Source: Ascidia mentula
Taxonomy: Eukaryota; Chordata; Ascidiacea; Phlebobranchia; Ascidiidae
Assembly (NCBI GenBank): GCA_947561715.1
Contig: OX387197.1
Location: 2,609,001 to 2,673,000, forward strand
Length of the DNA: 64,000 bases
Direction of reading: 5' to 3'
A program made the translations under genes and the position numbers. Each line of letters begins with the position of its first letter. The first letter of the stretch is position 1. The notes below the pieces were generated by a model that saw only the letters and a list, made by a program, of their open reading frames with translations, ran no database searches and was not told the origin of the DNA. This document shows, piece by piece, positions 1 to 64,000 of this stretch.

Positions 1-336
1 GCACAAGATGGAGGTCCCGAAAACCAAAGGGGATTGCGTGTTGCACAAGATGGAGGTCACGAAAACCAAAGGGGATTGCGTGTTGCACAAGATGGAGGTC
101 CCGAAAACCAAAGGGGATTGCGTGTTGCACAAGATGGAGGTCCCGAAAACCAAAGGGGATTGCATGTTGCACAAGATGGAGGTCCCGAAAACCAAAGGGG
201 ATTGCGTGTTGCACAAGATGGAGGTCACGAAAACCAAAGGGGATTGCGTGTTGCACAAGATGGAGGTCACGAAAACCAAAGGGGATTGCATGTTGCACAA
301 GATGGAGGTCATAAAAATGAAGGGGGGGAGCATGGA
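1..336 (+). repeat. 42-bp coding minisatellite (about 7 copies plus a decayed one)
   Basis: Units begin at 1, 43, 85, 127, 169, 211, 253 and 295, each with GCACAAGATGGAGGTC followed by CGAAAACCAAAGGGG. Copies differ mainly at CCC/CAC and GCGTG/GCATG, and the eighth copy diverges. The unit is 14 codons long, so copy-number change keeps the frame. Two of the three forward frames are open through the array; the one that continues into the downstream exons reads as RVAQDGGPENQRGL units. The array runs off the left edge, so total copy number is unknown. Confidence 0.95.
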
Positions 337-2510
337 GCACATGATAAGAAACATGATAGAATTGAGATAAATTTGGGATTGGTTGAAGGAAGAATGCATG
401 GCAGGCCAGCAGTTGCAGCCAATTTTTGCATCATAGGTGTTTTTTCCTACGGGGTGTACAAATTATTAAATTCACCTAACGTGGTCCAAGCTTTGGCCGA
501 TGGAATAATCCAATACGGAGGACAAATCATAAGATTTTGCAAAGGTAGCTTAATGATTGAATTCGCCGCAGATAAAATTGACTCGATGGAAAAAATCAAG
601 GAAATTTTTAAATCTGGGGAATTGTTCAAAAACCTTCCAGGCGATGCCCGACTTAATTGCAAAGTGCTATGGGAGAAAAATAAAGAAATATCCCAGAATA
701 CGTGGAAATTCATGACAAAAAAAAGTAAAGAAAAAGCAAGCAAGCCAGTTGGCCTGCAGCAAATTGAGGTAAAATATATTTTTCCATGTAAAACCTGAAA
801 TTGTGTTTGTTAAACGGTGTGCGCAAAACACAACAAGGGGGTCTGGAAATAATTACCATGTCATTACTGCGACGAAATGAAACGAATCATTTTTAAACTT
901 ATTTATGGAGTACAAATACATTGTCATGTAAGCACTTATTTGTTACAGTTTTCAAGTGAATATGCGGATTCGGGAAAAGAAACGGCAGATTCATTTGTTC
1001 CAGTACAAACCTTTGATGTCCGTCTAGGTGAACCTTTTCCACATGCATCTGGTGATACAGCAACGGAATGTAGCTCACAGCAATGGAATGTAGCGAACTT
1101 GGCTGAATTCATGAAAGTCATTGTTAACCCATTTGAAGAAATGGGTGCCGTTGTAAAATCCATAAAGAGTGGAATCATCGTTGAAGTCGTTACGAGCGAC
1201 ATTGAAGTGGAAATGCTCCTGCTAGAGAGTTGTGAAACTGGGGAAATACTCGAGAAAATTAATGATCAGCTCGACGAGTTCAATGACACGCACAACGAAA
1301 AAGTGGAAAAGTTTAAAGCGATTGAAGTGACCGCAACCAACACCACGCTGATGACGGAAGAAAACTTCGATGTTGCAAAGGAAGAGTGCGCTCAGAACTT
1401 GAAAGAAACGGTGAAGAAAAAGGCTTTGCAACCCTACGTGGTAAAGTATATTTTTCTACATTTTAGTGCCTTCCCACACAGTGTTTCATTGTTCTGTTTT
1501 ATCGTTCGCATCCTCATTGTGTACGGGGGTGTTTCGTTACAAATTCCTTGCACGGCGACAGAATACCCAACTGTAACCTTAGTAGGTGCTTTGTCAGTTT
1601 CTGTGCAAATGATTTCAATAAACATAGGAGGTTTAATTAAACTGAAAAGTTGTTCTTATTGAACAGCCCACCCATCACAGCACATGGAAGACAATAGTAA
1701 CGCAGACACACCTACCATTAGACGACGATGATTTTAAAAAAGACACCAAGGTAGTGTAGCGTATTGTTGCTTACACTGACAAATTATGGTCATCTGATTG
1801 TCTTTGAACTGAATTTAGGATCCACGAACGTTGGAACGAACCCCAGAAAGCAAACTTGACTTGGAAGAAGAATTTTCTCCTCGTGAAGAAACGGATGATG
1901 ACGATGCAATTACACTGGAAGAGGAAATAATTGTCCAAAGTATGTAGAATGTATTGTACCTAAGTTGGCCAAGATGTGCCGAACTTTTGGCATGCTAAGT
2001 TTTGTTGAACTTTGTACAGGTATTGATGAAAACCTTCTAAACATTTCTGGAAAACGGTTTGAAAAGATTTTCCACAAGCTTTCTAAGCAAAGTAGAAACG
2101 AATTTTCTGGAACTCTCACCAATTTCCGACTTTTCTTCGCCACCCGTCAACAAACACAACTTCGTGAGATGAACGACAAATTCTGGGCAATGCTGGAAAT
2201 TGAACCTGGTGTCACCACTGCTGATCTTCGGGAGCAAGCTAAAATCCTTCAAACCATCGCATTCACCTGGAAAGACGTTGAAGAGTACGAAGAGCAGGAG
2301 GAAGAGGTGGTGGATGAGAGCAAGATTTATTGCGAATCGGTCTTGTTCTACGACATGGCCGCAAGACGAGCGGAGAGCGAAAATCGTGAAAACGAAAAAT
2401 CCGCTTGTGTTGAAGAAATAAGAAATATCTATCAAAATGTGAAACGTGGGGATTTCCCCACAGCAGTTGAATACGTCACTTACATAGAAAACAAATATCT
2501 GAAGAAATAA
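1..2510 (+). CDS. Unrecognised repeat-bearing protein with two TRADD-N-like segments (3' part of gene)
   Basis: Four exons join in phase: <1-768, 949-1440, 1819-1939, 2020-2510 (TAA). Donors are GTAAAA, GTAAAG and GTATGT; acceptors are TTACAG, TTTAG and TACAG. The start lies beyond the left edge. The protein begins with 14-residue tandem units, then a segment with the pattern GSLMIEF...GELFKNL (exon 1) and a second related segment GIIVEVV...GEILEKI (exon 2). This hydrophobic-strand then L...SGEL pattern resembles the TRADD-N-like domain common in invertebrate death-fold adaptors; that similarity is recalled from the family, not computed. Exon 3 is acidic (EEEFSPREETDDDD). Exon 4 is helical and charged, with an EEQEEEVV stretch, and has no domain I recognise. 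If the family call holds, a cytoplasmic adaptor role in innate or apoptotic signalling is likely; otherwise function is unknown. Confidence 0.65.
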
Positions 2511-2806
2511 TGACTCAACAAGAAATGTATATCCCTTACTGTATATAAAATTGTTACGTGCATGGTACTGACTTTGTCCTTGCCCCCTGCTGTACATAAA
2601 CAAGCTGATTGCGCTTATCTTAGCGCTGCCGAAGACCTAAAACAAATTCCTGTTTTGCTTAACAAACTGAAACTGTTTGGTCCTGTTTTTTTCATGCATT
2701 GTGTATTTCTGTGTTTTCTTTGCCATTGAATGACCTTTTGTTGTAGAAGTCAATTTTACTTCGTCGTTGTAGTGGTCTTTTGATAAATGTAATTAAAAGC
2801 AATTTT

Positions 2807-2812
2807 AATAAA
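2807..2812 (+). terminator. Polyadenylation signal AATAAA
   Basis: AATAAA lies about 300 bases after the stop at 2510, in AT-rich sequence with T-rich stretches downstream. It is the best candidate 3' end for the upstream gene. Confidence 0.55.
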
Positions 2813-2829
2813 GACTTTGGTCGTTATTT

Positions 2830-3334
2830 TGTATGCCAAGTCACGATTGTTGGATAAAACTCGTTGAAAGCACTGCACAGCATTTCAACCTAAACAAATT
2901 AAGCAACAGACGGCTTTTGGGTGTGTTCGGGTGACGAAAACCAACTGGTTCCGATAAATCAGCTTCGATTGCCGACTGCTGCACAGTGCTTGAGACTAAT
3001 GCACTCGCGTCAGACTCATTTAAATGGGCGTTTCTACCAATGACGTATTCACCGTTGCAAAGTCGATTTGTCTATTGTGTGGCGATGAACAACTCATTTT
3101 CCCAGCGCACGCGTGTCGTTATCCCCATGCAAAGCGTGTAATTATCAAACGCGCGCGTCGACGTTTGTTTTGTTACCGAAGGGGGAAAAAATCGGGCGTC
3201 GCGATTCTGGGTAGCAGCGTCACACCGCAGGTCAGCTGACAATCGAAGGTCGCGCGTTAGCATTCGAGTATTACATCAGTTGTGCGGGGCCTGAGAAAAC
3301 GGTCTTTCAGAGTGGATAAGACTGCGGTAAAGTT
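2830..3334 (+). promoter_or_regulatory. Intergenic interval, probable promoter and 5' UTR of next gene
   Basis: No coding exon is seen here. The stretch 3100-3260 is locally rich in CG dinucleotides (ACGCGTG, GCGCGCGTCGACG), unlike the flanking AT-rich DNA, and precedes the ATG at 3335. A promoter is inferred from position and composition only. Confidence 0.3.
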
Positions 3335-4982
3335 ATGGAAGCGTCGGCACCAATCATAGTTGGCCTTCTGGTCGGAAGCCTTGTGTTAACTTGCATGTTG
3401 TCTTTGTGCGTTGCGAAGATTTTCGGCAAAAAGAAGAACGAAAAAGATCTGGAAAGCGATGAATCGGACTTGGACAGTCCTGAAGGTGCCAGGAAAGCTA
3501 GGAATACCTCAAGAATTTCCCCGAACACAGTTTATAAACCCACAGTGTTGGCCACTGCTCTGCCTTCAAGACAGCAATTTGTCAATTTCCCAAGGAATGC
3601 AACTGGTTATGTTGTTCCCAACGATTCATCGTCGACAAACACGAGCGGATCGAGTGGATCGCCGATATCGTCAATATCGCGGGCTCATATCGTTCCCACT
3701 TCGGGGTCACAACCACAAAGAGGTAAATAAACTTTCTTTATATGTTTACATTTACGCTAAATTTCGTTTCAAAAACACTCGTTTGCGCACAGCGACTGAC
3801 TTTTTAGATTTTCTCATATTAAACCTTACAAAATTATTGTTTCGAATTCAACTAAATTTTTGAAATACGCTGATATGAAAAAGATCTTTATTTTATGGTT
3901 TTCCACATTAAATGTGCTTGGGAACATGTGACAGCTTATGCACTGTGATTGCAATCTGTTTATACTGCTTGTAACGTTATCGTTACTGAAGGAATATCTG
4001 TAACATTTTGTCACGTAGAATCACACATAGTTCCGCATTAGAAAAATGTTTAAAGCAAGTTCAATAACAATTGCGTCATTTCACCGTTTGATTTTAAATT
4101 ACCTGCTGCTGTTCAAACGAATCGACTCCAATTTGCGAAATCGCGAAATTGCTCTTAAATCGTCACGTACAGAGATTGAAAATCAACGCCCGAATCTTTC
4201 GCCTGTCATTGCGTAGCGGTTTTTTTCCGTCATCGACCTCGGAAGTAACCGTAATTTGCACCCGGGTCGATCCCAACTTAATGTATTAATATCGGTTAAA
4301 ATTGACGAATCTGTGCGATTGATGGTTTAACAAAACAGCACACTGTTTTGCATTGAGTTGACGATATGTTCCATTCATCTTCGTAATATTTTGTTGGCTT
4401 AAACTACGTTGACGTTTTGACAGTTTATGGAGAGCTCCATTAAACGACTTTTTGGTGCTCAAAATGATTTGGTTGTATGAGGTTGTAATGCAAACCATGT
4501 TTTATTTTAATCAATGCTTAAATGAACGTTACGCTAATTCTTTATGATAAACTCTTGTTTAAAGATAAAAGCCAACGGTTTAAGTCTGCAATTGAACTTA
4601 AATATTCTTCACTTGATAATGATACCTGTTCTGTTCGTTTGTCTCTTGCTGGATACAGCCAGTATATGATTTCGTACTGATGATGAACACAGTTTAGTGT
4701 TTGAAACGTTTGCCTCTCACATGCTTATCAACAGGCTAAGAGGTTTAGTTTTCATCTTAATACGCTTTCGAGTATTTTATGAATAAACTTATATTTTCAG
4801 CATGTTACAACCGGGAAACGATACCAGCCGTTCCAGCAACCCGCCAGCAAACGTTCGCTCCGCCAGCGCTATCTAGAAAGAAGCCTCTATACAAAAGCGT
4901 GCCGCACAGGGGCGCTCTCGTCCCACAAGAAATTGCCACCTCGAGATCTGGATTCCAAAACTACGGTTACTCGTTCGGATGA
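3335..4982 (+). CDS. Small single-pass membrane protein, family not recognised
   Basis: Two exons, 3335-3722 (donor GTAAAT, phase 1) and 4801-4982 (acceptor TTTTCAG, TGA stop), encode about 189 residues. A very short N-terminus (MEASAP) leads into a hydrophobic segment at about residues 7-30 (IIVGLLVGSLVLTCML), then a basic stop-transfer KIFGKKKNEK and an acidic DLESDESDLD. This arrangement fits a type III single-pass protein with the C-terminus in the cytosol. The rest is Ser/Pro-rich and looks disordered, with basic patches (RKKPLYK) and a Tyr-rich end (FQNYGYSFG). No catalytic motif is visible. The splice is supported by preserved phase (G|CA) and by a polyadenylation signal downstream. 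I do not recognise the family. Confidence 0.7.
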
Positions 4983-5077
4983 GAGCATTGTACATACACG
5001 ATTTTATGATTTTTCTTTGGTTCCCGAATGACTTTCCTTGTTTCAAGGTCAATTAGTTGTTGAATTTCATGCACTAA

Positions 5078-5083
5078 AATAAA
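5078..5083 (+). terminator. Polyadenylation signal AATAAA
   Basis: AATAAA lies about 95 bases after the stop codon at 4982, a normal distance for a compact 3' UTR. Confidence 0.6.
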
Positions 5084-6548
5084 TAACTGCAAAGCAACAG
5101 CCTTAAAATTGCTGTTACGCAACTTGTATAAAAATGATGAAATTTAACTCAATTGTTTTCTCAACAACTGAACATTGTGATGTATCAGCGCAGTGAAATA
5201 TCTGCGCATTTTTTGTCTTGTCATGCTGAATTGCGTGCTTTTATAAATAAAATCAACGTGTAGAGTTGGTGTTTCTTCATGTTTCTTTAAACTCTTGTTG
5301 AAAGCGCTTCTTAGCACAACACACTTCAAAGTTACTCTCGTTAAGATAAGATAAAATAGAAATTGTAAAAAATTTCAAAAAAACATGTGTTTACAAGCAA
5401 TGCTATATAGTTCACCTAAATAAGTTTTATGAATTAGGAAGGACAACATATTTGAACTTTTCCTGGTTTGTGTGTTTGCTGTTAAAAGTGATTTTGTGTG
5501 GTTTGAAACCAACACAAAAATATTTTGAAAAATATCTGGTTTAACCAAAAAATCTTAAAAGTCCTCACTGCAAATTTTCTTACCACGAAACAAGTTACGA
5601 CATTTTAAGGCAAACAGGTCGTTAAGAAACCATGTTTACCCTCGAATAAACATTCTCCAAGAAACGTCGTTAATCAGGTCGTTAACTTGACTCACATAAG
5701 CTCCATCATAATCTGTGACCTTCCAAGGAAATGCCTTCTACTGAACGCTGGACACTTTTGCTGTAAACGCTGCTATAGAAAGGCTTTCTGGGGTCCTATT
5801 TACGTTCGACCTTTGTGACGTTGTCCCAAAAACATCGAAAATCAACCAGAAGTTTCATTACAATATGTGTACACTAATTACCATCACATGGAAACTGAAT
5901 TAGTTCAGCAATCAAAATTACAACACAAACTTTAAACCAGTCAAACGTAGAACGGTATAGAATTCGGTCAAATATGAAAAATTTTGCCGAGAAATCGAAT
6001 GATCTGTGAAGAAAAGGTCGTTGAAGAATATTTGGAAATGTGGAAATATCGACATCACAACGTAATCCGGTAAAAATATTCGGAAAAAAAGCAAACCAAT
6101 ATTTGCAATTGCAAACGGCAATCGCAAAAAGTAAATAATGACCGCGTTCGAATGCAATTCAACCACAAAAGCCGTTGTGTGACGTCACAATCACCTGTTT
6201 GCTTTCCTTTTGTGTCCAATAAAACAGGTCATTATTTTAAGAACGATTGCACGAGATTTTATTGGCGACAGGTCGTAATATTGTCGTAAAGTGCGTTGTT
6301 CCTGAGTTATGATGTATCCGTTGAACATTATCTAAGGGTGGGGTAGCTAAGTTTGGAGCCAACCTGGTCCGCAGGTAGCGCAAGACTTGTTGCGTACATG
6401 AGCGGCAGTGGTCTCAGTCGAATTGATTGACGACAAACTTATGATGTTTTTGTTACAATTATGCTTTTCAGTCTACATGTACATATTTGAATATGTTGAA
6501 AACAACTTTTTGTGCATTCAGTTGATTAGAATTAAGTAAAATTTTACC
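5084..6548. other. Intergenic, AT-rich, no gene seen
   Basis: Only short chance reading frames occur. Nothing has splice sites, codon bias or a domain. The last part, about 6300-6548, is the probable promoter of the carboxypeptidase gene. Confidence 0.5.
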
Positions 6549-9500
6549 ATGAGGAGTGTGATAGCAGTGCTTTGTCTTGTGACAATTTCGCTTACCATTA
6601 ATTCGGCAACAAAACTTTATGAAGGGTAAGTAGCGTGTTGTAAAATTCCTCATTGTTTCAAGAATTGTTAAAGTAGCATTGAACCATGGCGCCCTCTATA
6701 TAGCCATGTATTGAACAGTCTATTACAAAAAATTTTTGAAATGCTAAACAAAAAAAGATTAGCAAGAATTTATATAAAGACTATTTTTTTTAACTTTCTG
6801 TAATATTTTCTCTAATTTTTTCACATTTTTGCAGCGATCAAGTTTGGGTTGTGACCCCAAGAACTGAGGAAGAACTAAAATTCGTCGGAAAACTTGTGAA
6901 CACTCCACAGTACAAGGTTTTTGTCCAACAAATTCACCTCCTTAACTTAAGATATATTTCAATTTATAGAAACGTCTGTTTTTTTAATGTCCCGCTAACT
7001 GATGCTTTGTATCAGTTCTTTCACGCTTGTAATTTCTTTGCATATGTATATACTATTGCCAGCAGTAATTTATCATCGTTTAAATCAGTGTTTTTCAACC
7101 TCTTTGAGCCACGGAACATTATTTTTATCATAATAATCGTGCGGAACACCAAATTGTTGGAAGTACTGCGGCATTGTACTTAACCAGCAACAGACTCGCG
7201 CAATTACATTCTTATCATTACAAAACAAATCTTATTGTTACACAACATTGGAACATTGGTGATAGTGGATGATTACTTTCATAAAAAAGCGATTTTTGAC
7301 CAGTGTTCCACGGAACATCAGTTAAACTAATAAATTTCTTGCGGAACACTTGGTGATCTTTCACGGAGCACAGGTGTTCCGCGGAACACCGGTTGAAAAT
7401 CACTGGTTTAAAACATTAAAATCAACAAGTCCCAAAGTGAAAGTTAGGCATTGTTTGTTTGTCAAACGGTTTTGATGGTCTCATAGTTGGATCCATGGAA
7501 AGCGGCGCGTTCAGTGAACCAAGACGCGCACTTTCTGGTCCCCTTCGGCGAAGTCGAAAATCTCGAACGAATTCTCGAACAAAACGGAATCAAACACAGA
7601 GTTATGATCGGGAATGTTCAACAAACGATCGACCAACAATCATCCGCACGGGAGCGCAAAAGAGCCAATACGCGAGCGACGAGTATTGGCAACTTTGACT
7701 ACACCATCTATCACACAGCGGATGAGGTCGGTGCATAACATACCGTGTGGTTTTGATGTAATTTCACAAACGTAAAAACATGTGAAGACAAATGTAGACT
7801 CGGGGACTTAAACTATGTCGGTACAAATTAGTTTATCCCGAAACTTATACTTGCACGAAATGTTTTGTTTAATTCTAAGAAAATCACACTTTTAACTCAA
7901 AAGTTTAACGGTTAGTTTTGTCGTTTAGTTAAAGCAATCGACAAATATTAAATGATAAAAGAATCGCCGTTGGTCATTTAAACTTTGCAACACAATACAT
8001 CAATCGATAACTGTTAGGTAGTTTTCCAAGTTGAGATTTGTTGTAAGTGAACATATTTTGTGGTGTTAGAATTTAGTTGGTATTAACGTTCGTATTTTGT
8101 TGAGGTGCAAACGTTAAACCAGTTAACCGGAAAAATGAGTCTGTTAATTTGAAAGTTTTTTTCATATTTCACCGTTGCTTTTAGGTTTACCAATGGATGG
8201 ATTTCGTGGAACGCGACTACAGTTTCGTCACAAAGCTTCGACTCGGTGTGACGTATCAAGGACGACCGATATTCGCTCTGCACTTCGCGAAATCTGGAAC
8301 ACCCGGAAAGAGGGCGATTTACGTTGACGCACTAATACATTGTAGGGAATGGATCACCACGGCAACCACTCTGTGGACTTTCAAGCAGGTTTGTCGGGAA
8401 GTTTACTTTGAAATGTCCATAATTTTTTGCTATCACTGTGCGTTTTCATTTTTTTCAAACCTCGGCAACTAACAGACAAATTCTTTGCTGACGCTGCCAG
8501 GTATATTTATAATATAAAAAGGATCTTTTGGCGAAAATTCTTGATCCTGATGAAGGTTGTTGTATGAAAACCAAAATGTGGCAACAAATCAATAAGAATT
8601 GCAGAAGAGCCTTTTGTGTCAAAAAAAACAACATTTAAAAAATAAAACTTAACAAAGATATGTTTGAACAAGAACACACTTCTTTCTCGAAATACACAAG
8701 CCTGATTTAGCAAGTTGTAAATATATTACGTAATAAATATTGGGGACTCGGAAATCCTGAATGTTAAACTAACAATACATTAAATTCAGCAACGCAAGCT
8801 CGTGATGGTGGTAAACACACTCGCGCATTGTGAGTTTTACGACATAACCCAATAGGAACAATTTCGAAATGTGCTGGTTAGTCTCGCCCCCTGTGTATAG
8901 CTATATAGGAGTTTCTATGAAGCATGTTTTGCAAATACTCATTGTCCACTTACATTCACTTGGTTTCGTGGTTGATACCCTAATGTGGAACTATGTTTTT
9001 TGTAGAATCGATACGAATCGGTGTGTACAAATCAATTGTGTTTGTCACGCCTAGCTTTTGTCATTTTGCGACGTAAACCTTGTATATCTCAACACAATGA
9101 AACACAAAGTACTTATTGCTGTGCTGCTGACTTACATGAACGTGTGTGCAGATGTTGACCGACCCTGACTACATGCCCATGTTGAATGATTACGACTGGT
9201 ATTACATTCCTATGGTCAACGTTGATGGATATGTTCATACTTGGGTAAGCAATAGTATAATATGTAACAAATTATTGATGTTTCTACCAATGATTTGAAA
9301 CCGTTATACAACATCGACTTGTTAAATGTTCTGGTTTTGATTTCATTTTGAAAAAGCAACATTTTTGCGTCTGAATAACTTTTTTTATTTTATTTTCGTC
9401 AATAACACTTCCAAGTGCTTAGCAGAACACCTATGAAAATGAGAACCACTTGGTTTGCAACACTTTGTTTCGTGAAATCATATTTATTTAAGAAATCCCT

Positions 9501-11058
9501 CTTGATCAATGCAACCGTCAAATTAAATAACCTTGTGTTTTGCAGAATGGCAACCGCTTGTGGAGGAAAACGCTTAGCGCGACCGCCACTAGCGCGTGCA
9601 CTGGAGTTGACGCAAACAGAAACTGGGATATCGAATTTTGGTCAGGTGATTAGCGACCCATTCATGCGTAACAGTAAATTACTAATATTTAAGGTCCCTT
9701 GTCAGGTGATTAAAAACCAACCATAACGTTTTAGGATGTACAGGTTTCTACGTTTTACAGACGCAAATATCGACCTGACTGTATTGTGGTGTTTTACCAT
9801 ATTCTAAATTTGCACATACGATTTCTATGGCGGGCAGACATAAACGCAAAACCTTCCGGCACCAAAAAATTATTATTTATTCTATTTTAAGTAATTAGGT
9901 CTTCGTTTTGGACACTACTATATAGAGTTAGTCCAGTCGTTAATTCACTTTTACTTTGGGACAGTTCTACTTACTTTGTATAGAAAACGCAGAAGTGTTA
10001 TAATGCTTTCGCACAGCAAAGCAGGATCGTCCAATACACTGGCCTTTTCTATTTGTCGATCTCAGCTCTCGCCTTGACTGCAATGCCAGTGAACTTTACA
10101 TTGTACAAAATTAGTAAACAGGGTTTCTTGTCGATAAAAGAAAATTGCAGACGATTTCACTCATCAAACAAACTCATGAATTACTTGTCAGGGGAGGGTT
10201 CGAGTCCACGGCCTTGTGACCTCACCTACCACGGCCCCATGCCCCACTCGGAACCGGAAGTACGTCATCAGGCAGATTTCATTATGGAGAAAAAGGACCA
10301 CATTGAAGTTCTGCTATCTGTCCATTCCTATTCACAACTACTCCTCTACCCGTACAACTTCGCACTGGACGCTCATCCGGATAATTCAAAACAACTGGTC
10401 AGAATGTGTGCAGTTTTTTTTAGTCAATGTTTCATAAAACGAAGCTCCTATGTACAAAAGTCTTTTACAAGCTAATCCGCGCACAGACTACGTCTACATT
10501 GAAAACTAGATTTAAATTTTTTTTTTTCAGGATGACGTGGCCAAGGCGGTCACGGAAGCAATGTTTGACGTCCACGGAAAAGAGTATATCTACGGACAAG
10601 GGGCACAGACTATTTGTACGAAAAACTCGTTTTCTTATTGTCTTTGGTCTGACTGTAGTTCGTTGGGCAACAGAATGTGTATTAAACTGATCAAAAAAGA
10701 CCAATAGTTTTACGAAGAACTTTTAAACAATTAATACTGTACCTTTGCACAATTGTTCCTTCAAATGAACATTACAACACTACCAATTGTTTTATTTCTA
10801 TGACGTCATAATAGGCCCTTGTTTCTCAAGTCACTTTCGAATGTTTCAGATGTCGCTTCCGGTGTAACAATGGATTGGGCGAGAGAGAAGGCTGACATCC
10901 CATTGAGTTACACTTACGAACTGAGAGACACCGGGGAGTATGGATTCCTTTTACCACCAGATCAGATTGTTCCAAACGGCGAAGAATTCATCGCTGGGCT
11001 GAAGGTTCTGGTACAGGAAGCACAGAAACCTGTTGACCCTGGTGAAGGGTCTTTTTAA
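6549..11058 (+). CDS. Secreted M14A zinc carboxypeptidase, A-type (paralogue 1)
   Basis: Nine exons join without frame loss: 6549-6625, 6835-6916, 7487-7726, 8185-8388, 9152-9244, 9546-9645, 10192-10397, 10531-10615, 10850-11058, giving 431 residues, normal for a preprocarboxypeptidase. The N-terminus is a signal peptide ([16 protein letters not shown]); exons 2-3 are the activation propeptide. Zinc ligands are His185 and Glu188 (IHCREW) and His310 (SVHSYSQ). The substrate-binding blocks RLWRKT and DANRNW are present, as are the Tyr248 equivalent (Tyr363) and the catalytic Glu386 (YELRDTG). The residue matching position 255, which sets specificity, is Met370 (GVTMDW), so it should cleave C-terminal hydrophobic residues (A-type), not Arg/Lys (B-type). 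All catalytic residues are intact; it is probably a digestive or extracellular enzyme activated by propeptide removal. It is convergent with a paralogue at 12044-17244. Confidence 0.92.
7086..7405. mobile_element. Non-autonomous hAT-type element (MITE)
   Basis: The ends are inverted: the left reads CAGTGTTTTTCAACC and the right is the complement of CAGTGATTTTCAACC, the classic hAT terminal sequence. Flanks are near-identical 8-bp target duplications, GTTTAAAT at 7078-7085 and GTTTAAAA at 7406-7413. The interior repeats GCGGAACAC several times and has no transposase frame. It lies inside intron 2 of the carboxypeptidase gene. Confidence 0.85.
9795..9946 (+). repeat. Dispersed repeat, about 150 bp, copy 1
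   Basis: This intronic segment recurs in inverted orientation at 12461-12600. Shared blocks include CTATATAGAGTTAGTCCAGT, AAGTAATTAGGTC and AAACGCAAAACCTTC. The two copies sit in non-equivalent introns of the two carboxypeptidase genes, so they are better explained as insertions of one element than as relics of the gene duplication. Confidence 0.7.
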
Positions 11059-12043
11059 ATTTTTTATACACTGGTTGTAACTTTCCTTTACGTAATGCAG
11101 TGTGCGACAAAATTAAGATAAACTTTTCCTTTAATCACAATATATTGTTTTCGGTTCGAATAACTTATGCTGTTCGAAGGTTCCAAAATGTGCTTTTTTA
11201 TAATTTATAAGAAAACAGTTTGGTCGAAGTGTCAACTTATTTAGTTGTTTTGTCATTTTTATCAAAACCCAATGAGAGCACAGTATGTGTCGGATGTTTT
11301 TTTGGCTTAACTGGGTTTGTTAATTATTTGATTTTGTAAATATCACAATGATTACAAATTAACAAAAATTTTGGGCACTTTTGTAAAAATTTCTGTCAAT
11401 AAACTTTTTGTCGAATCCAAAAATTTCAACCATTTGTGACAACCATGGTTATTAATATATTAAGAGAACACGAAAACTTGAATTGGTTTAACTCAGTATT
11501 TCTTAACTCCGAGTCCTTGGACTCGAGTCCGCGAATAGTAGTAATGAGCAATGACGTCACGGATGTCAAATAATGGACTGTTTCACCTGTGTATTATATT
11601 AGGTTGTCGCTCGAGATTTGAAGGTCGTGCAAAGCTGAGAAGGTATAAGGGTACAAACACGACAGTAACAACTGTATTATGATAACACAAGCAAAAACAA
11701 AACAAAATACACCATTACGTAAAACATCACAATGCAAAAGGCAACCATTGCTAACTTGAGGTTTTTCGACTGGCCTTATGTTTTTGTGCAGTGCAAGAAG
11801 GGACTAAGAGGATCTTGTTTTACAACGGTTGCCTGGGCCTCAGGTCTGACGTAGTGGTATCAACGTAAAGGAAATAAAGCCAATAATGTTTTTTGACCGA
11901 TCAAGTACAAAAATAAAGCGATCGCATTGTTTTGATAAAAAAAACGTCTTTAAACTTTTCACTAACGTTTAAAATTTCAAATGCAAAAAACTGCTCTCGG
12001 CACATTTCAGCATTGGAAAAAACAAATCTATAATAGTTGAAAA
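11059..12043. other. Intergenic between convergent carboxypeptidase genes
   Basis: It contains an AATAAA at 11398-11403, a probable 3' end for the upstream gene. A hAT-like end (CAGTATTTCTTAACTC) at about 11496 has no visible partner. No exon is seen. Confidence 0.5.
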
Positions 12044-15000
12044 CTACGTCGTCCCATTGTTCCATTTGTCGCTCACGTGACGCGCTAAAACTCGAACCGC
12101 AGCAAGGAACTCCTCCCCCGTCGGAATTATTTGATCTGCGGGCAGAAGGAATCCGTACTCTCCTGTGTCTCGAAGTTCCATTGTATAGTTAATGTCAATC
12201 TGTGCAGTAGCTTGGGTCCAATCGGTGCTAATCCCTGAAGAAACGTCTGTTTCAAAACAACAGGTTTGTTTAAAATGAGAGAAGTCGGAAATATATGCAA
12301 TATTCCATGTTTATTATCAAAGATTTGAAGGCTTGTAAAGGTAAAAATAATCCGCACAAATTATCCTAGTGTTTGTTTGCAGAAATGTTGTTGTTAATTA
12401 ATTTTTTATTGTCCTATTCAGTTCAAAGTGTGCCATCAGCAATTACACAACTGAGTGTGTACGACTGGACTAACTCTATATAGTTGTATCCAAACCCACG
12501 ACCTAATTACTTATAATAGAACACAAATTGTTTCGGTGCCTGAAGGTTTTGCGTTTATGTCTGCGTGCCATAGAGATCGTATATGGAAAATTTCAATTTT
12601 CATGTGAAACAAAAACTAACAGATGGTTGTTTTGTTTACACCTAAACGTTTGCACTGGTGGATCAAATGCAGACGTGACTGCTTCAGAGTGTTTTAGAAT
12701 TCTCCGAAAATGTTAACTAGCCCTAACATGCGATCAGAAATAGCTATAGTTGTGAGTAAAAGTTAAAACCCAACTCACACATAACTTCTGCCGCAGAGCC
12801 CCACGTGTAATTCATCCCGTGTGTGTCGAATATTGCCTTGCTCATCGCCTCAGCCGTGCTGTTCTGCAATACAAACAGCTGGTGGTCGTGCCCACGAACT
12901 TTGGTTAACGACACAATTCAAGTTAATGTACTGCTGTGTACCGCACACAAATCAACCTGGGTCTGCCAGTATCTCAACATGGGAGAAAGTTACCATTAGA
13001 TAATATATGAAAAGGCATTGCCTAAATTAGGCTCCAATTACCGAATAAACCACACAATAAACAATTCCTCAATCTAAGTAATTCCAACAAACAACAAATA
13101 ATACGCCAATAACTAAGTATTACTATGGCCAGTATCATGCACAAGCATTTAAAGTTTCAACCTAAGGTTCAAAGTCTTGGTCAACCGCACGATTTTCTGT
13201 GTATCTGTTGCCATAACAACGAACCTGTTCTTCGACGTTGGGAGGGTATTCCCCCTCAGCGAAATTGTAAGGAAAAATAATGACTTGTGCGTACGAGTGG
13301 ACGGTTATCAGCGCCTTGATCGAATTGTTGTGAGCGGCGATAAAGCGTGCGCGATGACGCACTTCCGGTTCGGATTCGGCGTGAGTTCCGTGAAATAGAG
13401 ACGAACAAGGTTCATCGCTGCTAGTTGCACTTTCGACTAAAAATTCAAACACGTTGTGGCTTCCTGTGTTGCCAGAAGTTATAACAATATTTATTCAAAC
13501 TACAAAAACAAATCCAGAAGACACACCCTGTCTGCAGCTTTGCAATATTATGGCTTTTTTTGCACATAAATCCAGAATAATTTGCAATTTTTAGTATGTA
13601 TTAGCTCGCATTAAAGACTAAAACGGTTGACAAAAGGGAGTTTAGGAAAGTTGATTTAAACCACTTCACCCACCGTCCCAGTGATTGTCCCAATTCCGAT
13701 TTCCGTCCGTCCCCACACACCGGGAATTCCCCCCGCTTAGAGTTTTCCTCCACATACGGTTGTTGGGGTCAGCCTGGATGGGAAACTTTTCCATTAAGTT
13801 TACGCGATACTAGCAACGTTTTAGATGGGATTTTTGGAATAATTGGATAAAATGAATGAAAAAACATTTTATTTACGTTTCATCAACGTTTTTATCGATC
13901 GCAACAAACATCATATCACATTAAAGATAAATTTTAGGCGGGTTGTTCTTGAAAGCATAACGTCGACAAACAAATTATTTTTTCATACAGATGTTCTCAG
14001 TGGGCATTTTTGTTTTTCTAGTAGATAACACAATAATCAATATCACTTTGAGAAGATGGAATTTAATTTTGAAACGTTGTTTATTTTGCTTGTTATGGAC
14101 GGACAAATTGATTAGAATTCGGACCAACCCAGGTAAATATGTAACCATCAACGTTGATCATTGGGATGAAAATCCAATCCAGCTCATCCAGCATCCAAGA
14201 GTTAACCGGGTCGAGCAACATCTGCATTCACAAAAAAGATCATTATTTCTGCTGGAGAAACTAAATTTATTCAGTTTATTCAATAATTTAAGGCTCTTCT
14301 GGCAAAAAAAAACTTGTTTGGACGACGTTTCGGTCGTTATTCAACAGACTTTCATCAGGACAAGTGAAGTAAAGAAGGGCCTTAAATTATTGAGTGATAT
14401 TCCTGGCAGCATCAGTAACAAACTGGCCGAGTTTATATTTATTACCACTTTAAAACGATGAACAAAACCAGTATTTATGGATGCGTGTTAACGGATTAAT
14501 GCATGCGTACGATTAGTTATGGACGGAAATTTATTTGTGTTCATACAGCAGAAAGTTCTGGTTCACAAACACACTTTCACTGTCCGTTTTATTTTCAGTT
14601 TACGTACGAGGATCGTATAATGCTTAAGTCGGCCACAAACACGAGTTAATTTAAGCTGACATGCGAGCAAACGCTCTCCCTTAAAAGAAACTAAGATTCC
14701 GCCGGCGCAAAGTTTGTATACGTGGGCCAGGCCTAAGATGCTAAAGCATTAGATGCATTAATTAAAGACGTATCAACACGTCACATTGGTTCGACGAAGC
14801 AAAAATACCCAAACTTAACACATATTTAATGCAGCACCTGGCACCTTACCTCTTTGAATGCAAATATAGTAGCAGCTGTTGCAATCCACTCCCTGCAATG
14901 AATGAGGGCATCTATATATACGACAGGCTTCTCGACGCCTGCACTGCTCTGCTTGGATATTTTGAGCGCGCTAATGGGACGTCCCTGGTAGGTGATTCCC

Positions 15001-17244
15001 ACTTGCATCTTCGTGACGTAATCAAATTGCTGTGCGGCCAAGTCCAACCAGGCTTCTATCTAAACATGAACAATTAACAGATGGCTCGAAAACCCTTTCG
15101 GTTTTGTCTGCTGTGCTTATGACAACTTTTACTTTTTTTAATGAAAATTTAGTATGTTTTGACTTTAATTACTTTTATTGAAATTATAACTTATGAATAC
15201 AAATTTAAAGCAGCATGTAAATTGTTCAATCTCCATAATACGCAAACTAAGCGCTTCAGCGGACGACAGTGCGCATACAAAAACTTATGTTGGCATTGTT
15301 TAGTACAACAAGCCCCATGTCACCATACCCACCAAAAACACCGCATGAAAAGTAACTTTGTTGGGTGTTTTCGTTGTTTGTGACTGAAGTTAATGTTACT
15401 TTTCGACTCTAACCTCATCAGCCGTGTGATAAAGCGAATAATCGAAATCCCCCAGATTCGTAACTCCAGCTCTTCTCGACTTTCTTCGTGAAGTTTGTGA
15501 ATGGATCAAGCTTTGAACGTCCGATATCATGATGTTGTGCTTTAGACCGCTCTGATCGAGATAAGCTTCCGTCGACGGCAGAAGTTTTTCGGGAACTAAT
15601 ACGTCAGTGTAGGGATGAGATGGCAACGCGCTTTTCCAAACGTCAAACTGGAGGAGAAAATACCATGTTTGTTTCTGTTGTTTGGTGATTATAGCAATAA
15701 ACAGCAAAAGAATCAACGCCTATTGCAAGGTACCAAAAACTAGCTTGAAACCAATAGTGACGGCTCGGGTGTCACTTGAACCAATACAGAAGCAATTGAA
15801 CCACAATCACCAGTGAGCCGCTTATTCGGTAGTTTGTGGTACAGGAAAAGACACCCGAAGGAATAAAGTTGACGAAAGAGTGCAACATTAGTGGAAAAAA
15901 TTTTGCCTGTCAAGTTATCCAACTATACCAGACACACCAGCCACTATAGCTGCACTGGTAAAACTTCACAGGTCGAATCAATGTACACAGTCTGCAGCTC
16001 AGTAATTATTATGACATATTTGCTATCGTGCTGTCATGTAAAGTTACTACACAGTATTAAAATCATAAGTGTACGTCAGTTAGCTTCACACTATACGCGT
16101 TTCTGTGGGTTGTTAAACATGATGTCCACTACCAACATAGCCGCGAATTTATAACCATAAAACTATAACGTACAGTTTTGAATTTGTTTTTTTTTAGTTT
16201 TGACTGGTTGTAAATAGCAAATGTTAGGTTAAAATACACCTTTATTGTTTTACATTGTCGGAGTTTCGTTTTTAAATGACCCGCAAAACGTAAAAAAGTA
16301 GCAGATCAGTTTTTATTTGCAACAAATAAAAGGTAAATACATTATTATCCTCATTACGGTGTGAGCGGATTTAAATCGCAGGGCGATTGTGAATTCTTGA
16401 TTCGTGGAAACCGCTTGAAATTCTAACAAAACCGTTCGACCCGACGCCGATCTGCATCGGTTGTCGTGGCCGAGTGGTTAAGGCGACAGACTAGAAATCT
16501 GTTGGGCTCTGCCCGCGCAGGTTCGAATCCTGCCGACAACGCTTTTTTTCGACTTGCCTCGGGGCTGCTTCGAAGCAATGAGTTGACCTTGTTTGCGTCG
16601 TTTTCGGATTCTATTGAGATTCGAAACACTTTATCTCTGTGAAGAATACAAGAAATATGTTTTTACCTTCAAAATATAAGTTTAATGACCGATTATGTTT
16701 TTCATATAACATACTCAGAGCCAGTGCTTCGCAACCTGTAAAAAGTCCCTTTTCAACCTACATCACACTGTTAAATTTGACACAATTTGTAAGAATGTGT
16801 TTACATAAATGCATTGTGGGTGGGCGCAAAAGTTCGGTGTAGCTTTCGTGGGCCCGGATAACCAGGGTTCGAATCCCGGTGTGGCAAAAAGACACCATAG
16901 TACGTTGGTTGCGGAACACTGCTCTTGGCTATTAAACGTGTGAGCATAAGGTGGACGCTATCTAAACCCAGAAGATTAACATATTCTTCGCTATCTTTAA
17001 TGTTTGTGTTTATTTTTGCGCTGCTTTAAGGTTAAACTTAGCTGTTGCATTCAAATACGAAAGTAATCTTGTTTATTTCACAGATAGCAAACCACGACCA
17101 AGGGTTGAACGCCCGTCAACGCGGTACTATACTTTATCATCAGCAAATACAGCACACACACACTCACACGTTAGGTAAACATTAAACAACTTACCCATAA
17201 GCGAATGTGCAGAACACGAAGCTTGTCAATATCAAGATCTTCAT
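12044..17244 (-). CDS. Secreted M14A zinc carboxypeptidase, A-type (paralogue 2)
   Basis: Exons on the minus strand in order: 17245-side start 17244-17195 (MKILILTSFVFCTFAYG, signal peptide), [one propeptide exon of about 82 bases not located], 15647-15414, 15059-14850, 14221-14129, 13773-13674, 13463-13225, 12863-12779, 12246-12044 (TAG). Every located junction has the same phase as in paralogue 1. Zinc ligands IHCREW and TVHSYAQ, the NRMWRKT and GNRNW blocks, the Tyr248 equivalent and catalytic Glu ([14 protein letters not shown]) are all present. The residue at the position-255 site is Thr (GISTDW), again not Asp, so B-type specificity is unlikely. The insert around VFEFLVESATSSDEP lengthens the loop after exon 6. 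Family and activity are well supported; the missing second exon makes the N-terminal propeptide incomplete in this reading. Confidence 0.88.
12461..12600 (-). repeat. Dispersed repeat, about 150 bp, copy 2 (inverted)
   Basis: This is the inverted match of 9795-9946, including ACTGGACTAACTCTATATAG and GAAGGTTTTGCGTTT. It lies in the last intron of the minus-strand carboxypeptidase gene. Confidence 0.7.
14281..14392 (-). mobile_element. Short foldback element
   Basis: Terminal inverted repeats CAATAATTTAAGG (14281) and CCTTAAATTATTG (14380) bound about 112 bases. On the minus strand the interior reads CCTGATGA, a hairpin, then CGAAACGTCGTCC, the same core as the elements at 17979 and 49374. 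It has no coding capacity. Confidence 0.65.
16460..16541 (+). tRNA. tRNA-Ser(AGA)
   Basis: The 82-base gene folds as a class II tRNA. The acceptor arms are GTTGTCG and CGACAAC, the D-arm is GGCCGAGTGGTTAAGGC, the anticodon loop CTAGAAA carries AGA at 16493-16495, the variable arm is long (GTTGGGCTCTGCCCGC), and the T-arm is GCAGGTTCGAATCCTGC. A T-run (CTTTTTTTC) directly after it is a Pol III terminator. It sits inside the large first part of the minus-strand carboxypeptidase gene. Confidence 0.97.
16840..16891 (+). mobile_element. tRNA-derived SINE fragment
   Basis: A B-box-like GGTTCGAATCC at 16866-16876 is followed by CGGTGTGGCAAAAA. The same ending, GGTTCAAACCCCGGTGTGG then an A-run, recurs at 39161-39194. 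There is no complete tRNA fold, so a SINE relic is the better call. Confidence 0.5.
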
Positions 17245-20200
17245 TGTCTTTCTTCTCAATAAGCCTCGGAATTACAAAGCGGACTCTGTCGCTCACTGTG
17301 CAGGTTCTAGTGTAAGCTCGCTAAGCCAAATTGAAAGGCCTTTGTGTCGGTTTTATGGCAATTCCGTTTCAAGATGTAGTTCGGCTTCACAGCTCATTAA
17401 ACACAGAGGTCTTTCACATTAGGTCAATGCGCTATTTTTACTTGGATTCTTCACAGCGAAAGAGAAATAAATTATCAAAAAACAGCACTGGATGCGTTCT
17501 CTAATACGGCACGTATTACGGCCGTGGAAATGTAATCATATTTGATATCTACGTGCCGATATTTAAACTGACACCACGGGTAATTAAGCGACCATTCATA
17601 AAAACGGGCGCGCGTTGACCCACAGAGGATAAGCTATTTACTCTTATTTATTTGTTCACAAACATCTCACGTCTCATTTCATCCACACGGGCCTCGTAAC
17701 ATTGTTTCAAAGGTGGAGTCAGAGCTCCATTTTTAATATCGATCACGACACAGTACAAACATTTGAGCAATAAACCAATCGCCGCCTACCCTAAGTTTCG
17801 TTATATTTAGGTGGAAGTTGTCGAAATATTAACCCACAAGGTCATTTACTGTCCTTGACTTTCTACGACAACAAAAGACCGACGAGGATCCAAATGCACC
17901 AAAAACCGCGTATTTTAATTAAAATGTTGTAAAGATTGGTCCATAATAAATTGTTACTGAGGCATGTTTTGTTTCGGAATACTGCTCTTCTGGCTAACTT
18001 TATTTTATCGACGTTTCTCGCCGTTGTTTATGTGCCACAACATTGTCCACATTGCTTGATTCGTATTTCATACCTCCTGATGAAGGCTGCTGCCTAACAG
18101 CCGAAACGTCGATAAAATAAAGTCCGCCAGAAGAGTAGTATTTAGCAAATAGTTATGTTAATATATGTTAATGTATTCTTACAAAGACGCTCAACAAAAC
18201 AATGTACTGCTTAGTAATCTTGTGGCATTTTACCAATCGCTAATTAGTTATCTTCGGAGTAACAAAATAACTACACTTGTCTGAAAGTAGTTCGCGTAAC
18301 GCTTCGAATTCCAACGCGATCACTGTTATCAGCAATGTTTACACGGTGGAATGCGATAGCAAAAACGATCCGCTGTTTCTCTTCGTTGAGACGTACACAG
18401 TTTTAACTTAACTGGCGCTGTGTCTAGTGTCAGTTAGTTTATCGTTTCCGTGTTTCGAGCAAATACTAACTTTTCTGAAATTGACATCGAGAAAGCATTT
18501 GAAATTCCGACGAGAAGCAAAAACCTTTCAAAAACTCACGCAAACGATTCCCTTCTCTTGATGCACTGAAGTCAGATTACTCGAGCAGCAAGCGGGCGGG
18601 AACTTTATAGTCGTCAGCCATTCAGTGTTTGCTTTCGTCTCCAATTTAACCAAGGATTAAATCGATTCTGCGGCCACGGATTTATTGTTTGCCGTTGCTG
18701 TGGCCTCCACACTGCGCTCAGTTATCGATGGCTTTTCAATCAAACTTTGAGACAGTTTATATCTGCCAATCTGTGTTTTTTACATCCTGTTGCTTGTGCA
18801 CCGTTTGATATTTCTTTCATGTGGTTAGTTGGCCTACAATAAACTCTTTTATTAGGGACACATTTACAACAGCTTGGGTTTGTGGTCACGAGACGCCTAA
18901 GCAAAACTTTTGCTGTCATCGAAAAAAACTTTCATTTGCCCATACTGACATAGTTCAAGTTATAAGAGTAGGTGGTTTTTCGGGTGGTATAAACGTGTAG
19001 TAAAGAATAAATCCTAAACCCTTTCAAGCGACGAACCATAGTATCGCCAATGTGGCGTGGAAGGTTTTTCTTCGCTTTGTTTAAGCTGAAACTATTTTGT
19101 TTATAGGCCTAATTTACATACGAGTTGGCTCAAACGAACTTGTGAACTCGTACACAGCATGTTTCAAGACTGCAATGAAATAAACCTATCCCAGACCTTA
19201 CAGGTAACGATGACCGAAAACCACATGGTCGCATAAACTCACAGCATAAGTTATTTAGTTGCTTTCGAAGCTAAACCTAATTATTATGAAGTTATGAAAC
19301 TTGCTTCTGCGCATAAAATTCTTGAACTACTGACATTTCCTGTTACGTAATTACTTCTTAAACTACAAATATGTTGAGTTGAAGCTTATCTGAGACTGCT
19401 TCCTCCTGTATTAACCAAGTCGTACTTAACGGGAGCCAGTTTTCGTGAAATCATGTGCGAAACAGTCAAACACTCGAACCTTTTTTAAGTGTTTAAACAC
19501 TTCCGATAAGAAACGTCATGCGGTGGTTAAAAAACAACATCATTAAGATTAATTCAGCTCAAGTGATTGCGTAGAAAGTGTGCAGAGCGCGGGGCGTCAC
19601 CGGAAAGGTGCTGACGTCATTTGTGTGACGATCAGATATTGGCAATGGAAAATTACACTAACTTGTCTTTACAATTAACATATTTGCAAGTTAAGGCACA
19701 ATGAAAGTACAATGTTGCCATGGAATGTACAAAAATTGACATTAAATAGTTTTCATCTGCTACTTTTTCTGGTAAAAAATCCTTTCGGTCATGGGTTGGC
19801 AATTTGCACATTCTTCAAATACTTTTATTTATCGGTGATCCAGGTCCGTATAGTCATTTAATTATGCACAATAACAATAATTATTTTATTTTTTGAAAAA
19901 AATTTGAACATTATTGGTAAATTATAACGTATTTAAAAAAATTAACATCTCTTTGTATAACTATTGAACATAAAATGAAAATAAAGTTTCTAGAGACGCG
20001 GATAAATTGATATACTCTTTTAAAAATCTCTTCACTCTCTAGGGCGTTTTGATCTTGGAGCAATTATATTTCTTGCAACGTAAAATTGTAAATATTTCAG
20101 CTTATGTTTCTGTTTGTTTGTAAGGAGTAGCATACAGTCTTCTGCATGCAAGATAACTTTAATATCTTAGGCCTTAGACGATACTGTAATGACCGTGTTA

Positions 20201-20371
20201 TGGAATGGTCGGTCTTTTTTGTGTAAGCTTCTGACAGTTGTATTGATCGACTGAGCTTTCCGTTACTTTCGCCGTTTATTTTCAGTGTAGAATTAATGCA
20301 AGGATTTAGATCATTACCAAATATATTCGTGGCTGACATTTGTTGAATAAATTGTTGTGAGTTCAGCAAGA
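17245..20371. other. Intergenic, likely divergent upstream regions
   Basis: This 3.1-kb interval separates the start of the minus-strand carboxypeptidase gene from the start of the PDZ scaffold gene, so promoters of both are expected here. A foldback element lies at 17979-18141. No exon with splice sites and coding bias was seen. Confidence 0.5.
17979..18141 (+). mobile_element. Foldback (MITE-like) element with hammerhead-like core
   Basis: Terminal inverted repeats are ATACTGCTCTTCTGGC (left) and GCCAGAAGAGTAGTAT (right), extended inward by TTTATTTTATCGACGTTTC pairing with GAAACGTCGATAAAATAAA. Between them is CCTGATGAAGGCTG, a loop, then CAGCCGAAAC. It has no reading frame. Relatives lie at 14281-14392, about 48590-48700 and 49374-49505. 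Confidence 0.75.
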
Positions 20372-23300
20372 ATGCCGTCCCAGGATGATCTCACGAGGGC
20401 AGCATCCATATTGCAACGGGTGCAGGAGCAGCTGAAGATGAAGGGAGATAGTTCCCATGACGATGAATTAGGAGCCATGAAATCATTAATGGAAAGTCCA
20501 GTGTTTCGTCAAATGGTCCAACTACAAGCGTCCATTCGTCAACTCAAAGAAGAGGTGATTGTTTTACGTTTAACGCATATGCTTGTTACAAATTTGTTTG
20601 CCAAAGTTTTTGTAGACGAAATAGATTTTTATACATAGATTGTTCATACCAGCTGTATGCCAGATTAGGAAAAATTGACATGGGAAAATGATTCACTTTT
20701 GGGAAGATTTACCGATAATACATGCAAAACAAATTTAACATACGAAAAAATTCTGATAATCGGTGCAAAAAATGTGTAATAAGTGTTAATGTAAATCATG
20801 GAAAAAGAGATGATTTTGAAATTATTTAAATTTAAGTTTCTTAGATTTTGCCACCCTGGTACCAACCGATCTTTCTGTAGACAAAATAAAAGCACATTTT
20901 GTTTTATTGTAACATCGGTTCAGTATTTTACGTTTTTACTTTTGTTAATCGGTGTTCAAAATAATTCCAGGTGAAAAAAGATGATTTTGACATCAACGAA
21001 GTTGAATTTTCCCCTGGTTCAGGAGCACTTGTTGTTGGAGGAGAGGAAATAAAAACGGATGATTCGGTTGAAAATTCACAAAGTGAGTTTTACTTTCTTC
21101 AATGTGTGCTTGAAAAAAGAAGCTCTGTAACACATTTATTTGTTGTTGCACACAAACAAGACAATCTTTTGACAATTAAACTGTTTTTTTAATGTAGATT
21201 TTGTTTGTGAAAATGCTTCAGACTGTTGTTTTTGACCTTTGACATGTTTTTTCCAGATTTTAATTTGGACGAGTTCATCACAAACTCGGCACAAGGCAGA
21301 GAAACCGAACTGATTGAAATTTTCAAACTTCCTTCGGAGGGTTTGGGTTTTAGTGTGGTTGGACTGAGGTCGGAGAATCGTGGTGATTTGGGAATATTTG
21401 TTCAGGTACAACCACACACACACACAAATAAAACTGAGAACTCAGTGTTTGTATATTTCGTAAAAACTCATTTTACATTTGGTAATACATATAGTTTTTT
21501 TCACTGTCAGTTTGTTAAAACCTTTATGTTCTCAGGACATCAAACCAGGTGGTGTGGCTGACATGGATGGTCGCTTAAAGGAAAGTGACCAAATACTGGT
21601 TATAAATGACCAACCTCTGATACCAACCATATCTCACAAAGATGCAGTTAAAGTCCTTCAACAAGTAAAAGGTAAACCTTTAACTTTTTGAGTAACTTGA
21701 CGGAATGTTGTTTATGCTGATTCTTGTCAATTGTTTGCAAGCCTTGTATTTAAATGCGCAAAAACCAGCCAGTTTTGTATATTGATAGTGAACAGTTTGC
21801 TGTGAATCAATTTAAAACAAAATAAGTCCTCGATAGAAAGGTAGATTTGATTTCAAATATTTTTGAAGGATTGGTGAAGCTCGTGATTGCAAGAGGAATA
21901 ATTCCTCACGTTTTGAATCATGTTTCGGGGGGTTCACAGATTTCAAGGTCGTCTTCCATGTTGAGTTCACTCTCACAAGCATCTGGATTGGTGAGCTTAC
22001 TGAATATATATGTATGCATATAATTATACCTTTAAAAAGCTTTAATCTAGTCATATTAAAACCTTGCATAATATTTGGGACTTTTTGTCAAGGGTAATAC
22101 ATGCCTATGCAATGCATTGTAACACTCATTTTTCAGAAAACAATTTATTGAATTGTTTTTTAACCTCCAAGCATTACCCCAGTACAATCTTTCAAACCAG
22201 CCTTTTTTAGTTTTTGGCTAAACATCCAAGTTTTTCTGAAACTGTCATACATTGATCACAGCAGCAGGACACCAAGTGGTCGGATGTCGAAACCATTGAA
22301 TTGCACAATGATGGTCGTGGTCTTGGATTTGGGATCGTTGGAGGAAGAGCCACTGGTGGTGTCGTTGTGAAAACGATTGTTCCTGAAGGTGTTGCTGACT
22401 CTGATGGTCGATTACAGTCAGGTGATCATATTTTACGAATCGGAGACACTGATGTTACAAGCATGGGATCGGAGCAAGCTGCTCAAGTTCTTAGACAATG
22501 TGGAATGTTTGTGAGGTTGGCAATATTTCAAATCTTATTTTCCAAACAAAATTTGTCCATATGTTAAATTATGATTGACTAAATTCTGAGAATAAGAAAG
22601 CTTCCCCATATTAATGTTGAAAACATTTTATTTATTTGCACGTTTCATCTACAACTCATTCCATCATTAGATTAATAAAATGAAAAATATATTGAACATA
22701 CGTTGTTGCAGAAACAGAATGAAGCATGTCTATGTTTTCTTAGATTTTTTAAATCCGTGATGAGTTTTGTAAAAAAAATATTTATCTCAAATTTATTTCT
22801 ACAAGTTCTCTATCAACAATATTGCATAATTCTGACAAGTAAAAGTGATATGAAAATATTTTTTATGTTGCAAATTTTTCCACTTGAAAACTTTACAACA
22901 GCTTTAAATTATATTGTTGTCAGTTATTGTGACGATGTTTTTAGGTTGGTTGTAGCACGTGGTGCAATGGATGACGAAGGCTCGGAGGAGGGAATGTATA
23001 AAAGTGATATTCCCAACAAAGCAGCAGAAGAAGAAGAAGAATCTGTGTCATCTGATGAGTTTGAGTCTGACAGTAAGTTTTAAGAAAACTTGGTTGTGTG
23101 ACAAACTTGAAACTTTGCTACACAGAAAACTTTGTCAGTGATGTTAATATTAATTTTGTTGACTGTGTTTGTGGTTGAAAATAGTTCTGTAAAATTGGAC
23201 TTCATTTTACTAAAAATCAGTAAAGTTGGAAATATTTTTAATTGTGGATTTTACTCATTTTTGACCAAGACCACTAATGGATGTAAGTTGTCTTCTGTTG

Positions 23301-26300
23301 TTATACAAGATTTCAACATTTTTATTGGATACCGCAGGTAGTAGTGATGACGCAGTTGAAGAGTTGAATTTACAACCTGGGGCGAATGTTTACGACGCTC
23401 AGATTGTGAAAGATGAAAAAGGACTTGGGATTACAATAGGAGGATTTTTACTCGGTGAGTAACTAAACTAGATGAATTTCGGTCACCTATAAATGTATTC
23501 AAATTCAACTGTAGTCCTTTTCAGTCTCTGGGTTTCCTAACAATAAAATACACTTATATATGAGTTACGTTATTGGATGTTAGGTTGTAAACAACATCTG
23601 TAAGAACATTCTTCTATTACTTATGCTGCCAATCATGTTCATAATATAAAAAAGCCTCTTGTGGAAATACTAAAACTTATTGTTTTGATATTTAATGATA
23701 AATTGGTATTATATTTAGTCTTAATAGAGTTATGAAATTGTCGCGCATTGGAATGTTTCAACAAATTTAAATTGTGCAGAGGACAAAGACAGTGATGGAG
23801 CGACGGGGATTTATGTGAAAAGTGTAACGCCTGGTTCGGCTGCTGATATTGATGGAAGGATTAAACCAGGAGATCAAATAATTGCTGTAATTCCTTGTTG
23901 ACATGTATTGTATGGCATTGTGTTGTTATTATTCTAGAATATCCTTTCCTTAAGTACGTTCTTATCCCCACTGTTCCCGAATACCTCCAAATGTTTCTTT
24001 TTTGAACTGATTCTAACGTTTTCATTGAATTTTTTCAGGTTGACGGCAAGAGGTTGGATCGAGAGAATGTTTCAAGCAAAGAAGCAGTGGAAGCTCTCAA
24101 GTCCACAGGAGCTGTCGTGAAGCTCACCATGGCAAGGATTCCACAGAAAAAGGTAGAGGTGTTAAATTAAGTCATTTAACTCTATGTAGTTGAATGAAAA
24201 ATTAACTTGTGGTCATATAATGTGCAGTATTCCTATTTCCCTTGCTCATAACCACGGAGAATTTTCATCAGATGACTGCTTTAGTAACAATGGTAAGAAA
24301 CTAAAAATGTAATAATTATACTTTTCAGAAGGAATCTTTCCAGATGGAAGAAAACAGTGCAGTGTTGCAAGATCCAGAAGCTGATTTCAGTGAGTTGCGT
24401 GAGATAAGTGTATTTAATTCATTCATAAAATCGAATTAATCTTGGTGCTGTACCAGGAGGGGAACTCCCAATGGATATTGAAGAGAGAATCAAGCAGAAG
24501 TGGAGGATGATCATGGGGTCACAATATGAAATTGCTGTAAGTGTTTAAAAAACTTCACCGTTTGCCAGTGTTGCATACATTAAATTATATTGACGTAGTT
24601 TTATTTAGTCACTACTGTGTCATGACCACCCCAATATAATTTAATGAATAAATTTCTACAATTCACAGATATATAGACAACATTTCTCTCCGACTCAACA
24701 CTAACATATGGTTGTTTGGTTTATCAATAGATTGTGATTTTTAATTACATTTGTTTTCAGGTTGCACAGTTGAGGAAATTTTCTTTGACCAGTGGTCTGG
24801 GCATTAGTTTGGAAGGAACCATTGATTACAACGACAGACCCCATCATTACATAAGGTAGGGATGAGTATGTTTGTTGGTAATTGCCACAGAAAGATATTG
24901 GCCATGCAATATTTATTGTTAGACTGAAAAATATGTGTTTTGAATTTTTTTTCCTTTGCAAAAAGTATCATTTTGCCAAGTGTACATGTATATACTTGAA
25001 ATAGACTTCACTTATCTTTAAAGTTGTAACAAATAACAACATAGGTTGGGATCAGGAAATATTACAAAATTATTGTGTTATCTTCAGATCAATCTTGCCA
25101 GAAGGACCAGTTGGTAGAAACGGAAACCTGAGAGCTGGTGATGAGTTATTGGAAGTGAACGGTCATCAACTACTCGGATTAAACCACGTCGAGGTTGTCG
25201 TTATTCTCAAAGAGTTGCCTCTCCACGTACGAATGGTCTGTGCCCGCCCTCATGACAAAGGGCACAGAAATACAGCTCGTGATTCGGTCGTGTTTGAAGA
25301 AAAAGATGGGGACTTTCTGGAAATGCCCGTTCAGCCAGCAGGTACTATGTTTATATATTTGTGGTAATACACTAACGACACATTACTGGAAAATTCATTG
25401 TTTGGGTACAGTGTACAATTGTACAACTATGATATGATACAGTCAAATGGTCGTATGCACTGCATTATACACACAGATTCGTAGATAAGTCTTTTTGTTT
25501 TATCACTTTAATTATTATTTTTTTAAAAACTGCAGCTCATTAATTTTGTCCTAACAGCCAAATTCTAACGTGTTCTGTTTAAATATAATTTTGTCAAAAT
25601 ACAAAGAACAAACTAAATATTATTATGTGTTCTTGCATAAAGAATGGACAGATTCATTGAGAAATTTAAATTGTTTTTTTTTTCTTAAAAAAATCCAGTG
25701 TTTTTCTTTCTTCAGTTGCAGCAATGAGCAGATACAGTCCTCCACAGGAGATGCTCGAAGAGCAACCTCCCACCTCCTCCGATTCATCATCTTCACTTGA
25801 TTCCATGGCTCAAATCAGAAAGGTGAAAAAGAAGGATTGAATTAAGTTCAAAAGACAAAACTAGGCCTGTCATTAACAATGGTTTTGTCCCAAATTAAAA
25901 CTTGTTATTTATACCAATTTAAGTAAAAAAACCTTTCCACCTCTCCTTTTTTGATACTCTTTGTAAAGAACAAGTTGTTGTTATTGCAGCAAATGCCAGA
26001 AATGCCACCAAAACAGGATTTTAATATGACCGAGGAAGCAGTGGTACCGAAAAGACCGGCAAGTTTGTCGAGTATAAGTAGCGAGGATTCGGAGATGGCA
26101 GCAATTCCCCCACTACGTAAGAATCTTTAAACAACAGGAAAAAGTTTGTCCTGTCCTGTTGTTCGTGTTGTTTCAATGAACTGTGTTTTTGTACTTTTAT
26201 GTTGACCCAATATGTTTTTTACCTCCCACATAAACTTGTACCAAAATTATTGTGTTTTTAATTAAAGTTGGCTTAAAAGTAGAATTCTGATGAATTCCAA

Positions 26301-29300
26301 CAAACGCATAAAACGTGAAAAGTTTCTGTGACTTTCTAAACAAACATTTTCAGCTGAACCAGCTGTAGAACCCGAACCGGCGAGTGCTTGGGAGAATCAA
26401 GTTACTGTGATTGAGCTTGAAAAGGGAGAACGTGGCTTGGGATTCAGCATTCTCGATTTCCAGGTTTGTGTTCAATACAATAGGCGTGTCCTATGTAACA
26501 ACCTGATAATTTATGTCAATCATTGAATCTGTTTCATGTGGTTGAACTTCAGACATAGAGGTTGTTGGCCTTTTTCCATCACTAGTGAACTTTCGAGTTA
26601 AACAAATTACCTCAGCAATAATGGCTATTTGTATAATAAGATATATACGATGTATTATAACACAATGTAATGCTAAGTACTGTAAACCTTTTTCCCTGGC
26701 AAAGATTAAATTGTGGGACATGTCAATACTGCTGCATGGCAACCCTTGCATTGCAATCACCTTTCCTATATACATATATCTATGCACATTGCATATATAT
26801 TGAAAAATTGCTCACAAGAAGCAGATATAATAGAGTATAAGCAATGCACCTAACTACCTTTCTATAGTGAGGCGCAGACATAACAGTATTTTACCACTCC
26901 ATTGACAGGATCCAATGCATGCGGATCGAACTGCAGTCCTTGTTCGATCTCTGGTTGAAAAAGGTGTTGCTGAACACGATGGGCGCTTGGAGCCCGGTGA
27001 TCGTCTGATATTCGTAAACGATGCCTCTCTCGAACATGCTGACCTCGATGAAGCTGTCAGGATTCTGAAGGTTTGAACTATAAGTAGAGCGTATCATTAC
27101 ATTTATTAGACTCTATTGCTTAAATACGTTAAAAATTGTTGTGCATTTGTTAAAATGAGTATTAAGTATTTTAGTAGAGTCATGCATTTCTAAGAAACAT
27201 GTTGGCTATTGTAATTTTGCAAAACCATGTACATGTACGTAAAAATGTGTTTGAACCTCCAACAAACCAATATATATCAACTTTCAGGCTGTACCGAAAG
27301 GAATGGTAATGATTGGAGTTGCAAAACCAAAACCCATGTTTCGAGTTCCATCCACAACTGATGAAGATGCACCAACTCAGCATGGTAAGAAATCCACACC
27401 AGTTTATTTTAAGCATTAAAACAGAGATGGCACCTGAGCCCCTAGGCATATCCACAAGCATATTTGAGGTTCCAAAGGTTTATGGGTATGTAAGTCACTT
27501 ATTTATTTAATATGAGGCTACTTGCCACATAGTTTTAGATAAAGTTGTTGTTTTAGCAACAAATAAACTCTTAAAACAGACTCAAAATTTTGAACTATTT
27601 TAATGTTTGACTCAACTATTTTTTTATTTTAGAGCCACCGGAAGTTTTAGTACCAGTTGCCCCCCAACTTTCACCACCAACTTCTTCGTCCAGCTCATCC
27701 GACGTAAGATTGCTTCAATTTTTTTAAATATGATTTTTTTAAAACTGTGTTTTGTTGTAAGGTTTAATGAAGGTATTGTAACAAGTGCACTATCTATAAA
27801 CCACAATTTTCAGGCACATCTTCCACACGAATGGTAAAATTTCAATCAATGTTGTCAACGTGTTTTTGGTTCTTTTATTTCTTCACTGGCATGTATTTTT
27901 TGAGACTGATCACATTTTTAATATGTCAAAATTACTTTATCTTAATCTATGTCAATTGCATGACTTTCCACATTTCAAAATATCTTGTGATGATCACAAT
28001 GTTTTCCAATGAAATCATACTTTAGGGAAGGGATGAAATTGCGCCAACATTTGACCAAAGTATTGAAAGTGATGTAAATTATCTAGTTAATTTGACAGAC
28101 ATATGTGATACATACATGAAATAATAAATTCAAAGTTGAAAAAAAACTGAAAAAATGTTTCTTATTCGGTTTAAACAACCCCTCTTGTTTATTCTCATCT
28201 TTGCAAGTAATTTTTTCAGAGTGAAAATGTGGAGCTCCCTCCAGTGGAATCGACCACAATGTTACATCACACGCTGGTAAGTCGATACAACAACAATCAG
28301 TATTCCTTTCAAAACAACCCACATTACCCAAATTATCATAATCGGACATCTCAGTGATTTCAGTGATTAACACCAAGTTTTCTCAGTAATTTTGTTGTTG
28401 TTAGAGCCAAATATGGAACCTCCAATGCTCAGAAGAAAGTGTAAATTTAAAGAGAAAAACACAGAAAATTGTACAAAGTGATCAAAAATTTAAAACATCT
28501 TGTTGTTGCACAGCAATTTTGGCTGTCCTATTATAAAAAGTGTTGATGTCTTTCATTTTAGTCAGAGCTTAACAGCCAAATTTTGATAGTTTTTTTGGGA
28601 TAGAGCCTTGGTTAAAAATCACTACTCCAAATAAGTGCAAAGAGTCCATTTGCCGAAATATGCTTAGATATTGAGTGTGAAATATCTAAAAAATATCCCG
28701 AAATGTATAAAATTCATGTAGACACTTTGGCCAGCGGTTTTGTTTCTGAGAATAAGCAGATAAACAAGTTATGTTACAATTAATGATTGCGTTCGACTCA
28801 TCCAGGGACACACCTCTCCTCTTCTTCACCAATCTCCGGAACTCACAGAGGAGCCGGCTCCTGAACAAGAGAATAAACCAATCTGGGAAAACAGAAGTCT
28901 TTCACCAGAATCTCCGAGAGTTGTTGGTGAGATTTAGAAAAAGAGGCAAAGCAAAAATAATAGTGATGAAAATAACACTGCAGAAACGAAAATGCTTGTT
29001 TATTTAACAGGTTTTTTGGAAAAATATATTTTATACTTATATTATTCATGTTATAACTATATGTACTCCTATACTTTATGTGATTACAAATGAAATCCTA
29101 AAATAATATTTTAAAGTTTTCGAAATATTTCCCAACTTTTGTATCTGCCTTATTTAAAGAAGGAATGGTAAAGATGACAAGGAGCGTTCTTGTGCAATAA
29201 ATTACCTTTTGTGCCAGTTTCCCATTGATTAAAACATATATGTGCATTGTCAAATATGACAACCCTGTTCCTGTTGCGTCTGCAAGTATGAATAATTAAC

Positions 29301-32300
29301 GTGGAACCATCATAACATTGAGTTTTTTGTGTTAGCTGCAGCAAGGGAACCACCACAGCATGCAAGGCTTTCATCATCAGATTCTGAAGCTTCAAGGTAA
29401 AAAATATCTTTGATTTTACTTTTAATATCAAGCTATTATGTTGTAGTCACATTATTATTAAATAAATTTGTGTTGATAATGAAGTGTGCGCTGAGGTGCA
29501 AACTTTCAAAAAGAGCTGTGTTTGACAGTGGATTGTCAGTTGCAATGAACATTTTTAAATGAATACATGAATATTTTAGCGACGACAAAGTTTCGCCTCC
29601 GACAATAATAAAAACAACTAAGGTGGAGAAAAGGTATTAGGATGAAGTTGATTGTGTGTGTTTATATGGATTAGGTACAACACCCATTCATAGTTGTGTT
29701 TTTTTTGTAGTCAGTTTGATGTCAAAGTTTAATGTTTGTTTACTTGCTGTTGTGCCACTAGGGTGTTTTTGGAATGTTGTTGAATTTCCATGTTTTATGT
29801 TGTGAGTGGTGTCAGTAGATGTGTTTACTGGTGGTAAATATTATATTTAGCAGGTTTTCTTGAAGAAACATCGTTTGTTCAATATTAAATTCCGTATTTA
29901 AAATATCAAATAATGTAGAAATATAAAACTATTTGGAAGATTTGTTTATTATTTGATTATGTTAAGTTGTGAGTAGCAAATCACCTGCAATAGTGTTCAG
30001 AAACTTTCTAATTGAATGAATATATCCTGTGTTTTAGCTAATATTTCTATGCTGTTACATAATGTCTTGGATCTTCTATATTACAGCCAACATATGGAAG
30101 TGAAGCAAATACAAATGTCCGGCATGACGGCTATCGCGATAACAAGCAATCTACCAAATATTGCGAAAAATAAACCAACACAACCTTTGAGAAATCCACC
30201 AGGTATCTGTGTATGTTGGATTAGCTATACAGCTCTGTTGTACATTTAAAAATACAGACTGATTGTCACTATGTTTTTAATTACTTGAACTAGTTTTGTG
30301 GTGAATGATTAATTTCACTTTTAATGATTTTTTTGTCACCACCAAATGAATATTTTCAAGCTGTTTTGTTTAGGTCACATGACTCCCTCTGTACCACCAA
30401 AGCCGGTCGGTTATACTGCCCCCTCATGGCAAACTGCAGAGCCCGACGTCCCAAAACCCAAACCACCTATAGATGGGTTTGAAAGGATCGTGCAGATGTC
30501 AAAAGGAAATTCCAGCTTGGGTAAGAGTGGTTGCTAATATTTTACAAGGAACAATGTTGAAATTCTAACACTTATTATGTTGAGTTTGAGCAATGATACT
30601 CAAATTTTGAGTGCAAGCAAATAAGAATATTATCTATGGTGCACAATCGATAACATGTTTGGCTTGATCACAAGTCTTTGGTATTAGACTAATAGGTTTT
30701 TAGCAGATTGTTTCTTGTGTGGAGAAACTTCTTTGCGAAGGTTGTCATTAAAAAGGTCATAAACTGAGAAAATCACCTGAATGTTAATTGATAAAAATCC
30801 CCCTTTACACCAGAAAAACCATAATCTTATTTGCTGATGATTAATCACTGAACAATCTTACCTTTTGCCTGAAGCTACTAAATCCATTCTTCAAAAAATT
30901 CAGGTATTACAGTGACTCCTGACAAAGAGGGGGATGGTTTAATTGTGAGGTCCATCATTGCTGGTGGGGCAGTGGCCAGAGCGGGAGAACCCCACATCGG
31001 TGACATGATTCGGCGGATTAACCATGACTCAGCAGTTGGACTTGGTACAGCTCAGGCTCGAGCGCTGATCAGAAATCATTCAACTTACAGCAACGATGTG
31101 ACGTGAGTTTGTGGTGTTAAGTTTAAATATTGTTGTTTATTGCGTGCGTTTTAGTTAAAATATATATTTTGTCTATTATATCTTAACCTAAAGCCTTTCT
31201 TGTTACCCTGATGAAATGTTTACTGGTCTGCACAGAACCGTGTGTGTATAAATTAGACTTTTGAAAAGACATTTATGACATCTTATTTTAGCACATTTTT
31301 TTGATTAATTAGACAAAATAAATTAATTGTTGAAAAAATTGTTTCTTTCAGCATCGGTTATGTCCCAAAACGTTATATCGAAGCTTTCAAGCAAGACCTG
31401 CCGATACCAGAAGATCTTGAAGATGACTCGACTGATCCGACAACACCCAAGACGCCAAACAGTGTTGGACATTTTGCTGCTCTCAAGTCCATGTTTGAAG
31501 CTCAAGGTTTGATTCTACTTCAATAGGAACATTTTAACAATCCAACATTACGACTTAAACTTTATGTTGAACAGTGCTTTGTGTGTGCTGATTGCCTGAA
31601 AATTCCTATTTATTTAACATTGCAAAACTTACACTTCATAAACATCTGAATTTTTTAAGCGTTCATTTATTTCAACAATGTCAAGTGTTTTCTGTCGAAA
31701 GTTGCAAGAATTTATGAAAGCTTTCAATGAAAATGACAATGCAAACAGCTTATCCTAAATGAATTTAAATCTTTTTTGATTCTTTTATGGTACTTGCCAT
31801 TACTTACATAGTTACATTCACCATCACTTTGTATTTTATATTCAGAGGAAATGAGAGGACAACAAACCTCCCCTGTGCCCCTCGATTCTCGATTGTGGGG
31901 AAATCCAGAAAGGTAAAGAAGTGGCATTTTTTATCAATATTATTTTTATTTCATCGACTGACACAATGTGAGGGAAAAACTAAATTAATATTAAGGCACA
32001 AACAAAATTTGCCTAAAATATAACAAGATTGTCAAATAGCAGGCATCTGTATTGGTGATTTGTTTTGTTTGTAAAACAAATGTAGAAAAGAAACTAATTT
32101 GTGACTTTAAACAATTATTTTTATGACCAGGATCGTTATCTGGAGATCACCAGGTCAGTCGCTGGGAATAAGTATCGTTGGTGGAAAAAGTAACGACCAA
32201 CAAAATCAGATCAGACTTGAAAATGGAGATGTTGTGCAGGTGATAACAGATATTTTATATCTGTAAACTTCCATTAATAAAATCCACACTTGTATTGTTG

Positions 32301-35300
32301 TTTACCTAAACTGAAGTTGTATTATTTTATTTAAATTTTTATTAAATTTCTTCTGTATCCATGACAACAATATTTCTGATTAAGTTCAGATTGCATCAGT
32401 TAAAATGCACGTTGGAAGTCTTATTCAGTCATGGTAATGCCAAGTTGTATTTCAGGGCATATTTATAAAGGAAGTTGTGCCTGATAGTCCGGTTGGTCGA
32501 GATGGAAGAATTAAACCTGGTGATCGGATTGTTCAGGTGAAAATATTGCTTTTGTTTGTAGAATATTCAACCCCGCATTAAACTATGTAATATCTTGCTA
32601 TTATATTTTCAAGTTAGTATTGGCTTACAATGTATGAACCTGTCTGATCAATTACATTTTAATAGACTGCAGTAAAGTTGTTTTTAACTTGCAAATGCAT
32701 TTCTAACATGTAGTTAAGTGATTTTATGTGAAGTAATTGCAAGTTGTGACCAATAATACAGGTTGACGAATCGAATTTAAACAACGCAACTCACGAGCAA
32801 GCTGTCGAAGCTATTCTGAGAGCGGGAACTCAAGTTTCGTTTGTCGTCCATAGTTTTGTCGGGAACATGCAGGTAAGCTGGGTTAAACGCTACATGTGAT
32901 AAGACTGTCTGTCTCTAATGTGTCATTTGAATGTAGCACGGGTGTACTTTTCATATTGGTGTCAGCATGTTTCAAGAGGTCTGAATAATGTACATATCAA
33001 AGTGCAGTCAGCTATAAGAGTGAGATTATTAAGTCAGTGTATTGAGTGGAGATTTATTTCAAAATTGTTTGCCATTTTTAATTGCCAACAAATAATGTGG
33101 GGTTTGAACATGTTTTGGTCAATACGACAAAAACGTCAAAAAAATGCGCTTTCTCACAAAATTTATGTGTTTCTCCAACTTATCATCACATTTACCTGAA
33201 ATTAGTTTGCTTTCCTTTGAAGTCAGTAAAAAAAGAAAAGTTTTCCTGTTAATTTAAAAATTATGTTTGTCACAATGTCCACTAAACTTAATTTGGAAAA
33301 TGCGGCATTCATTGTAGAAAAATTGAATAATACAAGTAAGTAAAACTTATCTTGAAATATCGTGTCAGATGTTTCTATTTTGATCAAAGCTTCCTCTGTA
33401 CTGTGACAGTTCATTTGATGAATGACTGCATGTGCATTTCTCTGTCTGCAAACTAATGCTGGAATATTTGTCACAAATTTAATGACAGATTCCACAGAAC
33501 AGCTGCAGGTTTTTTAGACTGAAAGCAGGTTTAGGAGATAAAACTGTTTTCAAAATTTTTAGCAGTTCTACAGCAATGCCAGACACAGATCAATGTAGAT
33601 TAATTGTTAACCTTGAGGGACAACCCATATTCTTGCTAGTTGATGAAAATCTAGGTTTTAATACATTTAATGCAACATAAATGAAAACTTATTAGCCTGA
33701 CCATAAAATAGCTATCTTTGAATAATAACAACCATAATATAACTCAACTGTGGTTGATGGTCTTTGATGAGGATAATAATGTACAAAAAGCTTTAAATTG
33801 GTCACTCAAGTGTCAATAGCAATTAAGAACAACTAAAAATCAGTTGCAATATTGATGTTTATTTGTACTTAATAAATTAGTAATACGCTATTTAGAAAAA
33901 ATCAGTCTGCCTTTATATGATATTGTAACTACAACTAACTGTTAATATGAATGGTCACCAGCATCATTTGCATAACCAGATGCATTTTGGGAAGCTGCGT
34001 TGCACTCATTTCACCGGTGCAGCATTCATGGTGAGGGTAGCAGGGTTTGAGCATGTTATACACCACACTCATGTGCCGTGGTTTTGCTTTTTCATACACG
34101 TTCATCCCAAATTTATTTCTGATTTGTCATGGTCATGTTTGGCTGCTTTACGAAGTAGCGATTTCGCATTGTGTGATGTAGAATGTTTTTGTTTTTTTGT
34201 ATTTGCAAACTATTTTACTGAATGGAAAGGTTTTCTTTACTCATTGTTGAGAATTACCTAAACATGTGTTTATACTCAACATACAAGACCATGTGGTTTA
34301 ACTTTCTCTCCTAGTGAATTGAGCTTATTAAGTTTAACACATAAAATTGCATTATTGAAATAACATTACCTTTACTTATAAAAATGAATTTATTTTTGAA
34401 TTTATCTTCTTTAATTTCATTAACATAACATTATATTCCAATCAATCTTAGTTATTTGTCGAAACATTTCAATATCAGGTTTTATTGCCGTGTCATGGAA
34501 TGCCAAACTGCATGGTGTGTCATCGTCACTAACTTCTTGCCTGTGCAATGTTGAGCATTTGTTGTGTTTCAAAACATTTTCATTGCATGGTTTGCATTAC
34601 AATTAACAAAATAGACCTAAGTTAGGTCACCTAACTAATATAAAAGTTACAAATTTAAGCCAACCTTACTTAAATAAACCCAGAAGTATCACAGGTTATA
34701 ACATTACGATTTAATTACAAATAAAGTCTTTATTTAACATGGTGTGAATAAACATAATTTACTGGGCCTTGTTGAAGTTTCATTGTAAAGTGACTCAAAT
34801 TTATCATGTTGGAATGTGTCTGATCTGTTTTGTGTTCACAAAAAAATTATGCAGCCTGTTTTTGGTAAAGTTGTCTATTTTATCATTCAGGAAAACTGTT
34901 GAAATTGCAGTTTTTCCAACTACATAAGTTTCTGCTTATTTTTGTCCTCAAAAGAAAAATATTGAAATCCACGAATATAATGTGTTTCACTTCCTTGTGC
35001 AACTGGATTGTAAATTGTTTTCTTGTAAGTTTTCATCTCATTTTCTTCCAAAAAGATCGTGTGCCTGTGAATGAAAGTAATTCGAGCTTAAAGTAAAATT
35101 TAGTTTGCAAAAAGATAAGAAGTTCTTGTTTAAATGCAGGATGACCCTTCTTCACCTGTTCCCCATCTTCCTCCAGCCCCTTCCCTCACCAAAGAAGGTT
35201 TGTTTGAAACCCCACCATATTTCTCACCATGCTTGTTTGTGTTTCATTGTATTGATTGCACGACAGGTTATGTGTGTTACAAAGAATCCACCAATATTAC

Positions 35301-38300
35301 ACAAAATACAACATTTTACTGAAATATTGCGCAAATATTCCTCCAGACAATAATGCTTGGTCACAATATATAACTGTGAAGTTTTTATTCATTTCAAAAT
35401 ATTTTTGCAATATCAATAAAATTTACAAGGTTCGTGCAGTGCCAAACTATACTTGTAACAATTAATGCTTTAGTATAACTAATTAAGGCTTACATTAAAA
35501 CATTTTAGGAGCTGCCAATGTTCATTTAATAAATCACATGAACACATTAAGTGTCATGCATTAAAAGGACTAAAACTTTTTTCGACCCTTTGCAGCATAA
35601 ATAAAAACCATCTATTAGAAAGCAATTAGTTAGCACTGAACGTAGTGGAATATTCAGTATTCCAGCAATAAAACCAGGGTGAAAGATGCATTGTTCATCA
35701 TGTTTTCGCATAAATTGCTATTTGTTACCAGGTGTTTAATGTGTTATATGCTTGTTTTTAGTTTGTAGTTAACATTACGTACACTCTAGAGTAAGCATGA
35801 TGAGCTTTATACCCTTTGGCCCACGGATGCAAGCTTGTACATAACTTACAACTCTTTTATTTTTATTACAATTTGTTTAACTGTTAGTGATTGGTACATT
35901 TTTTTCATTCAATTTTCACCTTTGTTCGTCTGCTATGAGTAATATGTGGATAGTTTTGTCAGTATGCACACAAGCTTGTAAGTGTAGAATGTTTTTTTGT
36001 TACAGAGAAAATGAATCGAAAATATTCCAACCTTCCTGGTCAGATTCACGTAATTCAACTCAACAAGGGGAGTGGAGGAGTTGGATTGAGTCTTGCAGGG
36101 AATAAGGACAGGTTTGTTGGACAAACCGTTATAAATGGCAGTGTGACTCTTTTTTGTGACTATGTTTCAAACAAGGCAACTGTTAGCAATATAGATTTTC
36201 AGACCTTTAGTCCCCTTAAAGTTGTGAAGTTAACTTGTGAAAAATATTATTTTACCATTCCAGTTTTGTTATTACATAAAAACAACGCAGCATTTTATGT
36301 TTTCTTACATATATTGGAGTTCATACAAGGTAGAATGCATTTGTAGCTGTATTTAAAAAGTAGTAATAAAAGACATTTTTCTGCCTGCAATAAATATATT
36401 TTGCGATCTTAAAAAACTATTTTTTACTTTTTCAAAAATATCAAGTTTTGTGATAACTTTTTCCACAACAATTTTCATAAACTTTGACAACAATCGAACC
36501 TCTCATGTTTACCATCAGATCCCAGCAAAACATCTTCGTGGTGGGGGTGAATCCACGTGGAGCTGCGGGTGTCGATGGACGGATAAAAGTTGGGGACGAG
36601 ATTCTGGAGATCAACGACACCCAACTTAACGTCCCAAACAACCAGCAGGTGGCGTTTGACGTCATAAAGGGAGCGAAAGATGAACTTTGTTTTGTCGTTC
36701 ACAGGTAAACTATTCCACTATTAGGGATCGACAAGTTTACAAAATAAGTTAAAATTATGATGGCCCACATATATGAGCACGACAAAATATGTGAATCGTA
36801 TTTAAGCCCAACTGTGCTGCTACCCCTTATTTAATGTATGTACGAGTTTTAAAAGGTTACTGTTTCTTAGTTCACATTTCAAATCCCATTGGAGTAGATT
36901 TTATTACCGATTTTCAGCTGAAACATTTTGCACACAAAATGATATTACGTATTTTTTTTACAAAACAGGAACCAAAAAGCGGTGAAAGTGGATCCTGTTA
37001 GGGTTCCATCGGCGCCAAAAGACGCCCGAAAATCTCATCACAGACAGGGGTCATTGGAAGGTCACAACATGCCTCATGGTCACGGTCGAGCGAGCAGCAG
37101 CAGCGACGGTCGTCAAAGTCCATACTCTGACATCCGGGTCATCAAACTCGTCAAGGACTTTCAAGGTGAAATATAAATTTGGTATTTTAGTGAAAAAAAA
37201 TTTAAGCAACACTACAACACATTAAGCGTGTCTATGTCGATGTATTTGGAGGAATAAAAGAATTATATGAAAGTTAAGAAAAACATATACATATTGACTG
37301 AAACAAGTCGGTATGAATATCAATGTGGCGATTCGGGAATCCATAAAATTGATATCGCGTCAAAAGTCCTTTCCTTTTGGATATTGTGCTAATTCTGCCA
37401 TGAATTTACTGTCATTTTTTAGGGGTGGTATTTTCACGTTCACGAAAATCACATCACGATCTGACTATTAATGCGAATTCGTGAGGAAATAATGAAAAGT
37501 TTGTTGCGTAACATTACAACGAATATTCAGCATGTTACATAAATACTCCCTTTTCCGTGGTTGACTGCATTCACAGCGCACCGTTATAAAGTGTATTGGT
37601 GGAAAAGATTTTTCTTGACAAAAGATCGGTTGAATAAATATATCAGTGTTTCACAAAATTTTTTTTTTTCCGCCGCGCCACAATTATTATCAAAGGAAAT
37701 TCTGAGTGCATTCGGAATGGTAGTCGGATTATTTTGAACTTACAACGCGGTTCGTCATGAAAATCATCGCATCCTTTGTGGAAAATGTTGGCTTCGTTTT
37801 TTCTCTCAGCTATCTTGTATCTGGTTTAAGTTGCATCAACTTTACACAACGTTCTCGAACCCTTTAACCTGTGTTAAGCTTAACCCTTCACGTTATCCAT
37901 GTTCTCCTGTATGTGGGTCGAGAAGTCGTGCGTCGTACGAATAGCCGCAGGGATTCAGTCTATAAGATCTTATCGCACAAAAATTCATTTGTACAAACTT
38001 TCAATTTAAAAAACTGGTCAATTTCAAACACTCAGCATAACTTTTTGCAACGGGGATTTCTCTTGAGTTAAATGTTCAATTTAACACTTACATGGAATGT
38101 GGTTTCAACGGTGTTACAGTAATATTGTTTGCGGTTTTCCTTTAAATTGATCACTCATGCATAAGTTTTTTGTACCAGGGTTGGGCTTTGCGATATCCGA
38201 GACAGCTAACGGGATAGTTGTGCAATCCATTGCAAAGGGTGGAACGGCTGACAGGGACGGAAGACTGAATATTGGCGACCATATTTTGGCGGTGGATGAC

Positions 38301-38889
38301 AACTCAATAACAGGAGTTTCCTACGAAACGGTGAGATTATTTGATTTTTTTATGTTAATGCACTCCTATGTGAAATTCTTCTAATTTCTTAGTTGTGATT
38401 TACATAAAACAATCATGATTAATCTATCAATCATGATTTAAGTGCAAATTCGCAATTGTATTTGCTTTAGTTAAGGTCCTTATTATATATTTTCTCCTAA
38501 CAAACTAATATCTTGGCTATATTTTCATGTGAGTGTAGCTTAGTGGGTTAAACCTCTGCGTGATACAAGTAAATTTGATCATGTTTCAATTCATTTGCTT
38601 CGATCAAATGAACAAAAAACGTATTCTGCTTATTACAAAATAAATGTTAAATAGAAATATTCAGTAAACGATTTTTTCTTTACTCAAACTGGCAAATATA
38701 CTTTTATATTCTGCCGTTTCCGAACAAGTCAGGGTTTTCCTATACTTTCTGACTCCGTAATCACATAATATTCTTCTTTTATTCTGACAACTCTCGTGTT
38801 TACGCAGGCGATTGCGGTTCTAAAGCAGTCACGTGGTACAGTGAAACTCACCGTCGCTTCGGGACCAATGGGCTCCCCTGCGCCGTCAG
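20372..38889 (+). other. MPDZ: MPDZ exon set A: L27 and PDZ1-9
   Basis: All junctions keep phase. L27: 20372-20554, 20971-21082. PDZ1: 21257-21405, 21536-21671, 21869-21990. PDZ2: 22262-22515, 22945-23072. PDZ3: 23338-23454, 23780-23886, 24039-24152. Linker: 24329-24389, 24457-24536. PDZ4: 24761-24855, 25088-25341. Linker: 25716-25822, 25990-26116. PDZ5: 26354-26463, 26909-27070, 27288-27384. Linker: 27633-27703, 28026-28073, 28220-28276, 28806-28926, 29342-29396, 29580-29633, 30087-30202. PDZ6: 30374-30520, 30904-31102. Linker: 31352-31506, 31846-31912. PDZ7: 32131-32239, 32456-32536, 32762-32872. Linker: 35140-35197. PDZ8: 36006-36111, 36519-36704. Linker: 36969-37165. PDZ9: 38179-38330, 38808-38889 (ends phase 1, donor GTGGGC). 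TTCAG at 20362-20366, just before the ATG, may accept a 5' exon or a spliced leader. Confidence 0.85.
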
Positions 38890-41800
38890 GTGGGCAATTT
38901 TTTCGCGCCTTATTGCTTCGACATAAACATCATACTAAAAGTAGATGCTGTAGATAACATTTCGTTTTTTTTTGTAAAACTTTGTAGAAATCTGGTAGGT
39001 TGTGATGGTCGGTAAAGGTTTGTGACGAAACACATGGTTATTGTTCCCCAATAAAATCATCATTTCATTGCTTTTGAAGTTGAAATTGTTTTCTACCGAT
39101 AATTATCATTGACGGCTGTATAGTCACCACAAAGTGGAAGCCGAGTCTTGCTTGGTGCTGGGTTCAAACCCCGGTGTGGTCAAAAAAAAAAAAACCAAGG
39201 CTGCACTGATGAGTCCTATTAGGTCGAAAACAGTGGCCCTGTCTGCAGCTCACTATGAAAAGATGATTTTCATTAGAAAGAAATTTAAATTGAATGCAGA
39301 TAACCAGCTGAGGTTTTAAACTGAACATATTGTGGAATGCAGTGTAAATGTTTGCTGCCAAGACAGGGTTTTGTGGTGGACAATCCAAACTCAACTCAAA
39401 TATTTGCTTTGTGCTCTTGTGTCTTTCATCTACGAAGTGCGGTTTGTTCGGTTCAACTTTTACAAAGGGCGGAATTTGTTTTGACAAAAGTTAAAATGTT
39501 GTGGTTGAATTCTGGAAATTCTTTCTTCTCAGTTTCGTGATTCACCACAAAAGGTTGAGACTCCCTTGATTTATTCGGTTTTGAAGGAAACTGAAAACTC
39601 CTGCGATCGTTTCTTTCCATTTGAAGAAGGTGTGGTCAGGGGAATCAAATAGTGGCCAGTGTGCAGGCAATTTGTTCATTAGTCAATATTACAGTGTACC
39701 CCAAAGATTTTAAACTATACAGTAGCTCATATAACCCCCCGGATTGAGTTTGGGAATCGCTGGTGTATTGTTAGACGTTTAGACGTTATTGTTAGAAGAA
39801 GTTATCCAGGACGTTTCATACACACGTCGGAGGGGTCTATTTGTCGAAAGTTTGTTTGCACAAGATAAAAATAGCCAAACCAAACAATTTGTGGCTATCT
39901 TTTATCGTTCATCTACTCACAAGCCACACACGTAATCGTTTACAAGAACATCTCAAAAGGATTCGGTTTTTCATCGCGTTTAGTGTGTGATCACAACCCC
40001 ACGAAACCAGATGTTGGTTCAACGAATAAGTTGCAAGAACACCCGAGACCTTTGTGAAAGAAGCTGACATTTGAAAGTCAACAGCAAGATTATATCTGCT
40101 ATGGTTTTTCACTTCCTATTTTAACACCTGTTTTACGGGTTCCGCAACAAACCCCACGTTCGGTAATTAATCAATCGATCATTGTGACGTCACAGCTATT
40201 CGTGACGCTTCCTAAACTTGGAAGGTCGCGGTGTTTGCGTTCTTTCTACTGGTATTGTTACGTATTAAAGAGCAAACAAGGGCGTAGTTCTGGAACAGAC
40301 GCACTGCTCGCTCATAACTCCTGGTCTGTTGCTTGGGGTAGGAAGTTTTCTGTGCAAACCCTGGGTCGGTGAGAGAAGGTTGGTTTTACGACGAGATGTG
40401 GTTTTGCTTTTTCCGGTTTTAAACTTTCGCAACTTGTATTGGAGCAGGTGTTGTATTTGGACAGATTGACGAGCGCCATTTCGAAAGTTGAGGTTGAGCT
40501 TGAGCTGAGTTGTTGAGAGCAACGTTTTAGTGAATTTGTTGCAAGCCTTGTGACTAAAAGCCACTAAATGTGTTTAAAAGCAAATTCAGACAGAATATTG
40601 AGCTGAAGATAAATTGTTTCGGAAAGCAATTCCAGGTTGCATTCGTTTGGTCTTAGTGAGGGTTAATATTTCAAATATTAGTAGTCCATTATTCTACCGA
40701 ACATCAGCACAGTGGAATGACTTTGCTGTAATTGAATTGACAAATATTAAAATAAAGTTTATCGAACGATGAACTAACTGTCAAGTTATTTGCGCCAAAA
40801 ACTTGTAACATTACTACACAATTCTTTTCTTTCAAAAGCCGTTCATACTTTGGTCCTCGATTGTTTGTTCGCTGGATGTGTTGTAAAGGCACAGCTGAAC
40901 TAAATCCGACATTAAGTAACTTGGAGGTGTAAGAGTTGTTTGAAAATAATCAATGTTTGTCATCTTTTATTCGCATTCCAGTGTGTTACGTTATAAGTCG
41001 CACCTAACGAAGCAAGGAAAACTGGCGACAACTTGCGTTTGAAAAGAAATTAATAAATCAGTCTTTTTCAATAGTGCCAGAATACGTGAAAAGAACAGTT
41101 AGGTGACGTAAGATTAATACGGTTTTCTGACATACACGAAATACGAGCTACAAGCAAAATAGAAACCAAACCATCTGTGTTATCCCTGTCTATTTATAAC
41201 CTCTGAATCGTTACAAAGACGACGGCGAGGTTGGTTTTTGAGAACCATTGAGTTTGGTCAAGACAACGTATGTTGTATGTAAAAACGTATTGATTTCTGG
41301 TTTTTTTATTTGGTTGCCGTGTGTTTTGTAATAAATGTAGAGGAGTTCGTCGAGAATTTCGTTTTCTTTTGTGGTTGTTTGAATTATGACTGTTCGCTGA
41401 CATTTTTTGACCTTTTCTTGCTGAAACCAACAAACCATCAGGTTTTTAATCGAACAGAACTTGTGAACCAGGCTATAGAAAGTATCTGACGTAGTTTATT
41501 TAAACAGTTAACCCCGCACGGTAGATATACTGTCGAAAAAGTGTTTGTGTGTGTCATACCCAGTAGATACCCACAGTGCATATCATGTTATCGCTTTTGT
41601 TGTATTTTGTACAATCTACATTTTGAACCAAATCTCCAACTCAAACCCTTGAGAACATTCACCTGAAAATCACCCTCCGCCATTTTACAAACCGTCGATC
41701 ACGCACGTCATCCAGTCACGTGACAAGCGTTGAGCCACCAACAGCGTTAACGTCTCCCGTCACTGTTTCGAACGAGCGCATAAAAGCCATTATGTTGACA

Positions 41801-44800
41801 CAAAAAAAGTCGCGACGCAGTGTTACCACCTCCCCCCACCACCAGTTATGGTCAAATGACCTTGAAAGTTCATCCCCATTTTCATCACTTTTTCGTCTCC
41901 TCAGCTGTTCTCGTATAAATAACTTCCATTGTTATTTGCGTCTTTCCGCTCGGCTTGCACGGAAGGCAGTTTTGCTGGATCAAGTTAAGTCTGCTTAGTC
42001 TACACCTGGTAGCCCTGAATAGTTGTGTTGGTAAATATTGCGGGGGCGTTGACGTTGGTTGAATGTTTGCTGGATTCAAAACTGTTATTTTATTTCATAC
42101 GATTGAGGATTCCGCGATTTGTTGCAATATTTTTGTCAATTTCTTATGTTCGGTTGTGATGTTATGGAGTGTGATATCTTTAACACAAGGACTGTTTGGG
42201 TGAAGTTTGTTGGTTATAGCTTAGGTAGGATTTAGTTGACAATTCAATAAACTGATTTTAAACTACAAGTGTGGTTGGATACATCGCATATATCCTTGCA
42301 ACTCTGATTTCAACGCAGTTGGAAACGTTCACATATTTTTTTGTTTGAGGTAAAACGTTTTACATAACTGCACGCATAACACGACGTCATAAACCGTGGG
42401 TCGGGATTCTTTATGCGATATTTTTCACTTCCGTAACCTACAATGATACCAGGTAATTAATCTCGACCTTCCGCTGTCGCCACCGGTTCATGAGCTGGTT
42501 ACATCAATCCACTGTGGGGTAAATGGTGGGGAAAATGTCAAGTTGTTACAAGACCTGGGGGGTGTGCGTAAGGGAAGGATGCCGCGTAAAGTTCACTGGA
42601 TAAAAATTAAATTCCTCGCCAATTTGTGGTAACGCAGTTAGTTAGCGTGGAGATATGGCTTTCAGTGTGCTTTGTGTTGTTGCTTCATATTAAATAAGAC
42701 CTCCTCGATGTATTCAGTACGCATGAAGTATATCCGTTCCACCTATATTATAAATTGCTACTGCATTATGGAGCACAGAAGTTACCTTGTTATCTTTGTG
42801 TTGGGTGCTCTATGTTTATGCTAAAAATGAGACAAAAATGCTATTAAGACAGATTGTCTGAATCCCAAGAAAAATAATTTGTTCAGTTGGTTTCGTTCCT
42901 ACGGAAGGCTTGAGTGGACGAACTAATTAGATTACATTGAGTTTAGCTCCGTGTTTAGGTAGATGTTAGCTAATAATACGTACATAGTTGTGTAGCTGAA
43001 CTAACACAAGTTTTAAGTTCGAGATGTAGTTTTGTTGCAGAATCCATTTCGCTTATACTAATAGCAAGCAGATACCGAAGCTGTAGAATAACCACACTTG
43101 TGTATACTCCCTGTACAGCCTGTCACCAATAGAAATGTGCCACAAACTCGTCCGCTATGTCTGAGTTCAACCCTCTGCTCGGAAAGAAACACTTGGAGCT
43201 TTCGTTTGTCAACGAGACCTCTTCAACAGACTTGATTCCAGATGTTGTTGTTTTGCGGAAACCACAATTACGTCGAACACTGAGCGCCGGCTCGAAGGAC
43301 AAAACTAAATACAGACCCAAGTCCATGTCCATGATATCACGAAACTTGTACAGCGAAGAAGTGACCAATCAGAGCTCGTCGCAAGCTCAAAGCAGCCAAT
43401 GGGCGCAGAGCGTGTCTTCGATGAGGTCAAGTTCGGTCACTTCGCTTAATAAAGCTCGCCCTTTGAGCACTATGCAAATGAACACACAAACCCAGAGCGC
43501 TTCCAACATGGTGATCATCGAAAGTGGCTCAAAAGGGGAAAAGCGAACTTTCTCTGAGAGAAAATCGTTGAAACGACAAACCGTCGTCACTGACGGATCT
43601 CCCGCCGTTTCTGTCCAATCAGAATCGACTAAAAGTACTTCTGACCAATCACAGCCGCTTCGCTCTATTTCAAATCAACCTCCTAAAACTAAACAGAATC
43701 AAATTAAGCAACCAGAGGGTTTCCACGTGGTTTCCGTCCACCAATCAGAAGCGAGTCCTTCGCATTCTGACCAATCGCAGCCGCTCGAACTAGTCACAAT
43801 AAAATTTGAACCGATCCATGTAAAAACCGACCAATCACAGCCTGCCAGGTCGGACTCACTCGACCAATCCGAAACCAGTTCCGTTTCTTCCCGCTCAGAT
43901 GTGTCGTCATCGTCTGGTCGACGCGGTATGACGTCACCCTCGTCGGATGTGGGTTCGGAAAACATGGACCCACTGACTTGCCCCATTACCCCAGGGCGGG
44001 AGACGACAATCGAAATAAACAAGGGGAAATCGGGACTGGGAGTGAGCATAGTGGGAGGATCGGACAGTTTGTTGGTGAGTGTTTTACAGGTTTTTAAGGA
44101 CATATATATGTATATATTGCCTGTGCTTGCAGACAGCATTGCTGTCGCTAAAACAAAAACACTGCAATTTAAAAACCAACATAAACCTACTGCGTTGTTT
44201 GCGATTATTTACAAGACTTTGTTTGTCTTAAATGCAGCAGGAGATTTTGATGAAACTTTCATTTGTTGAATAAATATGATATATTTAATTCCGTTTATTT
44301 TAAGGGAGGTGTTTGTTGTTACACACAAATATATCGTAGCATGCAGAAATGATTAAGTTCTAACCAAATATGGGTGACCAGCAACGCATACTAAAACCTC
44401 TTTTAAATCCTTATTATTATTTACGATTTTGGCTCAAATTTTGATGCAAACCCTGGGAGCAACATCGTTTCACGATTTTTTTCATTCGTTTCAATGCAAA
44501 TTATAGGATGCATTTGTAGGGTTGATTTATGGAAATGATTTATTTTTCTATAAAAATAGCTCTTTAACTTGTTGGTAGGTTCTGTTTTTCAACAAATTCT
44601 TGACCGAGTTCAGTTTAGAGATAACGCAATGCATTATAATAACTTTACAGTTCATTTGTGGGAGACATTCGCATATTGTGTTGAAAAAAAAATCGTGTTA
44701 ATATATAGATGACGTCATACAAGAAAGGTCAACATGTTCAAAAAGTGCGTTGTCAGTGTTGCTACGACCAGCATAGGAAGTTGGGCGACCCGAGCGTAGT

Positions 44801-47800
44801 TTTTAAATGTTTTTCGTGGTACCTCGGTGCGCCTTGCAACCAACACCCAGAAATACTTGCTGTAAAGGCAGCAACGCACTGCTAACCATGTCGACCTTTC
44901 AAACAACTCTTTTACACGCCTGGGTGTCGCCTGTTTAGCTTCCCTGTATGAAAACTTTCTTGCTCGAATGTGTTTACGGCGTCTTCAAATCGAAATTTTG
45001 TGAAAATATCTTTATATTGGATTCTCCAGTAGGAATGCGAAAGTGAAAGCAAATTATTATTGCTGGGTACACTTTCTTCATCAAAATGAATTGACCTTAT
45101 GATAGACAATACATATTTTTAGGCAAGTGGCTTCTTAATTTCTTCATTAAACCCTAGGTGTAACGTAGAGTTTATCAAATTTACTAAAGGGCGGTTTGCA
45201 AGACTGTGAACTGACTACATATTCAAACTATTTCGTATTTTTTCCCCGTGTAGAATTCAATCCTCGTGCATACAGTGTATGACGAGGGAGCGGCAGCAAA
45301 GGACGGAAGATTGTGGCCCGGTGACAGAATCTTATTCGTGAACACACATGATCTGCGTCACGCTACGCACGATCAAGCGATAGAAGTGTTGAGGAACACA
45401 CCGGGGAAGGTGCGACTCACCGTTCACCGGGATGAGAACAGGTGCGCCATCTTGCGGAAGTAGATTTTTGCTCAAACGATTATGTTGGATGCAGAGTAAA
45501 ACTTATTTTTTTTTTACCCACTAACAAATCCCCCCAAACGTTGAAAATGGAAGATCATTGATGTTATGACTTAGCATATTTTCGACCTTTATTAAACTAA
45601 ATTGTTAGTTGTTTTCCAAGATGACCCGAATTACATTTTGTGTGTTATTTTATATCTGATTTCCTCCACATGCGAACAGTTCATAACCGTGTGTTTTTTT
45701 GTCGAAATCGTCCCATCTACAACAATTCGACTAACCCGATATTTTTTGGTATTTTTTGTGTTTCAGGTCAAAACGGTTTCTTAAGTGGTCGAAAAAGTTT
45801 AGATTGCCAAACCTTGCTTATTGGTGAAACAAGCATGACAGTAGATGCATGTTTTGTAGCGCTTCGTTTAATTCTTTGCGAACTTGGACTTTCAAAACTG
45901 AATCACAAATTTTAATTTACATATCGCTTAAATCAAAGTATACAGTTAAATGTTTTTTAATCCGATAAAAATTTATAAAAATAAAAAGTATGTAATCTAT
46001 TCAATACAATACACGTATATGGACAAAAAAAACGACTTTAAAATGTAACAGCCGTAAAGCAGTATGTGCAGTTAAAATATCGGGTAATAATTTTTTGCGT
46101 AAAAGAAATCGAACAAAAAATTTCTCATTTTTTATGTCGTGTGTTCAAAGCAACACCAACATTATCCAGCCACCATGAGAATATGGGGTTTTCTGTATCT
46201 TTAAATGAAACAATTACGTGCACCGCTTTGCATTTTTACTGTCGAATCATCATTAGTACTTTGTGTATAAATATTGAGGTAGAATTAATATCATGATAAT
46301 TTGCATGCTTTGTTTCTTGACTGAATGATTTTTTGCTGCTAATACTAACATAAATATTGTCTAATTTATTGTTCGTTTATTCCAATACTTGCTACAATTT
46401 ATTACACATGTAAGCATATTGGCAAAGTTACCCAAACAAAACGCTATATCGGGTAACCAGGGTTTCTTGAAAGGTATTCCCATGCAAGATGTTGATAGGG
46501 GTCCATTAACTGCACACTTTCAATGCTATTAGTTTTAAGGAAAATGATCCAATGAATTTAACCAAATCTTTACGTAAATCAAACCATAATCTTCCTGTTC
46601 GTTGTCTTAACAGGGAAGCGGTGAACAATGAAGACGAGAATGACCTTTATGACGTATACAATGTCCATTTGAGTAAGAAAGGAAACAAGAGTTTGGGTCT
46701 CAGCATAGTTGGAAGGAGGTAAACAGATTATTCGGTGGATTCGACTTCGCGCCATGTTGCCCGAGGAATCCATAGGTTGCGAGTTCGATTCCAGCCAAAA
46801 CTGTTGTTTTGAATCTGAAGATGGTTCCTGGCTTTTAAAAAACATTGTCGCCTTAAAATGTAGTCTGTTGTTCCTTATACTTGTATATCAAACACGTCAC
46901 ACCCTTTCCGTGTAGTAGAACTGCAAGGTGTAAAGATTTCAATGTTACGAAATCCTACGTCACTTCCTGGCACAATATTCCGGCTGTAGCTGGCGTTTTA
47001 CCCTGTAGATATATGGTATCTGCCAAGAAACATGATAAATAATTTCTTAAATTTTATCTTTAAAAGATGTTTTCGCGCAGTAGAAAGTATGGGCCAAACG
47101 CACACGTGGTGGTTGAAAAACCCAACGATTTTTATTACTTCCGTTCAGAAACGGAGCCGGTGTTTTCGTTTCCAATCTCGTCCCTGGAGGATCGGCTGAG
47201 AAGGATGGAACGATGAGGAAAGGGGATCAGATACTGTCGGTCAATGGTGTGGATCTGAGGATGGCAGGACAGGACGTGGCGGCCCAACTCCTCAAGGTAT
47301 AGTATGGTTGTCGTGGTGTGCGAGTTTGTACGAAGACATGTACAACCGTATTGCCCCACACGCATGCTGAAGGTTTTGCTTCTTGACTGATTAAGTTTGA
47401 GTCATTATAAGCAACTCCCAAACTATATACTAATGATGTGTTTTCTAAATTATGCACGGGAAAAGTATGTTACAAAAGTGCTATCTCCTGCCGGGACAAA
47501 CTAAATTGTTGGAACATTTCTGAAGGCATTTTTCGTCAATTTATCTATCCAACTTTTTTTTACTTTGTTACAAATAACACCCTCCGATAAAAAACATTTT
47601 TTGTCAAACTCCAGCATACAACTTGGGTGGTGAATTAACCACGTTGTTCCTGACAGAATGCGCACGGTTCAGTGGACATTCAGATCGGTCGCCTGAAAGC
47701 TGGAATACCCGATGACCTCATCTCACTTCCCAAGTCTCCCTACCTCGGCTCGTCACATGACCAAGCCAGCCAACCAACGATCACCACAAAAGAGCGGGAA

Positions 47801-49958
47801 GAACAAAAAGTCCGATTCGTCGAGATCGATAAGGTGGGGACTTCCCCTTTTTTTGTGAGTGCACTTTGAGCCGTACAGTTTAATGTGATCTATCAATGCC
47901 AGCAAGACGCAGCATTTAGGAATGGATTTAATCAATTGTTTGCAATAGATTTAAAGCAGTGATAAAATTACACTTCCCGTTTGGGAAAATGTCCATTTGC
48001 ATACACATATCATAGCTTTGTACGAAAATAATTCTCATTGTTCGTCACAGTCCCCAACTCAACCCCTGGGTATCAGCATCGCCGGCGGCGTCGGTTCCCC
48101 CTTAGGGGACGTCCCTATCTTCGTTGCCATGGTACAGGATGGTGCGGCTGCTACAGGAAAACTCAAGGTAATGGAATTTGTCAATTCCTTATCATTACCC
48201 TGGCAATAACTGCTGAAATGCAAAGTGTTTGCCTCACATTTCCCTCACAGAATGAGGTTGAGAATCGAGAAAAGCTTTTTAATGTAAATGTTTACCAAGC
48301 TTTTAGGCATCTAGGAACGGCTCCGTTTTGAAAATGCAACTTATAAGAAACAAAGCAATACCGACAATGAATTGAATAATTGAGAAAACCTGGTTATGTG
48401 CAGGTGGGGGACAAGATACTGAGCATCAACGGACAAAGTACAGACCACAAGTCACATGACGAAGTCGTCACAATGTTGAAAGGTTCCGAGGACGCGATCG
48501 TGCTCATGCAGGTACTGTAAAAGTCGTATCATGGAACATTTTTATTATGTTAAACATCGTACAAAATGCGGGGAATTTGCACGCCAAGACGAAGTAATTT
48601 TGTAATAAGTCGTGAAATATTGGTTGTGGAAGTCTCGCCGGATGGCAGACGAAACGTTGGTTTCAATTAACACATTCGTAACTTAAGTGCCAGAAGAACA
48701 ATTCTTGTTAATAACTGAAATATTCAGTCAAACTTAAGTAACATTTGACCTCGGATAACCTCTCATTTCAGGTTCAAGATGGAGGTGAAGAGATCAGAAA
48801 GTTGAGCGAATATTTGACACAAGCTGCGAGTGCTGCTAACGCGATGACCACGGGTTCGAATCCCATCGGCGACTTTCAGAGCAGGTTGCTTGTTTTTAAG
48901 TGTAATTCAACCTTGTTGTAAATGAATAAACTGCACTCTCAACAAGTTTCTTGGAGTATAAATATAATGAAATTATTATTTATATTCTTTCATATACTGA
49001 ACAACATTTTGACAAACATACATTCAGACTTTGTTGGAAAAAAATAGGTTAATGATCAATTATTTAAGTTTTATTTGGACTAAGTTCTGCGTGTATTATT
49101 CGCTCACCATTTTCTCACTTCACGGGAAAAGTCACCATCCTTCTCTCCCTAAACTTTTCAGCAACAAGGAAATTGACATTGAGTTGTTGAGGGGGGCTGA
49201 CGGTCTTGGTTTCACAATTGTGGGGGGTTATGGTTCTCCACATGGAAATCTTCCGATCTTCGTTAAATCTGTGTCGCCAGTGGGCGCTGCTGCGGTGGAC
49301 GGGAGGTTGAAGAGAGGGGACAAGATCGTTTCCGTTAACGGTGAGATTTTACAATTTAGATGGGACCGCTTTGCTGGCATAAATTAACTTACTCATGTAC
49401 TTTATTTGACCCACGTTTCGTCTGTTATGCGGGGTTGACCCTGATAAAGTGTTGCTGTATGGCAGACGAAACGTCGGAAAAATAAAGCAGGTTAATTTAT
49501 GCCAGAAGAGCAGAAGTAGCGCAATAAGTGGGAACTTACTGGTGTTATTTATTAGAGTTAGGCAAAATTTTCCACTAGCGAGCCAAGAATTATTAAACAT
49601 TTGAAAACCGGGCTATGTGGATGTGAAATGGGCAAGCAGGATGGATTTAGCTCGCTGGCTGGAGTTGCCCTTGTCTGTGCTATTTACTGTATAAAATCCA
49701 CATTTAAGTCTTGCCTGAGCCATGCTGGTCCCAGAAGAACATCTGTTCCAAAGTTGAACTTTCCCATCGGTTTCACGATTCAGTTGCATAAGAAAAAAAT
49801 TCATTCCGGCATACTAAATGTCAACTAATCTTTGTATAAAACAATACTTGCGTTATTTAGGGGAGCAGTTGGACGGTTACACCCACGAAGAAGCGGCCGA
49901 AGCATTGAAACGAAGAAGCAACCACATAATCCTACGTATCGTCCCCGCCGAGCGGTAG
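20372..49958 (+). CDS. MPDZ: Multiple PDZ domain scaffold (MPDZ/MUPP1 orthologue), L27 plus 13 PDZ
   Basis: An N-terminal L27 domain (residues 1-61, ending [14 protein letters not shown]) is followed by 13 PDZ domains in the order and with the linkers of vertebrate MUPP1. Carboxylate-binding loops, in order: LGFSVV, LGFGIV, LGITIG, LGISLE, LGFSIL, LGITVT, LGISIV, VGLSLA, LGFAIS, LGVSIV, LGLSIV, LGISIA, LGFTIV. Particularly close matches to MUPP1 are [10 protein letters not shown] (PDZ1), KGNSSLG (PDZ6), AGNKDR (PDZ8), [16 protein letters not shown] (PDZ10) and [14 protein letters not shown] (PDZ12). Known role: a cytoplasmic scaffold at tight junctions and apical membranes, binding Crumbs, claudins and, via L27, Pals1. 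PDZ1-9 encode about 1562 residues and PDZ10-13 about 716, so roughly 2280 together versus about 2070 in human. The join between the halves is uncertain; they may be separate transcripts. Confidence 0.93.
38528..38610 (+). mobile_element. tRNA-like SINE head (possible)
   Basis: An A-box-like TGTAGCTTAGTGG is followed about 45 bases later by a weak B-box-like GTTTCAATTC. It lies in the PDZ9 intron. Only promoter-like boxes support it. Confidence 0.3.
39121..39194 (+). mobile_element. tRNA-derived SINE with A-tail
   Basis: GGTTCAAACCCCGGTGTGG (B-box region, 39161) is followed by TC and a 13-base A-run. It shares its end with the relic at 16866. A hammerhead-like motif starts six bases after the A-run. 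Confidence 0.6.
39200..39249 (+). ncRNA. Hammerhead ribozyme-like motif, slightly degenerate
   Basis: Stem I is GCTGCA (39200) pairing with TGCAGC (39244). The core CTGATGA is at 39206-39212. Stem II is GTCCT-ATT-AGGTC with one mismatch. Then GAAAA replaces the usual GAAAC spacing by one extra A. Stem III is CAG/CTG around TGGCC, and GTC at 39241-39243 matches the cleavage triplet. The layout is a type I hammerhead with open stem I. The extra A and the stem II mismatch may reduce activity. Confidence 0.65.
41914..41921 (+). promoter_or_regulatory. Candidate internal TATA box
   Basis: TATAAATA lies 1.2 kb before the ATG that opens the PDZ10 exon. Position is the only support for an internal promoter. 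Confidence 0.2.
48590..48700 (+). mobile_element. Foldback element, partial
   Basis: GGCAGACGAAACGTTGG and the end GTGCCAGAAGAAC match the right half of the element at 49374-49505. The left arm is poor (ACGCCAAGACGAAG). It is intronic. Confidence 0.45.
49374..49505 (+). mobile_element. Foldback (MITE-like) element
   Basis: Terminal inverted repeats CTGGCATAAATTAAC and GTTAATTTATGCCAG are perfect over 15 bases. A second inner pair, ACGTTTCGTCTG and GCAGACGAAACGT, flanks CCCTGATAAAG. It lies in the last intron of the PDZ gene and shares the CCAGAAGAG end with the element at 17979. Confidence 0.75.
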
Positions 49959-51224
49959 ATCATAATACACCGCTAACCGGAGAAACCTTTGATGGTCACA
50001 CCAACTAATTTTATGTGCGATTTCATATTCTATTATTTTCCATGTTAAATTTCCTCACTTGCTGCAGGTAGTTGTATTAACAAAACCCATAAGTGAAGCC
50101 CTATTCTTTCTGATTATACATTGATTTGATGCCAGATAAGCGTTTTGTGTTGGTGTAATAAGGTACGTTTCTTTCAGTGTATTCTTATAGTGTATTAGTT
50201 ACTATCCAATGACTTTTAAAAGTGAATACTCTTAAAGTTGCATGTTCAAACCAATTGTTGCAAAAAATGCTTGCTTAATTTATGTATATGTTGGAGAATT
50301 ATTCGCACTTTTTGACAAGAAAGCTTGTGATATTCATCAAACACCCGAGGTGCTGGAGCTTAAATAATGCCAACGCCCATTCTTTTCAGGTTGAATCTTT
50401 GTGAATACATAGTGACCGGTCTATTGCTAATATTTTTATAACCTTGTTTTTGTCCGTGATATAATGTGCCATCGTGTAAATGCAGTGAAACAATCTGATT
50501 AACGTTTATTGTCGTGTGATATGTAGTCTATAGCTAGATACAACATGCAGGTTTTGGGGTCTCGGAATTAAATGAAACACGACGATTTTTAATTGGAACT
50601 CAAGGCGAATACGAATGTTGTTAGGGTTTCTCTGGCAGTCTTTGACTTTAGATTGGTGATTTTTTTTAGCCAGTTCCAAACAGGCACGTGGCGCCAATGT
50701 GTTGCAAAAACAGCTGACAAGTTGCGCAATTTATTTGAAATCGGTGATGATTTCATTGACAAGATAAAGTCGTTTTTGGACACAACAAAAGCAAGTAAAA
50801 CAACAACAAACTAAAATTTAACCTTTACTTACCATTTCCCATTCGTTTGCGTTATCTTGAAATACTTTTGCACAAAACGTGCGTTTTTCTTTACCCCCAA
50901 TCGCCAATTATGTTTTAAAGTACAACATGAAAGAAGTTGTTTAACAAATATTTTGTAAAAAAATTTGCTTTTTTCTGTTGAATAACAATTTAAAGCTATT
51001 TACAGTATTTTTGTGAGAAATAAATTTTAATGTTTTGTACAAATTGCAACGATAAATAATTTACGTATTTGGCATTGCTTTTTTAACTTTTGTATAAAAA
51101 TTGTTTTGTTGTACCTTAAGTTCTTGACAGAACTTGTATTGTTATGAAAACTCGTTTTCAATCAGGAAACTGGCGGATGTGTTGACGACGTTTGGGCTTG
51201 GAGATGTGAAAACAGCGTTTAGTG
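49959..51224 (+). other. Probable 3' UTR and intergenic stretch
   Basis: No exon is established. AATAAA at 51019-51024 could end a long 3' UTR. A 73-codon frame near 50593 lacks a credible start or splice context. Confidence 0.4.
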
Positions 51225-52965
51225 ATGAATTCTGAGTCCGATTCTTCGGATGAAAGACACAAACATGTCAGTCCTGTCACCATGTCCATGCGTGTTAGCA
51301 GAAAGCAAAGGAAGAAAAGTGGCAAAAACATATTTTTAGCAATTATTAGCGAAATGTTTTACGTAAGTAGGCCTATGTGGTGGATGACTTTCTACAATAG
51401 TGATTTTTTGACTTTTTCAAATGTTTTTTTAGTGCATTGAGCTGATTACAGGTGTTGCATGGTACAGATATGGATTTTATAAATTTCATCGTGGGGTCTT
51501 TGGAAAAATTTTGGTATGTAAATGGTGTCAACATTCCAAACTTAATGCTTTTTTGTTAGTTAAAATGTTATTTGTGTTGTAGCGTTTTGTTTTAATTAAA
51601 TCTGTTAGCTCCTGCTACTTTCCTCTAAATTGTATATACTTGATTCCATGGAATCTTATTTAATGATTTTTATTATTGTTAAGCTCCCGTTTTTGTCATA
51701 AAGAAACTTATCTGGTAACATTCATAAATATGCTATGTCTGGTGAAAGCAAAACTTGGTAGAAACAACTGCCGTACATCACTTGATCTCACCTATAAAAA
51801 CAAACACTTTAATTATTGTTTTGTACTTGACTATTTTTTTTTGTATAAAACAGGCATTTGTGATGAGATTAAAAAAGCGGACTGCTACAGAACATTATGC
51901 ACCAGTAAGTTGAAATTCCAGTTTTGCGGCAATTTTGGATATTTTTCCACTACATATCCTTTTTTTAGATGAATATATGGCCATTTGTTACTCTTGTGCC
52001 CTGTCTACTGATCATATATAGGGTGGAGTACATCCAGGATTATTACATGGCTATTATGGTTAAAAATGCGGTATGAGTTTTTAATTATGTTAATAATTTA
52101 ATTGCAATAACCAGCTATTTGCTTGCAGGTATTTTATTTCAGCGCCTACCTGGTGTTTGTTTCTGTTTTTTCTTTTTGTTGGGCACTTCTGCAAAAAATC
52201 ATTGAAAAAGTTTTGGTTGATGAAAAGTTTCCTGTGAGTATAAAAATGTTATGGAATAAAACTGGTTGTTTAACTGTGATAAACTTTAAGTCAACAATTT
52301 TTAATGTTATAGATTAGTTCCTGATGTAAATGACAAATATCTGTGTTATATATGTTCTAATCTAACTTTAAAATCCATCCTCTTAGAAATCATTTTTGCA
52401 CAAAACAATCCGAAAGTGGAGAAAGAGTTTTTACAGAAAGTTTTGGCCAAATTGTTTAAAGAAAAAGTTTTTCGGAATATTTGATCTTCTTGCATAAGAA
52501 ATTGTCCCATTCCTTTTGAAATAGATCTGACCAATCTAACATAATTACACTGAAGCAAACGAGTCATACTAATCAGAACGTAATGACAATATTTGCACAG
52601 CTCTTAAATTTAATTTTTTTTGATGTGTCAGGAATTAAGTTATGACTTCAAAACAGAATAGTGGTCAGTCTAGCTTGGCTGTGATGCCAGTGAAATAAAC
52701 ACTAAAAATAGAAGCAAACCGCCTGTTTCAACCCAAAAAAATTAACATAATGTTTTTCAGTGAAACAACAGTTACCCCCCCTCCTTACACACTACTGCCC
52801 ACTGGTGGACTGAATGAACCTGAGGATGAGATATACAACAAGCAGGTGTTGGTAGTGGCAGACAAACCACCTTCGGTTGAAGTTCCATCTCAGGACGTAA
52901 AAACAGATGATCCCGCAGTTATTACCATTACTGATAAAACCAAAGGAAAAATTTCACTAAACTAG
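51225..52965 (+). CDS. Multi-pass membrane protein with PPxY tail, possibly LAPTM-like
   Basis: Exons 51225-51362, 51433-51513, 51854-51904, 51969-52070, 52129-52233 all join in phase 0 with GTAAGT/GTATGT/GTGAGT donors. A sixth, 52387-52439 (weak donor GTTTTG, phase 2), fits the last, 52761-52965 (TAG); the total is about 244 residues. If that donor is not used, the frame stops at 52497. The N-terminus is charged and Ser-rich (SESDSSDERH). Hydrophobic segments are near IFLAIISEMFYCIELITGV, IWPFVTLVPCLLIIY and VFYFSAYLVFVSVFSF. The tail has TPPPYTLLP, a PPxY ligand for WW domains of NEDD4-type ligases. Length, multi-pass layout and a PPxYxLP-like tail recall lysosomal LAPTM4/5, but the membrane segments do not match convincingly. 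Confidence 0.6.
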
Positions 52966-54278
52966 ACCATGAGATTATTGCACTGCTCGCTTCAAACTTT
53001 ATGCGCTTTTCAATGTTTCGTTGAAGTTATATCGTTTTTTTCCACGTGGGCGTTTCCACGATTTTTAAAAGGTGGGTTTGAATATTTTTAGGGAAATCCC
53101 CGTTTTTACCTTGTATGGTGATGTTAATGCAACACTGGTGTCTGTGCTGATCATCGCATATAAAAGATGAGTTGCTTAATTGCGTAAAAACAAAAGTCCA
53201 TGTTTTTTATTATGGCAACGCGTGCCTCATCGTGTATTTTGCTTTTACGTTGGGAGAAAAGGTTTGGATACGATTGAAACCAAATAGGAATTAAGTTGAC
53301 ACAATTTGTGTTCGGGGATATATACAAAGAAAATCTACGATCTCTGTGTGAATATCCGAGTGCCCTATTGGTTATTTCTGTTGGTCAAAGTTTGAAAAAA
53401 CGTGGTCTATTTTTCCAACGTGTTAACAACAAAAATATTATTGCACACTTGGGGAACTGCATACCATCCTAACAGCGAGGCATCTGGAACTCCGGATGTT
53501 TGTCCTTAGCAACGCAATGCTGTTTGTTTTCGATCTTCAACAGATACGCACGTGTTTTTTCAATGCTTGTTTGTGTTTATTGTGATGTTAACATTTTCCG
53601 TTGCACTTTAACTATCTACTGGGTAGTTCGGTTGATTCGCAGTCCAGTCGCATTTACCTGATGTGTTTCGTTTGTTTTATAATTTCTGGTACTAATTTCA
53701 TTGTTATATCCACATTGAACAGACCATATGCAATATTTTTAGAGGTAAAATTAATTTTCTAAGCCCATCTATGTAACTTTCTTTGTCACGTGATTGCTCT
53801 GTTGTTTTATCAAGTGCACTTTCCAAAATCAAATCTACCATAGAAATGTTACCTAATTTTTAGAGGTAAAATTAATTTTCTAAGCCCATCTATGTAACTT
53901 TCTTTGTCACGTGATTGCTCTGTTGTTTTATCAATTGCACTTTCCAAAATCAAATCTACCATAGAAATGTTACCTAACTTCCCTCTGTTAAAACCCTCAA
54001 ATTATATTTGTGTACCATGTATTGATGGTGTGTGACGTGACAAACTTTCACATGAAACTAAATCGCACAACAATCCTGATTATGTGTATGTTGGCTAAAT
54101 AAACAAATGAAAAGTGTCAATCAATGGATATATACGAGAATAAACGAGCTAATTAGATAAATACCGTGTTCTTTTTTTCTATATATTCAACGTAATTAAT
54201 GCGTTTTCTTGGGTGAAACACAATTTTCCTCCCGATTCTTGTAATTCTAAAAAAAAAGGAACCGTGAAACACAAGTTC
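52966..54278. other. Intergenic with a tandem duplication
   Basis: No coding exon is seen. The only structure is the tandem pair at 53740-53981. Confidence 0.5.
53740..53981. repeat. Tandem duplication, two copies of 121 bp
   Basis: The segment starting TAGAGGTAAAATTAATTTTC at 53740 repeats at 53861 with almost no change (one clear difference, CAAGTGC versus CAATTGC). The near-identity points to a recent event. Confidence 0.95.
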
Positions 54279-54568
54279 TTACTTGACATATACGTAGTCG
54301 AGTTCACGGTCTCCCCTTCCGTTGCGACAGCTTTTGGAGGATCCGTACTTCTTGTACGTCAATAAAGCGTATTTGGCTCCAGCGCACCAACCACCATTCT
54401 GCACAGCAATGATCTTGTAGTTCCGGGCGAAGGCGGCATCAACGCACTTCTTGACTGCGTCTTTTCTGGTGTTGTATGGGTCGGTACCCAAAACCTTCTC
54501 CAACCTCTCCAGTGTGGGAAGAACCCGGGTCGAAGTGTCCTTCCAGCATCCGTGGTGACGTAGTCTCA
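54279..54568 (-). CDS. Terminal exon of a secreted lectin-like (Cys-rich, NGGWC motif) protein
   Basis: The minus-strand exon has an acceptor CATTGGCAG and ends YVYVK-TAA. It encodes a single Cys-rich domain: HHGCWKDTSTR...LPTLE, DAVKKCVDAA, YKIIAVQNGGWC, LTYKKYGSSKSC. This pattern recurs in marine invertebrate secreted and WSC/PAN-like carbohydrate-binding proteins; exact function is not known to me. Upstream exons and a signal peptide were not found; the sequence before it is occupied by a plus-strand copy of the same domain. Confidence 0.6.
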
Positions 54569-54813
54569 CTGCCAATGTCGTTACGTCACGATTTTATTTC
54601 CTCGCAATATTCGTAGGTCAGGCAAACAAAACGACTCGTATTTGTGAATATCAAATGTGTAAGGTTTCCATGTTGAACAACCGTGTTCGCAAATTCCAAG
54701 CAAACGTTCGCACGAAGCCAATGCATTTACTACATATGTTCAGGATATTGACTATTGCATTGCATTTATTCGTTGCTCTGTGAACAACTACATCTACCCG
54801 TTCCTCTTTCAAG

Positions 54814-55338
54814 TTACCTACAACAATTTGGGGTGTTGGATGGACAACTATGACCACGCTATCACCATACACGAAGGGAAACACAGCATTTTGGATGGAA
54901 GTTATTCATCCAGGGACAACCCTATCGCTAAATGTGCAAAAGTAGCTTACGAATCTGGCTACGAAGTATTCGCAGTGCAGGTAAAATTCAACATGGCTTT
55001 TCTTGTTTGACGAAATTGTTAACCTTGAGGAACTCGAAGGTCTAAACATCTGTATTTTTTAATTTGAAATTTTCGAGGCAGTGTCCAAGAATCGCCTTTA
55101 GCGCGACCACGCGTTTCGGCCTGCATTTAGGTTGTTTTCCCATAATTTTGAACCTGTGGGAATGCAGATTCCTGTGTTACGAATTAGGCACATTTTCATC
55201 TACAAGGTCTGCCATGCCGATTGTTATCTATGTTTTTGTATTTGTATTTCCAATTTTTTTGTTTTCGGATGTACTTTAATTTACTTATTTATATTTGCGA
55301 GAATGGCGGCCAATGCGCCGGAAACTCTTCTGCGAGAA
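54814..55338 (+). pseudogene. Partial lectin-like domain, plus-strand copy
   Basis: Exons 54814-54980 and 55302-55338 encode LGCWMDNYDHA, IAKCAKVAYESGYEVFAVQ and NGGQCAGNSSAR, the same domain as the minus-strand exon at 54279. The conserved Trp of NGGWC is Gln here. The second half (TYxKYG...C) was not found downstream; instead a kelch exon fragment and dispersed repeats follow. No start codon or signal peptide is evident. It may be a decayed gene or one exon pair of a gene with undetected parts. Confidence 0.45.
55140..55290 (+). repeat. Dispersed repeat, copy A (3' part)
   Basis: TCTGCCATGCCGATTGTT and TTTTCGGATGTACTTTAATT match the second half of the repeat at 63826-63990. Confidence 0.6.
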
Positions 55339-55425
55339 GTGAGTGCTGGATGAAGAATGCTGATTTGTGTGAAGCTCGTAAGAATGCTGCATCTGCTGTT
55401 GTCGGAGGTCAGTTGCTATGATTGT
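55339..55425 (+). pseudogene. Duplicated fragment of a kelch exon
   Basis: About 87 bases match 61292-61378, the end of the second kelch exon plus its donor and intron start. Both share TGCTGATTTGTGTGA, GCTGCATCTGCTGTTGTCGG and GTTGCTATGATTGTACAAAA. It is a segmental copy of part of the kinase-kelch gene. Confidence 0.8.
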
Positions 55426-55570
55426 ACAAAATTTTGTTGTCCAAACAGGTGTAGGCGAAAAATACAATCTTTTTTTTTTGTGGAACAGGTGTTGGCAGAT
55501 TTTCATTAGCATTCCTCTGCAAGCTCAGCCGTGCCGATTGTTATCTATGTTTTTTGGGGGGTGTTTTGCA
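55426..55570 (+). repeat. Dispersed repeat, copy B (5' part)
   Basis: TTGTTGTCCAAACAGGTGTA, GGCGAAAAATACAAT, TGTGGAACAGGTGTTGGCAG and ATTCCTCTGCAAGCTC all recur at 63826-63920. Confidence 0.75.
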
Positions 55571-55611
55571 TCTCTTTGCCAAGTATTGAATGGAAAAACT
55601 ATTTTAATGAG

Positions 55612-55663
55612 AGCTGCAGACAGGGTGTACACACTGTTTCGACCAGGTCTCATCAGTGCAGCT
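55612..55663 (-). ncRNA. Hammerhead ribozyme, type I layout, intact core
   Basis: Read on the minus strand: stem I AGCTGCA pairs with TGCAGCT (7 of 7). CTGATGA lies at 55656-55650, stem II GACC/GGTC comes next, then GAAAC at 55640-55636. Stem III opens with CAG/CTG around TGTGTACACC, and the cleavage triplet GTC lies at 55621-55619. All invariant core bases of the family are present. Self-cleavage is inferred from family knowledge; it is not demonstrated here. Confidence 0.82.
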
Positions 55664-56201
55664 GTTGCATGTGGCACTGCAATAGGTTTTGCACAAGCAG
55701 GAACACAGATTTTGCTCACTTATTATAAACATAATTTGACATGAAAAATGTGTGTTTGTTAAAATTGTGCTTTCCGATTTAGAAACTATTTTCCATCAGA
55801 AATACAAAATTAGTAAAATGTGAACATTAGAAATATGTACGACTGATTTTTCTTTTGAAAGAATTGCTTGGCTCGTGTTTTCCAAATTTCAAATACACAG
55901 AATTGTGTCTCTTTTCACTTCTATGTTTTTGAATACTGCACGTATTTTGTGTTGACAATAGTATGGAAGGTTTTGCCAGTGTACGGTTACAGTTCCAAGT
56001 AAATGATTAACCATCAAATAAAACCGTAGCAGTTTGAGACCGACTCGTGACAGTCTGCAAACAATCAAAGGTCTTGTAACTAGATTAGCCCAAACTTCCT
56101 TGTTTAGTTTTGCTTCACTCAGGGCTCAGCATTTAACTTGCACAGTTTTGGAAAATGAAGAATAAAAGCAATTTTAGTTTGTGTTGCTGGTGAAAAATTG
56201 A
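55664..56201. other. Intergenic upstream of kinase-kelch gene
   Basis: No exon is seen. It is probable promoter and 5' UTR sequence for the gene starting at 56202. Confidence 0.4.
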
Positions 56202-59200
56202 ATGATGGCGTTTGCTTCATCTGTTGTTGACCCACAAGGATTAGATGTTGTAAGTATAACACAGCTGTACGCATTGAATGTTGTATAATGAATTGTTATA
56301 TTTTTGGCTAAAAAAGTATTGCATTATTTAGTTTTAAAAGTGTTTTTTTTCTAGCTGAGAGAGTTCAAAGCTGAAAATATCTTTTGTGACATCAAGCAAG
56401 GTGTAATCGGTCAAGGTAGCTACGGTCGAGTTTTCCTTGGAAAACATGAAAAAGTTGGGTTTCTTGCTGTCAAGTGCTTGAAAGTCACTGGTGGAGAACA
56501 TGAACAACACCTGTTTGAAAAAACGTAAGATTAGGGTTATTGACGAATATTTGTAGCAGTTAGATCAGCATCTTATTTATACATTTTGTAGATTCAGACG
56601 TGAATACCAAAATTTACTGCAATCTCGCCATGACAACATATCAACTGTTCATGGATACACCAAGTGGCCAGGAGCAATTGGGATTGTAATGCAATTCTAT
56701 GGAGGTGGAAGTTTAAGAATTCTAATCCTGGATCAAGATATTGAACTTGGACTTGGTTTAATTCTTCGCATGGCAACTGAAATAGCATCAGGAGTTGCCT
56801 ACATTCACAACTGTGGAATCAACAAGCGATTGGTTCACTTAGATTTGAAGCCAGAAAATATTTTCATGACACTTGACTTGCACTGCGTAATTGGTGACTT
56901 TGGATGTGCCCGGTTGGTCCAACTGACGTCAGGATCAACAACTCAACTGCCAGGTCAATCAAAATCACAGGGATTGACACTTTACTATGCAGCACCAGAA
57001 AGGCTTCTTCAATATGCAAGACCTAAAAAAGAACAGGATGCTTACAGCTGTGGTATCATCTATTTTCAGATGCTAAGTCGTGAACAACCATACCAGTCAG
57101 AACAAGAGTTCTGGCGCAAGCTTGAGAGGAGTCTACGACCGGACTGTGAAGCAATACAAAGCCTAAGAGAGCAAAGCAATGCAAACAACAGAGAAATAGT
57201 TGATTTGATGGAAAGAGTGATGATCAGATGTTGGGATCAAGATCCAAATCAACGACCAGACATGGTCCACATTCGGGATGAATTTCAACAACTTCTTTCC
57301 AAACAAGATCCCAGAGTAATTTTGCTGCAGGTAGCAAATGCTGCAAGGAACATGCATATTGTGGACCCAACAGCAACCCACAATCCAACTGTTCCACTCA
57401 GCCAGTTTTCAACACAGACATGGAAATTTCATGGTAGCATTTTGTTTGTTAGTTTCATGATTTCAAGTTTGTTTTGTATCGTACTTCCACAATAGTGTTT
57501 ATGTACAATGGAACTTATATATTGATATGCATGCTTTATATCTTTTGTTTGTGTAATAGTTGAGGGTTTTTGTTTGTAGATGTTGGACCTGAAATTAAAC
57601 AACCAGTTGAGGTCAACATCCAACAAATTGAAGATCAATCACCACAAATACAAGGTAAGTAATTTGTGTTAAACAGTTTTGGTTGAATGCTAGGATTTGT
57701 TGGTTGTGTTAGATCCAGGTGGTTTAAGTTTGTGTCAGTCAGAGGCTGTAATCCTTTTTCGTTGCAAGCTGCCAGCCCGGACGCATCAAAATTTCGCTGA
57801 GATCTGCAGGATTTAAAGAGAATGCATTTTAATTTCAAACAGTATTTGAATCAAGCTGATTTTTGAAAAGATAATCAGTGTTCTTGCCTTGCCAGCATTT
57901 GTTACACGTACCCTGTCAAGGTCGTTGTGTCAGAAATTGAAATAAAGCCTATATCACCTATGCTGGAATTGCAAATTTTGCGGCTTTGCTACTTACCAAA
58001 ACAAATTTGATGTAAACTACACTGTTTTCAGATGAAGCAATTGCTGATGTTGCCCAGATGCAAATACACCAGACACAGCCCAGACCATCACATAATAGAG
58101 GTTTTGTAACCATACATGACATATTCTGCCAACTAATGCTAAAACTAAAGTCCAACTGCTTCTTATGGTGTTATGAATTAGAATATAATATAATACTATT
58201 AACTACCATATATTAATACTTGTATGTTTAAATTAATAATGCTTTAATACAATGCATTTAACTGGATATATTTGTCTCCAGGTGCAAACAGAAGACCTGC
58301 AAGTCATGCTACACCCCAAATCCCACCCAGTGAAGAAAACCTTCCAGTGGATGATGACTTGCCCAACCCATCATCTGGAAGAACTGCAATAGGTGTTGGA
58401 CTTGAAAGTAATCAACCACTACATGACAACATTCATCGAAGTGAAAGAGAACAGGAATCACCACAAGTACAAGGCAAGTGATTGGGTACAGACTTGTGTT
58501 TTTTCTAGACCCCTCAGCTTATTTCAGTCTCAGCACAACTACATACCTACTCATAGAAAATGCAAAATCAAAATGAGAATATTCCAACAGATTCAATTTA
58601 TTTAATGCCTCAAAATAAGATTGTGATGGAAGGTTGAAACCATTGTTGTTGACTGCGTAGTAGTTTTATTTTATGATTAACATGAGTTACATGACATAAT
58701 TATACATGGCAAGGGAGTCTCTTTGTTCAATATTTTGGACCACCTCCACATCAACACTGCTTATTAAACCCTTTTATCGGTTTAATCATGCAGTCTTATA
58801 ACTGAAGAAAAACAAAATAGTGTTGCTTTTTGCTATAATCTGCGTTAAAATGGGTGAAGCAAAATACACGCCAAATAACGAATAGCGTTCTCACAAACTT
58901 ACTCGAAACCTTCACAGACTTAATTGCATCCGCCAACTACGAATTGAGATAAATTTTTTATTCAGTTGTAATTTAAAACCTTTGAATGCTGTTGTCATTT
59001 ACTAGAAGGTTTCAACATTAAATTAAAGGGTTTAAAAATGTCATTTAGAAATCAGGATTAAATGTCTATTTACAAAATTTAAATACAGCAAATAGAAGAT
59101 CTACAAGTCATGCTACACCTGAAGTCCCACCCAGTGGAAGAAACCATCCAATACGTGAATTTTTCTTCACCTCAAAAGGGAGAAGTAAAAAGGGTAATTT

Positions 59201-62200
59201 GCATTTTTTAATTGTGTGGCATTGTAAACATTGAGCATTGCAGCATGATAGAATCAATACCAACATGTGAAGTAATTTACTACAAAATGTTAGTTTGGTG
59301 TTTGTGTAAGAGAGCCCCATATCCTTTTTTGCAGCTACTTTGCAAAGTTTTATGAAATGATTGTCTGAAGTACATTTCCTAAATACACTACAGAAAGCAT
59401 GATTGGACTTATATTCACCTAATTATAGTGATTTAGTCTTGATCTTTGCTACAAGCTATCGTGTACAGAAATGACCCCAATATCACATGACATCAGCTGT
59501 CTAAATCAATACAGCAAACATAAAATGATCGCAGGCTGATTGGTTGATATGAATTGATTTAAATATCTGATTACAAGCTATATCGAGCTAATTTCTTAAC
59601 ATGTTAGCTTGCTTGCAAAGACCACAAAAGTTTCAAACAGCTTTTACGAACTGAAATTTCTGTAAATTATGTACCTATGAATTTCTTTTTCACACCAGAG
59701 AAACTGAGACCTGTTACCAACCCTCTGTCACCACCTAGTGGCAGAAACCTGAGAGTAGATTATTCCACACCCCTCTCATCACATCAACAACCAGGTAAAA
59801 TACAACAGGTGTTAACAAAGTATTTCTTTGTGAAAAAAAAAATCGAATAGAAACTGGTACCCAGAATGTCAAATTTAAAATATTCTTTTGTTTATGTCGA
59901 AGCAAATATCAAGTTTTTGTGATGCTTGGTATACAGGTGAAAGTTTTAGAACTGCAGAAGGTTCAAGTGATGTCACAAAGCCCAAACTTCTGTTTGGTAA
60001 GAATATTTAAAATGGTTTGTAGTTTATCAAACTACTTGCATTTGTAAACATTCAACACAGAAGTATGAAGTTCTACTTCTCCCTGTTTGGTATTTCTGTA
60101 TTGCATCAAGGTTGATGGATAAATTTCATGATTAATTATGTTTGTTATCTACTATATTTTAACACTTGTTGATATGCAGTGATGGTTCATTTATTTATAA
60201 CCACATTAACACACATTTTGTGCTTACTATGTGTACTTTTGATGAGAAAGAACTGTGTTTCCTCACATGTGGATATGTATGTGATAATGTATTGACAGGT
60301 GAAAGAAATAACTCCGAATCTCCAAGTGAAGCAAGATCTGAAAGCTCAACAAGTGATAGAAATCCTCCAACAAACCATTTCCTGCCCCGCTCATCACATC
60401 AAGAACCAAGCAGAAGAAACAGGGGTAACATATTAAAAATATGTTGTTTTCTGTTTTGGTGAAAAGGTAAATGTATCAATATTCTGTAACTTCCAGGCCA
60501 GCCTCTTAGCATATGATCTGCCTGTTCTTTTTTTGTTTTTGAAGGTTATTAGTATTTGTATTTAAAGCTTCTGTGGTCAGCAGTGCACTCAGTATTTCTA
60601 TTAAAGTGAGTTTGAGGAATTATTACTCTTATGGGGCCTTAACTAGGGCAGTCTTTTTTACTAACATTAAAATTCATACTATTTAAACTTGTTATAGATT
60701 CATCAGGATTTCTTGTTATTGGTGGTTGCAATTCAGATAGAGATTGTGTGAAATGGAATGTTACCACAAAACAACATCAACATTTACCGGTTAGTTGCAT
60801 TCGAGATTTTGCCATGCGAATTGGTTGTTACCGTCAGTTTCCTAGGGCATAGTCAACAAATAGTCAAACTCTGCATTTTTTTTGTAATGTATAAAACATT
60901 GAACGCAAGTATGGCAAATCACAAATAGAAAAACAACAAATAGAAGCATGAGACATCATCGTACTCTGCACTACAACCATAACATTGGGCTGTGCAGTCT
61001 TAGTCTGTTTTCATGGTGTAGCTCAGGTGTTCAACCTCCCACTGTGAACCAATTAGTGATGCTGTTCCAAACTCACACTATCTCACACTCCATAGGCGAC
61101 TAGTTTTCATTTTTCCTGTATGACGTCATAATTTGTTTGTTATAGTACAACAGGTTAATAGATCCACAATTTTATTTGTAGAAACTGAAAACAGCAAGAA
61201 AATGCTCAACTTCAGCCAAAGTTGAAAACACAGTTTATGTACTGGGTGGAGACGGTCCAACAAAAAGTTGTGAGATGATGAATTTGGAGAGAAGTGATCG
61301 CTGGATGAAATTTGCTGATTTGTGTGAGGGTCGAGTGTTTGCTGCATCTGCTGTTGTCGGAGGTCGGTTGCTATGATTGTACAAAAGATTTTTAAATCAA
61401 AATTTAAATACCTTCAGAACACAGCAGTAAATATAACATATTATTAATAAGGTGGTACAATATAATTTGGCCATTACATGCCCCTCACAACCAGAAGAAT
61501 TAGGTTTGATTGGCAGAGGTTGTCATCAGGACTTCCTAAAGTTTTTTTTTGGTCAGCCACCCCATCTTTTGCAAACATGCCAGTTCATAACTGTCAGAGT
61601 TATATTTATTCAACAGAATAAAATCTGTGCACCTTATTAAGTGGGTGGTACTTTGTTATGCTACAGACATATTTGTTAATGACAATAGCAAAAGTTGCAT
61701 AAGAACCAAGTTTTAATGTTACCCAATTTTTTGATTGACAATTCCATGTTACAGAGAAACTTTACCTTTCCGGGGGTGTTGGTGGAGATCGCAAACCATT
61801 TTCATCCTACCTGATTTATAACATAGAAGAAGGCAGATGGAGAATTGGTGCCAACATGTTACAACCAAGATATGCACATGGAATGTGTTCAATTGACAGT
61901 AAGAATATGTTTTAAATCTTTCAAAACTTATGAAGGCTTTCGCTTTTCTTGACAATGCAAGGCAACAATGTAAAATTCGCTTTAAACTTCAGACTCCCTA
62001 CAATACTCACTCACTTATTACCATGGACTCGCAAATCTGTATTTTTAGTGATGACGTCATATGCACGAGTTTTCATTTCGTTTCGTGTAAAATGAGCAAA
62101 AAATCTTGTTTTATTAAATTAAACTCTTGTTAAAAATATTTATTTGCGTGCTTACTGAGTTCGTGAATATTAACCTTAAATAAAACTGTATCTTGTTTGT

Positions 62201-63204
62201 ACGTTAAACGTAGTGCTTACTTCAATGATTGTTACGTAACATTACCACATAATCGTAATATGACGTCACAATAAATATTAACACAAACGTTTTGGAAATT
62301 TCTTCAGATGTTTTGTTTTCTGTGGGCGGACATGATGGCAGACCACTCTTACAATCATGTGAATTCCGCGATATTCGTGTTGGAACCTCCACAAGAATCG
62401 CTTCTCTCAATGAAGCAAGACGGGGTTTAGCATGTGAAGAAATTAAAGGGAAGATCTATGCAATTGGTTAGTTATCAGAAGCTACATATTAACTAAAACT
62501 AGTAGTTTTTTAAACTGTTTTTTGTTTTCTGGATTCCATCCATTAATGTAAGGTAACTTTACTTAATTCACACGTGATGTAATTAAAGTTACATGAACAA
62601 ACATTTCACTTAAATACAAAACAGAAGCCAAGAAATTCCTGGACAAAGTTTTACTTTAAATCTGACAGGAGGTTATGATGGTCGTGGCTACCTGCGAACA
62701 GTTGAAGAATACGAACCTAGAGTCAACAAATGGAAATATGTTACTCCTCTCCTACAACCTCGTTGGCTTCACTCAGCTTGTGTTATTGATGGGATGATTT
62801 ATGTTGTGGGGGGAAGGTGAGGTTTACGTTTGAATGTTTGTACTAGTGATTGTGACGTCACTATAGGGTTTGTTACTCATAATTGAAGGCGTTTATTGAC
62901 TGGGATAATATATGTAAATGTGTGATTTGCGCACAACCGACTGACCTGGCTAATATTATTAAATAAAAGTAATTTTTCCATCGCAATATCAGTAATAAAA
63001 ATATAAAGGATATGTGTGTTGTTGTCAGTTAAGTGAGTAGGAATTTGCTGCTGTTTAAAAATACTCACATTAATTTTGGTTTTGTTTAGGATGTATGGCG
63101 ATCCCCTGGCATCAGTTGAAGTTTACGATCCAACCTCAGATGTCTGGACACATGCTTTTGATCTTGACAAACCAGTTTGGGGTGCAACTGTTGTTGCTGT
63201 TTGA
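56202..63204 (+). CDS. Protein kinase (TKL/RIPK-like) fused to a six-blade kelch propeller
   Basis: Sixteen exons keep phase to a TGA: 56202-56249, 56355-56524, 56592-57433, 57580-57654, 58032-58100, 58282-58473, 59089-59193, 59699-59794, 59937-59996, 60299-60424, 60698-60789, 61182-61362, 61755-61898, 62308-62466, 62669-62816, 63090-63204; 873 residues. Kinase: Gly-loop GQGSYGRVF (35-43), Lys56 (LAVKCL), His155-Leu-Asp157 loop (HLDLKPENIF), Asp175 (GDFGCAR), then YYAAPE. All catalytic residues are present, so activity is expected; the HRD Arg is Leu. Residues about 354-594 are a Ser/Pro/Gln-rich linker from seven small exons. Residues about 595-873 carry six glycine-doublet kelch blades (VIGG, VLGG, LSGG, SVGG, AIGG, VVGG), a substrate-binding propeller. 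Likely a cytosolic signalling protein; pathway unknown. One intron starts with GC. Confidence 0.88.
61480..61580 (-). mobile_element. Decayed foldback-like fragment (possible)
   Basis: CCAGAAGAATTAGG and, on the minus strand, TCCTGATGACAACCTCTGCC resemble the CCAGAAGAG end and CCTGATGAAGG core of the elements at 17979 and 49374. Inverted arms are not clear. Confidence 0.3.
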
Positions 63205-63825
63205 GATGTGTTTGTTTGTTCTGAAATTGAACATGTGGGTTGTAATGTAGGTCATGTGGTCGTGGGTTTTTTTCACAATATGTTGTTGCAACTTTTTTCA
63301 CTTTTTTGTACAAACGTGCAACACTTTCACTAAAATATGTGTAGAGTGAGTGGGATTATTTGCTGTTGAAAATTTGATTAATTTACTTGCCTTGGAACGG
63401 AATTAATGTAATTGTTCCGTTGTGACAACTTGCTACAAAATTAACCCGCGATCTAATTTTCGTTGGCCGCCAATTGTAATCTGGACAGCGACACAGAAGT
63501 TTGTGAATATATTTTTGTTCTGTATGTAAACGCATTGTTTTTTATTACAAAGGACTATTTTAAAGCGGTTGATGTTTTATTCAGCAAGTTGTGCGGTATA
63601 GGAAGAGCGAGCAACACAAAACACACGTTTAATAAAGCGGATACCACGGCATAAGAAAAAAGCAATGCACGCTTCGATGCACAAACGAACAGTGCGGTCC
63701 CCACGATTCACCATTAAACCCATTTTTTGGTTGTCCATCTTAACAAATCCGTATATATGTAAAATCAAGATTTTTTTGCAGTAACACTTGCCCGCTGGAT
63801 TAAATAACTCCTGTGATCCCCGTCA
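63205..63825 (+). other. 3' UTR and downstream sequence of kinase-kelch gene
   Basis: AATAAA at 63631-63636 is a candidate polyadenylation signal about 430 bases after the stop. No further exon is seen. Confidence 0.4.
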
Positions 63826-63990
63826 AAATATTGTTGTCCAAACAGGTGTAGGCGAAAAATACAATTTTTTTTGTGGAACAGGTGTTGGCAGAATTTCAGT
63901 AACATTCCTCTGCAAGCTCTGCCATTCCGATTGTTCTCTGTGTTTATGTTTCACATTTTTTCCGTTTTCGGATATACTTTAATTCACTTG
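63826..63990 (+). repeat. Dispersed repeat, copy C (longest)
   Basis: It contains, in order, the blocks found separately at 55426-55570 and 55140-55290, including GGTGTAGGCGAAAAATACAA and TTTCGGATATACTTTAATTC. It may continue past the window. Confidence 0.75.
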
Positions 63991-64000
63991 TAACATGAAT

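Follow-up and report, generated by a model that had tools for sequence, protein, structure and literature searches.

A tandem family of RIPK-like kinase-kelch genes in a tunicate genome, hypervariable at the predicted ligand face of the propeller

Each of the described systems closest to the gene analysed here shares a part of it. The KLHL/KEAP1-type cullin-3 adaptors have the six-blade kelch propeller, with the same repeat motifs and the same ligand-face positions, but our gene lacks BTB and BACK and has a kinase instead, and its residues of the contact type are hypervariable between copies. The RIPK family is the counterpart on the kinase side, RIPK1 being nearest among solved sequences and the catalytic motifs being intact, whereas by Pfam our gene has no death domain, CARD, ankyrin repeats or RHIM, carries a kelch propeller, and belongs to a large tandem expansion. 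The pairing of kinase and kelch is not unprecedented in eukaryotes, since kelch domains are reported in a few tyrosine kinases of Entamoeba histolytica (PMC2939887). Those too join the two in one protein, but they come from an amoeba, are named as tyrosine kinases, and are described in a passage that mentions no hypervariable array.

Two further systems are alike in the way they evolve. Nematode F-box and MATH-BTB adaptors undergo rapid birth and death, with positive selection in the substrate-binding and not in the cullin-binding domain, and the relevant passage takes that selection as a sign that foreign proteins are detected and degraded (PMC4334554). The constant output domain and the selected binding domain are as in our family, but here the binding domain is kelch, not MATH or F-box-linked, and a kinase output stands beside a likely ligase output. 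In the Podospora HNWD proteins, of the STAND class, a polymorphic, recombining WD-repeat domain sets allorecognition specificity, according to the passage in PMC2873952; that is a fungal combination of WD repeats and a STAND NTPase, and ours is an animal one of kelch and kinase. Among the matches listed from the open-licence literature, no title or summary describes a kinase-kelch or hypervariable kelch family from a tunicate.

The window, meaning the whole stretch of 64,000 nucleotides that was analysed, comes from a tunicate genome. In its mitochondrial COX1 gene, which lies on contig C79, 16 codons are AGA or AGG, and reading these as glycine gives stretches such as IGGFGNW, GTGWTVYPP and GGGGDPILYQHLF, whose glycines we take to be the conserved COX1 glycines; this is the ascidian mitochondrial code, hence the tunicate assignment. 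Tunicates, the sister group of vertebrates, are not known to have the vertebrate antigen receptors.

The original prediction placed a single gene of 16 phase-compatible exons at 56202-63204, and rebuilding the exons from the window sequence recovers it in full, with a product of 873 aa followed by a stop codon (Table 1). All acceptors are AG, and all donors are GT except for one GC, after 58473. Gene models here and below rest on splice consensus plus similarity, with an exon finder that demanded the window's phases and AG/GT sites. Between the kinase and the propeller lie seven linker exons (57580-60424), all open, all of phase 1-1 and all of a length divisible by three.

Table 1. Exons of the kinase-kelch gene, in window coordinates
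Feature	Position	Strand	Evidence or remark
Exon 1, start codon and N-terminus	56202..56249	+	similar first exon (score >0.7) in 8/20 paralog loci
Exon 2, kinase N-lobe: Gly loop, beta3 Lys	56355..56524	+	splice model, Pfam, motif alignment
Exon 3, remaining kinase: alphaC Glu, HLD, DFG, APE	56592..57433	+	splice model, genome search, Pfam, motif alignment
Exon 4, linker, phase 1-1	57580..57654	+	splice model, paralog linker matches
Exon 5, linker, phase 1-1	58032..58100	+	splice model, paralog linker matches
Exon 6, linker, phase 1-1, GC donor	58282..58473	+	commonest linker module type among paralogs
Exon 7, linker, phase 1-1	59089..59193	+	splice model, paralog linker matches
Exon 8, linker, phase 1-1	59699..59794	+	splice model, paralog linker matches, pN/pS
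Exon 9, linker, phase 1-1	59937..59996	+	splice model, paralog linker matches
Exon 10, linker, phase 1-1	60299..60424	+	splice model, paralog linker matches, pN/pS
Exon 11, kelch, first blade	60698..60789	+	Pfam; M2a alone not significant (p 0.15)
Exon 12, kelch, positively selected	61182..61362	+	M2a p 1.1e-10
Exon 13, kelch, positively selected	61755..61898	+	M2a p 4.3e-5
Exon 14, kelch blade 4, hypervariable, common to BTB-kelch family	62308..62466	+	M2a p 8.3e-19
Exon 15, kelch blade 5, hypervariable, common to BTB-kelch family	62669..62816	+	M2a p 6.9e-19
Exon 16, last kelch blade and stop codon	63090..63204	+	M2a p 8.4e-9

The domain search that the prediction had proposed for the 873-residue product finds both expected families, Pkinase at residues 32-300 (E = 6e-41) and Kelch_1 (155.5 bits, E = 2e-46), and BTB and BACK are absent from the 11 Pfam families matched at E up to 0.001. 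The kinase had been described as RIPK-like with intact motifs, and this agrees with what we see: against PDB sequences RIPK1 is best (2.2e-26), followed by RIPK4 and B-Raf, which, by best match only, puts the domain nearest the RIPKs of the TKL group. The Gly loop, Lys, alphaC Glu, HLD, DFG and APE are all present in the window gene. In all 20 of the kinase copies aligned, Lys, Glu, HxD (as HLD or HMD), DFG and APE are kept, as would be expected of active kinases, and 223 of the 337 alignment columns are invariant. The propeller had been called complete with six blades, and six GG doublets are located in it; its best PDB matches are the designed SAKe propellers, then KLHL20, KLHL17 and KEAP1. 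Outside the kinase, Pfam gives no match to RHIM, death domain, CARD or ankyrin (E up to 0.001 for the protein), and exons 4-10 match no family at all at E up to 5; the idea that the linker carries a RHIM, or another motif already known, was rejected on this Pfam result.

The prediction implied a one-off fusion, and on this point it does not hold, a lone gene being ruled out by about 40 copies in the same genome. A kinase search gives at least 42 copies, the window's included, that match most of exon 3 with an identity of 55% or more, plus two further partial copies at 70% identity or more; these are minimum numbers, since scoring was confined to the best candidates. Thirty of the 42 are packed on both strands into about 0.9 Mb (C1:1.92-2.80 Mb), and the others are at C1:3.0, 3.5, 6.0 and 7.0 Mb, on C52 (five), and on C67 and C71 (one each). 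The kinase-kelch genes are a tandem multigene family.

For 38 of the 44 copies, counting the two partial ones, a same-strand kelch match follows within 9 kb downstream; none is found in that distance for C1:2798864, C71:10978098, C1:7028447, C1:2195484, C67:14502219 and the partial copy C1:2163398. A weak kelch match at C1:2201416, near the copy at C1:2195484, was left out of this count. Among 20 paralog loci fetched, 19 have kinase and then kelch exons in order, and 16 have all six kelch exons. The shorter ones are L038, with five kelch exons before the fetched stretch ends, L027, with five and a last one that is not callable, and L039, with two and no others found in the remaining 2.2 kb; in L036 no kelch exon was found within its 10 kb. 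As for kinase copies elsewhere, among the matches listed no kelch lies near those of C2 or of C70:6.77-6.93 Mb, and those at C69:19.28-19.62 Mb have only two adjoining kelch matches, at C69:19.626 Mb on the opposite strand. By eye, no kelch was seen in the translated frames of one C2 kinase locus and one C2 BTB locus.

The linker is where a different gene structure could hide, namely two adjacent genes, kinase and kelch, that were repeatedly duplicated together and are wrongly joined by us through noncoding sequence. With matches that had gaps, stops or less than 75% of the exon excluded beforehand, exons 6, 8 and 10 have pN/pS values of 0.96, 0.58 and 0.90, respectively, so the three tested of the seven linker exons are close to neutral and show little coding constraint, a point in favour of two genes. 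The number of linker-type matches runs from 1 to 12 across the 20 loci, window included, and 6 of 44 kinase copies have no kelch within 9 kb; a varying exon number is what duplicable phase 1-1 exons would give. Against two genes, no ATG was found upstream of exon 11 in its own open frame; the counterpart of that exon in a neighbouring BTB-BACK-kelch gene, L043, is an internal exon behind the BACK exons. PolyA signals between the kinase and kelch parts number 8 versus 7.3 expected, which is background, the seven linker exons are all open with the same phase, and both 19 of the 20 fetched loci and 38 of the 44 copies retain the arrangement. We therefore regard the two-gene structure as improbable, and the sequence favours one gene, in agreement with the prediction, which had thought a mis-join of neighbours unlikely.

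The two ends of the protein have evolved very differently. Mean dN over mean dS between paralogs is 0.24 for the kinase (n=20) and 1.18 for the propeller (n=17), with median pairwise dN and dS of 0.052 and 0.220 for the former and 0.115 and 0.099 for the latter; here, as throughout, copies within one genome are being compared. As an indicator of where ligands might touch the propeller we used 30 face columns, namely residues 1, 3 and 6 after the GG doublet and 1 and 2 after the Arg in each of six blades, with Val in place of Arg as the anchor in the last blade here. Arg380 and Asn382 are counted among the KEAP1 contact positions. The KEAP1 letters were matched to 8ivg, and the register of the face columns was checked on them. 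The other contacts used are those of inhibitors in the Nrf2 site, as given in the relevant passage of PMC6891428. The columns thus come from KEAP1 and not from the variation, but they were chosen with the alignment already seen, so that the contrast in pN/pS, 3.11 at the 30 face columns versus 0.73 at 231 framework columns, is not a blind test. Among 41 shifts of the column set the face value is maximal at zero; a slide of one residue in either direction lowers mean pN from 0.356 at the face columns to 0.20 and 0.22, and in 20000 random draws of columns the face value is never reached. Of the 20 most variable propeller columns, 18 are in a broad face that takes up 48 of the 278 columns.

A codon model written for this analysis, with fixed FastTree trees and short optimisation, points the same way. 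Comparing M1a with M2a, the propeller (n=16) has 2dlnL of 333 and omega of 7.3 for 16% of sites, and the kinase (n=19) has 2dlnL of 13.1, 2% of sites and one site with posterior >0.95. In the propeller 29 sites exceed that posterior, 17 of them in the strict face and 22 in the broad face, with 7 in neither. Recombination between copies is evident and can inflate such tree-based tests, an effect that pairwise counts and per-exon trees lessen and do not remove; with a separate tree per exon, five of the six kelch exons (12-16) are significant and exon 11 is not, and on the kinase side exon 2 is not significant and exon 3 is weak (p 0.006, 1% of sites). These results show positive selection concentrated in the face that is predicted to bind ligand. 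The likely contact residues appear to change several times faster than neutral between copies, with the rest nearly fixed.

Hypervariability of this kind could in principle be an artefact of misalignment, recombination or pseudogene decay, and the exons are indeed mosaic, and in the copy L035 the reading frame of exon 14 is shifted. L035 is included in the dN/dS and KEAP1-column pN/pS counts, and was dropped from the codon-position, M1a/M2a, per-exon-tree, mosaic and between-family comparisons. However, the variation is seen in gap-free columns anchored to invariant motifs, framework codon positions differ by 3-6% only, decay would not respect contact positions, and the pattern is repeated in BTB-kelch copies, so we give an artefact hardly any credence. 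In the kinase-kelch copies codon positions 1 and 2 of the face differ by 0.39 and 0.42 and framework positions by 0.04-0.06, with a median of 0.065 for intron 14 (range 0.015-0.317, from those 10 of the 18 copies in which this intron is short). At some variable sites the third base of the codon is fixed, which had suggested template-guided mutagenesis like that of phage DGRs; this was set aside because one such site has no base other than A or G at position 2, and TGG and GAG codons occur at other variable sites; low synonymous divergence together with selection can explain the fixed third bases.

The same propeller exons occur behind another head. On the same contig, BTB exons are found at C1:0.70-1.76 Mb, in or beside the kinase array (2.10 and 2.21-2.27 Mb) and elsewhere, and outside the kinase array at least 52 loci of C1 match blades 4 or 5, that of L043 included. 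L043, the one such gene in which Pfam was used to confirm the domains, encodes BTB and BACK and then the same six kelch exons, with splice sites in the window's phases. This bears out the earlier proposal that the kinase replaces the ligase-recruiting part. In nine more BTB-kelch copies, blades 4 and 5 vary at the same positions and keep the same framework constant. Across the 10 copies, the first and second codon positions of the face differ by 0.37 and 0.36, the framework by 0.03-0.04 and intron 14 by 0.055, and exons 14 and 15 are both significant in M2a with their own trees. With both families pooled, 26 of 28 copies have a distinct five-residue face combination.

The blades look mosaic, because distances taken from different kelch exons agree poorly to moderately: in 15 kinase-kelch copies r ranges from -0.02 (exon 14 versus 15) to 0.53 (exon 11 versus 12), against 0.71 for the two kinase exons. 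They also look exchanged between the families, because blades 4 and 5 are equally alike between and within them and the adjoining intron is not. The median difference in exon 14 is 0.077 between families and 0.090 and 0.063 within, and in exon 15 it is 0.089 between and 0.090 and 0.089 within, whereas for the last 60 bases of the exon 14-15 intron the difference is 0.24-0.26 across the two families, 0.05-0.10 among kinase-kelch copies and 0.017 among BTB-kelch copies. By exon 14, 8 of 28 copies have a nearest relative that belongs to the other family, and by exon 15, 13 of 28 do; full mixing would give 13.3. Between L043 and the kinase-kelch genes, median dS is 0.20-0.56 in exons 11, 12, 13 and 16 and 0.03 in exons 14 and 15. 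Exon-bounded gene conversion would be the simplest account of the shared blades.

We think it probable that the gene encodes a recognition kinase and belongs to a tunicate family arrayed in tandem and expanded recently, with a variable kelch ligand face and a constant kinase output. The architecture, the copy number, the conserved kinase motifs, the selection focused on the face and the blades common to two families are what the analysis shows. For the protein we propose that the C-terminal propeller would bind a variable protein or peptide by its ligand face, whose residues differ in nearly every copy, presumably through diversifying selection and exchange of blade exons between copies, and that the conserved N-terminal RIPK-like kinase would be the common output. 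A ligand on the propeller might bring kinases together, or a substrate to the kinase, and signalling would start. The ligands would be foreign or non-self proteins, the protein is probably cytosolic, the kinase is predicted to be active, and ligand binding may turn it on. The original prediction had suggested that the propeller may select its substrates, which fits the variable contact residues and is sharpened by them. That earlier interpretation stood as to the single gene, its domains and the replaced ligase part; it had missed the hypervariable face, and the one-off fusion that it implied was not supported.

More tentatively, a chordate may here have an intracellular recognition repertoire in which the two arrays draw on one pool of hypervariable kelch blades, reshuffled continually and carried on two heads, a RIPK-like kinase that would raise an alarm and a BTB-BACK cullin-3 adaptor for destruction of the target, with exon-bounded gene conversion moving new specificities between the arms. 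The BTB genes would presumably act through cullin-3, so that a target bound by the same blades could be passed to the ubiquitin ligase.

By analogy with the nematode adaptors and fungal HNWD, in which a constant output is joined to a selected or recombining binding domain, a recognition repertoire serving immunity is the most likely use. The variable propellers could instead read polymorphic self markers on gametes or blood cells, in allorecognition or self-sterility, and not pathogen proteins: multi-allelic self-sterility and blood-cell allorecognition are described for ascidians, and HNWD specificity in fungi is set by polymorphic WD-repeat propellers evolving in concert (PMC2873952). We consider this unlikely, since Pfam finds no extracellular-type domain in the product and there are dozens of copies, not one or a few polymorphic loci. 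Less likely still is defence of the germ-line genome, with diversification against proteins encoded by transposons, viruses or parasites and not for general immunity; we would expect the same selection signature from it, and BTB-kelch partners could degrade such targets, but nothing in this analysis points to germ-line use.

If the recognition-kinase reading is true, these dozens of germline-encoded, kinase-linked propellers would amount to a recognition system of a new kind among animals, one that, like antibodies, changes mostly in its contact residues. The ligase array paired with it would tie the sensing of targets to the destruction of similar ones. The reading can be tested directly: it is known which residues vary, the position of the ligand face can be predicted, and the kinase gives a readout. 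The kinase-kelch family may also be seen as a library, made by nature, of kelch binders that share a framework which hardly varies.

Three contigs of the same genome carry additional arrays of tandemly repeated, related kinases (~40% identity), and no same-strand kelch adjoins them among the matches listed; the partner domains of these kinases could be other recognition modules. The big tandem array of BTB exons on C2 is distinct, with no kelch seen by eye in the one copy inspected.

Locations of the features (C2, C69 and C70, contigs of the genome containing the window)
Feature	Location	Strand	Identity
Kinase arrays	C2:0.8-3.3 Mb; C69:19.28-19.62 Mb; C70:6.77-6.93 Mb		~40%
BTB exon array	C2:3.35-3.72 Mb
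WSC-like frame	window 54279-54593	-
WSC-like frame	window 54663-55010	+
Exon 12-like piece, 98 bases	window 55334-55431 (matching 61289-61386)		87%
Repeat, 126 bases	window 55427-55552; 63824-63945		90%

Within the window there are two weak WSC-domain-like frames, under the Pfam cut-off. A repeat with one copy on each side of the kinase-kelch gene is possibly a vestige of tandem duplication. At L035, a paralog locus of the family, the blade 4 reading frame is shifted in exon 14, and this is probably a copy in decay, or else an assembly error. Directly 5' of the gene, a piece resembling part of kelch exon 12 is perhaps the remnant of a further gene copy and, if so, would be consistent with birth-and-death turnover.
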